Position numbers and translations under genes: made by a program | Shown: piece by piece, positions 1 through 64,000 of the stretch | Layout of the letters: each line of letters begins with the position of its first letter | How positions within the stretch are numbered: the stretch's first letter is position 1 | The notes under the pieces: model-generated | Databases searched by the model: none | What the model was told of the DNA's origin: nothing | What the model saw: the letters and a program-made list of their open reading frames with translations, nothing else | From: Gracilimonas sp. | GTDB taxonomy: Bacteria; Bacteroidota; Rhodothermia; Balneolales; Balneolaceae | DNA: 64,000 nucleotides | Assembly (NCBI RefSeq): GCF_017641085.1 | Contig: NZ_JAEPPI010000003.1 | Span: 510,894-574,893, forward strand | Direction: 5' to 3'

Positions 1-63
1 AGCACATCCGAACGACAGAGAAACGATAGCGATGAGGGCGAAAAGAGATTTAACAGATTTCAT
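1..63 (-). CDS. Lipoprotein, N-terminal fragment cut by the window edge
   Basis: The reverse strand opens with an ATG at position 63 followed by 21 codons running off the window start. They read as a short basic N-terminus (MKSVK), a hydrophobic core and a lipobox-like end (LSFGC at residues 16-20), which is typical of a signal peptidase II lipoprotein. The mature protein is outside the window, so its function cannot be stated. It is transcribed divergently from the sigma factor gene starting at 394. Confidence 0.6.
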   Translation of the reverse strand, partial: MKSVKSLFALIAIVSLSFGCA

Positions 64-393
64 AACAGTAATGGGTTTTTGGTTAAAAATTGGGTCAAGT
101 ACAAGAGTTCCTTGAACTCTGTTTGTTACAATTTTATTTAAAGTCAATTTTTAAATTAAAAAACATACATATACTCCAGTAAAAGAGTGTTTTTTAATCT
201 ATTTGTTACACATATAATCTAATTTTTAATATTTATAGCCGCCACTAAAAGATTAAAAAGGATTAATAATTCAAAAAAAATCACTTATTATTGAAGCTGT
301 AAACATTTTGACGGATTATATGATGTGGTAATCATATGCCGGTTATCGCATAAGGAAAAAGGCACAAAGAGTGCTGAAAATTTTAATTAGTGG
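64..393. promoter_or_regulatory. Divergent AT-rich intergenic control region
   Basis: This 330-base region between the divergent lipoprotein and sigma factor genes is strongly AT-rich and has no ORF. A perfect 7-bp inverted repeat (AGAGTTC, three-base loop, GAACTCT) lies at 104-120, in the leader of the lipoprotein gene. The nonamer TTTGTTACA occurs at 122-130 and 202-210, each followed by AT-rich sequence. TTTG is a feature of Bacteroidota -33 promoter elements, so these may be promoter or regulator contacts, but no complete promoter could be assigned. Confidence 0.35.
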
Positions 394-966
394 TTGGTTA
401 GTTTGGCACAACTCAGAGTTGATTATTCAGAATTAGTAGAAGCGCTCCAGAAGGGGAATGATGAAAAAGCCAGTGAGCTTTTATCGGAAGTGATACCCAG
501 GCTTGAGGATTATCTTCAGGTGGTAATGAGTGCTGAAGCAAACGCTGCAAAAGAATGTGTTCAGCAGGCCTTCCTGGATGTGTTTGAACAGGTCCGAAAA
601 AACAACATCAAGAACAGTAAGTATATTTTCAGTTACCTGATCAAAGCCTGCCGGCACGAGTATCTTCGCTATGTGAAGCGGCAGCATAAGTTTAATTATG
701 ACGATGAGGCTTTTAATGAAGTGTATGAGCCTGAAGAGCAGTTCAAGAATCTACTGGATAAAGAACGACAGCGTATATTAGAAGAATGCCTGAGCGAGCT
801 TCGTAAAAAATCGCGTGAATTTATCGAGTATTTCATGGATAAGCCCGATGCCAGCACAGATGATGCCGTTCAGGAGTTCGACCTCTCTAATGCTAACGTG
901 CGTACGCGCAAGCACCGAATTCTAAGCCGCCTACACCACTGTTATAAGCGTAAGTCCAATCAATAG
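394..966 (+). CDS. ECF-like RNA polymerase sigma-70 family factor
   Basis: This 190-residue protein has the layout of an extracytoplasmic-function sigma factor. Residues about 50-90 resemble region 2 (VQQAFLDVFEQV, then a basic YLRYVKRQ helix). Residues about 130-185 resemble the region 4 helix-turn-helix, with a basic second helix (VRTRKHRILSRL). It would direct RNA polymerase to a small regulon. The start is probably TTG at 394; a second in-frame TTG lies at 403 and there is no ATG in the right place. No anti-sigma gene follows: the next gene is convergent, with two bases between the stops. The match is divergent, so the family call is good but the target genes are unknown. Confidence 0.75.
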   Translation: MVSLAQLRVDYSELVEALQKGNDEKASELLSEVIPRLEDYLQVVMSAEANAAKECVQQAFLDVFEQVRKNNIKNSKYIFSYLIKACRHEYLRYVKRQHKFNYDDEAFNEVYEPEEQFKNLLDKERQRILEECLSELRKKSREFIEYFMDKPDASTDDAVQEFDLSNANVRTRKHRILSRLHHCYKRKSNQ

Positions 967-968
967 GT

Positions 969-1577
969 TTAGAAATTAATTCTAAATCCCGAAGCAGTAA
1001 CATTTATACTTTCCGTTAATTGTATCAGATCTGAAGTGATGGGGCTGTGTAAAAAATATAGCACCAGGTCGAAGACAAGCAAAAATCCACCCTGTACGAT
1101 TAATGATTTCCCATACCCTTCAAGTCGGGAGGACTTCTTTCGTATTCCCCGTTCCCATAGCCAGGCTCCGGTTGACATATACCCCACATCTAATCCGGTG
1201 TTTAAGAGCAGGAACTTGTCCAGTCTCTGAAGTTCATTTAGAGACTGAGTGTAGCTGAGCGAGGCAACATCAATTTGGGAAATACTATAAAGAGCAAAGC
1301 CTGCAATTCCCGCGTTTACAAGATTCCATCCTGCATTCATTTGATGGAAATATTTAGTTGATTTCTCGCTCAAAAAATACCCTGTTGAGCCGGATAAAAT
1401 GTTCAAAGTTGCCCAACTTCCAAGAAAAATCATTCCTTTTTTTTGCAAATCATATGATTTTTGTGCGTGGAATTGAGCATCAAAAGTGCTGTTTTGTGCG
1501 TGTAACATTTCGGGTGAAATGAGAAAAAAGGCTCCCAAAAAAAGAAAAATAAAAGGCAAAATTTGCTTGTAACACAT
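969..1577 (-). CDS. DUF6992-like membrane protein with signal peptide
   Basis: This 202-residue protein starts with a strong signal sequence (residues 1-27, cleavage probably after HA). Several hydrophobic segments follow, around residues 48-70, 82-102 and 158-180. It resembles the DUF6992 family of small membrane proteins found next to unrelated genes in Bacteroidota relatives; this is recognised from general composition, not from a motif. No catalytic residues are evident. It lies 12 bases downstream of pdeM on the same strand and may be co-transcribed with it. Confidence 0.6.
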   Translation of the reverse strand: MCYKQILPFIFLFLGAFFLISPEMLHAQNSTFDAQFHAQKSYDLQKKGMIFLGSWATLNILSGSTGYFLSEKSTKYFHQMNAGWNLVNAGIAGFALYSISQIDVASLSYTQSLNELQRLDKFLLLNTGLDVGYMSTGAWLWERGIRKKSSRLEGYGKSLIVQGGFLLVFDLVLYFLHSPITSDLIQLTESINVTASGFRINF

Positions 1578-1589
1578 TTTTAGTGAAGG

Positions 1590-2255
1590 CTAAGAATTGA
1601 CGGGTATTTGTATTATCTCCTGCTCAACAATCGCAAAAACAGATTCATTCTGTGCGGGATTAATTCTGTAACTGCCGGTAAAACTTCCAAAAGCAGGGAG
1701 TAAGGCAGCTTGTTTGCCAAAGTAAAAGCAGGGTACGTAAAGGTGTTGACGTGCTTTCCCTTTGAGCTTAACGGCCGGATGAATATGCCCGGATATGCAA
1801 TAGGAGTTCGAGTCCTGATTTTCGGATTCATCATGGAGGAAAGTAAATGGAGAAGCGTGAAATTGGTTCACACAATTCAACCCCATCTTTTCATATTCAA
1901 TACCGGTTAAGAGGTCATGGTTTCCGATAGTAAGTATCATTTCCGTAGCCGCATGAGCCTGCCTCCATTCTTTGAATTGCTCGATTTCGTTGTTCGATTC
2001 ACTATGAAATAAATCGCCGAGGAAGACTATTTTTTCAGGTTCGATCTTCTCAACAAGTTCATTTAACCGGGAGATGTTGGACTCATTAACAGAGTTTGGT
2101 ACCGCGATTCCATGTTTACGGAAATGGCCTGATTTCCCGAGGTGTACATCGGACACCACAAGCATTTTTTGTTCTTTCCAGAACAAGGCTTTTTGCGGGA
2201 GCAGCTTTAATGTTTGGCTTTTAAGTTTTAACTGTTGTGCGTTCTTGAACCTCAT
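1590..2255 (-). CDS. pdeM: Ligase-associated DNA damage response endonuclease PdeM
   Basis: This 221-residue calcineurin-like metallophosphoesterase has all the metal-binding motifs in order: SDVHLG (D36, H38), FLGD (80-81), GNHD (111-114) and SGHIHP (H157, H159). The family usually sits in a four-gene repair cassette with an Lhr-type helicase, an exonuclease and an ATP-dependent DNA ligase. Here only the helicase is next to it; their reading frames overlap by four bases (ATGA), so they are translationally coupled. No other member of the cassette is in the window. A single-strand or structure-specific nuclease role in repair is inferred from the family. Confidence 0.88.
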   Translation of the reverse strand: MRFKNAQQLKLKSQTLKLLPQKALFWKEQKMLVVSDVHLGKSGHFRKHGIAVPNSVNESNISRLNELVEKIEPEKIVFLGDLFHSESNNEIEQFKEWRQAHAATEMILTIGNHDLLTGIEYEKMGLNCVNQFHASPFTFLHDESENQDSNSYCISGHIHPAVKLKGKARQHLYVPCFYFGKQAALLPAFGSFTGSYRINPAQNESVFAIVEQEIIQIPVNS

Positions 2256-4708
2256 TTCACATGCTTTTCTAATTGCAGCTGCATTTTTTTGATGCGGTCT
2301 GTAAGTTTCTCGGAGCTAAGCTTTTCTCTAAGGCGATCTACCATAATAGGAAAAGCATAAGGAGTAAATCGCTCGGTAAGATTGAAAACAATTGTCTGTT
2401 CGGATATCTTTTTCAGGGCTTTGCGTAGCCTTACCTCGTCAAGCTGAATGCTCATCACTTCATCAAAAGCTTGTTGAATGAGCAAATGATCGGGTTCATG
2501 TTCCATAAACACATCAAAAAAGAGGCTGCTCGACATTTGAAGATGCTTGTTGGTTTTGGATTGTCCCGGAAACCCCTGAAATACTAAGCCTGCTATCTGA
2601 CAAATTTCTCTGAACCTGCGCTTGGCCAACTCAGCACTGTTGATGCTGGCCATGATATCTTCCACAAGGTTATCTGCAGAAAACAGGTCATTTTCCAAAG
2701 CTGCTTCTATGGGAATATCCTGATCGGAAAGTAATTCGAAGCCGTAATCATTCATGGCAATCGAAAACGTAATGGGAGTCATCTTGGAGAGGCGGTGGGC
2801 AATCAGGGCCGACATTCCTTCATGCACATAACGCCCTTCAAACGGAAAGAAAAATACGTGGCACCCTTCACGAGAAAAAGATTTTTCAATCAGAAACTGA
2901 TCTTCATCAGGTAAAACAGACCAATCCCGCTGAATCTCAAAAAGCGGCTCCAGTTTTTTAAGCTCGACATCATCATAACCACCTGAAACGGCCTGATGCA
3001 TCTTTTTACGAAGAATATGGGTCATGTTAGAAGAAAGAGACATGCGTCCTCCCATATAGCTGGGAACTTTGGAAGAAGTGCCCTTTGCTCTTCGAACATA
3101 GACAGTCATGTCCTTCATTTTTATAAGCTCGAGATTACGGCCTGCAAACCAAAAGGTATCTCCAATATTAAGTTGAGCAATAAACCATTCTTCAACGGCT
3201 CCCAGTGATCTTCCGCTCATGTATTTTACCCGCAGCATGGCGTCGCTGGCAATGGTACCGATACTCATTCGGTGCCGTCGAGCAATCTTCCGGCTGGTTA
3301 CTTTATAAAATCCGTCTTCATCAATCTCTACTTTTGAGTATTCATTATATCTGCTCAGCGATTTACCACCCACGGTGATGAATTGCAGGATGTCATTCCA
3401 TTCTCTTTCTGTTAGGGTTTGATAGGCGAAGGTGTCTTTTACTTCCGTGAAAATTTCATCGGGATAAAATCCATCTGAAACAGCAAGAGTGACCAAATAC
3501 TGAATCAATACATCATAGGGTTTGAGAACCGGGTCGCGACTTTCCATTTCATCGGAGTGGATGGCCGATTTTAAGGCAGCAGCTTCAATCAACTCCAGGG
3601 CATGGGTGGGAACAAAATAAATTCTGCTGGTGGAACCGGGTTGATGCCCGCTGCGACCGGCTCGCTGCATGAATCGTGCTACTCCTTTGGGACTTCCGAT
3701 TTGGATCACGGTTTCAACAGGGCTGAAATCAACTCCCAAATCCAGGCTGGAGGTGCAAACGACCGCTTTTAAAATGCCCTCGTGCAGGGAAGCTTCAACC
3801 CAATCCCTTACCTTGCGGTCGAGCGAGCCATGATGAATGGCGATGGCTCCGGCTAAATCAGGGCGGGCTTCCAGTAGGTTTTGGAACCAGATTTCCGATT
3901 GGGCACGGGTATTGGTAAAAATTAGGGTGGAGCGGCTTTCATCAATAATCGGGAGAATTTTTGGGAGCAGTTTCAACCCCAGGTGACCGTACCATGGAAA
4001 GTTTTCCATTTCATCGGGGAGGACGGAGATGGCCTCGATTTTTTCCGGAACGTTTGCTTTAATGATGACGGCTTCTTTTTGATTAGGTCCCAGCAACACA
4101 TCCTGTGCTTCGTCAAGGTTCCCTATGGTAGCTGAAATTCCCCATACCTGTAGTTCTGGACGAAGTCCTTTTAGCCTTGATAGTCCAAGCTCTGTTTGAA
4201 TACCTCGTTTCGAACCCAGTAATTCATGCCATTCATCTACAATTACCGTATCCAGATTTTTGAAATGCCGTTCGCAGTTTTTTTGTGCTAGTAAGATATG
4301 TACGCTTTCCGGAGTGGTGATGAGAACTTCCGGCATCTTCCGGTTTTGCTTTTGCTTTACAGATTGAGACACATCCCCGGTGCGCCGCCCTATTTCCCAG
4401 GGAATTCCCATTTCATCAACCGAGCTTTGAAGAGCTATTTGAATGTCTTTAGCTAATGCCCTAAGCGGTGTTATCCATAAAACTTTCAGCCCGTTTTTCT
4501 CTTTCTTGCGGAACTGTTCGGGGTGTTCATCAATCCATTTGATGAGATTCGGCATAAACAAGGCAAAGGACTTACCACTTCCGGTTGGGGCATTCAGTAA
4601 TCCCTGTTTACCATTAAGAAAGGCATTCCAAACCTCCTGCTGAAAGGGGAAGATATTCCAGCCCCTGGCTTCAAACCAGTGTTCAATAATTTGTTTGCCT
4701 TTACTCAT
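2252..4708 (-). CDS. Ligase-associated DEXH-box helicase, Lhr type
   Basis: This 818-residue superfamily 2 helicase has Walker A PTGSGKS at 41-47, motif II DEWH at 158-161, motif III SAT at 192-194 and a motif VI-like QRAGRSGH near residue 348. The C-terminal half contains the winged-helix and Lhr-specific regions. Length and order fit the ligase-associated DEXH helicase subfamily. It would translocate on single-stranded DNA and act with PdeM during repair. ATG at 4708 gives a normal N-terminus, and the 3' end overlaps pdeM by four bases. The partner exonuclease and ligase are not adjacent. Confidence 0.9.
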   Translation of the reverse strand: MSKGKQIIEHWFEARGWNIFPFQQEVWNAFLNGKQGLLNAPTGSGKSFALFMPNLIKWIDEHPEQFRKKEKNGLKVLWITPLRALAKDIQIALQSSVDEMGIPWEIGRRTGDVSQSVKQKQNRKMPEVLITTPESVHILLAQKNCERHFKNLDTVIVDEWHELLGSKRGIQTELGLSRLKGLRPELQVWGISATIGNLDEAQDVLLGPNQKEAVIIKANVPEKIEAISVLPDEMENFPWYGHLGLKLLPKILPIIDESRSTLIFTNTRAQSEIWFQNLLEARPDLAGAIAIHHGSLDRKVRDWVEASLHEGILKAVVCTSSLDLGVDFSPVETVIQIGSPKGVARFMQRAGRSGHQPGSTSRIYFVPTHALELIEAAALKSAIHSDEMESRDPVLKPYDVLIQYLVTLAVSDGFYPDEIFTEVKDTFAYQTLTEREWNDILQFITVGGKSLSRYNEYSKVEIDEDGFYKVTSRKIARRHRMSIGTIASDAMLRVKYMSGRSLGAVEEWFIAQLNIGDTFWFAGRNLELIKMKDMTVYVRRAKGTSSKVPSYMGGRMSLSSNMTHILRKKMHQAVSGGYDDVELKKLEPLFEIQRDWSVLPDEDQFLIEKSFSREGCHVFFFPFEGRYVHEGMSALIAHRLSKMTPITFSIAMNDYGFELLSDQDIPIEAALENDLFSADNLVEDIMASINSAELAKRRFREICQIAGLVFQGFPGQSKTNKHLQMSSSLFFDVFMEHEPDHLLIQQAFDEVMSIQLDEVRLRKALKKISEQTIVFNLTERFTPYAFPIMVDRLREKLSSEKLTDRIKKMQLQLEKHVK

Positions 4709-4815
4709 CTATGTGCATAAAAAAGGTTAAATCTTCTCAAAACGAGAGTTTGACTTGATTATCCGCAAAAAAACCTTCAACATCAGCAAAATTGAATAAC
4801 CAAACTGAATAAAAA

Positions 4816-6714
4816 ATGTGGCTTAATATAAAATCGTTCGACGAGTACAAAGAGAATTTTGAGGAAAGTAAAAAAGACCGGTTGAAATTCTGGGACCATG
4901 AGGCCGGAACGTTCTATTGGCGAAAGCGGTGGGATAAAACCCAAAGCGGAAGTTTTGAAGATGCGAATATTAAGTGGTTTGAAGGTGGTAAGCTGAATAT
5001 CACTGAAAATGCCTTAGACCGTCACCTGAATACCATTGGCAATAAAACGGCATTTATATTTGAGCCGAATCACCCGGATTCCTTTCGTCGAACCATCACC
5101 TATAAACAGCTGCATGAAGATGTATGCCGATTTTCAAATGTGCTGGAGAGCAAAGGGGTTGAAAAAGGGGACCGTGTTGTTATCTACATGGCGATGACCC
5201 CGGAGCTTGTAATTGCTGCACTTGCCTGTGCCCGTATTGGTGCTGTACATTCGATCGTATTTGCCGGCTTTTCAGCTCAATCACTGTCAGAGCGAATCAA
5301 CGATTGCGAGGCGAAGATGCTGATTACCAATGACGGACTTCGCCGTGGCGACAAGCACGTTCCATTGAAAGATATTTCTGATGAGGCGCTGGAAAGCAGC
5401 CCTTCTATTGAAAGCGTGATTGTATGCCAGCGCACCAACCGTGAAATTGACTGGAAAGAAGGACGTGATGAATGGTGGCATAACCTGATTCGTAATGCAT
5501 CCAGAGAACATGAAGCGGTTGAGATGGATGCTGAAGACCCGCTTTTCATTCTATACACATCCGGTTCTACCGGCAAGCCGAAAGGTGTGGTACACACTTG
5601 CGGAGGCTATATGGTGTACACCAGTTATTCGTTCCGTCAGGTATTTCAGGTTGGAGCCGATGATATTTACTGGTGTACGGCCGATGCTGGCTGGATTACC
5701 GGTCACAGTTATATTATTTACGGCCCTCTTTTTAATGGAGCAACCGGAATTATTTTTGAAGGAACTCCTACTTATCCTGATGCTGGTCGGCTTTGGGAGG
5801 TTGTAGAGAAATACGAGGTAACACATTTCTATACGGCACCGACCGCTATTCGGGCGTTGATGTCGTACGATATTGACTATGTGAAGAAGTATGATCTGAG
5901 TTCGCTGAAAGTACTTGGCACCGTGGGTGAACCGATTAACGAAGAAGCCTGGCATTGGTATGATGAACATATCGGCGGTGGAGAATGCCCGATCGTAGAT
6001 ACCTGGTGGCAGACCGAAACGGGAGGAATCATGATTTCACCACTGGCCGGAATCACCCCAACCAAACCCGGTTTTGCGACTCTCCCATTGCCCGGAGTTT
6101 TCCCGGTGTTAATGGATGAAGACGGAAATGAGATTGAAGGAAATGATGTATCCGGAAACTTGTGTATCAAACACCCATGGCCATCTATAGCCCGAACGGT
6201 GTATGGAGATCATGACCGGTATATTCAAACCTATCTGAGTACCTATAAGGGCTATTACTTTACCGGCGATGGTTGCCGCAGGGATGAAGACGGCTATTAC
6301 CGCATTACCGGAAGGGTGGATGATGTGCTTAATGTTTCCGGCCACCGTCTGGGTACAGCTGAAATTGAAAATGCCCTTGATGAGCATGAGAAGGTAGTGG
6401 AAACGGCTGTTGTGGGTTATCCGCACGACATCAAAGGGCAGGGTGTCTTCGCCTTCATGATTTGTGATGAAGAAATCAAGGATCCGGAGGCGTTCAAAAA
6501 AGAGCTGAATGATCTGGTTACAAAAATCATCAGTCCCATTGCCAAGCCGGACAAAATCCAGATTGTTGCCGGATTACCGAAAACCCGTTCCGGTAAAATC
6601 ATGCGCCGCATTCTTCGGAAGATTGCTGCCAATGATCTCGATAATCTTGGAGATACTTCAACGCTGCTGGATCCAAGTGTGGTAGAAGATATCAAGAAAG
6701 GCACAGCATATTAA
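4816..6714 (+). CDS. acs: Acetate--CoA ligase (acetyl-CoA synthetase)
   Basis: This 632-residue AMP-forming enzyme activates acetate to acetyl-CoA through acetyl-adenylate in the cytoplasm. It has the phosphate-binding motif YTSGSTGKPKG at 247-257, the acetate-type WWQTETGG motif, and the C-terminal SGK motif with K594, the lysine normally acetylated to switch the enzyme off. Length is typical of Acs. It is transcribed divergently from the helicase and ends at a perfect inverted repeat, so it is probably monocistronic. Confidence 0.95.
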   Translation: MWLNIKSFDEYKENFEESKKDRLKFWDHEAGTFYWRKRWDKTQSGSFEDANIKWFEGGKLNITENALDRHLNTIGNKTAFIFEPNHPDSFRRTITYKQLHEDVCRFSNVLESKGVEKGDRVVIYMAMTPELVIAALACARIGAVHSIVFAGFSAQSLSERINDCEAKMLITNDGLRRGDKHVPLKDISDEALESSPSIESVIVCQRTNREIDWKEGRDEWWHNLIRNASREHEAVEMDAEDPLFILYTSGSTGKPKGVVHTCGGYMVYTSYSFRQVFQVGADDIYWCTADAGWITGHSYIIYGPLFNGATGIIFEGTPTYPDAGRLWEVVEKYEVTHFYTAPTAIRALMSYDIDYVKKYDLSSLKVLGTVGEPINEEAWHWYDEHIGGGECPIVDTWWQTETGGIMISPLAGITPTKPGFATLPLPGVFPVLMDEDGNEIEGNDVSGNLCIKHPWPSIARTVYGDHDRYIQTYLSTYKGYYFTGDGCRRDEDGYYRITGRVDDVLNVSGHRLGTAEIENALDEHEKVVETAVVGYPHDIKGQGVFAFMICDEEIKDPEAFKKELNDLVTKIISPIAKPDKIQIVAGLPKTRSGKIMRRILRKIAANDLDNLGDTSTLLDPSVVEDIKKGTAY

Positions 6715-6718
6715 TTTC

Positions 6719-6750
6719 AGTAGGAACGTATCATGTGATACGTTCCTACT
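6719..6750. terminator. Perfect 15-bp inverted repeat between convergent genes
   Basis: Two 15-base arms (6719-6733 and 6736-6750; core GGAACGTATCA) are exactly complementary and separated by only two bases. They lie between the stop of acs (6714) and the stop of the convergent membrane gene (6752). A bidirectional terminator is likely, although the flanking T-tract is weak. Confidence 0.7.
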
Positions 6751-6751
6751 A

Positions 6752-7120
6752 TTATAAACCGATTAAATAACCTGCGGGTAGAAGTAATACACTGATTATT
6801 AGAATAATCAGTCGAAACCGGGTTCTGACAAACATTGGATGAAAGAAGAGTCCAAAGGTGAGAGGTTTTTCATTGGTCATCCAGTCATAATAATGATGAC
6901 GGTGAACAGAGCCCAAAGCCATGGTTACATGTCCGTGCAGGATGGTAAGCATAAAAGGAACCGCAAAGAAAAAGGCGCCGATGTACCTGAAAAGGATATC
7001 CATGCCGATTAAGCCCGCTCCAAAATAATATGGCCACGCAAAAAGCACCATCATAGGTACGGTTAGCATCCAGTTGATGATAGAAATACGTTTGTAATTC
7101 GATTCAGCTAATTCTGACAT
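6752..7120 (-). CDS. Small membrane protein of unknown function
   Basis: This 122-residue protein has three or four hydrophobic segments, around residues 13-33, 42-65 and 99-120. A histidine-rich stretch (HRHHYYDW) lies between the last two. No family is recognised. It starts nine bases downstream of the alanine dehydrogenase stop on the same strand, so the two genes are probably one operon. A permease-like or accessory role cannot be inferred from sequence alone. Confidence 0.7.
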   Translation of the reverse strand: MSELAESNYKRISIINWMLTVPMMVLFAWPYYFGAGLIGMDILFRYIGAFFFAVPFMLTILHGHVTMALGSVHRHHYYDWMTNEKPLTFGLFFHPMFVRTRFRLIILIISVLLLPAGYLIGL

Positions 7121-7129
7121 CAGGTAATT

Positions 7130-8344
7130 TCAAATTTGGGAGGCAATAAGCATTTCAATCTCTCGGTACGGCATGTCAAACATTTTGGCCAGAGTTTTCT
7201 TGGTGATATGCTTTTTATAGGAATAAGTGCCGTTTCTTAGGGCTACATTTTCCCACAGACATTCCTTAACTCCACCGGCGTTTCCAATCGCTAAAATGTA
7301 TGGTACCAGTACGTTATTAAGGGCGTAGGTAGCTGTTCGGGGAACATTTGCCGGGATGTTGGGCACACAATGATGAATAACATCATGCTCAGAATAAACA
7401 GGATTGGAATGAGTGGTAGGCCGGCTGGTAGCTACACATCCTCCCTGATCAATAACTGTATCCACAATTACACTTCCGGCCTTCATTCCGGCAACCATTT
7501 CATCAGTAACCCAGCAGGGCGATCGTTCACCTTCGGCCATTGCTGCACCAATGATAATATCCGCAAATTTCAGGGCGGTACTTAAATACTGATGATTGGC
7601 TACAGCCGTAATGATTCGCCGGTCAAGGGCGTTTTCAAGCCGTCGCAGAGCTGTTAAATCAGTATCCATTACAAAAACCTGTGCGCCATAACCGAGAGCT
7701 GTTCGTGCTGCATATTCGCCGGTAATGCCGGCTCCCAAAATAACCACAGTAGCAGGCGGGACCCCGGAAATTCCACCCAACATAATACCTTGTCCGCCGC
7801 TCATGCTCTCCAGGTAGTGAGCCGCAATTTGTACCGACATTGAACCCGTAATTTCATGCATCATTCGTACGATGGGAAATTCTTTGTCTTCCCCCCGGAT
7901 AAACTCGTAGCCAATCCCGGTTATGGACTTTTCGGTAAGAGCTTTCAGGTAATCTTCGGTTTGGCTACCCATGTGGAGGGCTGAAATCAAAGCTTGTCCG
8001 GGTTGCAAAAGCTTGAACTCATCTTTGGTGAGCGGTGCTATTTTTAGAATTAAATCGGATTTTTTAAAAACATCATCAGGAGAGTAGGCGATTTCAGCTC
8101 CGGCATCGGCATACTCGTGATCGGGGAAGTTGGCATCCTCACCAGCTCCCTTTTCGATGAAAATTTCGTGTCCGTTTGCCTTCAAAATGGAAGCACCACC
8201 GGGAGTCAGCGAGACCCGACGTTCGTCAAAAGAGATCTCTTTCGGTAAACCAATTTTCAGGGAAACTTCACTTTTGGAACGCATGAGATGTTTCTCCAGC
8301 GTCTTCAGTCCAATCTGTTCCGTATCCAATGGTTTAATGTCCAT
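7130..8344 (-). CDS. ald: Alanine dehydrogenase
   Basis: This 404-residue protein matches the alanine dehydrogenase / transhydrogenase PntA-like fold. The N-terminal domain has KIGLPKE and the substrate-binding RRVSLTP segment. The Rossmann motif VILGAGITGEYAAR lies near residue 205, and conserved C-terminal NIPANVPRTATYALNN follows. It interconverts L-alanine and pyruvate plus ammonia with NAD. An N-terminal extension of about 27 residues precedes the usual family start, and an internal ATG at codon 22 is possible. The C-terminal tail is longer than in typical 370-residue Ald. The membrane gene at 6752 follows closely. Confidence 0.88.
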   Translation of the reverse strand: MDIKPLDTEQIGLKTLEKHLMRSKSEVSLKIGLPKEISFDERRVSLTPGGASILKANGHEIFIEKGAGEDANFPDHEYADAGAEIAYSPDDVFKKSDLILKIAPLTKDEFKLLQPGQALISALHMGSQTEDYLKALTEKSITGIGYEFIRGEDKEFPIVRMMHEITGSMSVQIAAHYLESMSGGQGIMLGGISGVPPATVVILGAGITGEYAARTALGYGAQVFVMDTDLTALRRLENALDRRIITAVANHQYLSTALKFADIIIGAAMAEGERSPCWVTDEMVAGMKAGSVIVDTVIDQGGCVATSRPTTHSNPVYSEHDVIHHCVPNIPANVPRTATYALNNVLVPYILAIGNAGGVKECLWENVALRNGTYSYKKHITKKTLAKMFDMPYREIEMLIASQI

Positions 8345-8422
8345 ATACCGTAGGGCTTAGGTGAATTTCGGGAAGATAGGGAATTTTAGGGAGGGATAAA
8401 GTGGGGAGTGAATTGGTGATGA

Positions 8423-11644
<3,222 letters not shown>

Positions 11645-11742
11645 ATAAAATAATTTAGGTCTGCTTACAAAATTATAAGAAGCTAAGTAATTAAATGTGA
11701 TAGGAAAAGCAAACTTTTAGCTTTAATTGATGCGGAAAAATT

Positions 11743-12447
11743 ATGTTGCTTACAAAATTTAAAGAGGGCGTTTTAGAGGTCTTATTTCCCAAAGTATGTA
11801 CGGTTTGCGGGCTGAAGCTATCGACGAATGAAAACTTTGTATGTACGATGTGTCTAAAAGATAAATTTGAGGAAGCTTACCGGGGTGGAAAACAAGCTTC
11901 AAGCGATATCCTGCTTCCGGAAGGGATCAGCCTTCAGCATGCGCTCTGGAATTTTGACAAAGGCGGGCATTTGCAAGAGCTTTTGCATCAGCTTAAGTAT
12001 AACCGGTTGATCGGAGTTGGGGAAGATGTGGGTCGCCAGCTTGGTAAAAGCCTGCTTGGTAATCCTCTGTTTGTCAATGGAATCAGGAATAAGAAGGCCT
12101 TGCTGCTTCCGGTTCCCCTTCATAAAAAGAAAAGAAGAATGCGGGGTTATAATCAGGCTTTCCATATTGCAAAAGGTGTAGCCGAGGTAACGAATCTTCA
12201 TATTGTAAAGCAGGAAACGGTCATCCGGACTAAGAATACGAGTACGCAAACCGGGTTTTCTCTCGAAAAGAGAAGGAAGAATATTGCCGGGGCTTTTGAG
12301 GTTCAGAATCCCGAAGCCATTGAGGATGCCGTTTGCATTGTGATTGATGACGTGTTCACCACCGGAGCCACTACCTTTGAGCTGGCATCCAAACTGAAGA
12401 AAGCCGGTTGTAAAGAAATTATGATAGCTACGGTAGCCCAGGCCTGA
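11743..12447 (+). CDS. ComF family phosphoribosyltransferase-like protein
   Basis: This 234-residue protein has the ComF pattern. The N-terminal zinc ribbon has four cysteines (C19, C22, C34, C37). A type I phosphoribosyltransferase domain follows, with the PRPP loop IDDVFTTGATT near residue 203 and the basic KKKRRMRGYNQA motif. ComF is needed for natural transformation in several bacteria, probably in moving single-stranded DNA across the inner membrane; its enzyme activity is not established. It is followed by a membrane gene on the same strand. Confidence 0.88.
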   Translation: MLLTKFKEGVLEVLFPKVCTVCGLKLSTNENFVCTMCLKDKFEEAYRGGKQASSDILLPEGISLQHALWNFDKGGHLQELLHQLKYNRLIGVGEDVGRQLGKSLLGNPLFVNGIRNKKALLLPVPLHKKKRRMRGYNQAFHIAKGVAEVTNLHIVKQETVIRTKNTSTQTGFSLEKRRKNIAGAFEVQNPEAIEDAVCIVIDDVFTTGATTFELASKLKKAGCKEIMIATVAQA

Positions 12448-12477
12448 AACCTTCTTTATTAAAGCCTATATTTGGAC

Positions 12478-13149
12478 ATGGAAAATTTTAAAAGAGGACG
12501 TTTTGAATGGCAGATGCTGGAGCTTCCGGATGGAATAACCACCTCCAATGGAAACTGGTATCATATTACACGGGATGGAATTGAGAAATACGTGCCGGGC
12601 TTGCTGAAAGAAAAACCCCTGGAACAAATCATTCAGGAAGCCGATGCCTGGGTGAAAAGCTCTAACGGGCTGGCACTGATGCTTTACTTCATCCTCGTTT
12701 ATGCTACCGTTGATGCGTTATGGGCTTTTATAATTTCGTTGGCTGTTTATTTTCTGTGGTACTTTAATACCGGTGTGTTTGTGAATGTGATTTCCACACC
12801 GATTGCCCGCTTGCTGAATAAAGACGGATTCATCTATACCGTTTCCGGGGTATTCCTGATTGGGATTAGTCTTAACGACTTAATAGCCGGTGTCGGGATA
12901 AGCGTTGAGTTTAATGCACTTTGGTATGGATTAGGACTGTTCTTTTTGTTCAAAGTGGGGTTGTTGTCTCTTCTTATTCAATTTGTTCGAAATAAGTTCT
13001 TCGATAAACCAAAAGTCCCCAAACCGGACCGTATTCTGAATATGCTGCTCATCCGATATGGAATGAAACACGGTATTTTAACCGGGAAAATCGAGGATAT
13101 GGAAAAAGAGCTTATCCGTATAGCCAATTATCATAAGGGGAAGAAGTAA
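12478..13149 (+). CDS. Conserved membrane protein, function unknown
   Basis: The ATG at 12478 gives 223 residues; an in-frame TTG two codons upstream is less likely. The N-terminal 60 residues are soluble. Hydrophobic segments follow at about 65-85, 90-107, 122-140 and 150-172, and the C-terminus is basic and soluble. No family is recognised. It lies 30 bases after comF and may share its transcript. Confidence 0.72.
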   Translation: MENFKRGRFEWQMLELPDGITTSNGNWYHITRDGIEKYVPGLLKEKPLEQIIQEADAWVKSSNGLALMLYFILVYATVDALWAFIISLAVYFLWYFNTGVFVNVISTPIARLLNKDGFIYTVSGVFLIGISLNDLIAGVGISVEFNALWYGLGLFFLFKVGLLSLLIQFVRNKFFDKPKVPKPDRILNMLLIRYGMKHGILTGKIEDMEKELIRIANYHKGKK

Positions 13150-13277
13150 GGTCGGGCGAATAGCTTTTCATTTGATCCTTTAATCTCGATCCTCAACAAA
13201 GCACTGGAATGAGGGCAAGGTAATCCCGGTCATCCCAAAAATCCTGTAAATCAAGGTTAAAAAAAGAGGGACATGGT
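13150..13277. other. Intergenic region with degenerate repeat-like sequence
   Basis: There is no gene in this gap between convergent genes. Sequence around 13223-13262 (CCCGGTCATCCC and AATCCTGTAAATC) resembles decayed intergenic repeat words seen in related genomes, but no complete arms can be paired. No terminator is obvious. Confidence 0.3.
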
Positions 13278-13802
13278 CTACAAATACTTCTCCCGAATAA
13301 TCTCTTTATGATGCAGCTCGTGGCCGGCAATGATGAAAGGGATAGAACGGACCGTAAACTCCACACCGCTGGCAGTGCCTTTCAGGGAAATCATCTCTTT
13401 GGTCATGTTCTGGAAAAGGTGAATGGTGGAAATGCGGACGGCTAAATATTCATTCGCGAGGTTGTGGATGGTCCGGCTGTTGTAATTGGAATACTTCACA
13501 TAATCATCCTGCTCCATGGAGGGAAGCGGATTTGGGTCGCGGCGGGAAAAAGCCAGCCCGCGATAACTAAACACCCGTTCGGTTTCTATTATGTGGCCGA
13601 TTACCTGCTTTACCGTCCATTTGCCTTCCGCGTATGCATGGAAAGCTTTATCACCGGGTATGGCATTGATAAAGGTGTACATTTCATGCATTTGAGTATT
13701 CAGCGTTTCGATAATGTTCCCCTTGGGAACGTGAGAAACGTAATCTGCATAGTAATGCGCATACTCTGAACTTGACGGGTATTCGTTATCCCAGGCTGAC
13801 AT
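13278..13802 (-). CDS. DinB family protein
   Basis: This 174-residue protein matches the DinB/YfiT-like four-helix bundle, a putative metal-binding family that often has thiol-transferase or unknown activity. Candidate ligands are the histidines of VKQVIGHIIETE and of GHELHHKE near the C-terminus, at the usual spacing. It stands alone; a terminator follows the convergently oriented M16 genes' end nearby. The biochemical role is unknown. Confidence 0.8.
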   Translation of the reverse strand: MSAWDNEYPSSSEYAHYYADYVSHVPKGNIIETLNTQMHEMYTFINAIPGDKAFHAYAEGKWTVKQVIGHIIETERVFSYRGLAFSRRDPNPLPSMEQDDYVKYSNYNSRTIHNLANEYLAVRISTIHLFQNMTKEMISLKGTASGVEFTVRSIPFIIAGHELHHKEIIREKYL

Positions 13803-13845
13803 GGTGTATCTCCTCTATAAATTTTAACAACCAATTATATATAGC

Positions 13846-13883
13846 TAAAAAAATCCCGCATCTCAATTAAGAAATGCGGGATT
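13846..13883 (-). terminator. Rho-independent terminator after the M16 peptidase genes
   Basis: On the minus strand, the 10-bp stem AATCCCGCAT / ATGCGGGATT with a 12-base loop is followed by a run of seven T residues. It lies 22 bases past the stop of the second M16 gene and reads in that direction. Confidence 0.88.
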
Positions 13884-13904
13884 GAAATTAGTCAGTGAAA
13901 ACGA

Positions 13905-15977
13905 CTATTCAGGAATAGAGTGACTTTCAACCGTCAGTTCTGCAGCTACCTGCTCGTCAACATAGGTAACGACGGAATAAGCATACATAACACCGCCGGC
14001 TTCGTTCCAGTCAGAATACACGCTTTTAGCTTCCTGTCGTTGTCCGGTTTGAGGGTTCATCTCGGTATAACGGCTCATATGAGGAAGTCCGGTTTCCTGA
14101 TCAAGCAGGTAAGTTACCTTAACCTGATCGTTGGTCATTCTAACAACCGCATAATCTTCTCCGTCAACGGTTTCATCACCAAGGTATTCAGCCTGAATAT
14201 CCTCGTGGTTGATGGCTATGGAGAGGTAATTACGCTTCATTTCATTCAGCATAGGCTTGGCCATTTGTGGAGGTAGCTGCCGCTGCTGTCCGCCCATCTG
14301 CATGGTTCCACTTCCGTCTTTGAAGCTCATGGTCATTTGACCCTGTGGCGTTGTCAGGTTTCGTTCGGTGGAGTAATCCGCGAAGTTGGTGACCGAAGAA
14401 TTTTGGATATCCATATCACCCATAGGTGTTTTCTGCGTGATTACAGATTTTTCCTGAATGGAAACCACATCACTACCCGGTTCCACCAGGGCATTGGCCA
14501 TTTTTTCGAGCCATTCTTTTCCTTTGGTGGCATCACCGTCCACCACCGGTTCATCTGAGCCCGGCTCCGGAATGGTAATATCAACTTCATTTACATCACC
14601 AAATTGCTGCAGCTGATCTCCGATTTCATCTTTGTTGCCAACCACCATAATCTGCAGGTAGTCGGGATTTAAGTATTCTTTGGCAACGCGCTGAACATCT
14701 TCAATGGTTGTGTTCTTTACGCCCTCAATGTATTGATCAAAAGCATCCCCGGGCAGACCTCGGTAATCATACGACATCTGCTGGCTGAGCACTTCCTCAT
14801 AGCTGTCGTACTCAAACACCGATGAGTTCAGGATTTGATCTTTGGTATCCTGCAATTCTTTTTTGGTGATGGGTTCATTCTGAAGACGGCGAATTTGCTC
14901 GATGACTGCTTCGATGGCTTCAGCGGTTGTAGAGCTCTTGGTAGATACGCCGGCAAAGAAAAATCCGGGGTAGAAGGAGTTCATGCTGTACTGACCAAAG
15001 GCCGAATAGGCGAGCCCCATTTCAGTTCGGATAACCTGCATCAACCGGCCGGAAAAACCACCACTAAGTACACGGTTCATTACCTGAATTTGCGGATAAT
15101 CAGGATTGTCGCGCATACCACCCAGGTGACCCATCAGGATGAAGCTCTGGTTCACATCCGACTTGTGAGCAAAGTTGATAGTGCTTTGTGGCTCATAATC
15201 AACTTCTGGGAAATCGAGAGAGGTTTCCTCGCCGGAAGGAATGTTGCTAAAAGCTTCTTCCAGTTTTTGCTTCATTTCGGAAGCATCGAAATCACCAACC
15301 ACACCAATCATCATGTTTTCAGATACAAAATGATCTTTATGGAAATTAACAATGTCTTCGCGGGTGATGTTGTCGATGGTTTCATATTCCGTTGTTCGGG
15401 CATACACCGATTCAGGACCATAAATCAGCTTCTGGAATTCGCGAACCCCTACACTTTGCGAATTGTCATTTCGCCGTGAAATGCTACTTTTGGTCTGAGT
15501 TTTTGCAAGCTCAATTTTGTCATCCGGAAAAGCCGGATTGGTAAGCAGGTCGATGAAAATGGGAAGCAGTTCATCAAAATCCTCTGCCAGCACATTCATC
15601 CAGGCACTGCCGGAAGTAAACCCAATACCCGTTTCCATACTTGCAGCTTTATTTTCAAGCAGTACGTTGAGGGAATCAGCAGGGATAGACTGTGTTCCCC
15701 CTGAGCGGATAACGGTTCCGGTAATGGAAGCCAGGCCTTCTTTTTCGGCAGACACTAAAACGCCCCCGGTTTTAATATTCACCCGTATCTCGATTAGTGG
15801 AAGCTCGGTGTCTTCCAGTAAATAGTAGGTGATGCCATTATCGGCCGTGTAAGTTTCTACCTCAGGAACCTGAAAGCTGTTCAGTTCCGGGTATTTGATC
15901 TCATCGTACTTCTTTTGTGCAAAAAGCGCAGAACTTGTGAGTGCTAACGCGAGGCACAAAAGACTTAATCTTTTCAT
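13905..15977 (-). CDS. M16 peptidase-like protein lacking the zinc motif, with C-terminal extension
   Basis: The ATG at 15977 gives 690 residues starting with a signal peptide (MKRLSLLCLALA..., cleavage near FAQ). ATGs at 15989 and 16004 are alternatives. The M16 fold is present (NMMIGVVGDFD, GLAYSAFGQYS), but the HxxEH zinc motif is absent at the expected place, which reads EGLASITGTV. It is therefore the catalytically inert half of a two-subunit M16 peptidase. About 200 extra C-terminal residues, rich in Met and Gln and then beta-strand-like, resemble a LolA/outer-membrane lipoprotein-sorting type domain; that last assignment is tentative. The active partner is immediately upstream. Confidence 0.85.
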   Translation of the reverse strand: MKRLSLLCLALALTSSALFAQKKYDEIKYPELNSFQVPEVETYTADNGITYYLLEDTELPLIEIRVNIKTGGVLVSAEKEGLASITGTVIRSGGTQSIPADSLNVLLENKAASMETGIGFTSGSAWMNVLAEDFDELLPIFIDLLTNPAFPDDKIELAKTQTKSSISRRNDNSQSVGVREFQKLIYGPESVYARTTEYETIDNITREDIVNFHKDHFVSENMMIGVVGDFDASEMKQKLEEAFSNIPSGEETSLDFPEVDYEPQSTINFAHKSDVNQSFILMGHLGGMRDNPDYPQIQVMNRVLSGGFSGRLMQVIRTEMGLAYSAFGQYSMNSFYPGFFFAGVSTKSSTTAEAIEAVIEQIRRLQNEPITKKELQDTKDQILNSSVFEYDSYEEVLSQQMSYDYRGLPGDAFDQYIEGVKNTTIEDVQRVAKEYLNPDYLQIMVVGNKDEIGDQLQQFGDVNEVDITIPEPGSDEPVVDGDATKGKEWLEKMANALVEPGSDVVSIQEKSVITQKTPMGDMDIQNSSVTNFADYSTERNLTTPQGQMTMSFKDGSGTMQMGGQQRQLPPQMAKPMLNEMKRNYLSIAINHEDIQAEYLGDETVDGEDYAVVRMTNDQVKVTYLLDQETGLPHMSRYTEMNPQTGQRQEAKSVYSDWNEAGGVMYAYSVVTYVDEQVAAELTVESHSIPE

Positions 15978-16020
15978 AGTTGTAATCATCTTTCCAGCAT
16001 CCATTCTTTTAAAAATTCTG

Positions 16021-17544
16021 TTATTGATTCGCATCTGCAACCTCCCCGGCCGGAGCATTCACAATGGAACCTACCGTTAGGTTTTCTTTCACTAAATATT
16101 TCTTCGCCACGCGCTGAATATCTTCAATCGTCACCGCTTCAAGGTCTTCAAGGTTGGTGAATACTTTTCTCCAGTCGCCTTGCAGTGATTGGGCCTGCCC
16201 AAGTCGTACAGCGAGGCCTGAGTTGGAATCAAGGCCACGAATTAACCCGGCGCGTGCATTGGTTCGAACGCGATCCAGTTCTTCCTGTGTGATTTCACCG
16301 TTCTTGATTTTTTCCAGCTCCTCGTAGATGGCAGTTTCGAGAGTGTCGGTGTCATAGCCGCGGTTCGGTACGGCTAACAGGGCGAACATGCTCTCATATT
16401 TGGTTCCCGGAACCCCATTTAGATTTTGGAAGCCCAGAGCCACCTGCTCCTTTTCAACAAGGCGTTTGTACAATTTGGAAGTCCTTCCGCCTACTAAAAT
16501 ATTACTAAGCAGATTTAAGGCATTGTGATCAGGATGCTGATCGTTCACCGTATGATATCCCAATAACAAAAATGGCTGGGATTGCTGCTCGATGGTGAAT
16601 CTTTTTTCTGCAATTTGCTCAGGTTCTTCGGTGTAGATCGGAGGAGGGGTAGGGCCTTTCTTCAACCGCCCAAAATAGGTTTTTGCCAGTTTCCGAACTT
16701 CATTCGGGTCCACATCACCGGCAATGGCAATGGTGATGTTGTTGGGTACATAATAGGTCTCATAAAACTCACGTGCATCTTCCATCGTTGTTGCGGTGAT
16801 GTCAGAATGCCAGCCGATGTTTGGAGTGCCGTATGGGTGAGCTTTATAGGCAGTCGTCAGAAAAGCCTCGTATAGTTTCCCAACCGGACTTGATTCATAA
16901 CTTGATCGGCGTTCTTCACGAACCACTTCTTTTTCTTTATAGAACTCGCGGAACACCGGATTCAGAAAGCGGTCAGATTCCAGGCTGAACCAAAGCTCAA
17001 TTCGGTTTTCCGGAAGGCTGTAGAAATAGTTGGTGCGGTCGGCACTGGTGGTGGCATTCATTCCCGTACCCCCGTTGCGATTCACAATTTCAGAAAACTC
17101 ATTGTTAACCACATACTGTCCGGCTTCTTCCTGAAGGGCTTCAAACTCGCTCCAAAGCTCGTTAATTCTTGTAGAATCAGGATTGATGGAGTGTTTTTCT
17201 TCCAGCCACTTCTGGTAGGTAGCATCCAGTTTCTGAAGTACCTTCTTTTCTTTTTTCCAGTTGCTGGTTCCCACGTCATGAGTTCCTTTAAAGGCCATGT
17301 GCTCAAAAACGTGAGCAAGACCGGAATTCCCAAGTGGGTTGTTTGCACCCCCAACGTTTACATAGGTAGCAAAACTGACTACCGGAGCAACCGGACGTTC
17401 TATGACAACAAATGTAAGTCCGTTATCGAGGGTGAACTCGGTTACTTTCTCTTCAAACTCCTCAAGGTACTGTGCCTGTACACCCGAAAACGAAATGGCG
17501 AGCAACAGCAATGAGGTTGCTAATATTTTCTCTGTTATTTTCAT
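16021..17544 (-). CDS. M16 family zinc peptidase, active subunit
   Basis: This 507-residue exported peptidase has a signal peptide (residues 1-24, ending VQA) and the inverted zinc motif HVFEH (H78, E81, H82). The downstream glutamate of the zinc site lies in the EKEVVREERR segment. It would degrade peptides in the periplasm or outside the cell. The gap to the next gene is short and that gene encodes an inactive paralogue, the usual arrangement of heterodimeric M16B peptidases. The two probably form one closed chamber. Confidence 0.9.
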   Translation of the reverse strand: MKITEKILATSLLLLAISFSGVQAQYLEEFEEKVTEFTLDNGLTFVVIERPVAPVVSFATYVNVGGANNPLGNSGLAHVFEHMAFKGTHDVGTSNWKKEKKVLQKLDATYQKWLEEKHSINPDSTRINELWSEFEALQEEAGQYVVNNEFSEIVNRNGGTGMNATTSADRTNYFYSLPENRIELWFSLESDRFLNPVFREFYKEKEVVREERRSSYESSPVGKLYEAFLTTAYKAHPYGTPNIGWHSDITATTMEDAREFYETYYVPNNITIAIAGDVDPNEVRKLAKTYFGRLKKGPTPPPIYTEEPEQIAEKRFTIEQQSQPFLLLGYHTVNDQHPDHNALNLLSNILVGGRTSKLYKRLVEKEQVALGFQNLNGVPGTKYESMFALLAVPNRGYDTDTLETAIYEELEKIKNGEITQEELDRVRTNARAGLIRGLDSNSGLAVRLGQAQSLQGDWRKVFTNLEDLEAVTIEDIQRVAKKYLVKENLTVGSIVNAPAGEVADANQ

Positions 17545-17601
17545 TAGATCAATACAATTAGTGAATAGTGATTAGATACTCGGAAAATGATGTTTTCATT
17601 A

Positions 17602-18387
17602 CTATTTAGCAAATACAGGAGAAAATTCTTTTAACGGTAGTCCATCTTTATAGGAACCGTTCTCGTCCTCATTTCGGTATAGTTCCATCACGTAAGAAAC
17701 ATGAGCCGGATTGTAATACCTTTTTTGGAAATACACTTTTTTATCTCCGGTTGTACGAGAACAGCGGTCTATTTCCAGTAAAGCACTTCCCGGGTCCAGG
17801 TTCAGGTGTTTGGCAATGGATTCATCAGCGTTTGTTGCCGTGATCCGGTAGCTGCCTCCCTGGATCAGAATTTCGTACTTATCCTCAAACACATCATAGA
17901 TGGTTTGGGTAGTGAGGTCCTCATCAAACAACAGCTGTCCATACCCGGGTGGCAGCCAGGTGATATCGAAGGCAACCGGTTTTCCGTTGGCAAGCCTGAC
18001 CCGCTTTATTTGGATGAGTTTCATATCCGGGCGCAGCTGAAGCACTTCATTCACTTCGGGGACGGGGTCTACCCGATTGAGGGAAATAAGCCTGGAACTG
18101 CTTTGCAAGCCTGCCTGCTTCATGTCCTCGGAGAAATCAGTAAGACGAACCAGGGAGTTTTTCAGTTTTTGATCGCTTACAAAAGCCCCGACTCCCTGTT
18201 TCCGGTAAATCAGGCCTTCATTTTCCAGGGTAGATAATGCATGGCGAACGGTAACCCGGCTCACCTTAAAGTAATCACATAATCGGTTTTCTGAAGGAAG
18301 CTGGTCGCCGGGCTCATATTCCGTTCCGGTGATCTCATCGCGCAGTTTTGTAGCTACTTTTTCGTGTTTTGAATTAAAGTCAGACAT
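17602..18387 (-). CDS. GntR/HutC family transcriptional regulator with UTRA domain
   Basis: This 261-residue protein has an N-terminal winged helix (residues about 5-75; LPSENRLCDYFKVSRVTVRHAL) and a C-terminal UTRA effector-binding domain. Such regulators usually repress a neighbouring operon and release DNA on binding a small ligand. It is divergent from the sulfur gene set starting at 18507. A 22-bp palindrome sits between them, so autoregulation and control of that operon are likely. The effector is unknown; most HutC members sense sugars, amino acids or phosphonates, so a sulfur role would be unusual. Confidence 0.88.
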   Translation of the reverse strand: MSDFNSKHEKVATKLRDEITGTEYEPGDQLPSENRLCDYFKVSRVTVRHALSTLENEGLIYRKQGVGAFVSDQKLKNSLVRLTDFSEDMKQAGLQSSSRLISLNRVDPVPEVNEVLQLRPDMKLIQIKRVRLANGKPVAFDITWLPPGYGQLLFDEDLTTQTIYDVFEDKYEILIQGGSYRITATNADESIAKHLNLDPGSALLEIDRCSRTTGDKKVYFQKRYYNPAHVSYVMELYRNEDENGSYKDGLPLKEFSPVFAK

Positions 18388-18423
18388 AATGAATTCATGA
18401 ATTGCAATGGAGATGAAAGATAC

Positions 18424-18445
18424 TTGTTATAACATGTTGTAACAA
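18424..18445. promoter_or_regulatory. Palindromic operator candidate for the GntR regulator
   Basis: A 22-base palindrome with one mismatched pair (half-sites TTGTTATAACA and TGTTGTAACAA) lies in the 119-base divergent region between the GntR gene and the YeeE gene. GntR-family sites are commonly short AT-rich palindromes with GT...AC ends, which fits. It is 37 bases upstream of the GntR start codon and 61 bases upstream of the YeeE start. Confidence 0.6.
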
Positions 18446-18506
18446 ATTAATTCAGCTTCTTATCATTGTCACGAATCAAAAAGACATTCATCAAATAAGA
18501 TCAAAA

Positions 18507-19070
18507 ATGACAGAACTATTCACTCAGCCAATTCCCTGGTATGTGGCCGGCCCGCTTATAGGCCTGATGCTTCCGCTGCTTTGGGTTATTGGAAACAAAA
18601 CTTTTGGAATATCATCCAGCTTCCGGCATGCTTGTGCATCCATGGTTCCTTCTAAGGTGGAATATTTTAATTACGACTGGATTAAAGAAGGCGCCTGGAA
18701 TCTGAAACTCGTAGCCGGAGTGTTAATCGGTGGAGTAATTGCCGGATTTACCAACGGCGGAGATTACACCGTTCAAATTTCCGAAGCTACCAAATCAGAA
18801 CTCACAGCTTTGGGCATCAGTAACTTCACCAGTTTGATTCCCCTCGAAATCTTTAATTGGTCGAATATTGTAAGTCCGGCCGGTTTTGTATTGATGATTT
18901 TAGGCGGCTTTCTCGTTGGCTTTGGGGCACGTTATGCGGGCGGATGTACTTCCGGCCATGCCATTACAGGCTTGGCTACCCTACAAAAAGCCTCTTTGAT
19001 TGCCGTTATCGGTTTCTTTATCGGTGGGTTGATAACAACCTATGCCATTCTACCACTCATTCTAAATTAA
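18507..19070 (+). CDS. YeeE/YedE family sulfur transporter, N-terminal half
   Basis: This 187-residue membrane protein has four or more hydrophobic segments and the family motif [11 protein letters not shown] with C147. A second cysteine lies at C43. In YeeE (TsuA) proteins such cysteines pass thiosulfate across the inner membrane by transient contacts. The usual single protein of about 350 residues is split here between this gene and the next. The pair leads a sulfur-oxidation operon. Confidence 0.88.
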
Positions 19071-19080
19071 GCAGGTTATC

Positions 19081-19488
19081 ATGAGATTTATTCTATCAGG
19101 TATTGTATTTGGATTTATTCTGGTGAAATCAGAAGTGGTTTCCTGGTTCAGAATTCAGGAAATGTTCCGTTTCGATTCCATACATATGTACGGCATCATT
19201 GGACTGGCTGTAGTGGTTGGGATGATTGCCACCATGTTTATTAAAAAGTGGAATGTGAAAGATGTGAATGGAAACCCGATTTCCATCAAAGAGAAAGATA
19301 ATTCTAAAACTAAAAACTACATTATAGGCGGAACCATATTTGGCCTTGGATGGGGACTTACGGGTGCATGTCCGGGCCCCATGTATGCTTTAATCGGGAG
19401 CGGATATTTAATATTTCTGATCCCAACCTTAAGTGCTATCTTTGGCGCATTAGCATATGGATATCTGAAACCAAATCTGCCTCACTAA
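19081..19488 (+). CDS. YeeE/YedE family (DUF6691) transporter, C-terminal half
   Basis: This 135-residue membrane protein starts ten bases after its partner. It carries the second family motif, GWGLTGACPGPM with C97, and about four hydrophobic segments. Together with the preceding protein it makes up a complete YeeE/YedE-type channel. The split form is common next to MBL-rhodanese genes, which supports thiosulfate or persulfide uptake. Confidence 0.87.
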   Translation: MRFILSGIVFGFILVKSEVVSWFRIQEMFRFDSIHMYGIIGLAVVVGMIATMFIKKWNVKDVNGNPISIKEKDNSKTKNYIIGGTIFGLGWGLTGACPGPMYALIGSGYLIFLIPTLSAIFGALAYGYLKPNLPH

Positions 19489-19504
19489 ATTAATACGAAG
19501 CTTT

Positions 19505-20935
19505 ATGTTTTTTCAGCAAATATTTGAAGAGAAATTAGCACAATACGCCTACCTGATCGGTTGTCAGCGTACCGGCGAAGCCATTATTATTGATCCAATG
19601 AGGGACGTGGACCGTTATAAGGAGCTCGCCATGCAGAACAACCTCAAACTGGTAGCTGCAGCAGAAACTCACATTCATGCCGATTATTTGTCCGGCTTAC
19701 GCGAACTTGCCGAGCAAGGCCTTACCGTGTACGCCTCAGACGAAGGCGATAAGGACTGGAAATACGAGTGGCTCATGGGTAGTGATTACGATCACAAGCT
19801 ATTGAAAGACGGCGATGAGTTTTCGATAGGCAATATCAAATTTACGACGGTGTATAGTCCCGGGCACACACCTGAGCACGTCAGCTACCTGGTAACCGAT
19901 GGTGCTGCCACCGATGAACCCATGGGGATTCTATCCGGGGACTTTGTGTTTGTAGGTGATGTAGGCCGACCTGATCTGCTCGAATCAGCAGCGGGGCAGA
20001 AGGGAGCGATGAAGAGCTCAGCCAAAGTGCTGTATCAATCACTACAGAGATTTAAGGAAATGCCGGAATATCTGCAGCTTTGGCCGGGACACGGAGCCGG
20101 AAGTGCCTGTGGTAAAGCACTGGGAGCCGTGCCGGAATCAACGGTTGGATATGAGCAGCGTTTTAACGGTTCCATCCGGGCTGCAATCAGCGAGCAGGAG
20201 TTTGTGGATTATATTCTGGACGGACAGCCGGAACCACCGCTCTATTTCGCACGCATGAAGCGCGATAACAAAAAAGGGCCCAAAGTTCTGGGCGAAATGC
20301 CACACCCGGAACACATCTCCGTTGAAAAAATGATTGGTGATGTGCGGCTTGATAACGCGGTTATTGTAGATACACGAAACCGCACAGAGTTTATGAATAA
20401 GCATATTCAGGGAGCATTGCTTTCACCCATGAATAAGCAGTTCAACACCATTGTTGGCTCATATGTGAATGAAGATGAAGACATCTACCTGATCATTGAG
20501 CAGGATAAAGTGGAAGAGGCGGTAAAAGATCTGATCCGTATTGGTCTGGATAATGTGAAAGGGTATGCAACCCCGGAACAGCTTCAGGAGTTTTCTGAAA
20601 AAGGCGGTGAGCTTTTTACCACTGAAACCATTGACTTCGAAAAAGCAGAAGAATACCTGGCAACAGGAGAGGCAAACCTTCTGGATGTTCGTAAGAAATC
20701 CGAGTTTGATGAAGGCCATCATCCTGAAGCCATGAACATCGCCCATACAAGGCTGCTGGAAAGGCTCGATGAAGTCCCGAACGACAAACCAATCATGGTT
20801 CATTGTAAGTCAGGTGCACGGGCATCGGCAGCATCTGCCATGCTTGAAAGAGCCGACTATGCGGTGAAATACATTGACGACATGGTTGAACCATGGTTAG
20901 AGAAGAATAACTGGACAACTGCAGAGGCTAACTAA
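19505..20935 (+). CDS. MBL-fold persulfide dioxygenase-like protein with two rhodanese domains
   Basis: This 476-residue enzyme has an N-terminal metallo-beta-lactamase domain with HIHADY (H56, H58, D60), SPGHTPEH, a GDVGRPD segment and LWPGHGAGS. A first rhodanese domain (about 270-360) lacks the active cysteine (IYLIIEQD). A second (about 375-470) has it at C434 in HCKSGARA. This order matches CstB-like enzymes, which oxidise persulfides and move sulfane sulfur in the cytoplasm. HADY replaces the HADH of many MBL enzymes, as in ETHE1-type non-hydrolase relatives. It is co-directional with the transporters and overlaps the TauE start by one base. Confidence 0.9.
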   Translation: MFFQQIFEEKLAQYAYLIGCQRTGEAIIIDPMRDVDRYKELAMQNNLKLVAAAETHIHADYLSGLRELAEQGLTVYASDEGDKDWKYEWLMGSDYDHKLLKDGDEFSIGNIKFTTVYSPGHTPEHVSYLVTDGAATDEPMGILSGDFVFVGDVGRPDLLESAAGQKGAMKSSAKVLYQSLQRFKEMPEYLQLWPGHGAGSACGKALGAVPESTVGYEQRFNGSIRAAISEQEFVDYILDGQPEPPLYFARMKRDNKKGPKVLGEMPHPEHISVEKMIGDVRLDNAVIVDTRNRTEFMNKHIQGALLSPMNKQFNTIVGSYVNEDEDIYLIIEQDKVEEAVKDLIRIGLDNVKGYATPEQLQEFSEKGGELFTTETIDFEKAEEYLATGEANLLDVRKKSEFDEGHHPEAMNIAHTRLLERLDEVPNDKPIMVHCKSGARASAASAMLERADYAVKYIDDMVEPWLEKNNWTTAEAN

Positions 20936-21687
20936 TGTGGTTAGCCTGGTGCGGGGCCTTACTTATTGGAATATCACTTGGACTGCTTGGTTCGGGCGGG
21001 TCAATCCTTACCGTTCCGGTGCTCATCTACCTTGTAGGTGAGCCCGAAAAGCTGGCTATCGCTGAATCGTTAGGGATTGTGGCAGCTATCAGCTTTATAG
21101 GTTCTATCCCTTATGTGATAAAAAAAGAAGTTCACTGGGTAAGTCTGATCTTCTTCGGCATCCCCGGCATGATTGGTACTTATGGCGGAGCTTCTCTTTC
21201 CCAATACATCTCCGGAAATACGCAGCTGATGATTTTTGCCGGAGTGATGATCATTGCCGCTTTCATGATGATCAGGGAAAGAACAAAAATTTCGTACAAG
21301 AAACCGGCATCCATTCCGAAGTGGGTGTTAGTTATCGAAGGGTTAGCCGTGGGGGTGTTAACCGGCTTGGTTGGGGTTGGGGGAGGATTCCTTATTATCC
21401 CGGCGCTGGTACTCATAGGCGGGCTTTCGATGCGTGTGGCCGTAGGAACCAGCCTTTTGATTATTACCCTCAAAAGCATCCTGGGCTTCTACAAATACAT
21501 AGATGTGTTAGCGATGGAAGGCCTGGGCATGAACTGGGAGCTGATCGGAGTGTTCAGTCTCATTGGAATAGCCGGAAGCTTTGTGGGGAATAAAATCAGC
21601 CAAAAAGTTCCCCAGAAACAACTTAAAACCGGTTTTGGTTATTTCCTTATGGTGATGGGAGCCTATATCATTTACACGAATTTTTAA
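20935..21687 (+). CDS. TauE/SafE family anion exporter
   Basis: This 250-residue membrane protein has about eight transmembrane segments and the repeated TauE/SafE glycine motifs (GLLGSGGSI near residue 16, VGVGGGFLIIPAL near residue 146). The family moves sulfite, sulfonates or related anions. The start codon overlaps the previous stop (TAATG), so translation is coupled. In this operon it most likely exports sulfite made by the MBL-rhodanese enzyme. Confidence 0.9.
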   Translation: MWLAWCGALLIGISLGLLGSGGSILTVPVLIYLVGEPEKLAIAESLGIVAAISFIGSIPYVIKKEVHWVSLIFFGIPGMIGTYGGASLSQYISGNTQLMIFAGVMIIAAFMMIRERTKISYKKPASIPKWVLVIEGLAVGVLTGLVGVGGGFLIIPALVLIGGLSMRVAVGTSLLIITLKSILGFYKYIDVLAMEGLGMNWELIGVFSLIGIAGSFVGNKISQKVPQKQLKTGFGYFLMVMGAYIIYTNF

Positions 21688-21704
21688 TAATAACAGGATC
21701 AATT

Positions 21705-22103
21705 ATGAAGACAGTTATAACCGTTTTAGCTGTAGTAGCTTTAGCCGTGGTACTATTCATTAGTTTTAACTCAAAGAAAGCCGGCCCGGACAATTCGACA
21801 CTACAACCTGAGTCCTTCAAACAAAAGCATCAGGAGACGCCGGGCGTAGTCATTGATGTACGCACAAAAGATGAATTCAACAGCGGTCATCTTGCCTTGG
21901 CAGATCATAACTTTGATTTGCTGAACGGAGATTTCCAATCTAAGCTGGATAGCCTGGACAAGAACGAAACCTACTATCTTTACTGCCGCTCAGGTAATCG
22001 AAGTGGACAAGCTACCCGGCTGATGAAAGAAAACGGTTTCGAAAAGGTGTATAACATTGGTGGCTTTAGTACACTTGCCAATTCCGGATTGGAAGTGAAT
22101 TAG
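21705..22103 (+). CDS. Membrane-anchored rhodanese
   Basis: This 132-residue protein has an N-terminal hydrophobic segment (residues 3-21) acting as signal or anchor. One rhodanese domain follows, with active cysteine C94 in YCRSGNRSG. It would transfer sulfane sulfur on the periplasmic side. It ends the sulfur operon, 17 bases after tauE. The anchor suggests that it handles thiosulfate or polysulfide before import. Confidence 0.87.
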   Translation: MKTVITVLAVVALAVVLFISFNSKKAGPDNSTLQPESFKQKHQETPGVVIDVRTKDEFNSGHLALADHNFDLLNGDFQSKLDSLDKNETYYLYCRSGNRSGQATRLMKENGFEKVYNIGGFSTLANSGLEVN

Positions 22104-22117
22104 ATTGGCAAAGGGTC

Positions 22118-22258
22118 ATCCATCACCCCGTTTCTGCTTCGACCTATGCATTTCGGGCTTTAGAAGGAAAACGGAATGATGGATCTTCCTTACAAACCAT
22201 CATTCGGCTCGGTTAAAGTAAGCTCAATTCCTGAAAAAATGGAGAGCCGGGTGATGGT
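22118..22258. repeat. Two hairpins with related arms between convergent genes
   Basis: A first imperfect stem pairs about 22118-22140 (ATCCATCACCCCG...) with 22163-22184 (...CGGAATGATGGAT). A second pairs 22196-22210 (ACCATCATTCGGCTC) with 22244-22258 (GAGCCGGGTGATGGT). The arms share the CCATCA word and differ by compensating C/T changes. They lie between the rhodanese gene and the convergent tag gene, a usual place for a bidirectional terminator or dispersed palindromic repeat. Confidence 0.6.
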
Positions 22259-22265
22259 GGAGCTA

Positions 22266-22835
22266 CTATTTCAGCTCTTTATACCTAAAACAATCCACCG
22301 TATGATCCATCACCAGTCCACAAGCCTGCATGTGAGCGTACATAATGGTGCTACCGGTAAACTTGAATCCCCGTTTTTTTAAATCTTTAGCCAAAGCATC
22401 GGATTCTTTAGTGGTAGCAGGTACTTCTTTCATGCTTTTCCAGTGATTGATAATCGGTTCACCCCCAACAAAACCCCAGATATAGTTGTCGAAACTGCCG
22501 AACTCTTCCTGTATTTCAAGAAAGTACTGCGCGTTGGTCACGGCCGACCTCACCTTTAACTTGTTGCGGATAATGCCTTCAAACCGGAGCAGATCCTGAA
22601 TTTTTTCTTCATCGAACCGGGCGACTTTTTCCGGGTTGAAATCCGCAAATGCCTGCTGGTAACCATCTCGTCTTTTAAGGATGGTTGACCAGCTTAAACC
22701 GGCCTGAGCTCCTTCCAGAATCAGGAACTCAAAATGGGTTTTATCATCATGAACCGGAACACCCCATTCCTCGTCATGATAGGTTACGTATTCATCGAAT
22801 TGATCTTCAGCCCATCCACAGCGTTTTACACTCAT
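22266..22835 (-). CDS. tag: DNA-3-methyladenine glycosylase I
   Basis: This 189-residue protein shows the Tag family pattern: an N-terminal zinc-binding cysteine in RCGW, then YHDEEWGVP, RRDGYQQAF and the C-terminal zinc ligands in MQACGLVMDH...C. It excises 3-methyladenine from alkylated DNA. Length is normal. It is convergent with the sulfur operon and probably transcribed alone. Confidence 0.92.
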   Translation of the reverse strand: MSVKRCGWAEDQFDEYVTYHDEEWGVPVHDDKTHFEFLILEGAQAGLSWSTILKRRDGYQQAFADFNPEKVARFDEEKIQDLLRFEGIIRNKLKVRSAVTNAQYFLEIQEEFGSFDNYIWGFVGGEPIINHWKSMKEVPATTKESDALAKDLKKRGFKFTGSTIMYAHMQACGLVMDHTVDCFRYKELK

Positions 22836-22945
22836 TGCATGTATATTTAGTGTTGCGTTAAGTTTTAAGAAATTATAAAAGAGTTTATTTATTTCTACCT
22901 TAACTATTTAATCACTCACTCACTCATTTCAAACTTTTATTATTT

Positions 22946-25747
22946 ATGCATTGGAAAGAAACTGTCCGTGATCTTGCTGAAAGCAGCGGGATCAGCCAAA
23001 GCTTATCAAAGAGAGTTATTAACCTCACCGAGATTTTGGAGGAAATCGCCGTCCGGCAACATGGCGAAGAGTTAGTTGAAAAACTCGGAAGGCTCCCCCT
23101 TGAAAGTGTAAATGCCCTGGATGAAGGAGATGAGGAAGCACTTAAATCCCTTCAGAAAGAAATGAGCGGGATGTCGCTGCAGGAAATCAAGGAAGTGCTG
23201 CGCATGTACACCACCTTTTTTCATCTTGTGAACTCGCTGGAGCAATACGAAATCAGCAGGGTAAACCGAAGCCGGGAGTTTGAGGAAACCCCGGAATCGC
23301 CCCGAAAGGAGAGTATTGCCGAAGCGGTGTACAGGCTGAAGGAAGAGGGATGCAGCTACGAAGAGGCCCTGGATGTTTTTCAACAGATGGATATACAGCC
23401 TACTATCACGGCGCACCCAACTGAAGCGCGCAGAAGAAGTGTTTTGCTGAAACAGCAGGAGCTGGCTTCGATGATTTCACGATTGGGAGACAGTGACATC
23501 ACCCCGGACGAGAAAATTGATTTGCGACGCGAGATCCTGAATGTGCTGAATCTGCTTCTGTTGACAGATGAAGTCCGAGCGGAACGCTTATCGGTAGAGG
23601 ATGAGGTGGAGAACGGGTTGTTCTATTTTACGCATTCCATCTGGGATTCCATTCCAATTTTATACCGGGATATTCGACAGGCATTTGATACCTATTACAA
23701 TGAACGCCCGGAAGTCCCTATCGTGCTGAAATATCGCTCCTGGATTGGAAGCGACAGAGACGGAAATCCGAACGTGACCTCAAGCGTAACCTGGGAAACG
23801 GTTATTCAGCAGCGCCGAACTGTGCTGAGTAAGTTTTTAAAAGATCTGAATGAGCTACGAAGATATCTGAGCGTTTCCAATAAGCAGGGAACCGTTTCTG
23901 ATGCACTTAAAGAATCCCTGAAAGAAGACGAGAAGGAATTCCCGATTTCTGAGCGGATCAGTCGCCGTTATGTTCATGAGCTGTATCGCCGCAAGGTGGT
24001 TCATGTCATGGAGAAGGTTCAGTATCTGTTGGATGCCCTTGACGGAGATAAGAAAGATATTCTGGAAAAATCTCAGAAATATACTGCGTCGGAGTTTATA
24101 GCTGACCTGGAGCTGATTAAAGAAAGCCTGGTCGAAAATGGCCTGCCCGGACTTTCTCAGCAGGGCAAACTTCAGGATATGATCATCCGCGCCAGAACCT
24201 TTGGGTTTCATTTAAGTGCTTTGGATATCCGACAGCACAGTAGCTTGCATGAAGAAACAGTGGCGGAGCTGCTTTCTCAGGCTAACGTGGTTGAGAAATA
24301 CGGTGAACTCGGCGAAGATGAAAAAATAGATATTTTGGTTCAGGAGCTTTCGAATCCCCGCCCGCTCAGCCCTATTAAGAGTGAACGCTCGGAAATAGCC
24401 AGCCGGGTAATGACGGTGTTTGAGGAAATTGGTGATATGCTGTCGCTGAACCCTGACACATTTGGTAGTTACATCATCAGTATGACGCATGGTATCAGCG
24501 ATATGCTGGAAGTGATGCTGATTGCAAAAGAATCAGGATTATGGAGCCTCACAAAAGGAGAGGTTGACAGCCAGCTGGATATTGTTCCGCTTTTTGAGAC
24601 CATTGAAGATCTCGAAAATAGTGCGGACTTGATGGGGCAAATGTACGAACACGACCTTTTTGCCCGGCATCTGAAATCAAGGGATAACTTCCAGGAAATT
24701 ATGCTGGGTTATTCTGACAGCAACAAAGACGGTGGTTACTGGATGGCCAACTGGGCATTGAATAAGGCTCAGTATGAACTTGGAACGGTTTGCCGTAAAC
24801 ATGAAGTTGATTTCAGGTTATTTCACGGAAGGGGAGGAACTGTTGGCCGGGGCGGAGGTCAGTCGAACCAGGCCATTGTAGCCATGCCGGCGGTTGCCAA
24901 TAATGGGCGTATTCGTTTTACGGAGCAGGGCGAGGTGATTTCGTTCAGGTATATGTTATCATCGATCACCCATCGGCACCTTGAGCAAATTGTGAATGCC
25001 ATGACCAAAGTAACGATGGCGCAATATTCTGAGGCGCCCGGTTACTTATCCGGCAAGGCAGAGGAACGTGAAATTATCGAGACCCTGGCCGCATCTTCGA
25101 TGAAAGCATACCGAAACCTGATTGACGATCCGGATTTCTGGAATTGGTATTCCGGAATCACCCCGATTGAACACATTGGCAAGTTACCGATAGCCTCCCG
25201 TCCGGTATCACGAGGATCATCGGATTCCATGACTTTTGATACCCTGAGAGCCATTCCATGGGTATTTGCCTGGACTCAGGTACGCTATAATACTCCGGGT
25301 TGGTACGGCATAGCAGAAGGGCTGGAAGCTGCTAAAGAGAAGAATAGTCAGGCATTGGAAGTCCTGAAAAAATGGAACAAGGAGTGGACATTTTTCCGGA
25401 CGGTGTTGAACAACTCACAGCGGGAAATGGCCCGAACGCATTTGCCAACTTCAGATTTATACAATACCAAGCCTTCAAAATTCCATAAACTTTTAATTGA
25501 AAATTTCGAAAGAGCAGAAGATTGGGTCACCTCCATAACAGGTTATGAAAACATACTGGATCATAATAAAGTGATTCAGAATTCGATATTGTTTAGAAAC
25601 CCATTTACCTATCCGCTCAATATTATTCAGGCAGAATTGTTATCAAGATGGAAGGATGCGGATGAGAAGGAACAAAAAGAAGAACTGACAGAGGTTTTAT
25701 TCCTGAACATTAACGGAATTGCCGCTGCAATGCAGAGTACCGGCTAA
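22946..25747 (+). CDS. ppc: Phosphoenolpyruvate carboxylase
   Basis: This 933-residue enzyme carboxylates PEP to oxaloacetate, refilling the TCA cycle. It has the catalytic histidine motif TAHPTEARRRS near residue 157, GSDRDGNPNVT, the GYSDSNKDGGYW loop and HGRGGTVGRGGG. The C-terminus ends in a degenerate form (NGIAAAMQSTG) of the QNTG allosteric tail, so aspartate inhibition may be changed. It is transcribed divergently from tag and upstream of ilvE. Confidence 0.95.
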   Translation: MHWKETVRDLAESSGISQSLSKRVINLTEILEEIAVRQHGEELVEKLGRLPLESVNALDEGDEEALKSLQKEMSGMSLQEIKEVLRMYTTFFHLVNSLEQYEISRVNRSREFEETPESPRKESIAEAVYRLKEEGCSYEEALDVFQQMDIQPTITAHPTEARRRSVLLKQQELASMISRLGDSDITPDEKIDLRREILNVLNLLLLTDEVRAERLSVEDEVENGLFYFTHSIWDSIPILYRDIRQAFDTYYNERPEVPIVLKYRSWIGSDRDGNPNVTSSVTWETVIQQRRTVLSKFLKDLNELRRYLSVSNKQGTVSDALKESLKEDEKEFPISERISRRYVHELYRRKVVHVMEKVQYLLDALDGDKKDILEKSQKYTASEFIADLELIKESLVENGLPGLSQQGKLQDMIIRARTFGFHLSALDIRQHSSLHEETVAELLSQANVVEKYGELGEDEKIDILVQELSNPRPLSPIKSERSEIASRVMTVFEEIGDMLSLNPDTFGSYIISMTHGISDMLEVMLIAKESGLWSLTKGEVDSQLDIVPLFETIEDLENSADLMGQMYEHDLFARHLKSRDNFQEIMLGYSDSNKDGGYWMANWALNKAQYELGTVCRKHEVDFRLFHGRGGTVGRGGGQSNQAIVAMPAVANNGRIRFTEQGEVISFRYMLSSITHRHLEQIVNAMTKVTMAQYSEAPGYLSGKAEEREIIETLAASSMKAYRNLIDDPDFWNWYSGITPIEHIGKLPIASRPVSRGSSDSMTFDTLRAIPWVFAWTQVRYNTPGWYGIAEGLEAAKEKNSQALEVLKKWNKEWTFFRTVLNNSQREMARTHLPTSDLYNTKPSKFHKLLIENFERAEDWVTSITGYENILDHNKVIQNSILFRNPFTYPLNIIQAELLSRWKDADEKEQKEELTEVLFLNINGIAAAMQSTG

Positions 25748-25815
25748 AGGTTACTAAAAAAATAATTAACGCAGGGCGCTCTGTTATTTAACCCGAAACG
25801 TGTTATTTTAAGAGT

Positions 25816-26907
25816 ATGATGAACGAGATAATTTCAAGCACCAATATCACAGTACATCCAACGGAACAAAGCCGCATTCATGAGGTTGATTTTAATAACC
25901 TTGTGTTCGGTAAGAAGTTTTCGGACCATATGTTCGAAATGAAGTTTTCAGAAGGCGAGTGGAATGAGCCTGTGATTAAACCTTTTGGGACTTTTGAAGT
26001 TACCCCGGCCTCTAACGTGCTACATTACGGGCAGGCTGTTTTTGAAGGGATGAAGGCATTTTATGTGGATGAAAACACGGTGAACATTTATCGCCCGGAA
26101 ACGCATCACGAACGGTTCAATCATTCCTGTCGCAGAATGTGTATCCCGGAAACCAGTTACGAGACTTTTATTGATGCTCTGGAAACACTGATTCGCTTAG
26201 ATCATCAATGGGTGCCCAAGAAAAACGGTACGGCGCTATACATCAGGCCGTTTATTTTTGCTTCAGACAACCTGCTTGCCGCCCGTTCATCCGATAAATT
26301 TACGTACCAGATTATTACCTCACCGGTTGGCGCCTATTACGCAGAAGGCTTTAACCCCGTTTCACTGACCACACCCGAAAAATATGTACGTGCGGTTGTA
26401 GGCGGAACCGGAAATGTAAAAACGGCCGGAAATTACGCCGCCAGTTTTCTTCCGGCTCAAAAGGCCAAAGAAAAAGGCTTTACACAGGTACTCTGGTTAG
26501 ACGCCAAAGAGCAGAAATATATTGAGGAAGTGGGGACTATGAACATTCACTTCCTGATTGGCGACACATTGATTACTCCGGGACTTAATGGTTCTATCCT
26601 TCCAGGTGTTACCCGCCGTTCGGTGATTGCTTTAGCCAAAGAATGGGGCTACAACGTTGAAGAACGCAAGATTTCAATTGATGAGGTTTTTGAGGCCTAT
26701 GAGGACGGAAGCCTGAAAGAAGTTTTTGGTTCAGGTACCGCAGCGGTTGTATCTCCGGTTGGCCTGATTGAGCACAATGGAAAAACTATAGAGCTGGATC
26801 GGGAGAAGCCCGGCGAATTTGCCCAGAAATGCTTCAACGAAATTACCGATATCCAGTACGGTCGAAAAGATGATCAGTTTGGCTGGGTGCATCCTGTAAA
26901 CATTTAG
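25816..26907 (+). CDS. ilvE: Branched-chain amino acid aminotransferase
   Basis: This 363-residue PLP enzyme is a class IV type II BCAT. The motif GGTGNVKTAGNYAASF carries the PLP lysine K202, followed by EEVGTMN and GVTRRSVIALA. It makes or breaks down valine, leucine and isoleucine with glutamate or 2-oxoglutarate. ATG codons at 25816 and 25819 are both possible starts. The crcB gene begins two bases after its stop, so the pair is one transcript. Confidence 0.94.
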   Translation: MMNEIISSTNITVHPTEQSRIHEVDFNNLVFGKKFSDHMFEMKFSEGEWNEPVIKPFGTFEVTPASNVLHYGQAVFEGMKAFYVDENTVNIYRPETHHERFNHSCRRMCIPETSYETFIDALETLIRLDHQWVPKKNGTALYIRPFIFASDNLLAARSSDKFTYQIITSPVGAYYAEGFNPVSLTTPEKYVRAVVGGTGNVKTAGNYAASFLPAQKAKEKGFTQVLWLDAKEQKYIEEVGTMNIHFLIGDTLITPGLNGSILPGVTRRSVIALAKEWGYNVEERKISIDEVFEAYEDGSLKEVFGSGTAAVVSPVGLIEHNGKTIELDREKPGEFAQKCFNEITDIQYGRKDDQFGWVHPVNI

Positions 26908-26908
26908 G

Positions 26909-27298
26909 ATGAATATAGACTGGATTAAGGTTTTAGCAGTAGGCACCGGCGGGTTTGTCGGAGCGGCTGCCCGGTATCTGCTTTCCTTGTTTACCCAATC
27001 CCAATTTCCGGACAGTTCATTTCCATATGGTACGGCATTGGTGAATCTGCTGGGGTGTCTTCTGATTGGTTTCTTAGCCGGGTTGTTCGAAATGAAGTCA
27101 TGGGTTAATCCGGAGTTCCGGCTGTTTATATTTGTGGGGATTCTCGGCGGCTTTACGACCTTTTCTACCTTTTCCCACGAAACTTTTCTGCTGTGGGAAA
27201 ACAGTAAGCTTCTGCTGAGTTTCTTGAATCTTGGGCTTCAGGTAGTGTTAGGTCTCTTCTTTGTTTGGCTGGGTTATCAAGTAGTCAGGCTTTTCTAA
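26909..27298 (+). CDS. crcB: Fluoride channel CrcB/Fluc
   Basis: This 129-residue protein has four transmembrane segments and the family signatures GAAARYLLS, GTALVNLLGC and GGFTTFSTFSHE. Fluc proteins form antiparallel dimers that release fluoride from the cell. It directly follows ilvE, leaving no room for a fluoride riboswitch, so it is probably expressed with ilvE. Its stop overlaps the convergent dehydrogenase gene by four bases. Confidence 0.93.
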   Translation: MNIDWIKVLAVGTGGFVGAAARYLLSLFTQSQFPDSSFPYGTALVNLLGCLLIGFLAGLFEMKSWVNPEFRLFIFVGILGGFTTFSTFSHETFLLWENSKLLLSFLNLGLQVVLGLFFVWLGYQVVRLF

Positions 27299-28224
27299 TA
27301 TCCCTTTTCCCGATCCACTTCATACAACATATCCATACCGGATAAAGCACGTTTATAATTCTCAATGATCACTTCGGCCGCTTCTTTGGCTGGAGTTATG
27401 GCCGCAATATGAGGGGTGATCATGATATTATCCCGGTTCCAAAAGGGATGGTTCTCCGGCAACGGCTCTGTTTCAAAAACATCCAGGCAGGCTCCCTCAA
27501 GGTTATCGGTATCCAAAGCGTAGATCAAATCTTCTTCCACCAAATGACTTCCTCTGCCCACGTTAATCAGGTAGCCGGGTTTCTGAAGTTTTTTAAACAC
27601 TTCAAGATCCAGGATTCCTTCCGTCTCATCAGTAAGAGGTAGCAAGTTGACCAGGATTTTCGTTTGCCCCAGAAAGTCATCGAGTTCTTTATTTCCGGCA
27701 AAAGATTGCAAACCCTCAAGGTCTTTTTTTGAAAGCGACCAGCTATTCACGATATATCCTTGTTGCAACAATAATGTTGCAACAGTTAATCCCATTTCTC
27801 CCATCCCCATAATTCCTATAGGGGCATGCTTTTTAGGTATAGAGCTCTGAGGCTCCCATTTTGCGGTTCTTCTTTGATCGGCATAGGTGATTGTATGCAA
27901 CCGGTAATTGGTAATGGCATTCAAAATATACTCCGCCATTTGGTCTTTGAGGGAGCTTGTAATCAAACGACAAATGTTTACATCCTCAGAAAGATCTTCA
28001 TCGTTTAATAAGTGATTGACCCCGGCGCCCAGCGAAGATACTGCCCGTAGGTTTGGGTAGCTGTCGAGTACATGCTTTGGATGGTTCCAGCAAACGGCAA
28101 ATTGAACCCGCTCCTTATTTTCTACACGCGGCCAGATTTCTACATCCAGGTTAGGGTCTTTTTCCAGAAGAGCTTTTTTCAGGGAAGTAAAATCTCGGTT
28201 TTTGGCTACCAGTAAAAGGGACAT
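27295..28224 (-). CDS. ghrA: D-2-hydroxyacid dehydrogenase, glyoxylate/hydroxypyruvate reductase A type
   Basis: This 309-residue NAD(P)-dependent enzyme has the Rossmann motif GIMGMGEMG near residue 138. The catalytic arginine is in NVGRGSHLVEEDL, and the acid/histidine pair in FETEPLPENHPFWNRDN...TPHIAA. The sequence is closest to the GhrA branch, which reduces glyoxylate and hydroxypyruvate. Substrate choice is inferred from the branch. It is tail-to-tail with crcB. Confidence 0.85.
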   Translation of the reverse strand: MSLLLVAKNRDFTSLKKALLEKDPNLDVEIWPRVENKERVQFAVCWNHPKHVLDSYPNLRAVSSLGAGVNHLLNDEDLSEDVNICRLITSSLKDQMAEYILNAITNYRLHTITYADQRRTAKWEPQSSIPKKHAPIGIMGMGEMGLTVATLLLQQGYIVNSWSLSKKDLEGLQSFAGNKELDDFLGQTKILVNLLPLTDETEGILDLEVFKKLQKPGYLINVGRGSHLVEEDLIYALDTDNLEGACLDVFETEPLPENHPFWNRDNIMITPHIAAITPAKEAAEVIIENYKRALSGMDMLYEVDREKGY

Positions 28225-28294
28225 GAATCTGCTTATTGATTATTGAACGTAAAGATAGCGATTAGGGGATTGTTTTGTAAGGTGAATGAATGAC

Positions 28295-28434
28295 GACCAA
28301 CGACCAACGACCAATGACCAATGACTAATGACCAATGACCAATGACCAATGACCAATGACCAAAAACTAATAACGAATAACGAATAACGAATAACGAATA
28401 ACGAATAACGATTAACGATTAACGATTAACGAAT
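28295..28434. repeat. Twenty tandem heptamers between dehydrogenase and NUDIX genes
   Basis: Twenty contiguous 7-base units run without interruption: GACCAAC twice, then GACCAAT (with one GACTAAT), GACCAAA, AACTAAT, AACGAAT five times, AACGATT three times and AACGAAT. The sequence changes gradually along the array while the period stays at seven. The last units enter the NUDIX gene and encode its C-terminus (VNR and stop). There is no spacer pattern, so it is not a CRISPR. The rest of the 28225-28294 gap shows nothing recognisable. Confidence 0.9.
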
Positions 28435-29060
28435 TCCTTATATAGTTCAACCAATTCGCTCATCATCATGGCGGTGGCTCCCCATAAAGGGACACGATGA
28501 ATATTCCAGAAAGGAACTCGATAAGGGGTACCTCGTAAATCCCATTCTTCTTCCACACGGTTGTGTTCTTTGATTAAGTCGGAGACCGGGACAGTGATGA
28601 TTTCATCTACTTCGTTCGGGTTGGGGGTGAACGACTGCTCTTCGTTTAGAAAAGCAATAACCGGGGTTACCATGTTATCCGAGTGTCCCACGTACAGCGG
28701 GGTTAGTTGTCCGATAATTTCAACCTGACCGGTGTGTAACCCAATTTCTTCCTGAGCCTCCCGCAGAGCGGTTTCTTCTATGCTTTCATCACCTTCCTTA
28801 CCACCCCCGGGAAAGCTTAGTTGTCCGCCATGATTAATAGACTCGGTGCGCAGGGTTAGCAGGACTTCCAGCTCTTCCTTCCAAGCTATAAATGGAACCA
28901 AAACACTGCTGTTTCTGAAATCATCATGTGCAGGCTCGTAATGCGTTTTATTTGGTTTCCCGTTTTTTGGGTGAGGGGCCATAATTCGCTGGGCATCTCT
29001 ACCCGGTAATGAACCAATTAAACGAGATTGTAAAAATTTTTTAAAATTTTCTTGTAACAT
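28419..29060 (-). CDS. NUDIX hydrolase, CoA pyrophosphatase type
   Basis: The ATG at 29060 gives 213 residues (MLQENFKKFLQSRL); an upstream in-frame extension to 29111 is probably not translated. The NUDIX box is clear: GGGKEGDESIEETALREAQEEIG, here broken by text as GGGKEGDES / IEETALREAQEEIG. The preceding LSFPGG matches the CoA pyrophosphatase (NudL) subgroup, which cleaves CoA to 4'-phosphopantetheine and 3',5'-ADP. The last three residues and the stop are encoded by a tandem heptamer array. Confidence 0.85.
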   Translation of the reverse strand: MLQENFKKFLQSRLIGSLPGRDAQRIMAPHPKNGKPNKTHYEPAHDDFRNSSVLVPFIAWKEELEVLLTLRTESINHGGQLSFPGGGKEGDESIEETALREAQEEIGLHTGQVEIIGQLTPLYVGHSDNMVTPVIAFLNEEQSFTPNPNEVDEIITVPVSDLIKEHNRVEEEWDLRGTPYRVPFWNIHRVPLWGATAMMMSELVELYKEFVNR

Positions 29061-29229
29061 TAAGGGGGGTGTATTACTGTTGTATATGATGCGGTACAAA
29101 CAACATACCATTTATTTAAATAATCACTCTATAAATGTTGCTCTTCTTATGGGTGAATATAGTGTTGTAAGCCCGTCATTATTCTCATTTACTCGAAATC
29201 AATAGAATACTAATCAAACCTAAATTAAT

Positions 29230-30444
29230 ATGAATAGTAGAATAATATCTAAACTAACTACTGGGGCATTGGTACTTATGTTAATGGTAGTGGGGTGTCA
29301 AAATGTAACGGATGTTACAAACAATCCAGACTTACCCGGAGGAGATCAGATTATTGAAGGCCAATATATTGTGGTCATGCAGGCATCTGAAACCGCCCGA
29401 TACAAGCTTGGCAACACCTCACAAATTGAAGTTGCCCGGGATGCAATCATGAGTGATGCGCAAATTCCGGAAAGGGACGTTGTAGTTAAATACAATAATA
29501 CAATTGCAGGATTCACAGCTCAGCTTACTGATGAGCAAATCGCACGCCTGAATGCTAACAAAGGGGTGAAATACATCGAAAAAGACCGTGTAGTTTCTTT
29601 TGCACCTCCCGGATCTTGCTCTCCATGGCCTGGATGTAAAGATGGCGGTGATGACGATGGTGGTGGAAGTACCACTCAGGAAACGCCATATGGAATTACC
29701 CGTGTTAATGGCGGCGCTACTTATACAGGCAGTAATGTTGCGTGGATTCTTGATTCAGGTATTGATTTAGATCACCCGGATTTAAATGTAGATGCTTCCA
29801 GAGGCTTTAACGCCTTTACATCAGGCAGGGATGGTAAATCTTTAGATGATGGAAACGGTCATGGAACACACGTGGCAGGGACTATAGCAGCCATTGATAA
29901 TACAGAAGGTGTGATTGGTGTAGCAGCAGGAGCAACCGTAATTCCGGTTAAAGTTCTGGACAGCCGCGGAAGTGGTTCTTATTCTGGTGTAATTGCCGGT
30001 GTTGACCACGTTGGAGCAAACGGAAGTAAGGGAGATGTTGCTAACATGAGTTTAGGCGGACCAACTTCTCAGGCTCTTGATGATGCGGTGCTTGCGGCTT
30101 CACAAAACGGAATTAAATTTTCACTTGCCGCAGGTAATGAAGGCACTGATGCCAATAATTCATCTCCTGCCAGAGTAAACGGAAGTAACATAGTTACTAT
30201 TTCTGCTATGGACAGTAATGATAACTGGGCGTCTTTCTCGAACTACGGAAATCCTCCCGTTGATTATGCTGCACCGGGTGTAAGCATCACTTCTACCTGG
30301 AAAGATGGCGGATACAACACCATTAGCGGTACATCTATGGCGGCGCCACATGCAGCCGGTGTCCTGCTTCTTGGAAATGCCAGCACAGATGGGAATGTGA
30401 ATGGAGATCCGGATGGAAATGCAGACCCAATTATTGTGAACTAA
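29230..30444 (+). CDS. Subtilisin-like S8 serine protease lipoprotein
   Basis: This 404-residue protein has a lipoprotein signal with lipidation cysteine C23 (VVGC). An inhibitor I9 propeptide (about 43-125) and a Cys/Gly/Asp-rich linker follow. The S8 domain has D175 (LDSGIDLDHPD), H211 (GHGTHVAG), oxyanion N303 and S369 (SGTSMAAPHAAG). The closest overall type is the proteinase K/aqualysin group. It probably matures autocatalytically after export and is either tethered to the membrane or released when the propeptide is cut off. A strong terminator follows. Confidence 0.92.
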   Translation: MNSRIISKLTTGALVLMLMVVGCQNVTDVTNNPDLPGGDQIIEGQYIVVMQASETARYKLGNTSQIEVARDAIMSDAQIPERDVVVKYNNTIAGFTAQLTDEQIARLNANKGVKYIEKDRVVSFAPPGSCSPWPGCKDGGDDDGGGSTTQETPYGITRVNGGATYTGSNVAWILDSGIDLDHPDLNVDASRGFNAFTSGRDGKSLDDGNGHGTHVAGTIAAIDNTEGVIGVAAGATVIPVKVLDSRGSGSYSGVIAGVDHVGANGSKGDVANMSLGGPTSQALDDAVLAASQNGIKFSLAAGNEGTDANNSSPARVNGSNIVTISAMDSNDNWASFSNYGNPPVDYAAPGVSITSTWKDGGYNTISGTSMAAPHAAGVLLLGNASTDGNVNGDPDGNADPIIVN

Positions 30445-30466
30445 GTAGAGTTTAGTCACAAACTTC

Positions 30467-30506
30467 AAGCCCTCTTTTCGAAAGAAGAGAGGGCTTTATT
30501 TTTTTT
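30467..30506 (+). terminator. Rho-independent terminator after the S8 protease gene
   Basis: A 13-bp stem (AAGCCCTCTTTTC at 30467-30479 with GAAGAGAGGGCTT at 30484-30496, one G-T pair) with a four-base loop is followed by a T-rich run. It lies 23 bases past the stop codon. Confidence 0.93.
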
Positions 30507-30593
30507 GGTATCTATCTATTGTTTTTAAAGCTTATCTCATGTCCGTACTTTTAGGGCTCCGAAAAAAATTGATATTGAGTCACAAAATTATCC

Positions 30594-31589
30594 ATGAGTA
30601 AAAAGTATAATGTGTACGGCATTGGTAATGCCCTGGTAGATTTAGAGTTTAAAGTAAGTCCCGATTTTCTTCAGCAACACGATGTCCAGAAAGGGTTGAT
30701 GACCCTGGTGGATGAAGAAACCCAGCGTCGCCTGATAGGAGCTATTGATCATCAAAAAACGGAGAAAAAATCCGGCGGTTCGGCGGCGAATACGGTTATT
30801 GCGGTCAGTCAGTTTGGCGGGAATGCCTTTTATTCGTGTAAAGTGGCGGCCGACGAATTCGGAGATTTCTATCTTAAAGACATGGAAGACGCCGGCATCC
30901 CCACTAACTTTGATCGGCAGCAGCGGGAAGAGGGAGTCACAGGGAAATGCCTGGTGATGATCACCGAAGACGCCGACCGAACAATGAATACCTATCTGGG
31001 AATTTCATCCGGACTATCAACGAATGAAGTCGACGAACGGGCAATCAAAGATTCAGAGTACGTGTACCTGGAAGGATACCTGGTTGCAGCAGAAGAAGGG
31101 CTGGCAGCGATGAAGCAAGCAAAAAAAATCGCGGAAGACAATAATGTGAAGACAGCCATCACCCTTTCCGATCCATCTATCGTTCAGGCCTTTAAAGAAA
31201 ATTTTAAAGATGTGATTGGAGCTTCTGTAGATCTCATGTTCTGTAATGAAGAAGAAGCCAAAGCTTTTACCGGAAAGGATGATCTGCTGGAAGCCCGTGA
31301 AGACCTGAAGCAGGAAGCCAAAAGGTTCGTAATCACTCAGGGCCGAAATGGAGCCATGATTTTTGATGGTGATACTTTTATCGACATAGAGCCATATGAA
31401 GTAAAAGCTGTGGATAGCAACGGGGCAGGAGATATGTTTGCCGGAGCTTTTCTATACGGGGTTACCAATAACCTTGGGTTCGCAAATTCCGGGAAGCTGG
31501 CAAGTTTAGCGGGTTCCAGGATCGTATCGCAATACGGGCCAAGATTGAAGTGGCATGAAGCACAGGAAATTTTACATCAGCTAAAATAA
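30594..31589 (+). CDS. PfkB family carbohydrate/adenosine kinase
   Basis: This 331-residue kinase has the PfkB signatures: GNALVDLEF at the start, KSGGSAANTVIAVSQFGG near residue 60, and the C-terminal DSNGAGDMFAGAF anion hole with the catalytic aspartate. It phosphorylates a sugar or nucleoside with ATP. The overall sequence resembles bacterial adenosine kinases, but substrate cannot be fixed from motifs. A SemiSWEET sugar transporter gene starts eight bases later, which favours a sugar-like substrate. Confidence 0.88.
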   Translation: MSKKYNVYGIGNALVDLEFKVSPDFLQQHDVQKGLMTLVDEETQRRLIGAIDHQKTEKKSGGSAANTVIAVSQFGGNAFYSCKVAADEFGDFYLKDMEDAGIPTNFDRQQREEGVTGKCLVMITEDADRTMNTYLGISSGLSTNEVDERAIKDSEYVYLEGYLVAAEEGLAAMKQAKKIAEDNNVKTAITLSDPSIVQAFKENFKDVIGASVDLMFCNEEEAKAFTGKDDLLEAREDLKQEAKRFVITQGRNGAMIFDGDTFIDIEPYEVKAVDSNGAGDMFAGAFLYGVTNNLGFANSGKLASLAGSRIVSQYGPRLKWHEAQEILHQLK

Positions 31590-31597
31590 GGCAGAGA

Positions 31598-31858
31598 ATG
31601 ACAGGAATAGAATTATTAGGATGGGTCGGGTTCGGCATTTTAGTAGCCGCATGGATACCTCAAACCTGGGAAACCATTAAAGAGGGCAGTACCTCCATGA
31701 ACATCGCCTTTATCATTATGTATTTTTCATCAAGCCTGATGCTTACCGTTTACTCCGTGCTGATTGACGATACGGTATTTACGGCTCTGAACGCGTTGCT
31801 TACGATCGGGAGTGGAATTAACTTGTACTTTAAACTTTTTCCGAGGAAGAAAGGGTGA
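31598..31858 (+). CDS. SemiSWEET sugar transporter
   Basis: This 86-residue protein has three transmembrane helices and the PQ-loop motif AAWIPQTWETIKEGSTSMN. SemiSWEETs dimerise to carry sugars down their gradient. The gene sits between a PfkB kinase and rdgB, overlapping the rdgB start by four bases. The kinase would trap an imported substrate, an inference from gene order. Confidence 0.88.
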   Translation: MTGIELLGWVGFGILVAAWIPQTWETIKEGSTSMNIAFIIMYFSSSLMLTVYSVLIDDTVFTALNALLTIGSGINLYFKLFPRKKG

Positions 31859-32439
31859 AGCTTACCAAACTTGTTATAGCATCGCAGAACCCTCATAAGA
31901 TTGAGGAACTCGAACAAATTCTGAGGCCTCTCGGGATTGAGGTTCTTTCCACAAAAGGCTTTCCGGAGCTGAAAGAGGTCGTGGAAGATCAACCAACCTT
32001 GCAGGGGAATGCGCTCAAAAAAGCTCGATACGTCGCCAAAGAAACCGGGCTTCCTGCTCTGTCGGATGATACTGGCCTGGAAGTGGACTCCTTGAACGGA
32101 GAACCCGGAGTGTATTCCGCCCGTTATGCCGGAAAGCGGGCAAGCTATCAGGATAACGTGAACAAATTGCTGACCGAATTAGACGGGATTACCGACCGGA
32201 AAGCACAATTCAGAACCGTAGTTGCACTCGTGCATTCTGATAAGGAATATGTTTTTGAAGGGATTTGTAAAGGGGAAATACTTACCGAAGAAAAAGGTGA
32301 TAAAGGATTTGGGTACGATCCCGTTTTTAAGCCGGAAGGCTTCGATAAAACTTTTGCCGAACTGGATTCGGCTATTAAAAATGATATTTCACACCGCGGG
32401 AAAGCCGTTCAGAAGTTTGTCTCTTTTTTGAAGAGATAA
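31855..32439 (+). CDS. rdgB: XTP/dITP diphosphatase, RdgB/HAM1
   Basis: This 194-residue protein has the family motifs ASQNPHKIEELEQIL, ALSDDTGLEVDSLNGEPGVYSARYAG and GFGYDPVF. It removes deaminated purine nucleotides (ITP, dITP, XTP) from the pool, yielding the monophosphate and pyrophosphate. It starts at GTG 31855, overlapping the SemiSWEET stop, so translation is coupled. Confidence 0.94.
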   Translation: MKLTKLVIASQNPHKIEELEQILRPLGIEVLSTKGFPELKEVVEDQPTLQGNALKKARYVAKETGLPALSDDTGLEVDSLNGEPGVYSARYAGKRASYQDNVNKLLTELDGITDRKAQFRTVVALVHSDKEYVFEGICKGEILTEEKGDKGFGYDPVFKPEGFDKTFAELDSAIKNDISHRGKAVQKFVSFLKR

Positions 32440-32496
32440 AAGAATTGACGAATATGGGGTAAATAAGAGCAGGTCGCACACCTTAACGGAGATAGC

Positions 32497-33459
32497 ATGT
32501 TCAACAGAAAAGAGTTTATAAAGGCCACAGCACTGGGGTTGCTTCCACTAAATGTTTTAAAAGCAAAATCGGGACCGGTTCAAACCGGTAAGAAACCGGT
32601 GGTCGTTTCAACCTGGAGAACGGGAGTAAGGGCAAATGAGGCGGCCTGGCAGATTTTAGACAAAGGTGGCTACGCCCTTGACGCCGTAGAAGCCGGTGTG
32701 AAGGTGGAAGAGGCAAATCCAAAAAATAGTACGGTTGGTTATGGAGGCCGGCCCGACCGAGACGGAAATGTAACCCTGGATGCCTGCGTGATGGATGAAA
32801 ACGGAGAATGTGGATCGGTAGCTTTTCTGCAGGATATCAAACACCCGGTCTCGGTGGCGCGTAAAGTAATGACGGACACTCCACATGCTATGCTGGTGGG
32901 AGAAGGAGCCCGGCAGTTTGCTCTTTCTCAGGGATTTGAAAAGGAAAACCTGCTTACACCGGTGGCGGAAAAAGAATGGAAGAAATGGCTCGAGACTTCA
33001 GAGTATCAGCTTGAAGTCAATATAGAGAACCACGATACCATAGGAATGCTGGCTCTGGACAAAGACGGCAGGCTTTGTGGAGCCTGTACCACCAGTGGCG
33101 CTGCTTATAAGATGCACGGACGTGTAGGCGATTCTCCCATAATCGGAGCCGGTCTTTTTATCGATCCCAAATTTGGAGGGGCTGTTGCAACCGGAGCTGG
33201 AGAAGAGGTTATTAAAACGGCGGGGTGCCATTTGGTGGTGGAAATGATGCGTGCCGGTCATTCCCCGGAAGAAGCATGCAAAATTGCTATTCAGCGAATT
33301 ATTGAAAGAGATTCCTCGAACAAGAAAGATACACAGGTTGGATATATAGCTCTGAATAAAGAAGGCGTTTATGGCGGGTACAGCATTGTTAAGGGCTTTG
33401 ATGTTTCAGTTTGCAATGCAGATGGAAACCGGGCAGAACCCACTTCTCATCTAAACTGA
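32497..33459 (+). CDS. N-terminal nucleophile asparaginase / glycosylasparaginase-like hydrolase
   Basis: This 320-residue protein belongs to the type 2 asparaginase (T2) family, which self-cleaves before a catalytic threonine. The motif is HDTIGMLALD with T181. STVGYGGRPDRDGNVTLDA matches the glycosylasparaginase branch. The N-terminus (NRKEFIKATALGLLPLNV) looks like a Tat-type signal with one arginine and one lysine, so export is likely but the twin-arginine motif is imperfect. It leads a symporter gene six bases away. Confidence 0.88.
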   Translation: MFNRKEFIKATALGLLPLNVLKAKSGPVQTGKKPVVVSTWRTGVRANEAAWQILDKGGYALDAVEAGVKVEEANPKNSTVGYGGRPDRDGNVTLDACVMDENGECGSVAFLQDIKHPVSVARKVMTDTPHAMLVGEGARQFALSQGFEKENLLTPVAEKEWKKWLETSEYQLEVNIENHDTIGMLALDKDGRLCGACTTSGAAYKMHGRVGDSPIIGAGLFIDPKFGGAVATGAGEEVIKTAGCHLVVEMMRAGHSPEEACKIAIQRIIERDSSNKKDTQVGYIALNKEGVYGGYSIVKGFDVSVCNADGNRAEPTSHLN

Positions 33460-33464
33460 GCTGT

Positions 33465-34991
33465 ATGCAATTTTCTGTTATCGATTACATTGTTATTGTT
33501 GTTTACCTGGTCGGTGTAGCTTTTTTGGGATTAAAGTCATCCGGAAAGCAAACTTCCAATAAAGATTACTTTTTAGGGGGTGAAGGGATTCCATGGTGGG
33601 CGGTGTTATTCTCTATTGTAGCCACCGAAACAAGCACGCTTACTTTTATCAGTATTCCGGCCGTGGCTTATGGAGGGAACCTGACCTTTCTGCAAATAAC
33701 GGTGGGATATGTAATTGGCAGGATCGGCGTCGCGTTGTTCTTTCTCCCCAAATACTATGAAGGCGAATTGTTCACGGCTTATACCTTTCTGGAAAAGCGA
33801 TTCGGTGCCGGCATGCGTAATGCGGCAAGTTCAACTTTTATGATTACCCGCCTGCTGGCTGATGGAGTCCGGCTGTTTGCCACCGCTATTCCTCTCGCTA
33901 TTATTCTGCGGTTAGGCGGTGCTTTTTCCGGTTGGGGTGATCTTGAGCTCTACATTCTGTCCATTTGCGTGATTACGGCCATAACGCTTGTTTATACATT
34001 CTTTGGAGGCATCAAAGCGGTGGTTTGGATGGATTTTGTGCAGATGATCGTGTACATCGGTGGTGCATTAATAGCAGTAGGAGTTTTACTGGGGAATTTG
34101 CCGGCAGGATTCGAACTGCCCGGCGAGAAGTTGCAACTGGTCAATCTTGGCTTTGATATGAGTTTCAGGGAATTCATCGCTCAGCCGTACACCTTAATCA
34201 CAGCACTTGTGGGCGGGGCTGTATTCTCGCTGGCTTCTCATGGAACCGATCAGCTTTTGGTGCAGCGGGTGCTGGCTACTCGTAATCTAAAATCCGGCCA
34301 AAAGGCGATGATCTGGAGTGGAATTGTGGCTATGCTTCAGTTTGCTCTTTTTATGGGGATTGGGTTGTTGCTTTACATGTTTTATGAAGGAGTTTCTGCC
34401 ACAGAAATGGGATTGGCTACCACTGACGAAGTATTTGCTAAATTCATCGTAGAGCAGCTACCGGTCGGGGTGTCGGGGCTTATTGTGGCCGCCCTGTTTG
34501 CAGCAGCCATGAGCAGCCTGAGCTCCTCTCTGAACTCATTGGCTTCCTCAACCACCTATGATTTATACAAACCTTATTTCGGAAAGAATAATACCGAAGC
34601 TGAGGACCTGTCCATGTCCCGTAAAATTACGATGGGCTGGGGGATAATTCTTACGGCATCAGCTGTTTTCTTTGCGATTCTGCAGCTTCAGGGAGGCGAA
34701 CGCCCGGCCATTGTGGAATTGGGGCTGGGGATAGCGTCCTATACCTATGGCGGATTATTAGGAGCATTTCTGTTGGGAATGTTTTTCAGCAAGCCGGACA
34801 AAACAGATGCATTAATTGGCTTTTTCTGCGGGTTGATCGCATTGCTTTTCATGGTTCAGGGCCCAATTCAAAATTTGCTTCCCGGAGACGGGCTGGCCAT
34901 CGCCTGGCCACTTTATACACTTGTGGGTAGTTTAATAGTTGTAATCACAGGTTCAATTTCAGCAATACTACGAGGATCAAAGCATGCATAA
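33465..34991 (+). CDS. Sodium:solute symporter (SSS family)
   Basis: The ATG at 33465, five bases after the asparaginase stop, gives 508 residues; the upstream in-frame extension overlaps that gene and is not needed. There are about 13 hydrophobic segments with the LeuT-like SSS signatures (GLKSSGKQTSNKDYFLGG, AAMSSLSSSLNSLASS in the last third). Substrate is unknown; sialic acid, sugars and amino acids are all carried by relatives. It follows a glycosylasparaginase-like hydrolase, which would fit uptake of a glycan or amino acid product. Confidence 0.9.
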   Translation: MQFSVIDYIVIVVYLVGVAFLGLKSSGKQTSNKDYFLGGEGIPWWAVLFSIVATETSTLTFISIPAVAYGGNLTFLQITVGYVIGRIGVALFFLPKYYEGELFTAYTFLEKRFGAGMRNAASSTFMITRLLADGVRLFATAIPLAIILRLGGAFSGWGDLELYILSICVITAITLVYTFFGGIKAVVWMDFVQMIVYIGGALIAVGVLLGNLPAGFELPGEKLQLVNLGFDMSFREFIAQPYTLITALVGGAVFSLASHGTDQLLVQRVLATRNLKSGQKAMIWSGIVAMLQFALFMGIGLLLYMFYEGVSATEMGLATTDEVFAKFIVEQLPVGVSGLIVAALFAAAMSSLSSSLNSLASSTTYDLYKPYFGKNNTEAEDLSMSRKITMGWGIILTASAVFFAILQLQGGERPAIVELGLGIASYTYGGLLGAFLLGMFFSKPDKTDALIGFFCGLIALLFMVQGPIQNLLPGDGLAIAWPLYTLVGSLIVVITGSISAILRGSKHA

Positions 34992-35451
34992 GAATGAAAA
35001 ACTAATCACCCGCTTCTATTCGGCCTTCCAGGATTTGGATACTGAATCCATGATGAGCTGTTATCATGAGGAAGCATCCTTTAAAGACCCGGTATTTGAT
35101 CTTGGTTCTAAAGAAGAAATTGATGCTATGTGGAGCATGCTGTGTTCAAAGGCTAAAGAATTTGATCTTCGTTTTCACTCTGTTCGGGCCAATGACCAGA
35201 GAGGGTCGGCCCAATGGGAAGCTTCATATCTTTTTTCTAAAACAGGTAGAAAAGTCCATAACAAAATTACCGCTCATTTTGAGTTTCAGGACGGTTTGAT
35301 TGCTGGTCACCTCGATGAGTTTAATTTCTGGAAATGGTCAGCGATGGCATTGGGCGTGCCGGGATACATTCTGGGCTGGTCTCCATTCCTGCAAAAGAAA
35401 GTTCAGGGCGAAGCCATGAAGAACCTGAGGCTTTTTCGGAGTTCTCAATAA
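34984..35451 (+). CDS. NTF2-like/SnoaL-like protein
   Basis: This 155-residue protein matches the nuclear transport factor 2 superfamily (KLITRFYSAFQDLDTESMMSCY, FKDPVFDL). Family members are small cone-shaped binding or isomerase folds with varied roles. It overlaps the symporter stop by eight bases, so the two are co-translated. A C-terminal hydrophobic patch (GVPGYILGWSPFL) is noted. No function is assigned. Confidence 0.8.
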   Translation: MHKNEKLITRFYSAFQDLDTESMMSCYHEEASFKDPVFDLGSKEEIDAMWSMLCSKAKEFDLRFHSVRANDQRGSAQWEASYLFSKTGRKVHNKITAHFEFQDGLIAGHLDEFNFWKWSAMALGVPGYILGWSPFLQKKVQGEAMKNLRLFRSSQ

Positions 35452-35514
35452 GTGTAGCGAATGTTTTTAAAGCCATAATTGTAGTTACTATCGAAGATTA
35501 AGAAAGATAGAATT

Positions 35515-36189
35515 ATGGCGCATACACTGAAGATTAAAGACATTCAAAATGTAACGCACGACGTTAAACAGTTCACCCTCGAAAAGCCTGAGGGATACAC
35601 ATTCGAACCCGGCCAGGCGACCGAAGTTGCTATAGACAAGGATGGCTGGCGGGACGAAAAGCGGCCGTTTACTTTTACCTCACTCAATGAAGACCCGGAC
35701 CTCGAATTTGTGATTAAAATCTATCCCGACCATGACGGGGTTACTGAGCAGCTTGGTAAGCTGCAAGTTGGAGATTCCCTGATTGTGGACGACGCATGGG
35801 GAACCATTCAATATAAAGGTGAAGGTGTGTTCCTGGCCGGTGGAGCTGGTGTAACCCCGTTTATAGCCATCTTCAGAGACTTGCATAAGAAGGGAAAAGT
35901 AGGGGATAACAAACTCATCTTCTCCAATAAAACGGAAGAGGATATCATCCTGAAAGAGGAGTTTGAAAACATCCTGGGAGATAATTTTGTGAATGCCATC
36001 ACGAACGAAGAACCTTCCGGAGATCACCTGTTCCTGGATGGCTTTATCGATAAGGAGTTTTTAGAATCTCAAATCGATGACTTTGATCAGCCATTCTACG
36101 TTTGCGGGCCAATGCCTTTCAATGAAGCCGTGATGGGATACCTCAAAGAGCTGGGTGCCGATCCTGATGCTCTTGTTTTTGAGGAATAA
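35515..36189 (+). CDS. FAD-binding ferredoxin/flavodoxin reductase-like protein
   Basis: This 224-residue protein has the ferredoxin-NADP reductase fold. RPFTFTS near residue 46 binds FAD, LAGGAGVTPFIAIFRDL near residue 105 binds the pyridine nucleotide, and YVCGPMPFNEAV near residue 196 is the C-terminal NAD(P) motif. There is no iron-sulfur domain, so it works with a separate electron partner, not seen here. It lies 63 bases after the NTF2-like gene. Confidence 0.87.
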   Translation: MAHTLKIKDIQNVTHDVKQFTLEKPEGYTFEPGQATEVAIDKDGWRDEKRPFTFTSLNEDPDLEFVIKIYPDHDGVTEQLGKLQVGDSLIVDDAWGTIQYKGEGVFLAGGAGVTPFIAIFRDLHKKGKVGDNKLIFSNKTEEDIILKEEFENILGDNFVNAITNEEPSGDHLFLDGFIDKEFLESQIDDFDQPFYVCGPMPFNEAVMGYLKELGADPDALVFEE

Positions 36190-36350
36190 GGAGATCGACA
36201 ACTTTACGTGGCTGACTGAACCTTAGGTGTTGTGCTGGACGAATGAGCCCGAAAACGGGTAAAATCCTCCTCAGAACCTCTCTAAAAACGAAATTCGCAA
36301 CCGAGCGTTATATTTCTTTTATTTGAGGGCAATCATTATTGAATAAAAGC

Positions 36351-37274
36351 ATGACGCACGGCACACATAATGCGGTTTATGATCCGCGTAACGAAGAAGT
36401 ACTTATTTATGTGAACGGGGAGCTTTTTCCCCGTAACGAAGCCAAAATATCTGTTTTTGACAGCGGGTATTTGGTGGGGGATGGCGTTTGGGAAGGATTT
36501 CGCCTACACAAAGGAGTGCTCGTCTTTCTGAAAGAACATTATGACCGGTTGTTTCAGGGCGCCAAAACGGTGGGCATGGATTTGGGCATGAGCCGCGATG
36601 AAATAACCAAAGCTATTTGGGAAACCCTGGACGCCAACGACATGAAGGATGGCGTACACGTGCGCCTCATGTTTACCCGGGGAATCAAGAAAACCCCATC
36701 TCAAGACCCACGGCTCACCGTATCAGGGCCTAATCTTGTAATTATCGCAGAATACAAGAAAGCAGACCCGGAGAGCCGAGACAAAGGAGTGACGTTGTTC
36801 ACCAGTACCATTCGCCGGGGTTCGCCCGATTACCTGGATCCCCGGCTTAACTGCCATAGCAAGATCCATGAGGTGCAGGCACTGGTCCAAGCCCTGGAAG
36901 CCGGCGCTGATGAAGCTTTGATGCTGGATGTAAACGGTTTCGTTTCTACCTGTAACGCCACTAACTTTTTTATGGTGAAGGACGGTGAAGTGTGGACATC
37001 CACCGGTCAGTATTGCATGAATGGTATAACCCGCGGTAAAGTGATTGAAATTTGTGAACAAGCAGGAATCCCCTGTTTCCAGAAGAACTTTTCCTTATTT
37101 GATGTGTATGGAGCAGATGAAGCTTTTGTAACCGGAAGTTTTGGAGGGCTCACTCCCGTAACCGGGATAGACGGCCGAACAATTACGGAAACTGTACCCG
37201 GAACCATGACTCAACGCCTTCAGAAACTGTATGAGCAGGCTATTGAGGCACAAGTGAATGAAGTTAAAGTATAA
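36351..37274 (+). CDS. Class IV aminotransferase (BCAT/D-amino acid type)
   Basis: The ATG at 36351 gives 307 residues; a TTG four codons upstream is unlikely. It is a fold type IV PLP enzyme with VFDSGYLVGDGVWEGFR near residue 36, the likely PLP lysine K171 in NCHSKIHEV, and NGITRGKVIEI plus GSFGGLTPV in the C-terminal half. It differs from the second class IV enzyme, ilvE at 25816. A P-loop sulfotransferase-like gene follows 83 bases later. In Arabidopsis, branched-chain aminotransferase-like proteins of about 555 residues carry both domains in one chain (recalled, not searched). Confidence 0.88.
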   Translation: MTHGTHNAVYDPRNEEVLIYVNGELFPRNEAKISVFDSGYLVGDGVWEGFRLHKGVLVFLKEHYDRLFQGAKTVGMDLGMSRDEITKAIWETLDANDMKDGVHVRLMFTRGIKKTPSQDPRLTVSGPNLVIIAEYKKADPESRDKGVTLFTSTIRRGSPDYLDPRLNCHSKIHEVQALVQALEAGADEALMLDVNGFVSTCNATNFFMVKDGEVWTSTGQYCMNGITRGKVIEICEQAGIPCFQKNFSLFDVYGADEAFVTGSFGGLTPVTGIDGRTITETVPGTMTQRLQKLYEQAIEAQVNEVKV

Positions 37275-37357
37275 TTTTTTAATATAGATACAGGTCGTCC
37301 GCAGAGTAGGATTATTTGAGAAGGACCGGACTGACCGCTAAAGTAAAAAACGGAGAA

Positions 37358-38086
37358 ATGTTAAAGACAAAACGAATTTGTTTGTGGAGCGGTCCACGAA
37401 ATATCTCAACAGCACTTATGTATTCTTTCGCCCAGCGCGATGATTCCACGGTTTTTGATGAGCCTTTGTATGCTCATTACCTGGCAAATACCGATGCCAA
37501 AAACTATCATCCCGGTGCTGATGAAGTACTGAAAAGCCAAGAAAATGATGGACAGAAAGTGGTGGATGAAATTATCCTGGGCGATTACGATACCCCGATC
37601 GCTTTCTTCAAGAATATGACCCACCATCTGGTAAACCTGGATTGGAGCTTTCTGGAAGAAACGATTAACGTCATCCTGACTCGCCCACCAAAGGATATGC
37701 TGCCTTCATATGCAAAGCAGGTTAAGAACCCAACTATGCAGGATGTCGGATATGCCAAACACCTGGAAGTGGTCAAGTACCTGGACAATATTGGCAAGAA
37801 GCCACTCATAGTGGATTCGAAAGATATTCTGCAGTATCCGCAATCCCGTCTTCGTGAATTATGCGGTACACTTGGTATTCCTTTTGATGAAGCCATGCTG
37901 AAATGGCCGGCCGGTCCCCGTAAAGAAGACGGTGTTTGGGCCAAATATTGGTACCATAATGTTCACCGCTCAACAGGGTTCAGGGCTTACAAATCCAAGA
38001 ACGAGCCTTTTCCTGAGGAACTGGAAGACCTGCTGGAAGAATGCCAGGAAGCCTATGATGAGCTGCTGGAATACGCCGGGAAGTAA
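37358..38086 (+). CDS. P-loop sulfotransferase-like protein
   Basis: The ATG at 37358 follows a GGAGA run and gives 242 residues; the longer form from TTG 37316 is less likely. The phosphosulfate-binding P-loop is LWSGPRNISTAL (residues 9-20), followed by MYSFAQRDDSTVFDEPLY. The 3' phosphate-binding segment is probably VDSKDILQ near residue 155. PAPS-dependent sulfotransfer is suggested by fold; no substrate is known. The preceding class IV aminotransferase gene is on the same strand and the pair resembles a plant two-domain protein split into two genes. Confidence 0.82.
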   Translation: MLKTKRICLWSGPRNISTALMYSFAQRDDSTVFDEPLYAHYLANTDAKNYHPGADEVLKSQENDGQKVVDEIILGDYDTPIAFFKNMTHHLVNLDWSFLEETINVILTRPPKDMLPSYAKQVKNPTMQDVGYAKHLEVVKYLDNIGKKPLIVDSKDILQYPQSRLRELCGTLGIPFDEAMLKWPAGPRKEDGVWAKYWYHNVHRSTGFRAYKSKNEPFPEELEDLLEECQEAYDELLEYAGK

Positions 38087-38201
38087 TCGAACTAAGGTAT
38101 TACCCGGAGCCATCGCGGGCTTAGACTCGCGATCTTCATAAACTTTTTCGTTTGTTTATGGGATATCCCGGCTCAAGGCCGGGATGACCATGGTGATTTT
38201 T
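38087..38201. repeat. Three successive hairpins between convergent genes
   Basis: The gap between the sulfotransferase and purA (convergent) contains three stems in a row: ATCGCG...CGCGAT at about 38113-38134, CATAAAC...GTTTATG at about 38137-38160, and ATCCCGGC TCAAG GCCGGGAT at about 38164-38184. The last matches a widely scattered bacterial palindrome word. It probably works as a bidirectional terminator or is a dispersed palindrome; no gene is present. Confidence 0.6.
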
Positions 38202-39518
<1,317 letters not shown>

Positions 39519-39537
39519 TCAGTTTTAAGTTATAAAA

Positions 39538-39879
39538 TCACTCTTCAAATGATTCAGCGGCTTCTTCTACAGACTTGTAGTGTTTGAATACCGTGATCAG
39601 TTTCGTGACTATCAACAGGCTTTCGATCTTGTCGGTTGCGTTGGCAATTCTAAGATCACCACCGGCTTTACGCATAGTGGTAAGAGCTCCAATCAACATA
39701 CCAAGTCCGGATGAATTCATGAATTTCACTTTTCCAAGATCAACCACAATGTTGGTTTTATCATTGTCGATGAGTTCATGCAATTTTTCATTCAGACTAA
39801 CTGCATCAGGGCCACCCATAACGTTCCCTTTGAATTCGATAACAACGCTGTTGTAGCGTTCTGATGTATTAAAGCTCAT
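39538..39879 (-). CDS. STAS domain anti-sigma factor antagonist-like protein
   Basis: This 113-residue protein is a single STAS domain with the conserved strand and helix VDLGKVKFMNSSGLGMLIGAL. The serine pair at the DSSG position is the usual phosphorylation site. Members such as SpoIIAA and RsbV bind an anti-sigma kinase and release a sigma factor. No kinase or phosphatase partner is in the window. It sits 21 bases downstream of secF on the same strand. Confidence 0.87.
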   Translation of the reverse strand: MSFNTSERYNSVVIEFKGNVMGGPDAVSLNEKLHELIDNDKTNIVVDLGKVKFMNSSGLGMLIGALTTMRKAGGDLRIANATDKIESLLIVTKLITVFKHYKSVEEAAESFEE

Positions 39880-39900
39880 AGATTTCCTGTTGTTTATGTT

Positions 39901-40812
39901 TTAAGATTTTTTTGTACGTGCTTCGAGTTCAACTACCAACGAACTGGCTACAAATAGCGAACTGTATGTACCAAGTACAATACCGATTAAGAGGGCAAAA
40001 GAAAAGCCTTTCAACACCTCACCGCCGAAAATAAACAGCACAGTTACCACAAACAAGGTGGTAATGGAAGTTATGACGGTACGGCTTAGAGTGTCATTCA
40101 AACTTTTGTTTACCATCGGCATAAATTCCATCCCTTTGTGCACATTGGAGTTTTCACGGATACGGTCAAATACAACCACCGTATCGTTCAATGAATAACC
40201 CACAATGGTCAGGAAGGCCGCAATAATGGCCTGGTCAACCTGAAGGCTGAACGGAACGAGGTCAGACATTAAGGTGAATACACCCAATACAATAACCACA
40301 TCATGAATCAGTGCAGCGACCGCCCCGGCCGAGAACGTCCAGTTCCGGAAACGGATGAGGATGTAGATAAAGATAATCACAATGGCGTAGATAATGGCCT
40401 GTAATGCTCCGGATTTCAAATCTTCGGCAAAACGCGGACCTACTACATCGGTTTTAATCACCGTGAATGGGTTATCGGGGTAGAGTTCGGTCATCGAGGA
40501 GGTAATAATTTGTTGCACCTCGCTGATGGGTAGCTCATTGTCGGTACGGATGAGGATCTCACTTTCAGAACCGAACAGTTTCAGTTCCGGTGTGGCACCG
40601 AGGGGCTCGGAAAGGTCCGATCTCATGTCAACCACGCTTACCGGGTTCTCGAAATCCAGTACGAACTCCTTACCGCCTTTAAAGTCGATACCATACTGGA
40701 GTCCTTTTGTCAGAATTGCTCCAAGCGAAGCGAGGAACAGAATAGCCGAGAAAATATAGGCCACCTTCCGTGCTCCGTTAAAGTCAAAATTAGGGGTTTC
40801 AAACCATCTCAT
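39901..40812 (-). CDS. secF: Protein translocase subunit SecF
   Basis: This 303-residue inner-membrane protein has six hydrophobic segments, the first near residues 17-38. The first periplasmic domain carries GIDFKGGKEFVLDF, and the RND-type motif ALIHDVVIVLGVF lies near residue 187. It works with SecD to pull exported proteins across the membrane using the proton gradient. It starts 40 bases after secD and is probably co-transcribed. Confidence 0.94.
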   Translation of the reverse strand: MRWFETPNFDFNGARKVAYIFSAILFLASLGAILTKGLQYGIDFKGGKEFVLDFENPVSVVDMRSDLSEPLGATPELKLFGSESEILIRTDNELPISEVQQIITSSMTELYPDNPFTVIKTDVVGPRFAEDLKSGALQAIIYAIVIIFIYILIRFRNWTFSAGAVAALIHDVVIVLGVFTLMSDLVPFSLQVDQAIIAAFLTIVGYSLNDTVVVFDRIRENSNVHKGMEFMPMVNKSLNDTLSRTVITSITTLFVVTVLFIFGGEVLKGFSFALLIGIVLGTYSSLFVASSLVVELEARTKKS

Positions 40813-40852
40813 AATATTATTCCTTTTGTCGTTTTAAATTTCTTTTTACTGA

Positions 40853-42667
40853 TTAACCGAAGCTTACAGCAGATTTTTTGGCTTGTGTCAGGTAATCAAC
40901 AACTACCCGTGTAATCACAATAGCACTAAACAATGATGCTACAATACCGGCCATCAGTGTAACTGCGAAACCTTTGATTGGCCCAACTCCAAAACTGAAG
41001 AGGATGATAGCCACAAAGAAGGTGGTTACGTTGGCATCAACAATGGCACTCATTGCGTTGGCATAACCTGCTTCAATAGATGCTTTGAGGGTTTTTCCTG
41101 TTCGTTGCTCTTCACGGATACGGTCAAATATCAGTACGTTGGCATCCACCGCCATACCGATTGTCAATACAATACCGGCAATTCCCGGCAGGGTAAGGGT
41201 GGCTTTGAATGCCGCCAGAATACCGAGGATGAAAATAATGTTGAGCAGCAGCGCGAGATCTGCAATTCCGCCACCGGTGCGGTAGTAGATAATCATAAAG
41301 ATGGCTACAATACCCAATCCAAACAGGATGGAGTTTAAACCGGCTTGAATAGATTCAGCACCAAGAGTAGCACCAACGGTACGTTCTTCAAGAATTTCCA
41401 AAGGAGCGGGCAGGGCACCTGAAAGCAGGATGTTTACCAAATCCTCGGCTTCGTCCACACCATCTAACCCGGTGATGGACGAACGACCATTGGAAATCTT
41501 GGTATTTACATTCGGGTAAGAGAATACAAATCCATCCAGAACAATAGCTACCGGCTTGCCAATGTTAGCACCGGTGATTCGCCCCCATTTACGGGCGCCT
41601 TCGCTATTCATAGTCATAGAAACTTCGGGTACGTTGGTAGCCGGGTCAAACTGTACGCTTGCGGCTTCAATTACGTCTCCGGTCAGCTCTACCTGAGTTC
41701 TTACACCAATCAGCTGGTAAAGGTCTGAACCGCCTTGTCCTTCAAGAGGATTCGCACTCCACATCATGGTGGTACTTCTTGGCATCATGCGCTGAATATC
41801 ATCAGTTGTCAAAAGGTCCATGACCCTGGCGGTATCTTCAGGAGTAGCATACCCAACGAGGTATGGACTTTGAGCCGGTACCAACACTTCCTCTAAAGGA
41901 TTGAATTGGTTTGAAGCGGCTGAATCAGCAGTATCAGCACTTGCGGTGTAGTCGTCGTAATATTCATATACGGAGTTTACAAAACCACGGAACTCCTGGG
42001 CATCAGCAGCCAGGCGGAATTCGAGTCGCGCAGTTCCTTTCAGAAGGCTGCGTACACGTTCTTTGTCTTCCACGCCGGGCAGCTCAACAACAATACGGTT
42101 GTTACCCTGCTTCACAATAGAAGGCTCGGTTACACCGTAACGGTCAACACGGGTACGAATAATTTCGATGGCCCTGTCGAGAGCGGACTGTCGCTGTGTT
42201 TTCAGGAAGGTAGCGATTTCTTCGTTGGTAGAACGACGGGTGATGTCCATTGCATCATTTCGGTAGTACCGGCTGAGACGGGCATCAGGGTCGCGAGATT
42301 CGAATTCAGCAACCATTTCGTCGATGAAATCCGTGTCGTTTTCGAGCGATCGTTCAGCAGCTACATCAATCACGTCATTCAGAAGCTGATCGGCATTTTC
42401 GCCGGCCAATTCTCTGATCAGCTGTGGCACGCCCACTTCAAGCGTTACGTGCATACCACCCTGAAGGTCAAGACCCAGGGAAAGGGTGTTGGTACGAAGA
42501 TCTTCCAGCTTTTGCTGGTTTTCTTCCTGGTACTGAGCTCGTTCAGAAGGACTGAGCTCTTCCATATAGTTTTGTTCTAATGACCATACTACTGTTGGGT
42601 AGAGGTAATAAATTGTAAGGGCCAGAAAAGCCACGATACAACCGATTTTAAATCCGTTTCCTTGCAT
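40853..42667 (-). CDS. secD: Protein translocase subunit SecD
   Basis: This 604-residue inner-membrane protein has a first transmembrane helix (residues 5-30), the LGLDLQGGMHVTLEVG motif near residue 64, a large periplasmic P1 domain, and five C-terminal helices with GMAVDANVLIFDRIREE. It forms SecDF with the next gene. The periplasmic domain is longer than in E. coli by recognised insertions. The pair lies within a uvrA-secDF-STAS block on the minus strand. Confidence 0.95.
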   Translation of the reverse strand: MQGNGFKIGCIVAFLALTIYYLYPTVVWSLEQNYMEELSPSERAQYQEENQQKLEDLRTNTLSLGLDLQGGMHVTLEVGVPQLIRELAGENADQLLNDVIDVAAERSLENDTDFIDEMVAEFESRDPDARLSRYYRNDAMDITRRSTNEEIATFLKTQRQSALDRAIEIIRTRVDRYGVTEPSIVKQGNNRIVVELPGVEDKERVRSLLKGTARLEFRLAADAQEFRGFVNSVYEYYDDYTASADTADSAASNQFNPLEEVLVPAQSPYLVGYATPEDTARVMDLLTTDDIQRMMPRSTTMMWSANPLEGQGGSDLYQLIGVRTQVELTGDVIEAASVQFDPATNVPEVSMTMNSEGARKWGRITGANIGKPVAIVLDGFVFSYPNVNTKISNGRSSITGLDGVDEAEDLVNILLSGALPAPLEILEERTVGATLGAESIQAGLNSILFGLGIVAIFMIIYYRTGGGIADLALLLNIIFILGILAAFKATLTLPGIAGIVLTIGMAVDANVLIFDRIREEQRTGKTLKASIEAGYANAMSAIVDANVTTFFVAIILFSFGVGPIKGFAVTLMAGIVASLFSAIVITRVVVDYLTQAKKSAVSFG

Positions 42668-42811
42668 GTTATTTATTATTTAGAAGTTTGAAAATTTGGG
42701 GTGATACGTGAAGAACAATAAAGTGAGCAAGTTCTTAATGCTATTTACTTTATTGCGTGATCACTTTTCACTTAAAAAGAAATGAAAAAGTTTTTAGAGA
42801 AGAGTTGGCTT
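42668..42811. repeat. Imperfect inverted repeat between the small anchored protein gene and secD
   Basis: Sequence from about 42700 to 42776 contains opposed words (GTGATACGTG... CAATAAAGT, then ACTTTATTGCGTGATCAC...) that can pair imperfectly around a 20-base loop. The GTGA/TCAC arms resemble the other tandem-repeat hairpins of this window, but the units are degenerate. It follows the small anchored protein gene on the minus strand. Confidence 0.45.
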
Positions 42812-43366
42812 CTATGGCGCACCAATTGCTGTGCCGCCGGAAAGGGGAGAGATATGAAAGTTGTACTGGCTGACAGACTGCTGCTCAAACTTTTCCCCGG
42901 CAGGAGAAAAAGTAAATGCTTGTTGTTCCGCAACCATTTTGCCATAAAAGGCTAATCCATCAACCGGTAAAACTGAATGAGGCTGAGCTTGTTTAATAAG
43001 TACAGCGTTGCCCATTCCGGAAGATGAATTCTGATAGGCAGTCCATTCTTTTAGCAGAACACGGAAAACTTCACTTTCGTCTTTGGATTGTGCATCCACG
43101 GGAAATTGAAAGTCATCTGCGTGGGCTTTCACCAAAGCCGATGCCTGACGAATCACAGATTCCAGTTCATCAGTGCCGGAGGAAAGTTCTTTGAGCTGAT
43201 CTACAACCGATGTATTGTCACCGGACTTCAAATTTGATTTCAGCCACGAGGTAAACGCGTCTTGCTCTGCATTATCACTTACCGGTTTCATGAAATAGAA
43301 AACCATTCCGGCAAGCAGCAGGCCAACGCTAAACGATCGGGTGATATGTGTTCTGAAAAAGTTCAT
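42812..43366 (-). CDS. Small membrane-anchored protein, function unknown
   Basis: This 184-residue protein has an N-terminal hydrophobic helix (residues about 11-27, SFSVGLLLAGMVFYFM) and a soluble remainder with no recognised domain. It probably faces the periplasm. It lies 63 bases downstream of uvrA and before secD, on the same strand. No homologue could be recalled, so it is left without a name. Confidence 0.65.
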   Translation of the reverse strand: MNFFRTHITRSFSVGLLLAGMVFYFMKPVSDNAEQDAFTSWLKSNLKSGDNTSVVDQLKELSSGTDELESVIRQASALVKAHADDFQFPVDAQSKDESEVFRVLLKEWTAYQNSSSGMGNAVLIKQAQPHSVLPVDGLAFYGKMVAEQQAFTFSPAGEKFEQQSVSQYNFHISPLSGGTAIGAP

Positions 43367-43429
43367 TCAGACTCAAAATATAATCAACAAATACCCCATT
43401 GTGAAAGTAAAAGTTGAAAAGAAATGAAG

Positions 43430-46267
43430 CTATGCCGGTTGTTTGCTCAATCGCTCAAATTCCTGCTTTAAAAACTGCCCCGTATAAGATTTTTCCACTT
43501 CGGCTACCTCTTCAGGAGTTCCGGTTGCGATGATCTCACCGCCTCCGGCTCCACCCTCGGGACCGAGGTCAATAATCCAGTCGGCGGCTTTGATGAGGTC
43601 GAGGTTGTGCTCAATCACCATCACCGTATTTCCTTTTTCTACAAGCTGCTGGATTACATTTACGAGCATTCGCACATCCTGGAAGTGAAGTCCGGTTGTG
43701 GGTTCGTCCATCACATACAACGTATCACCGGTTCCAACTTTGGAAAGCTCGCGAGCCAGCTTAATGCGTTGAGCCTCCCCGCCCGATAACGTGGTGGAAG
43801 ATTGGCCAAGGGTAAGATATCCCAGCCCAACATCTACCAGTGTTTCCAGTTTTCGGCTTATAGCCGGTTGGGCATCAAAAAAATCGGCTGCATCTCTGAT
43901 GGGCATTTTCAATACATCCGAGATGTTTTTGCCTTTATAATAGATTTCGAGGGTTTCCCGGTTGTAGCGTTTTCCATTGCAGGTTTCACAGGTTACATAC
44001 ACGTCGGGCAGGAAGTTCATTTCGATTTTGCGGACACCATCTCCGCCACATTCCTCACATCGTCCGCCTTTCACATTAAAAGAAAAACGCCCCTGGTCAT
44101 AGCCCCGGATTTTAGATTCGGGCAGCTCGGCAAACAACCGTCGAATGTAGTCAAACACTTTGGTATATGTGCCGGGATTGGAACGAGGTGTACGGCCAAT
44201 CGGACTCTGATCAATGGAGATGATTTTGTCAACATTGTCGATACCTTCAATGCCATCATAAGTCAGTGGCACGGTTTTCGACTTGTAGAAATAATTGGAA
44301 AGAATCGGTACCAGTGTTTGGTTGATCAGTGAACTTTTTCCACTTCCGCTAACACCTGTAACACAAATGAATTTGCCCAGAGGAACTTCCAGATCCTGAT
44401 TTTTAAGGTTATGTCCGCGGGCATTGGTCACTTTGATAGATTTTTCGTTTCCTTCACGCCTTGTTTCCGGCATTTCAATGACTTCTTCATCGTTCAGGAA
44501 TTTGGCTGTACTGGATTCGGGATCGAGTTCATCCGGTTTGCCGGCCGTTACAATGTGTCCGCCATTAACCCCGGCTCCCGGACCAAGATCAGCTACAAAA
44601 TCAGCATGTTCTATGGTTTCCCGGTCGTGTTCTACAACAATCACGCTGTTTCCAAGATCGCGAAGGGTTTCTAATGATTTTATCAGTTTGATGTTGTCGC
44701 GCTGGTGAAGACCGATGCTTGGCTCGTCGAGAATATAAAGTACACCCACCAATTGGGTTCCGATTTGTGTTGCAAGCCTGATGCGCTGAGCCTCACCGCC
44801 ACTCAGAGTTTGTGCTTCCCGGTCAAGGCTGAGGTAACTCAACCCTACATTCAGCAGGAAGTCGAGCCGGTCACGAATTTCTTTTAGCACCTGATTTCCG
44901 ATAATCTGCTGACGTTCATTCAGGTTAATTCCATACAAGGTATCGCGCAGTTCCTGAATATCTTTTTGCACGAGATCGTGAATGGTATGGCCGTCAATTT
45001 TATAGGAAAGAGCTTCTTTGTTGAGCCGGCCGCCATCACATTCCGGACAAGTCACCTTATCCATAAAGGCTTTGGCTTTGTCGCGCTGTTTGTTGGATTT
45101 ACTATTGTGATACTGATCGATGATGGTATTTCGTAAGCCTTCAAACTTGTGCTTATAGGTCACCGAGTTATCCTTGAAATCGTAGCTGACAGAGAATTTC
45201 TTATCTCCGCTGCCATTCATGAGGATATCGATCAGCTCTTCAGGGTAATCCTTGATGGGGGTTTCAAAGTCCAGACCAAAAGAATCGAGAATGGCTTTCA
45301 GCTGCTTGAATACAAAAATATCGCGGGGAGCACCCAGGAAACGAATTCCGCCATCGGCAATGCTTTGGTCTTTATTGGGAACGAGTAAATCCCAGCTTAC
45401 ATCATACGTATATCCAAGTCCTTCACATTCTTTACAATTTCCGTAGGGGGAGTTGAAGGAAAACAGGTTCGGAGCGGGATCTTCATAAGCGAGTCCGCTT
45501 TCAGGATCGAATAGTTTCTGGGAGAACAGCCGGTCTGTAGTTTCGTCACCTTCTTTGATGGCAAGAATCACATTTCCATCGGCCATTTCCAGCGCCAACC
45601 GAATACTGTCAGCAATGCGTTTCTCACTTTTTTCTGAAATCACGAACCGGTCAACCACAATCTCAATATTATGAGTTTTATAACGATCCAGCTTCATGTC
45701 ATCTTCCAGATCTTTAAACTCACCGTCAATTCGGGCTTGTACAAAACCCTGTTTAATGGTTTGCTCAAATAATTCGCGATAGTGCCCTTTTCTACCACGT
45801 ACCACCGGGGCCAAACAATATGCTTTGGTTCCTTCCGGCATATCCATCACAGCCTGCACCACCTGGTCGGCCGACTGTTTTTTCATCTCATTCCCGGTTT
45901 TGTAAGAATAGGGAATACCAACGCGGGCGTAGAGCAGGCGGAGGAAGTCATAAATTTCAGTGACAGTACCAACGGTAGAGCGTGGATTTCGATTGGTGGT
46001 TTTTTGATCGATGGAAATAACGGGAGAGAGGCCGTCAATAAAATCTACGGCAGGGCGTTCCATCATCCCCAAAAACTGGCGGGCATAGGCGGAAAGAGAT
46101 TCCAAAAACCGTCGCTGGCCTTCAGCATAAATAGTGTCAAAAGCCAGTGATGATTTCCCCGAACCGGAAAGTCCGGTAATCACGACCAACTGATCGCGGG
46201 GGATGTCGATGTCAATATTTTTGAGGTTGTGTTCGCGGGCGCCGCGTACTACAATGTTATGTTGCAA
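43430..46267 (-). CDS. uvrA: Excinuclease ABC subunit UvrA
   Basis: This 945-residue protein is the damage-recognition ATPase of nucleotide excision repair. It has two ABC cassettes, with Walker A GLSGSGKSS at 32-40 and GVSGSGKSS near residue 645, two LSGGEAQRI signatures, and zinc fingers (CKECEGLG...CPECDGGR; CEECGGDG...CETCNGKR). Length and order are complete. No uvrB or uvrC is in the window. Confidence 0.97.
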   Translation of the reverse strand: MQHNIVVRGAREHNLKNIDIDIPRDQLVVITGLSGSGKSSLAFDTIYAEGQRRFLESLSAYARQFLGMMERPAVDFIDGLSPVISIDQKTTNRNPRSTVGTVTEIYDFLRLLYARVGIPYSYKTGNEMKKQSADQVVQAVMDMPEGTKAYCLAPVVRGRKGHYRELFEQTIKQGFVQARIDGEFKDLEDDMKLDRYKTHNIEIVVDRFVISEKSEKRIADSIRLALEMADGNVILAIKEGDETTDRLFSQKLFDPESGLAYEDPAPNLFSFNSPYGNCKECEGLGYTYDVSWDLLVPNKDQSIADGGIRFLGAPRDIFVFKQLKAILDSFGLDFETPIKDYPEELIDILMNGSGDKKFSVSYDFKDNSVTYKHKFEGLRNTIIDQYHNSKSNKQRDKAKAFMDKVTCPECDGGRLNKEALSYKIDGHTIHDLVQKDIQELRDTLYGINLNERQQIIGNQVLKEIRDRLDFLLNVGLSYLSLDREAQTLSGGEAQRIRLATQIGTQLVGVLYILDEPSIGLHQRDNIKLIKSLETLRDLGNSVIVVEHDRETIEHADFVADLGPGAGVNGGHIVTAGKPDELDPESSTAKFLNDEEVIEMPETRREGNEKSIKVTNARGHNLKNQDLEVPLGKFICVTGVSGSGKSSLINQTLVPILSNYFYKSKTVPLTYDGIEGIDNVDKIISIDQSPIGRTPRSNPGTYTKVFDYIRRLFAELPESKIRGYDQGRFSFNVKGGRCEECGGDGVRKIEMNFLPDVYVTCETCNGKRYNRETLEIYYKGKNISDVLKMPIRDAADFFDAQPAISRKLETLVDVGLGYLTLGQSSTTLSGGEAQRIKLARELSKVGTGDTLYVMDEPTTGLHFQDVRMLVNVIQQLVEKGNTVMVIEHNLDLIKAADWIIDLGPEGGAGGGEIIATGTPEEVAEVEKSYTGQFLKQEFERLSKQPA

Positions 46268-46420
46268 AGTCTCTCGTGTTTTTAAAATTCAGAACTTTGA
46301 AAAATACAAAACAGAGCCCGGAATTCCTTCATTCCTTTTTTAGAAAGATTTGAATGCAAGGTGAAGACTGATAAGGAAATGGAATTTGATGGGTGAATTT
46401 TACTAATTGCGATAAATCAA

Positions 46421-46771
46421 ATGAGCATGGAAGAATAAAACCTATCAGCCACCGAAATCACCCCCGAAAAAGCAGCCAAACGTTTAAAAGAAACGGATAA
46501 GGAATTCATTAAACTGTTCGGGCATGGAAGTCTTGAAGTGGAGTATTATAAGCCCGATCAGACAGACAAACAGCAACCGCATGAACAGGATGAAATTTAT
46601 GTGGTGATATCCGGCTCCGGCTTTTTTGTAAATGGAGATAAAAGATATCCTTTTGAAGCCGGACAGGTATTATTTGTGCCGGCCGGAGAGGTGCACCGGT
46701 TTGAAGATTTTACGGAAGACTTTGCCACCTGGGTATTTTTCTACGGTCCTAAAGGAGGAGAAAAGGCGTAG
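46421..46771 (+). pseudogene. Cupin gene with a stop at codon 6
   Basis: From ATG 46421 the frame reads MSMEE, then TAA at 46436-46438, then continues without further stops for 111 codons to the stop ending at 46771 (NLSATEITPEKAAKRLKE onward). The later part is a cupin beta-barrel (GHGSLEVEYYKPDQ, QPHEQDEIYVVISGSG, FVPAGEVHRF). Sequence upstream of the only in-frame standard start (GTG 46538) looks like genuine coding sequence, including a conserved first strand. A single C-to-T change (CAA to TAA) would explain it. Alternatively a rare start codon (ATC or ATT) or the shorter GTG form (77 residues) is used. Confidence 0.65.
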
Positions 46772-46772
46772 A

Positions 46773-48077
46773 TTATTCGTCGTTATCTTCCCCGGCAGTC
46801 CTGATTAGACTATTGTACTCTCTGATAAATAGCCGGTTCGGAAATATACCTTCAGCATCTTCAGATAATTCGGGTTTAATTCTCTTCACAAAATACATCT
46901 TCAGGTTGCCGATGTACTTGGTTTCAATTTCTCCGCGCGATTCACACTCAAAGAAATCTTTAACCCGCTCGTAAGTAGATTCAGAGATATTGATGGAGTT
47001 TTCTCTGGAATGTTCTTCCAATCGGGATGCCACATTTACGGTTTCTCCCCAGATGTCGTAAGCAAAGCGGGTCTTTCCAATCACCCCAACTACTACTTTT
47101 CCGGTGTGAATACCAATGCGTACCGGGAGGTATGGAGTGCCCGATTGATTTTTATCTCCAAAGGATTGAACAAAATCCCTGATTTTAAGAGCTGTAAGGA
47201 TGGTATCGATGGGGTGCGACTGGTTACGCTCAGGGATTCCCCCAGCAGCCATGTAGCTGTCGCCAATGGTTTTTATCTTAATCAGATTGTGTTGCCGGGT
47301 GTATTCGTCAAACCGGTCGAAGTAAAACGAAAGGCTTTCGATGAGTTTTTCCGGGCTGAGTTCGGGGACTACCTTTGTAAATCCTTCAAAGTCCGTAAAC
47401 ATGATGGTGGTATCATGGTACCGCTCGGGGGTTACGGTTCCATAAGCCAGCAGGTTCTCCGCAATCTTTTCCGGGAAAATGTTATGGATCAGTTCCTCAT
47501 GTTCATTTTTGGTAAGCTCAAGCTCTTTATTGGCGGCGTTTAACCCGCTTTGCATTCTGCTCAGCTGATTATTTTGAGCAAGGGTATTCTTATAAGTGGA
47601 AATCAACAGATTAACCAGGTACGAATAATCGGCTTTGATCTCATACTCTTTGCCCTCAATTTCCACTTTTACCGTATCATCTTCCTTTACCGGAGGAGGG
47701 GGATTCAGCATCAACTCATCGATCTTACTGTAAAGGGTTTCGTCATCAAATGGCTTGGTGAGGTAATTATCTGCACCGGCTTCAATTCCCTTCATAATGT
47801 GTTCGGTGGTCACCATAGAAGTAACCAGAATAATCGGGATTTTATTAAGCCGGGTATCTTTCTTGATATGCTCACAAAGTTCGAACCCATCCATAATCGG
47901 CATATCTACATCACTGAGGATGAGATCCGGATATTCTGTTCGGGTTAATTCGAGGGCATCTTCGCCATTCTGAGCGGTTAACACCTCGTACCCTTTTTGA
48001 ATTAATTTATGCCTCGTAAGTGTTACTAATGCCGGATGGTCGTCAACCACCAAAATCCGCAATTTCGTTTCTAACAT
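46773..48077 (-). CDS. Response regulator with adenylate cyclase domain
   Basis: This 434-residue protein has an N-terminal receiver domain (D12, D13, phosphoacceptor D56, K108). A linker of about 100 residues, with a predicted coiled coil near 165-195, follows, then a class III cyclase domain from residue 224. Metal aspartates D229 (FTDFEGF) and D273 (GDS), K269 and D341 for adenine choice, and N348 and R352 are all in place, so cAMP is the expected product. No histidine kinase or CRP-type effector gene is adjacent. It is a phosphorylation-controlled cyclase; the signal is unknown. Confidence 0.92.
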   Translation of the reverse strand: MLETKLRILVVDDHPALVTLTRHKLIQKGYEVLTAQNGEDALELTRTEYPDLILSDVDMPIMDGFELCEHIKKDTRLNKIPIILVTSMVTTEHIMKGIEAGADNYLTKPFDDETLYSKIDELMLNPPPPVKEDDTVKVEIEGKEYEIKADYSYLVNLLISTYKNTLAQNNQLSRMQSGLNAANKELELTKNEHEELIHNIFPEKIAENLLAYGTVTPERYHDTTIMFTDFEGFTKVVPELSPEKLIESLSFYFDRFDEYTRQHNLIKIKTIGDSYMAAGGIPERNQSHPIDTILTALKIRDFVQSFGDKNQSGTPYLPVRIGIHTGKVVVGVIGKTRFAYDIWGETVNVASRLEEHSRENSINISESTYERVKDFFECESRGEIETKYIGNLKMYFVKRIKPELSEDAEGIFPNRLFIREYNSLIRTAGEDNDE

Positions 48078-48201
48078 AATCTGTCTTTAAGAATTCGCTG
48101 GTAATATATTTGATTAGGCAAAACAATGTGTGTGAGAATTTTTTAAGCATTAACCCCAAAAAACCGATAGTTTACCTGTTCATTCAACAAAAATTGTACG
48201 C

Positions 48202-49560
48202 ATGCAAGAAGTAGCACATAAAAATTGGTCGCCAACATCGTGGAAAGATAAACCGGTAAAGCAACTGCCGGAATATCCCGATCAGGAGCGACTGGATAAA
48301 AGTTTTGAAACCCTAAAATCTCTGCCACCGCTTGTCACTTCATGGGAAATTGAAGCCCTGAAGGATAAGCTGGCCAATGTTGCGGCAGGAAAAGCATTTC
48401 TTTTACAGGGTGGAGACTGTGCCGAGAGTTTTGACGCTACAAAAGCACCCAAAATTGTGAACATGGTGAAGGTGCTGCTGCAAACCAGCTTCATTCTGAT
48501 TCACGAGATGGGCGTACCCGTGTTGAGAGTTGGCCGGATTGCCGGGCAGTATGCCAAGCCACGCTCCAATGATTTTGAAATGGTGAATGGGGAAGAGATT
48601 CATAATTACCGCGGAGATCTTATCAATGGCTATGAGTCTGAGTCCGGAATTCGCATGCCCGATCCACAGCGACTGTTGGAAGGCTATCACAAAGCCGGTT
48701 TAACGCTGAATTTCTTGCGAGCTTTGGCAGATGAAGGTTTTGCCGATTTGCATCATCCCGAACAATGGGAACTCGATTTTATGCAGAACAACGAATATTA
48801 CGCCGAATACGAGGATATGGTGAACTCCATAACCAAAGCCGTGCGTTTTGTTGAGTCTATTGCACCGGATACGTTCTCAACACTACAAAAAGTAGACTTC
48901 TATACTTCACACGAAGCGCTGAACTTGTATTACGATTCAGCCCAAACCCGACCTGTTCCGCGTAAAAAAGGATATTTTAACCTGAGTGCACATATGGTGT
49001 GGCTGGGTAATCGAACCCGTGACCTGGACGGGGCACATGTTGAGTACTTTAAGGGGATCAATAATCCGGTGGGCATTAAATTAGGGCCTCCTTATGAAAT
49101 TGATGAAACGATGAAGCTGATAGAAACGCTGAATCCTAATCATGAGGCAGGTAAAATTGTGCTCATCACCCGTTTCGGAAAAGACATCGTTGAAAAGGAA
49201 CTACCTAAACTGATACAAGCCGTTCGTCGGGAAGGATTCCCGGTTGTTTGGAGTTCAGACCCCATGCACGGAAATACATTCAGCACCGATGGCGGCATTA
49301 AGACCCGAAACTTTGATGATATATTAAGTGAAGTTCAGTCATCATTTGCTATACATCGGTCGGAGGGGAGTTACCTCGGCGGTGTTCACCTTGAGCTTAC
49401 CGGTGATAATGTGACCGAATGTGTGGGTGGCGCCAAAGGCTTGGGTGAAAAAGAACTTCAGCATAATTATGAGACTTTCTGTGATCCGCGACTCAATTAC
49501 GAACAGAGCCTCGAAATGGCCTTTCTCGTAGCCCGCGAGTGGAAGAAGAGTTATTCTTAG
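48202..49560 (+). CDS. 3-deoxy-7-phosphoheptulonate synthase, class II
   Basis: This 452-residue enzyme condenses PEP and erythrose-4-phosphate, the first step of the shikimate pathway. It is of the plant/Mycobacterium class II type: LLQGGDCAESF near residue 74, RVGRIAGQYAKPRS near residue 112, and SDPMHGNTF near residue 353. It is transcribed divergently from the cyclase gene. A tandem-repeat hairpin begins two bases past its stop. Confidence 0.95.
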   Translation: MQEVAHKNWSPTSWKDKPVKQLPEYPDQERLDKSFETLKSLPPLVTSWEIEALKDKLANVAAGKAFLLQGGDCAESFDATKAPKIVNMVKVLLQTSFILIHEMGVPVLRVGRIAGQYAKPRSNDFEMVNGEEIHNYRGDLINGYESESGIRMPDPQRLLEGYHKAGLTLNFLRALADEGFADLHHPEQWELDFMQNNEYYAEYEDMVNSITKAVRFVESIAPDTFSTLQKVDFYTSHEALNLYYDSAQTRPVPRKKGYFNLSAHMVWLGNRTRDLDGAHVEYFKGINNPVGIKLGPPYEIDETMKLIETLNPNHEAGKIVLITRFGKDIVEKELPKLIQAVRREGFPVVWSSDPMHGNTFSTDGGIKTRNFDDILSEVQSSFAIHRSEGSYLGGVHLELTGDNVTECVGGAKGLGEKELQHNYETFCDPRLNYEQSLEMAFLVAREWKKSYS

Positions 49561-49561
49561 A

Positions 49562-49732
49562 GGTGTTAGGGGATAGGGATTAGGGATTAGGGATTAGGTG
49601 TTAGGTGTTAGTTAGTCACTCAGCGTAAGCGAAGAATCTTAGCTTTATTTAGATACCAAGTATTAAGGGCAAAGATCTTTCGCTTCCGCTCAAGATGACC
49701 CTAACACCTAACACCTAATCCCTAAAACCTAA
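49562..49732. repeat. Nested inverted tandem repeats after the DAHP synthase gene
   Basis: The left arm (49562-49612) holds 7-base words GGGATTA and GTGTTAG in tandem; the right arm (49699-49732) holds their complement (CTAACAC, TAATCCC). An inner stem pairs about 49616-49640 (TCAGCGTAAGCGAAG...) with 49671-49698. The whole can form a hairpin of about 170 nt beginning two bases after the stop codon. Confidence 0.8.
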
Positions 49733-49872
49733 GCTCCCCCTCTGTCAATTTTGTCTGGAGTCTGTCATAGTTGAAACGGCTTCACTGTCAACCTTTCTAT
49801 TTTATAGATTCTGTCTGAAATTTCATCAGTATCGTTTGCCCGTCTGTCAGCATATCCCTTTGCTGATTCTGT
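49733..49872 (+). promoter_or_regulatory. Repeated CTGTC words upstream of hsp20
   Basis: The 140 bases before the -24/-12 promoter contain CTGTC at 49742, 49762, 49785, 49811 and 49844, mostly followed by A. Spacing is about 20-33 bases. Such clustered repeats upstream of a -24/-12 promoter could be activator sites. Two similar words (52388, 52460) occur upstream of clpB. No regulator is assigned. Confidence 0.35.
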
Positions 49873-49888
49873 TGGCATATGCCTTGCA
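49873..49888 (+). promoter_or_regulatory. Sigma-54 (-24/-12) promoter candidate for hsp20
   Basis: The 16 bases TGGCATATGCCTTGCA match the TGGCAYRNNNNTTGCW consensus at every fixed position, with the required GG-to-GC spacing. A start site about 12 bases downstream would leave a leader of about 40 bases to the hsp20 ATG at 49940. The match overlaps a perfect GGCATATGCC palindrome, so a different regulator site is possible. Confidence 0.55.
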
Positions 49889-49939
49889 TTAGTTGAAATG
49901 AATTAATGAAAAAACGAAAACTTAAATGCGAGGTTAATT

Positions 49940-50368
49940 ATGGCACTTGTTAATTACACCCGACCCAATGTTGATCTTCACTCAAAAAGATTCAGCGATA
50001 TCTTAGATGAGTTTTTCAATGAATCACTGAATTACAGAAACGATTCGTTCATGCCTTCAGTAGATATTTCTGAAACTGAAAATCAGTTCGATGTTTCAGT
50101 TTCGCTACCCGGTATGAATAAAGAAGATATTAACGTTGATCTCGACAACGGACACCTTACAATAAGCGGTGAGCGTAAACTCGAGAGCGAAGGAAGCGGT
50201 AAAAACTTTCACAGGGTAGAATCAAGTTATGGCTCATTCAGCCGTTCTTTCCAGCTACCCGACAGTATTGATGAAGAAAGTATTACTGCGAAATATGAAA
50301 ATGGTATTCTGAATATCACCATTGCCAAAAGCGAAGAAAAGGTTAAGAAGAAGATCGAGATTTCATAA
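49940..50368 (+). CDS. Hsp20/alpha-crystallin small heat-shock protein
   Basis: This 142-residue chaperone holds unfolded proteins in a refoldable state. The alpha-crystallin domain spans about residues 40-130, with SLPGMNKEDINVDLDNGHL and ENGILNITIAK, which includes the C-terminal strand motif. It is the first gene of a stress cluster with htrA and clpB. It has a -24/-12 promoter candidate and its own terminator. Confidence 0.93.
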   Translation: MALVNYTRPNVDLHSKRFSDILDEFFNESLNYRNDSFMPSVDISETENQFDVSVSLPGMNKEDINVDLDNGHLTISGERKLESEGSGKNFHRVESSYGSFSRSFQLPDSIDEESITAKYENGILNITIAKSEEKVKKKIEIS

Positions 50369-50390
50369 ATCTGATCCATTAGGTTAAGGG

Positions 50391-50426
50391 AGCCGAAGTC
50401 CCTTCAGTGGGGCTTCGGTTTCTTAT
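50391..50426 (+). terminator. Rho-independent terminator after hsp20
   Basis: A stem of AGCCGAAG and CTTCGGTT (with an inner TCCC/GGGG pairing) lies 23 bases past the hsp20 stop and is followed by a T-rich run. Confidence 0.8.
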
Positions 50427-50529
50427 TTACATCTACAGAATTGTAAAGGTTTGTGGAAGCACACAATTTTAATAAGGTGACACGTTGTTAAGACCGCAAT
50501 CCATGAATAACAATTAAATCAGAGTAAAT

Positions 50530-52014
50530 ATGAGTACCACAGTAAAGAATATATTTGGGGTGGCCGCAGCGGTTGTTGTGTTGTTAGGTTTTAATCTTGC
50601 CATCGACAGCACTTCCGTAACCTTTTCGGATTCTACCAAAAATAAAGTAGAATCTGCTGAGGAAAAGCCGGTTGCTTCACTCAAAGATTTTAATGATGCC
50701 ATTGTTGATATCGCCGAAAACACAAATCCATCGGTTGTAACCATAACCACTAAGCGTGTGGAAGAAGTGCGGGTAATCAATCCTTTTTCACAGTTTTTTG
50801 GAAACCCCAGAGGTGACGGTGAAACCCGGGAGCGAGTTCAGCGTGGGTTAGGTTCAGGAGTGATTGTATCTGATGAAGGGTATATACTGACCAATAACCA
50901 TGTAATTGAACAAGCCGATGAAATACAGGTGCGTTTGTTTGATGGCAACGAAGTTGATGCCGAACTGATTGGCACAGACCCGCAAACCGACATCGCCGTA
51001 CTAAGAATAGATGTAGATAATCCACCGGCTGTTCCAATGGGCAACAGCGATGAATTAAAAGTAGGCTCATTTGTACTGGCAATTGGAAGTCCGCTTAGCG
51101 AGAATTTAGCACACACGGTATCTTTTGGAATCGTCTCTGCTAAGGGCCGGAATATTGGGTTGATCCAAAACCGACAGGAGCAATGGGTTGGTTATGAAGA
51201 TTTTATTCAGACGGATGCAGCCATCAATCCGGGTAACTCCGGCGGCGCCCTCATTGATATAAATGGAGAATTAGTAGGAATTAATTCGGCTATTGCATCC
51301 CGATCCGGTGGAAATGACGGCATTGGATTTACCATCCCCATCAACCTGGCAAAACGAATTATGAACGATCTGGTTGATGATGGCGAAGTTTCCAGAGGGT
51401 ATCTGGGAATGTACATGGCCGGAGAAGTAGATCAAACGATGGCACGTGGACTGGGACTTGGGGATATCCGGGGAATCATGGTAGGTCGTGTTGATGAAGA
51501 CGGGCCTGCGGATAAAGCCGGTTTACAGGAAAAAGATATCATCGTATCATTGAACGGAGAAAAGGTCAAAGACTGGGCCAGTTTCCGAACCAGAATTGCT
51601 TCTTTCAAACCGGGAGATGAAATTGCCCTGGGTATTATCCGTGATGAAGATAATATGACGCTGGACGTTACGTTAGGAAAACGTCCTCAGGAACAAACAG
51701 CTTCTATCGCCCCTCAAAATAAAGAAGAGATGGACGAGCGACTTGGCTTTACGGTACGGGAGCTGTCATCTGAAATTCGCAGACAGCTCAATATTGAAAA
51801 CGAAACCGAAGGAGTTGTTGTTCTGGAAGTGAGAGATGGCAGTAATGCTTACGAAAGAGGGCTCAGATCCCGGGACATTATTACCGAAGTTGGCAGAACA
51901 CCTATTGATTCAACAAAAGATTTTTACGAACAGCTTGAAGATTTAGAAACTGATGTTGTTCTTTTGACCATTAAAAGAAATGATTTGGAACAATACATCG
52001 CTTTCGAGATATAA
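50530..52014 (+). CDS. Periplasmic serine protease, HtrA/DegP-DegQ family
   Basis: This 494-residue protease/chaperone has an N-terminal membrane segment (residues 6-25) as anchor or signal, a trypsin-like domain with H124, D154 and S237 (NPGNSGGALID), and two PDZ domains (about 265-375 and 400-490). It degrades misfolded envelope proteins. It sits between hsp20 and clpB, with its own terminator unit. Confidence 0.93.
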   Translation: MSTTVKNIFGVAAAVVVLLGFNLAIDSTSVTFSDSTKNKVESAEEKPVASLKDFNDAIVDIAENTNPSVVTITTKRVEEVRVINPFSQFFGNPRGDGETRERVQRGLGSGVIVSDEGYILTNNHVIEQADEIQVRLFDGNEVDAELIGTDPQTDIAVLRIDVDNPPAVPMGNSDELKVGSFVLAIGSPLSENLAHTVSFGIVSAKGRNIGLIQNRQEQWVGYEDFIQTDAAINPGNSGGALIDINGELVGINSAIASRSGGNDGIGFTIPINLAKRIMNDLVDDGEVSRGYLGMYMAGEVDQTMARGLGLGDIRGIMVGRVDEDGPADKAGLQEKDIIVSLNGEKVKDWASFRTRIASFKPGDEIALGIIRDEDNMTLDVTLGKRPQEQTASIAPQNKEEMDERLGFTVRELSSEIRRQLNIENETEGVVVLEVRDGSNAYERGLRSRDIITEVGRTPIDSTKDFYEQLEDLETDVVLLTIKRNDLEQYIAFEI

Positions 52015-52029
52015 ATGTAATCGAAGCAT

Positions 52030-52088
52030 AGATTTTTGTACCCCGAAAACCCAAACCTTGATCCCTGATACGGATCAGGGTTTTTATT
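52030..52088 (+). terminator. Rho-independent terminator after htrA, repeat copy 1
   Basis: A perfect 7-bp stem (CCCTGAT 52063-52069, loop ACGG, ATCAGGG 52074-52080) is followed by TTTTTATT. The preceding bases (TTTGTACCCCGAAAA, CCCAAACC) recur in a second copy 160 bases downstream. Confidence 0.9.
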
Positions 52089-52197
52089 CCGGGTCGGGAA
52101 CTATAACCGACTCAAAACGTGTTTTCCATTTACCAAAAATTACACGGATACTTTGTTAACATTTTGTATCTTATAGCATAAGATTTTAGAAAAGAAT
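52089..52197. other. Spacer between the two terminator-like copies
   Basis: This 109-base stretch has no ORF. It is AT-rich at its 3' end, with TTGTTAACATTTTGTATC followed by TTATAGCATAAG. These could hold a promoter for a short transcript ending at the second terminator copy, but a clear -35/-10 pair at normal spacing is not seen. Confidence 0.3.
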
Positions 52198-52252
52198 TTG
52201 TACCCCGAAAAACCCAAACCCTGAACTCTGATACAGTTCGGGGTTTTTTATT
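52198..52252 (+). terminator. Terminator-like unit, repeat copy 2 (possible short RNA)
   Basis: This unit repeats the first (TTTGTACCCCGAAAA, CCCAAACC, then a stem and T-run). The stem is CCCTGAACT 52219-52227 with AGTTCGGGG 52235-52243, followed by TTTTTTA. In this copy ACCCCGAA (52202-52209) can instead pair with TTCGGGGT (52237-52244), so two folds compete. There is no coding gene ending here, so it may terminate a small RNA. Confidence 0.7.
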
Positions 52253-52527
52253 TTAAGCAATTTCAGGGGGATAGCATCTACTTCAATAGAATATGAGCTT
52301 CCATTAAATGACAAGTAGAGCTGATGTTATTGCACGCACAGCAATCACCGGTTTGAGTTGATTTCTAATACTGATGCTCTTCTGTTCCTGTCTATATGTA
52401 GCTTCTCAAAAAAATGAACTGCAGCCATTACCCTTCAAATTCATTTTCGTCCTGCAATTCTGTCAATAAAATTTCGTAGGCACGATTTTGGTTTTTATTC
52501 AGGTAGAAAAGAAAAAAGGAGATTGAC
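52253..52527. other. Upstream region of clpB
   Basis: No ORF is present. It contains CTGTC words at 52388 and 52460. AGGCACGATTTTGGT at 52478-52492 keeps the -24 element of a sigma-54 promoter but has a poor -12 element (TGGT, not TTGC). A ribosome site AAGGAGA lies close before the clpB ATG. No CIRCE inverted repeat is seen. Confidence 0.4.
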
Positions 52528-55167
52528 ATGAATCTGAATAAATTTACACTGAAAGCGCAGGAGGCTGTACAAAAAGCACTTGAGCTGGCCCAAAGCTACA
52601 ACAACCAAGCCGTTGAACCTGCCCATATTTTAAAAGCATTTCTGAGTGACCAAGAGAGCATAGTAAATACATTGTTGAGCAAATTGGGGGCAAACCCGTC
52701 GGCTATTGAGAACGTGGTGGAAACAACCCTGGACCGGCTTCCAAAAGTTCAGGGTGCTTCCGTTTCAGGTCAGTATTTATCCAATACGAGTAAAGAACTT
52801 TTTGATGTTGCCCAGAAAGAAGGAAATAAGCTGGGCGATGAATACATCAGTTCCGAACACGTATTAATTGGAATGACGACCGTAAAAGGGGAGATCGCGA
52901 ATCTGTTGAAAGATCAGAGCGTGACCAAAGAGAACATTCTGAAAGTGTTGAAGGATGTCCGTGGCAATCAAACCGTGGACGATCCGAATGCTGAAAGCCG
53001 GTATGGGGCCCTGAAGAAATACGCCCGCGACCTCAATGACCTGGCCGAAAAGAATAAGCTGGATCCCGTTATTGGCCGGGATCAGGAAATCCGGCGCGTA
53101 ATGCAAATTCTTACCCGCCGAACAAAGAATAACCCCGTTTTAATTGGTGAACCCGGTGTAGGTAAAACAGCTATCGCTGAAGGCATGGCTTTGAGAATAG
53201 TTCGTGGGGATGTTCCTGAAGGACTTAAAACCAAACGAATTGTAGCCCTCGATATGGGCTCGCTGGTAGCAGGTACAAAATTCCGTGGTGAGTTTGAAGA
53301 ACGACTGAAAGCGGTAGTGAAAGATGTATCGGATTCTGACGGTGAAATCATTTTGTTTATTGATGAGATTCATACCCTGGTTGGAGCCGGTGCCACCGAG
53401 GGCGCCATGGATGCTGCCAACATTCTGAAGCCGGCGCTTGCCCGGGGCGAACTTCACGCCATCGGGGCCACTACGCTCGATGAATACCGCAAGTACATTG
53501 AGAAAGACAAAGCGTTGGAACGGCGACTACAAACTGTGTTGGTGGGCGAACCTTCTGTTGAAGATACGGTTTCGATTCTCCGCGGATTGCAGGAGCGTTA
53601 TGAAGTACATCACGGTGTTCGGATAACCGACTCGGCCGTGGTAGCTGCAGCCGAGCTTTCCCACCGATATATCGGAGATCGTTTTCTCCCGGATAAAGCT
53701 ATTGACCTGATTGATGAGGCCGCTTCCCGGTTACGGCTTCAGATTGATTCCCTTCCGGAAGAACTGGATGCCCTGGAACGCCAAATCCGTCAGTTAGAAA
53801 TTGAGCGGGAGGCATTAAAACGGGAAAAAGATCAATCCAAAATGAAAGGGATTGAGAAAGAGCTCGCCGATCTGGAAGAAGATCGAAAATCGATGCGGGT
53901 GCAATGGGAGCAGGAACGCGAACTGATCCAAAGGGTGAGAGAGCTGAAGCAAGCCATTGACACGGCCCGAAACGAAGCCGATAAAGCTGAGCGACAGGGG
54001 AACTATGAAAAAGTAGCTGAATTACGCTATGGAACAATCACCCAGCTTGAGAATGAACTGCAGGAGTCGCAAAAGAAACTGGATGACATGCAGGAAAATC
54101 AGTCTTTGCTGAAAGAGGAGGTGGATGCGGAAGACATCGCCGATATCGTTGCACGCTGGACCGGCATTCCGGTTCGGAAGATGCTACAAAGTGAACGTAA
54201 GAAACTGCTGCAGTTGGAAGAAGAACTACATAAGCGGGTAATCGGCCAAGATAAAGCAATTGAAGCTGTATCTCATGCTGTTCGGCGTTCGCGGGCCGGA
54301 CTTCAGGATGAACAGAAACCGATTGGCTCCTTCTTCTTTCTCGGGTCAACCGGTGTGGGTAAAACCGAGCTTGCCCGTTCGCTGGCAGATTTTTTGTTCA
54401 ACGACGAAAATGCCATGATTCGAATCGATATGAGTGAGTACATGGAGAAGCACAGCGTAAGCCGTTTGGTGGGAGCTCCTCCGGGATATGTAGGCTACGA
54501 CGAGGGTGGACAGCTTACGGAGGCCGCACGTCGACATCCTTATTCGGTTATTCTGCTGGACGAAATCGAAAAAGCACACGCGGATGTATTCAACATTCTG
54601 CTGCAGGTACTGGATGAAGGCCGCCTGACTGATAACAAAGGTGTTACGGTGGATTTCAAAAATACGATCATCATTATGACGTCGAATATTGGTTCGCACC
54701 TGATTTCCAATGAGATTGAGAAAACCGGTGGCAATATGAGTGATGAGAAATACGAAGAGCTTCAAAACAAACTGATTGAGCAGCTGAAGCAAACCATCCG
54801 GCCGGAGTTTTTGAACCGAGTGGACGATACCATTGTATTTCATCCGCTGGGTCAGGAACACATCCGAGCCATTGTGGATATTCAGCTTCGAAGAGTGCAC
54901 GAAATGCTCCGGAAGAGTGAAGTGACCCTTGATGTATCTGATACTGTCAAAGACTGGCTGGCTGTCCGGGGATATGACCCGGTGTATGGAGCGCGTCCGC
55001 TGAAGCGGGTGATTCAACAGAATATCACCAATAAACTGGCCACGAAATTAATCAGCCGTGAAGAAGAAGGCCCGGTTCATTACGAGGCCACCATCAACAA
55101 AGCAAAAGATGGCATCGACTTTGCCGAAGTTCTGGATGATGTAGAAGCCTGGGCGGAAGAGGATTGA
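52528..55167 (+). CDS. clpB: ATP-dependent disaggregase ClpB
   Basis: This 879-residue Hsp100 protein has an N-terminal substrate domain, AAA-1 with Walker [10 protein letters not shown] near 208, a coiled-coil middle domain (about 410-530) and AAA-2 with GSTGVGKTE near 606. It pulls proteins out of aggregates with DnaK. The start has a good ribosome site (AAGGAGA). The stop is at the edge of an AT-rich inverted repeat. Confidence 0.96.
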
Positions 55168-55252
55168 AAATTTAAAATTAAGAATTAAAAATTGGGTTGG
55201 GAGTTCTTGACCACCCAATTTTTAATTTTAAATTCTTAATTTTGAATTCCAG
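55165..55252. repeat. AT-rich inverted tandem repeat between clpB and the VOC gene
   Basis: The left arm (about 55165-55199) is made of words like AAATTAA and ends AAAAATTGGGT; the right arm (about 55213-55252) is its complement (ACCCAATTTTTAA...), with one extra 7-base unit. The loop is about 14 bases. It fills the gap between convergent stops at 55167 and 55254, and its left edge includes the clpB stop. Confidence 0.8.
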
Positions 55253-55253
55253 C

Positions 55254-55676
55254 TTAGCTGGACAAATTAGTCTCGCCCTTAATTTTCTCATACTCTTCAT
55301 CGTTTGGTTCCCAGAGTTCGATTTTGTAGCCATTGGGATCCATAATCCAGCCGAACTTGCCGTATTCGTAAACTTCCATTTCTCCTATAATTTCCACGCC
55401 TTCCTCTTCAAGAACCTTAAGCAGCTCTTCCAGGTTATCTACCCGGTAATTAACCATTGCGTCTTTTTTGCTGGGATTGGTGTATTCGGTGTTTTCATCA
55501 AACATGCTCCAGGCGGTGTAGCCCTTCTTATCCGGGTTTTCGGCATGTCGCCACTCAAAGGTGCCGCCATACTTTCCGCTTTTAATACCCAGATGGTCCC
55601 GGTACCAATCTCTTGTGGCATCGGGATCTTTAGCTTTCAAAAATACGCCACCAATTCCGGTTACTCGCTTTTTCAT
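55254..55676 (-). CDS. VOC family protein (glyoxalase/dioxygenase fold)
   Basis: This 140-residue protein matches the vicinal oxygen chelate fold (GIGGVFLKAKDPDATRDWYRDHLGI; GEMEVYEYGKFGWIMDPNGYKIELWEP). The C-terminal acid in EL(W)E is a usual metal ligand. It could bind a metal and act as an isomerase, dioxygenase or resistance protein; the reaction is unknown. A second VOC gene is upstream on the same strand. Confidence 0.85.
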   Translation of the reverse strand: MKKRVTGIGGVFLKAKDPDATRDWYRDHLGIKSGKYGGTFEWRHAENPDKKGYTAWSMFDENTEYTNPSKKDAMVNYRVDNLEELLKVLEEEGVEIIGEMEVYEYGKFGWIMDPNGYKIELWEPNDEEYEKIKGETNLSS

Positions 55677-55690
55677 AGATTTTGATTTTT

Positions 55691-55772
55691 AGCTGTTAGC
55701 TTTCGGCCTTCAGCTTTCAGTTTATGTCTCTGAAAAAAACTGAAAGCTGTTTACTGATGGCTGAAAGCTAAC
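55691..55772. repeat. Inverted tandem repeat between the two VOC genes
   Basis: The left arm (55691-55723) contains words AGCTGTT, AGCTTTC and GGCCTTC. The right arm (55737-55772) holds AAACTGAAAGCTG and GGCTGAAAGCTAAC, which complement them imperfectly. It ends four bases before the stop of the second VOC gene (55776), so it lies at that gene's 3' end. Confidence 0.75.
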
Positions 55773-55775
55773 TTA

Positions 55776-56126
55776 TTAATCGTTATGCTGGTCAAATAAA
55801 ATCTGGTTTCCATCCGGGTCTTCGATGCAAAAGTGGCACGGACCTTTATCCTCGTGGATGGAATCTGACTCCATCAGGAATGTAACCTCCTTTTCCTTTA
55901 AATCTTTATAGACACTTCGGGCATCTGTTGGGTTAAAGGTGATGATATTTTCCTCAAACATATCCTGGAATAAACCGATCAGAGAATTTCCCTTCTTCAT
56001 AATAATCCAGTTGTTCTCGATGGGGCCGGTACCTTCAACCGGTTCAAACCCCAGTTTTTCATAAAATGCTTTAGAGGCATGGATGTCTTTAACTGCAAGT
56101 GAAAGAGAGTGATTATTAGGATTCAT
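55776..56126 (-). CDS. VOC family protein (bleomycin-resistance/glyoxalase type)
   Basis: This 116-residue single-domain VOC protein begins SLAVKDIHASKAFYEKLGFEPV and ends CHFCIEDPDGNQILFDQHND, the usual fold ends with a possible metal ligand. It is a different subfamily from the neighbouring VOC gene. It starts 15 bases after the DUF1801 stop and is part of a same-strand set with that gene and DUF4199. Confidence 0.85.
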   Translation of the reverse strand: MNPNNHSLSLAVKDIHASKAFYEKLGFEPVEGTGPIENNWIIMKKGNSLIGLFQDMFEENIITFNPTDARSVYKDLKEKEVTFLMESDSIHEDKGPCHFCIEDPDGNQILFDQHND

Positions 56127-56141
56127 GATAATGTGGTTTCG

Positions 56142-56597
56142 TTAACTTTTAATGTTCTTTTCGTAAAGCTCGATCCATTCCTTGGGTGTCATTTTTCCCG
56201 CCAGCTCGCCTATCAATTCGTAGGGAATGTGATCCGGATTTCGAAAACGGATACAACTTTTGCCCATATCGAGCTTGGTTTTTACGTGTTTGGGATACTC
56301 TCCCTTAAACCAGTTCATGAGTTCATCATCAGCATAAATGCCGGAGTGGTACACCGCAATATGATTCTTTTGAGAAGCAATATTTATAAAGGGCAGAGGA
56401 AGCTCCGGCGCTACGTGGTATCCATTCGGGTACAGCGAATGGGGCACAACATAACCAATCATCCCGTAGCTCATTTGTTCTTTGAACCCTTCAGGCAGGT
56501 TTTTACTAATAACCGATCGAAGTTTTTTGATGGGTTCTTTACGTTCTTCGGGGATTTTTTGAATGTATTCTTCAGGACTGTCGGCTTCAATTTTCAT
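56142..56597 (-). CDS. DUF1801 domain protein
   Basis: This 151-residue protein matches DUF1801 (YdhG-like): SPEEYIQKIPEERKEPIKKLRSVI, then SYGMIGYVVP and the C-terminal SCIRFRNPDHIPYELIGELAG. The fold is a small alpha/beta sandwich of unknown role; no catalytic site is known. It lies 18 bases after the DUF4199 gene and is probably in the same transcript. Confidence 0.85.
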   Translation of the reverse strand: MKIEADSPEEYIQKIPEERKEPIKKLRSVISKNLPEGFKEQMSYGMIGYVVPHSLYPNGYHVAPELPLPFINIASQKNHIAVYHSGIYADDELMNWFKGEYPKHVKTKLDMGKSCIRFRNPDHIPYELIGELAGKMTPKEWIELYEKNIKS

Positions 56598-56615
56598 AGC
56601 TTTTCTTGTTGAATT

Positions 56616-57176
56616 TTAAATTGCGGACGCATCCGGGTTCATATTTTCTTCGGTTGGCATAAAGGTGCTCTTTCGCAATAAAGCTGCACTAATCAGTGAA
56701 ATAATCAAACCGACAGGCAGAATTTCTGACAGCGTTAAGAGGACACGGAAAAACGGGTTTTCATACATATCAGAATAGAACTGTATTTGTTCTTCCATTT
56801 CCGCTATCGCTTCATCAGATGCGCCATCAGCTTCCATGTTTTCAATAACGGAAGTTGAATAGGTTTCGATGAAGTTGACATCAGAGGTTTGGAGGTAAAT
56901 TTCCCATCCGCCCACATAGAAAGCACTGGCAACCAACGCGATATATAATCCTGCCAAAAATGCTTTTCCGAATTTGATTACGCCGCCCAGGTAGTTATCC
57001 CGATATTGTTTTATTCCCACAAAGATCATGGACAGAGCAATGATCATAACCAAATAGCCAATCCACTCCGAATTGGCGTGCATCATTTCATCTCCCGCAA
57101 GGTTGGTGAGGAGGGTAGCGATGAACAAGTTAATCAGCCCGGCAAGAATGCCGAATGTGAGTATAATTTTTGACAT
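56616..57176 (-). CDS. DUF4199 family membrane protein
   Basis: This 186-residue protein has four transmembrane segments (about 5-25, 37-54, 68-90 and 143-166) and a soluble stretch between the third and fourth. It matches the DUF4199 family, which is widespread in Bacteroidota. It heads the DUF4199-DUF1801-VOC set. Function is unknown. Confidence 0.85.
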   Translation of the reverse strand: MSKIILTFGILAGLINLFIATLLTNLAGDEMMHANSEWIGYLVMIIALSMIFVGIKQYRDNYLGGVIKFGKAFLAGLYIALVASAFYVGGWEIYLQTSDVNFIETYSTSVIENMEADGASDEAIAEMEEQIQFYSDMYENPFFRVLLTLSEILPVGLIISLISAALLRKSTFMPTEENMNPDASAI

Positions 57177-57407
57177 ATTGTGAGATGCTTGGTTTAAAGT
57201 GCAGCTCCAAGTAAGTGAAATTGAAAAAGGAATGCATCACCCGAAAGTATGATTTTGATATTTTAGGGAAAAAACCCCTGTAAATAGTAATGCGTAGGAA
57301 TATTTTTCTTAGAAATCGAAATCGATCGCAATTTGTTAATCAAATATTCATGATTGATGGGTACCTATAAGTACTTACTCAATCGAAGAACTCTAAGCCT
57401 CGAAGCA

Positions 57408-59006
57408 ATGGGAAATAACGTGGATTTATCGAAACATAAAATTTCAGTAGAAAATATCATCAGGAACCCGGCTCCTGCAAAATTCTATGAGGATGCCATC
57501 AAATTCGATCCCGGTTCTGCGGTATCAGAGTCGGGTGCTTTGGTTGTTCGTTCAGGGAAAAGAACGGGGCGAAGTCCGGCCGACAAGCGGGTTGTGAAAA
57601 CTCCCGGAGTTGAAAAGGAAGTATGGTGGGGTAATGTGAATATTGCGCTGGATGAACACACCTTTAACATCAACCATCAAAGAGCCACCGATTACCTGAA
57701 TACCCGGGAGCGGCTGTATATAGTTGATGGTTTTGCAGGGTGGGATCCCAACTATCGCCTCAAAGTCCGGATTATTGCAGAGCGCCCGTATCATGGATTG
57801 TTTATGCATAATATGTTGATCCGGCCAACGGCCGAGGAGCTGGAAAACTTTGGAGAGCCTGATTTTGTAGTCTATAACGCCGGTAAATTTCCTGCAAACC
57901 GTTTTACTGAAGGAATGACCTCCGATGCCAGTGTAGATGTGAACTTTGAGAAAGGCGAAATGGTGATTCTGGGAACCGAATATGCCGGGGAGATGAAGAA
58001 AGGAATCTTTACCGTAATGCATTACCTGATGCCTAAGAAAGATGTACTATCCATGCACTGTTCGGCAAACGAAGGGGAGAAACCCGAAGATGTAGCGCTC
58101 TTCTTTGGTTTATCCGGAACCGGAAAAACCACACTTTCGGCTGACAATAGCCGCAAACTGATAGGCGATGATGAACACTGCTGGAGTGAAGACGGCGTGT
58201 TTAATATCGAAGGGGGTTGCTATGCAAAAACCATCAACCTCTCTGAGGAAAAAGAGCCTGAGATATATAATGCCATCAAGTTCGGAACGGTGCTGGAGAA
58301 TGTGGGCTATGATGCGAATACCCGTAAAGTGGATTACGATGATGTTTCCATCACTCAAAACACCCGGGCTTCGTATCCTATCGACTTTATCTCAAATTCC
58401 AAAATCCCATGCACAGCCGGACATCCTAAAAACATCATCTTTTTGACTTATGATGCCTTCGGTGTATTGCCTCCGGTAAGCAAGCTGTCTCCTGAGCAGG
58501 CTATGTACCACTTTATCAGTGGATATACCGCCAAAGTTGCCGGAACCGAAATGGGTGTTACAGAGCCTGAAGCTACATTTTCTGCCTGTTTTGGAGCAGC
58601 TTTCCTGGTATGGCCACCGTCTAAATATGCCGAAATGCTCGCGGAGAAAATGAGAACTCATAATGCCAAAGCCTGGCTGGTGAATACCGGAATTACCGGC
58701 GGAGCCTATGGCAAAGGCGGAGAGCGCATCAATCTCAAAAATACACGTGCGATCATTAATGCCATTCATGAAGGTAAACTTGATAATGCCGATACGGTGC
58801 AAGACGAAGTGTTTGGTTTCAGGATTCCAACAAACTGCCCTGAAGTTCCTTCAGAAATACTACAGCCACGTAACTCCTGGAGCAATGCAGATGAGTATGA
58901 TGCACAGGCTCAAAAGCTTGGTAAGCTCTTCCGCAAAAACTTCGATAAGTATAAAGCAGAAAGCAGTGATGAAATCATAAACGCAGGACCAAAAGTCAGC
59001 GATTAA
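57408..59006 (+). CDS. pckA: Phosphoenolpyruvate carboxykinase (ATP)
   Basis: The ATG at 57408 gives 532 residues, close to the family; starts at 57354/57357 would add 17-18 residues of unconserved sequence. It has the ATP P-loop [13 protein letters not shown] near residue 235, the metal site GDDEHCW, and [18 protein letters not shown]. It converts oxaloacetate and ATP to PEP and CO2 for gluconeogenesis. A terminator follows. The opposing enzyme, ppc, is at 22946. Confidence 0.95.
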
Positions 59007-59028
59007 TCAATTAATCCCTGGTAACTTC

Positions 59029-59063
59029 AATCCACCGGCTCGAATGGGGCGGTGGATTTTTTT
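59029..59063. terminator. Terminator between pckA and the LuxR-type gene
   Basis: A 9-bp stem (AATCCACCG 59029-59037 with CGGTGGATT 59050-59058) is followed by a run of T residues. It lies 22 bases past pckA and reads into the end of the convergent LuxR-type gene (stop 59062), so it may serve both directions. Confidence 0.85.
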
Positions 59064-59487
59064 ATGGGATGAGCTTTAACGAGCGGGCTTTTTTAACGGC
59101 CATGCTTCGGCGGCTTACTTCCAGTTTTTGGTAAACACTGGAAAGGTGTGTTTTCACCGTATTGATAGATATAAAAAGCTTATTGGCTATTTCCTGGTTA
59201 GAGTGACCTTTACCGAGATGCTCGAGGACATCAAGTTCGCGCTCGCTGATACCCAGCGACTTCAAGGCTTTTTTATTCCGTTTGAAGGAGGTTTTTTCAG
59301 ATTCCTGTGGTGCTTTTGCCGTTAGTTTTTTACCCAGCCAAATGCCTAATACGGTAAATAGAATGGCAATGGCAACGATATATACCGGAGTTGAAATGAT
59401 TTCTATCGTGTAGAAATATTCAATCGCTTCGACTACTAATACACCGGCAGCAAGTACAGCCCCGTAAATTAATACTGTTTTCTTCAT
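59062..59487 (-). CDS. Membrane-anchored LuxR-type transcription regulator
   Basis: This 141-residue protein has two N-terminal transmembrane helices (about 5-25 and 33-50), a short basic linker, and a LuxR/GerE helix-turn-helix (residues about 77-138; SERELDVLEHLGKGHSNQEIANKLFISINTVKTHLSSVY, broken here at SNQEIANKLF). There is no receiver or ligand domain. A DNA-binding domain held at the membrane is an uncommon layout. It starts 16 bases after the aminopeptidase stop and may be in its operon. Confidence 0.85.
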   Translation of the reverse strand: MKKTVLIYGAVLAAGVLVVEAIEYFYTIEIISTPVYIVAIAILFTVLGIWLGKKLTAKAPQESEKTSFKRNKKALKSLGISERELDVLEHLGKGHSNQEIANKLFISINTVKTHLSSVYQKLEVSRRSMAVKKARSLKLIP

Positions 59488-59503
59488 CCTTAAATTTGAT
59501 ATG

Positions 59504-60604
59504 CTACCGTAGTTTTTCGGGGTTTAAACCTTTAAGGTCGTCAGCAACAAACTTGCGGCCTTCGCGCACCAGCTCTCCGTCCAGGTACACATCAGCACCA
59601 ATACAAACCAGATCCCAATGGATGTTACTGGAATTGCCGTTAGGTGCTACTTCATAGTCTTTACCGAGGGTAAGGTGGTTGGACCCGTAAATCTTCTCAT
59701 CAAAAAGAATGTCATACATCGGGCTCTCGATTACCGGGTTCAACCCAAAGCTGAATTCTCCAAATCGCCGTGCTCCCTCGTCTGTGTCCAGAATATCTTT
59801 GAGAGCTTCGTTGTTGGAGGAATCAAAATCAACCACCACGCCGCCTTTTACTTCCAGCTTAACAAATTCAAAAGGTTTGCCCTGATATACGGAAGGAGCG
59901 TAAGAAATCACTCCATTTACCGAATCCAGAACAGGAGAGGTGAAAAGTTCTCCGTCAGGGATATTTCGCTTACCAAAGCAGGGAACCCAATTCTGGCCCT
60001 TAACCGAAAACTTAATATCGGTTCCTTCGCCTTTCAGGTGAATTTCATCGGTGGCTCGCAGTCGTTTTTCCAGGGGCTTCATTGCTTCTTCAAGCTGGGC
60101 GTAGTCAACCAGGCAGGCATCGTAATAAAAATCAGCGAAGGCGCGCGTTGGCATTTTGGCGTTCATCGCAAAGGCAGCCGATGGATACCGCATGATGCAC
60201 CAGTTGGTATTATTAACGCGCTCATCAAAGTGAACCGGCTTCAGAAAATGCTCGGAATAGGCTTTATTGGCTTCCTTACTGGCTTGTGAATTTTCATAGA
60301 TATTCTGCGAAGCACGGATTCCGATGAAGGCATCCATTTGCTTCATCAGTGGAAGCTGATCCACAGAAGCCTGATTCTTCCAGAATTCCTCATCACCATT
60401 TTCAATTAAAATACGTTGCGTATCCGCATCTTCGATCTTTATAAACGGGTGCGCTCCCTTTTCACGGATTTGCTCTACCAAAGCTCGGAGCAGGTCGATA
60501 CCGTTTAAGCCGATAAGCTGTACCATCACATTGTGCCCTTCCTGAACCTCGGTACTGTGTTCAAGAATGAGGTTTGCGAGTTTCTGATCATTTTGTGAGA
60601 TCAT
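59504..60604 (-). CDS. M29 family aminopeptidase
   Basis: This 366-residue metallopeptidase resembles thermophilic aminopeptidases (AmpS/AmpT/PepS). The C-terminal half has GEGTDIKFSVKGQNW, conserved acidic residues, FGEFSFGLNP, and SNIHWDLVCIGADVYLDGE with the metal ligands. It removes N-terminal residues from peptides in the cytoplasm. It starts with ATG at 60604 and runs into the LuxR-type gene. Confidence 0.9.
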   Translation of the reverse strand: MISQNDQKLANLILEHSTEVQEGHNVMVQLIGLNGIDLLRALVEQIREKGAHPFIKIEDADTQRILIENGDEEFWKNQASVDQLPLMKQMDAFIGIRASQNIYENSQASKEANKAYSEHFLKPVHFDERVNNTNWCIMRYPSAAFAMNAKMPTRAFADFYYDACLVDYAQLEEAMKPLEKRLRATDEIHLKGEGTDIKFSVKGQNWVPCFGKRNIPDGELFTSPVLDSVNGVISYAPSVYQGKPFEFVKLEVKGGVVVDFDSSNNEALKDILDTDEGARRFGEFSFGLNPVIESPMYDILFDEKIYGSNHLTLGKDYEVAPNGNSSNIHWDLVCIGADVYLDGELVREGRKFVADDLKGLNPEKLR

Positions 60605-60697
60605 ATTGCAGTATTGAATTTGGAACGATGAATATTCGATTTGGCAGACAAAGTTAAGAGAATCCGAAGACAGTTGAGAGTTATAAAGTTATAAAGT

Positions 60698-60852
60698 AGT
60701 GAGGTGATAAAGTGATTAGGTGATTGGGTGAAGTGGGGGATTAGGTGTAAATGAGAGGAGTGGACCCGAAAGAAATGTGTGATTAAAATATTGATTCGCT
60801 ACCTCATAGCTTATAAACACCCCATCACTTTATCACCTAATCACTCATCACT
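60698..60852. repeat. Octamer inverted repeat at the ABC ATPase 3' end
   Basis: The left arm (about 60698-60738) is made of words such as AGGTGATA, AAGTGATT and AGGTGATT. The right arm (about 60817-60852) holds their complement (CATCACTT, TATCACCT, AATCACTC). They bracket about 80 bases of unique sequence. The right arm includes the ABC ATPase stop (60841-60843), so the repeat supplies the end of that protein. Confidence 0.8.
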
Positions 60853-61461
60853 AACATTAAGAACAGTGTCACACAAGGCAATTTCGTTGGGATCGTTGGA
60901 GGCGAGGAAGACCAGAGTACCAGCCTCAGCTGCTTCTATGACTATCTCGGATACCAGTGTGTGTCCTTTTTCGTCGAGGTTGGAACCGGGTTCGTCCAGC
61001 ATTAATATTTTGGGCTTACGAACCAAAGCGGCGGCCAGTTTAATGCGTTGTTGCTGTCCGGTAGAAAGGCTTCCAAAAAGCTGATCGCTCAAATGCGGTA
61101 TCTGAACCTTCTCAAGTAAGGCTGAAAGTCGATCTCCTCGTCCAACTCTGCCTCCGGCTTCAATCAAAAAGCGCAGGTTCTCCTCAACCGATAATTCTGC
61201 ATAGAGGTTGATGTAAGGAGCCGCATATCCCATCTGAGCTTTTACCTGTTTTTGATCCATCACTTCATCATTCTGCTTCCAAATGATGGTTCCCGAATTA
61301 GGGCGGAGGAGATATGACAGGCATTTTACCAATGTTGATTTACCACTGCCATTGGCTCCCGATATACCCAGAATTCCTCCGGTGTGCTCAAAGTTGAGAT
61401 CCGAGAAAATGGTATGACGGTTAAATTTTTTGGTAAGATTTTGTACCTGAAGTGAAATCAT
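60841..61461 (-). CDS. ABC transporter ATP-binding protein, orphan
   Basis: This 206-residue ATPase has Walker A GANGSGKST (35-43), the signature LSTGQQQRI, and Walker B ILMLDEPGSNLDE. It is closest in size and style to heme-exporter CcmA or small export ATPases. No permease gene is adjacent. Its last residues and stop are encoded inside a tandem-repeat arm. The transported substrate is unknown. Confidence 0.87.
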   Translation of the reverse strand: MISLQVQNLTKKFNRHTIFSDLNFEHTGGILGISGANGSGKSTLVKCLSYLLRPNSGTIIWKQNDEVMDQKQVKAQMGYAAPYINLYAELSVEENLRFLIEAGGRVGRGDRLSALLEKVQIPHLSDQLFGSLSTGQQQRIKLAAALVRKPKILMLDEPGSNLDEKGHTLVSEIVIEAAEAGTLVFLASNDPNEIALCDTVLNVSDE

Positions 61462-61600
61462 GCCCCAAAGGTAGCAAGTTTGTGACTAATAAGAATATGC
61501 TTTCAGTTCATAAAATTTGAAAACTATAACGGAATATCTAAATCCTTAATTGTATTGCGAGCCGGCAGGCTTTATTTTCAGTGAAATACTAAAACGACTT

Positions 61601-63259
61601 ATGCATCAGGCAGTAGAAGAAATCATCGATCGGCTTATTGGCGCGGTTAAATCCGACAAGCCCTATTATACCCTGAAAGACTGTCTTTCAGCGGGGTTTC
61701 CGACCTTTATTGTTGAACGAATTCGCATCGAAATCAACGAAAAGCTGAAGAAAGAATTTGTTTTGGAAGACACGGAATGGGCGAACACCGATCAGCAGCT
61801 GGTTAAAGATGCGTGGAAAGAATTTCAGCAAGCATTATTTGCGAATTCCCGCATTCCCAAAGACAAGTTTTACGTAGTTACCAGCCGGGTAATGACCGAA
61901 ATTGTGAAGGTGTACCTGGAACCGCGCCATCACATGGCGGATTATATTTACAAAGGCGAAGAAGAACTCGATTACGAAGAGCTGGTTCGGCGAACCGACA
62001 AGCTGACTATTTATAAGCACTTTGGTAAAGCCATTCCGCTGTATATGAAAAAGCGGAAGCTGAAAACGTTGGAGAAAAAGCGCTGTAAACTGCTTATCCA
62101 TAACCTGGATGCTAACCTTGTGGCTTCCTATACCGCCAAAGAATGGGCGCAGGTCCTTGAGCTTTTGTTTACCCTATTTGGAGGAGAAGTAGATGCCAAG
62201 CTCATTCAGCTATTTTTTGAAGACAAGGGACTGTACCTCACGGCAAAAGCTTTTAACGAACTGGATGAGCAGATAACTAAAGAGCGGTTTATTGAAATTC
62301 TGTCCTATCCAGACTTGCTGGATGTGAAGCTTCAGGAGAAATTCAGGGATCAGTTCCGCGAGGAGTTAATTGCCCAGAAAAATCGATTTGACCATCCGGA
62401 TGAAGAGGAGATGGAAGAAATTGATGAAAAGGAACAGCGATTGTTGGATAGTTTTTTTGGCGATTACAGCGAAGAAGGTCCGCAAATGACGGACGAAGAG
62501 TCATTCAATGCTTTGTTTAAAACCGAGCAGAAAGATAAGTCCATTTTTGAGGAGTTTGAAGAAGTGCCCGATGCTGAAAAGATCTCGGAATCACTCAAAA
62601 CCGGAGATCAAACCGATGAAATCAAGAAGTTTCGGGAGAACCTCGTAACGGTACTTGATCAGGCAGCACATTCGTTCAAAAACCTGACTGAAGAAGAAGA
62701 GGAAGAGGAAAAGAAAAAATCAAAAAAGAAGAAAAAGAAGTCCTCTAAAAAAGGAGAGAAGCCTGCAGAACCGGCGCCTGAAAAAGAAGAAGAGGATGTG
62801 CTGGATGAATTAGCTGCGGAAGATGATACGGATGAATCTGTTATTGAGGAAGAAGCCGAAGATAATGAAGAGCAGCCCATGTGGCAGCAGTTTATACGTC
62901 CCGACCAAATGGATATGTTGATGAGCAGCAAGGGTTCGGATAGTGACGATATGCTGATTGATGAAGAAACGCTGGTCGATGAACTCGTTGATGAAGAGGA
63001 CGAAGACGACCAGACCATGCCCACACTGAAGGACTTTATGATCAACAATGAAGGCTTTTTTGTAGAAGAAATTTTCAAAGGATCAGATAAGAAATACGAA
63101 AAAGCCCTGAGTAAAATTCAGGAGCTGGACAATTGGGATGAGGCTACTGAATTCATTGAAAAAAAAGTATTTTCGACTAATAAAGTTGATATGACATCTG
63201 AAGTAGCCATCGATTTTACCGACCGGCTGCAAGCTTACTTTGACGAATATAAATCTTAA
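61601..63259 (+). CDS. Large acidic protein with charged low-complexity region, function unknown
   Basis: The ATG at 61601 gives 552 residues; a TTG at 61550 is less likely. The N-terminal 280 residues are mostly helical and mixed-charge. Residues about 363-386 are a Glu run followed by a Lys run ([17 protein letters not shown]), and from about 390 to 480 the sequence is very rich in Asp and Glu. No catalytic motif is seen. It lies 14 bases before the carboxylase gene on the same strand. A scaffold or nucleic-acid-mimic role cannot be tested from sequence. Confidence 0.8.
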
Positions 63260-63273
63260 ACAATACCTTAATT

Positions 63274-64000
63274 ATGGCATCCAATCCAAAAGTAGAACGA
63301 CTACAGAAACTGCGGGAAGAAGCACTTAAAGGCGGAGGTGAAGCCCGAATCGAGAAGCAACATGATAAAGGCAAACTAACCGCCCGAGAGCGAATCGATC
63401 TGTTGGTGGATAAAGGCTCGTTCGAGGAAATTGACAAGTTTGTGACCCACCGGAGTACAGCTTTCGGATTGGATAAGAAAAAGATATTAGGGGATGGGGT
63501 CGTAACCGGCCACGCTAAAATTCACGGCCGTCCGGTTTATATTTTCAGTCAGGATTTTACCGTATTTGGCGGTTCTCTGTCAGAAACTCACGCAGAGAAA
63601 ATTTGCAAGATTATGGACCTCGCTATGAAAAACGGAGTGCCTATCATCGGTCTTAATGATTCAGGAGGTGCTCGTATTCAGGAAGGGGTTTCCTCACTAG
63701 GTGGATATGCCGAGGTCTTCTGGAGAAACAGTATGGCCTCTGGTGTTGTGCCTCAGATTTCAGCCGTAATGGGTCCTTGTGCCGGTGGAGCTGTGTACAG
63801 TCCGGCGCTTACCGATTTCATTTTTATGGTGGAAAATTCCAGCTATATGTTTGTAACCGGACCGAATGTGGTAAAAACAGTAACGCATGAAGAAGTTACA
63901 TCCGAAGAATTAGGCGGTGCTTCTACGCATAGCACCAAATCGGGGGTTTCCCATTTTTCCAGCCCTAACGATGCTGTGTGCCTGAATGACATCCGGCAGC
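63274..64000 (+). CDS. Acyl-CoA carboxylase beta subunit (PccB/MmdA type), cut by the window edge
   Basis: The ATG at 63274 opens a frame that runs off the window end after about 242 codons. It shows carboxyltransferase features: [15 protein letters not shown] near residue 31, [23 protein letters not shown] near residue 89 (broken here at SQDFTVFGG), [13 protein letters not shown] near residue 127, and [14 protein letters not shown] near residue 169. It carboxylates propionyl- or methylmalonyl-CoA-type substrates with biotin; which one cannot be told from this part. Confidence 0.9.

Follow-up and report, generated by a model that had tools for sequence, protein, structure and literature searches.

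The branched-chain aminotransferase-like (BCAL-type) proteins of Arabidopsis are single chains of about 555 residues, in which an N-terminal sulfotransferase-like region is followed by a C-terminal class IV aminotransferase. The 3-dehydratases ColD and E1 belong to a different PLP fold class. PMC8987622 describes these enzymes as relatives of aminotransferases that have a histidine in place of the catalytic lysine, use PMP as cofactor and expel a hydroxyl. According to PMC3903477, the sulfotransferases CurM and OLS sulfonate a beta-hydroxyl and thereby activate it, after which it is lost as sulfate. The Pfam family Sulfotransfer_5 (PF19798) is among nine profiles used for screening plants in PMC12506393, a text without the term aminotransferase, and it figures as an entry in a table of PMC11625862. 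Both protein families treated here are known ones, and a lysine-less aminotransferase-like relative from Variovorax has a solved structure. In the open-licence literature searched, we did not find the systematic pairing of a sulfotransferase with a lysine-less aminotransferase-like protein, nor a paper that connects such a pair to PF19798 or to a BCAL-type protein.

The gene pair and its distribution

The window, that is, the whole stretch of 64,000 nucleotides of Gracilimonas sp. that was analysed, carries two neighbouring genes, called AT and ST below:

36351 to 37274, forward strand: AT, a lysine-less class IV aminotransferase-like protein of kind A (PF01063), 307 aa from ATG 36351
37352 to 37355, forward strand: GGAG, seen in the sequence 5' of the ST ATG, a likely ribosome-binding site
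37358 to 38086, forward strand: ST, a sulfotransferase of the Sulfotransfer_5 family (PF19798), 242 aa from its first ATG

The two open reading frames are present where the preliminary description had placed them, AT before ST on the same strand and 83 nt between the AT stop and the ST ATG, and their 307 + 242 residues give the sum of about 549 that it had quoted. In Pfam profile matches, AT reached PF01063 with an E-value of 8.1e-42 (144 bits, cut-off 28.5), and the sulfotransferase-like character proposed for the second gene was borne out by a match to PF19798 at E 8.5e-47 (159.9 bits, cut-off 23.2). The nearest NCBIfam model for AT was the branched-chain aminotransferase subfamily PRK08320.1 (251 bits), below every listed curated cut-off, and a separate, ordinary branched-chain aminotransferase (BCAT) of the same genome (25816-26907) passes two NCBIfam BCAT cut-offs (438 bits vs 307). 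A promoter and terminator scan around the pair gave scores not clearly above those of shuffled sequence.

AT and ST occur together far more often than chance would give. In a set of 57 related genomes, all of the same order and some of the same genus, that of the window included, ST was found in 22 and AT in 21, with one match per positive genome in each search, and the two sets were identical except for G027, which has an ST remnant without AT (Fisher p ~1e-14, shared ancestry ignored). No AT was detected at E 1e-40 in the 36 of these genomes without an intact ST. The remnant in G027, a genome of the same family as the window's, covers 61 residues (C2:970150-970332) and is accompanied by no AT of kind A or B; this genome apparently lost both partners together. 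In a wider sample, PF19798 occurred in 43 of 296 genomes drawn from the phylum (42 over the cut-off), and a scan of named genomes yielded at least 582 ST relatives, of which the best 80 loci were compared. Pairs were found in Balneolota, Bacteroidota, Planctomycetota, Poribacteria, Acidobacteriota, Chloroflexota, Actinomycetota, Verrucomicrobiota, Pseudomonadota and others (phyla as in the records). Adjacency is not peculiar to this genome, which supports the preliminary description on this point; the listing of genomes with adjacent or fused genes that it proposed returned adjacent genes in many phyla and one fused open reading frame.

Of 121 ST loci, from which repeats of a place had been dropped (the identical places L041/L072 and L043/L073 remained), 97 had an AT whose alignment covered at least 200 residues and 24 had none. 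The AT-bearing loci comprised 62 of kind A ordered AT-ST, 34 of kind B ordered ST-AT and a single kind B locus ordered AT-ST, the two kinds being defined below. Three of the 24 AT-less loci (L082, L099, L139) had a piece of AT at the contig end. A genome-wide search in 18 genomes with a full ST and an AT-less locus, from which L123, L124 and L126 were left out, found a kind A or kind B AT at another place in 16, so that AT and ST lie apart in these 16 genomes; neither kind was found genome-wide in G333 and G338, whose assemblies may be incomplete. The AT survey left out three genomes with ST (G106, G163, G244). In Planctomycetota, a sample of 35 genomes gave 30 loci, five genomes yielding none; 23 of these loci had an AT (22 ST-AT, and L188, AT-ST and Asn-type), and seven had none within the stretch fetched, one of which (G340) was taken into the genome-wide search.

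No third conserved gene was found, since neighbour clusters reached at most 15 of 98 stretches, with many members being close relatives. The SnoaL-like, flavin reductase, symporter and asparaginase neighbours drop out or move elsewhere while AT-ST persist, and the two genes stay adjacent in genomes without any other tested window neighbour nearby. A gene for a FAD/NAD-binding reductase-like protein (35515-36189), just upstream of AT, lies near the pair in seven of the eight other genomes of the genus but was not near it in any more distant genome of the comparison. Two queries of viral contigs returned no relatives.

The pairs are of two kinds. Kind A, to which the window belongs, has Asn in the column of the catalytic lysine and the order AT then ST, and kind B has His there and the order ST then AT. 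This correspondence held in 63 of 63 Asn-type pairs and in 55 of 56 His-type pairs, L143 being the only kind B pair ordered AT-ST. The window's order had been described as the reverse of the fused plant order, and this is so: AT comes first here, and the plant-like order is that of kind B. In an AT tree with a canonical outgroup (a quick method with SH-aLRT support only, L188 left out), kind B formed a clade with support 98, kind A one with 93, and kind A together with A' one with 99; A' denotes Asn-type lysine-less AT relatives such as those seen on Proteobacteria plasmids without an ST nearby, and its rows did not form one group within that clade. In the ST tree, the A and B labels need three changes, AT-less loci not being counted. 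Together, the match of kind with order and the trees indicate that kind, order and ancestry go together.

In one locus from an uncultured planctomycete (L102), both domains lie in a single uninterrupted open reading frame of 543 aa from stop to stop, ST then AT. Counted along the 539 aa that begin at its ATG, PF19798 covers residues 4-233 and PF01063 residues 280-503. Because this was the only frame with both domains among the best 80 of at least 582 named-genome ST loci, the fusion may be a sequencing error. The model of the fused protein had a mean pLDDT of 69.8, its ST half being largely unusable, and its ST rows were misplaced in the alignment. Since the pair travels together over many bacterial groups and one fusion exists, a two-part reaction probably links ST and AT.

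Probable PAPS dependence and a proposed common substrate

Two features of ST concern its sulfonate donor:

37388 to 37411, forward strand: P-loop-like SGPRNIST, S11 to T18 of ST, with S11, R14, N15, S17 and T18 invariant in 17 rows; a candidate for the 5' P-loop of PAPS-dependent sulfotransferases
37682 to 37708, forward strand: Arg109 to Ser117 of ST, these two residues being invariant in 17 rows and aligned with the R and S of CurM and OLS; they are spaced like the R and S with which sulfotransferases bind the 3'-phosphate of PAPS

When the ST profile was compared with PDB sequences, CurM (E 6.7e-8) and OLS (E 2.2e-6) were the only clear matches; SGPRNIST, conserved among the ST rows, falls outside the stretch aligned to them. 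PAPS is very probably the sulfonate donor of ST. Genomes with ST are nearly always able to make PAPS, as seen from APS kinase. The window's own genome encodes one (TIGR00455, 226 bits, cut-off 138.7), and among the related genomes an APS kinase over the cut-off was present in 21 of 21 with the pair, against 15 of 36 without it; that of G011 is over the cut-off but has an internal stop. Of another 60 genomes with ST, 59 had the kinase, as did 8 of 20 Planctomycetota that have no ST (the first 20 of 211), which gives 80 of 81 ST genomes against 23 of 56 ST-less ones overall, in a Fisher comparison that ignores shared ancestry and genome completeness. However, PAPS also serves sulfate assimilation, and in one ST genome (G163) no APS kinase was found.

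A distant PF19798 sulfotransferase (31% identity) was observed on the Dolichospermum plasmid pDol_DET69_01 (L187:7004-7789), with genes for an adenylyl-sulfate kinase, an amidohydrolase, a 2OG-oxygenase and a MATE protein as neighbours. Gene sets of this type occur in saxitoxin-type clusters, and this setting hints that the PF19798 family acts on small molecules.

The reading that we favour, and hold to be fairly probable, is that the PAPS-dependent ST and its lysine-less PLP-fold partner form one functional unit with one small substrate. ST would move a sulfonate from PAPS onto a small molecule, and the AT-like partner would bind or process that same molecule. That both proteins act on one substrate is likely; physical contact between them is somewhat more to be expected than not, and binding of PMP or PLP by AT has about an even chance. 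Against one unit stand the A' relatives without ST, the 16 genomes in which AT and ST lie apart, G333 and G338, and the seven Planctomycetota loci that have no AT within the stretch fetched.

The aminotransferase-like pocket

The following codons of AT bear on what this partner might do:

36546 to 36548, forward strand: Arg66, presumably the phosphate-cup Arg known from BCAT structures, present in all rows
36687 to 36689, forward strand: Lys113, present in all 141 lysine-less sequences, with Gly in the five canonical rows
36756 to 36758, forward strand: Lys136, present in 139 of the 141 lysine-less sequences, with Ile or Trp in the five canonical rows
36849 to 36851, forward strand: Asn167, by ungapped alignment the position at which canonical BCATs have the PLP Schiff-base lysine
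36861 to 36863, forward strand: Lys171, whose column is Tyr in five canonical rows and Leu or Gln in kind B
36948 to 36950, forward strand: Thr200, by alignment the column of the Glu that we take to stand at the pyridine nitrogen in canonical BCATs
37029 to 37031, forward strand: Thr227 of GITR, by the same assumption the phosphate-cup Thr, present in all rows but one that is gapped

The window's DPRLNCHSK aligns without gaps with NPRIKSLNY of canonical aminotransferases from four Poribacteria genomes (L169-L172), in which ST is present and the canonical BCATs retain the lysine. The preliminary description had taken K171 for the PLP lysine; the residue exists, but the alignment rules it out in the canonical role, the column of which is N167. 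In 124 AT rows from ST loci (some places repeated), this column held Asn in 76, His in 48 and Lys in none, and in 22 further Planctomycetota rows His in 21, Asn in one and Lys in none. The first of these tallies and the later alignments omit class IV proteins with less than 150 bits or 200 aligned residues, such as a second, distant one 1.7 kb from ST in L058. The residue alignment, from which identical sequences and ordinary aminotransferases below 200 bits were removed, comprised 64 rows of kind A, 69 of kind B, eight of A' and five canonical ones, four of which are from Poribacteria. Because the lysine column itself was used to define its groups, it is the two tallies that show the absence of Lys at this place in paired ATs.

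The Glu column was Thr in 64 of 64 kind A rows, Glu in 69 of 69 kind B rows and Ser or Thr in A'. His103 and Glu134 were found in all 141 lysine-less rows, and, like Lys113 and Lys136, occur at their places in none of the five canonical rows. Among the marks of a class IV transaminase, the window's AT thus lacks the lysine and the Glu and has the Arg and Thr of the phosphate cup. Its predicted model (pLDDT 87) matched best the structures 9j32 and 7z79, with Z 37. In the proposed unit, the AT-like protein has lost the Schiff-base lysine, with Asn in its place in kind A and His in kind B; kind A has lost the Glu as well. Given the kept phosphate cup together with Lys113 and Lys136, the protein would most likely hold PMP, PLP or some other ligand with a phosphate group, but not through the customary covalent bond to a lysine.

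The same losses might mean that the AT-like protein is non-catalytic, binding only PLP, PMP or substrate and holding or regulating ST, a role with which the close spacing in many loci and the one fusion would agree. We regard this as rather unlikely, as many pocket-side residues are invariant over several phyla, apparently more than a scaffold needs.

Alternatively, the Schiff base might be formed by a relocated lysine, the candidates being K171 for kind A and, for either kind, K113 or K136. All 64 kind A rows have Lys at K171, K113 and K136 are kept as listed above, and the five canonical rows have no Lys at any of these places; yet the K171 column is Arg in five of eight A' rows and is not Lys in kind B, which makes such a relocation improbable. 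In kind B, a Lys two positions ahead of the canonical column seemed to be a further catalytic candidate and was rejected, as another residue stands there in 5 of 69 sequences (Arg, Asn, Thr, His and Val, in Planctomycetota).

Last, an ordinary transaminase that makes an amine or amino acid by PLP transamination, the product then being sulfated by ST, is very improbable, for although PF01063 membership, fold and phosphate cup are kept, the canonical lysine is absent in the tallied paired ATs and the pyridine-nitrogen Glu in kind A. The ordinary transamination assumed in the preliminary description is not supported, since K171 lies outside the column of the canonical PLP lysine, where the window has Asn and kind B has His; on its sequence, the window's AT is unlikely to be an ordinary transaminase.

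For one functional unit of ST and its lysine-less partner, a more specific reaction can be proposed. ST would sulfonate a hydroxyl of a carbonyl substrate, and a PMP-loaded AT would eliminate the sulfate, which Lys113 and Lys136 would hold; in kind B the His would act as base, in the way that ColD expels a hydroxyl. Kind B could follow such a route; kind A, with Asn and Thr, could not do so in the same way. In the related genomes each positive genome has one AT match, never both kinds, which suggests that kinds A and B do the same job. Since the ColD route does not fit kind A and yet both kinds apparently do the same job, we consider sulfation plus elimination to be quite improbable.

Kept over many phyla, in genomes that make PAPS and with a lysine-less AT fold, the pair points to a widespread reaction, and none is named for it in the open-licence papers searched. 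The names branched-chain or D-amino acid aminotransferase are probably wrong for such genes. With two separable subunits in the bacterial pairs and one natural fusion, the function of the plant fused proteins would become open to tests in easily handled laboratory strains. If sulfation plus elimination were true, the same machine would exist as two bacterial genes, as one fused planctomycete protein and, if the plant architecture is as given above, in plants.

Comparison with known systems

The aminotransferase-like protein of Variovorax paradoxus (7z79; N174K mutant 9j32) is 50% identical to the window's AT in the structural alignment and shares the fold of its model (rmsd 1.7-1.9 at the Z given above). 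Like the window's AT, its wild type has Asn in the lysine column; it has Ser in the Glu column, where the window's AT has Thr. The title of the entry 9j32 gives the mutation as N174K, and the column of the window's N167 is where its sequence departs from that of 7z79, so the depositors presumably also treated this column as the place of the lysine. The A' relatives differ from the window's AT in their setting: 20 plasmid records were found, and in the six stretches examined (L181-L186) no ST lies within 7 kb, four being beside amino-acid ABC transporter genes. Three of those four also have a chloride channel gene nearby and two have proC; these plasmid loci possibly serve the uptake and breakdown of an unusual amino acid. 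L188, with an A'-like AT, does adjoin an ST.

Canonical BCATs (the archaeal 5mqz and 5e25, and the genome's own at 25816-26907) share the fold and the phosphate cup with the window's AT and retain the lysine and the Glu, both of which it is without. ColD and E1, with their His at the catalytic place, resemble kind B, whereas the window's AT has Asn. On the side of ST, the CurM (4gbm) and OLS (4gox) sulfotransferases have the conserved R...S pair that aligns with that of ST; they are polyketide-synthase domains, and the similarity is weak and covers about half of ST. Finally, the fused planctomycete frame has the layout given above for the Arabidopsis BCAL-type proteins; relative to these, the window's pair consists of separate genes, in reverse order and of kind A.
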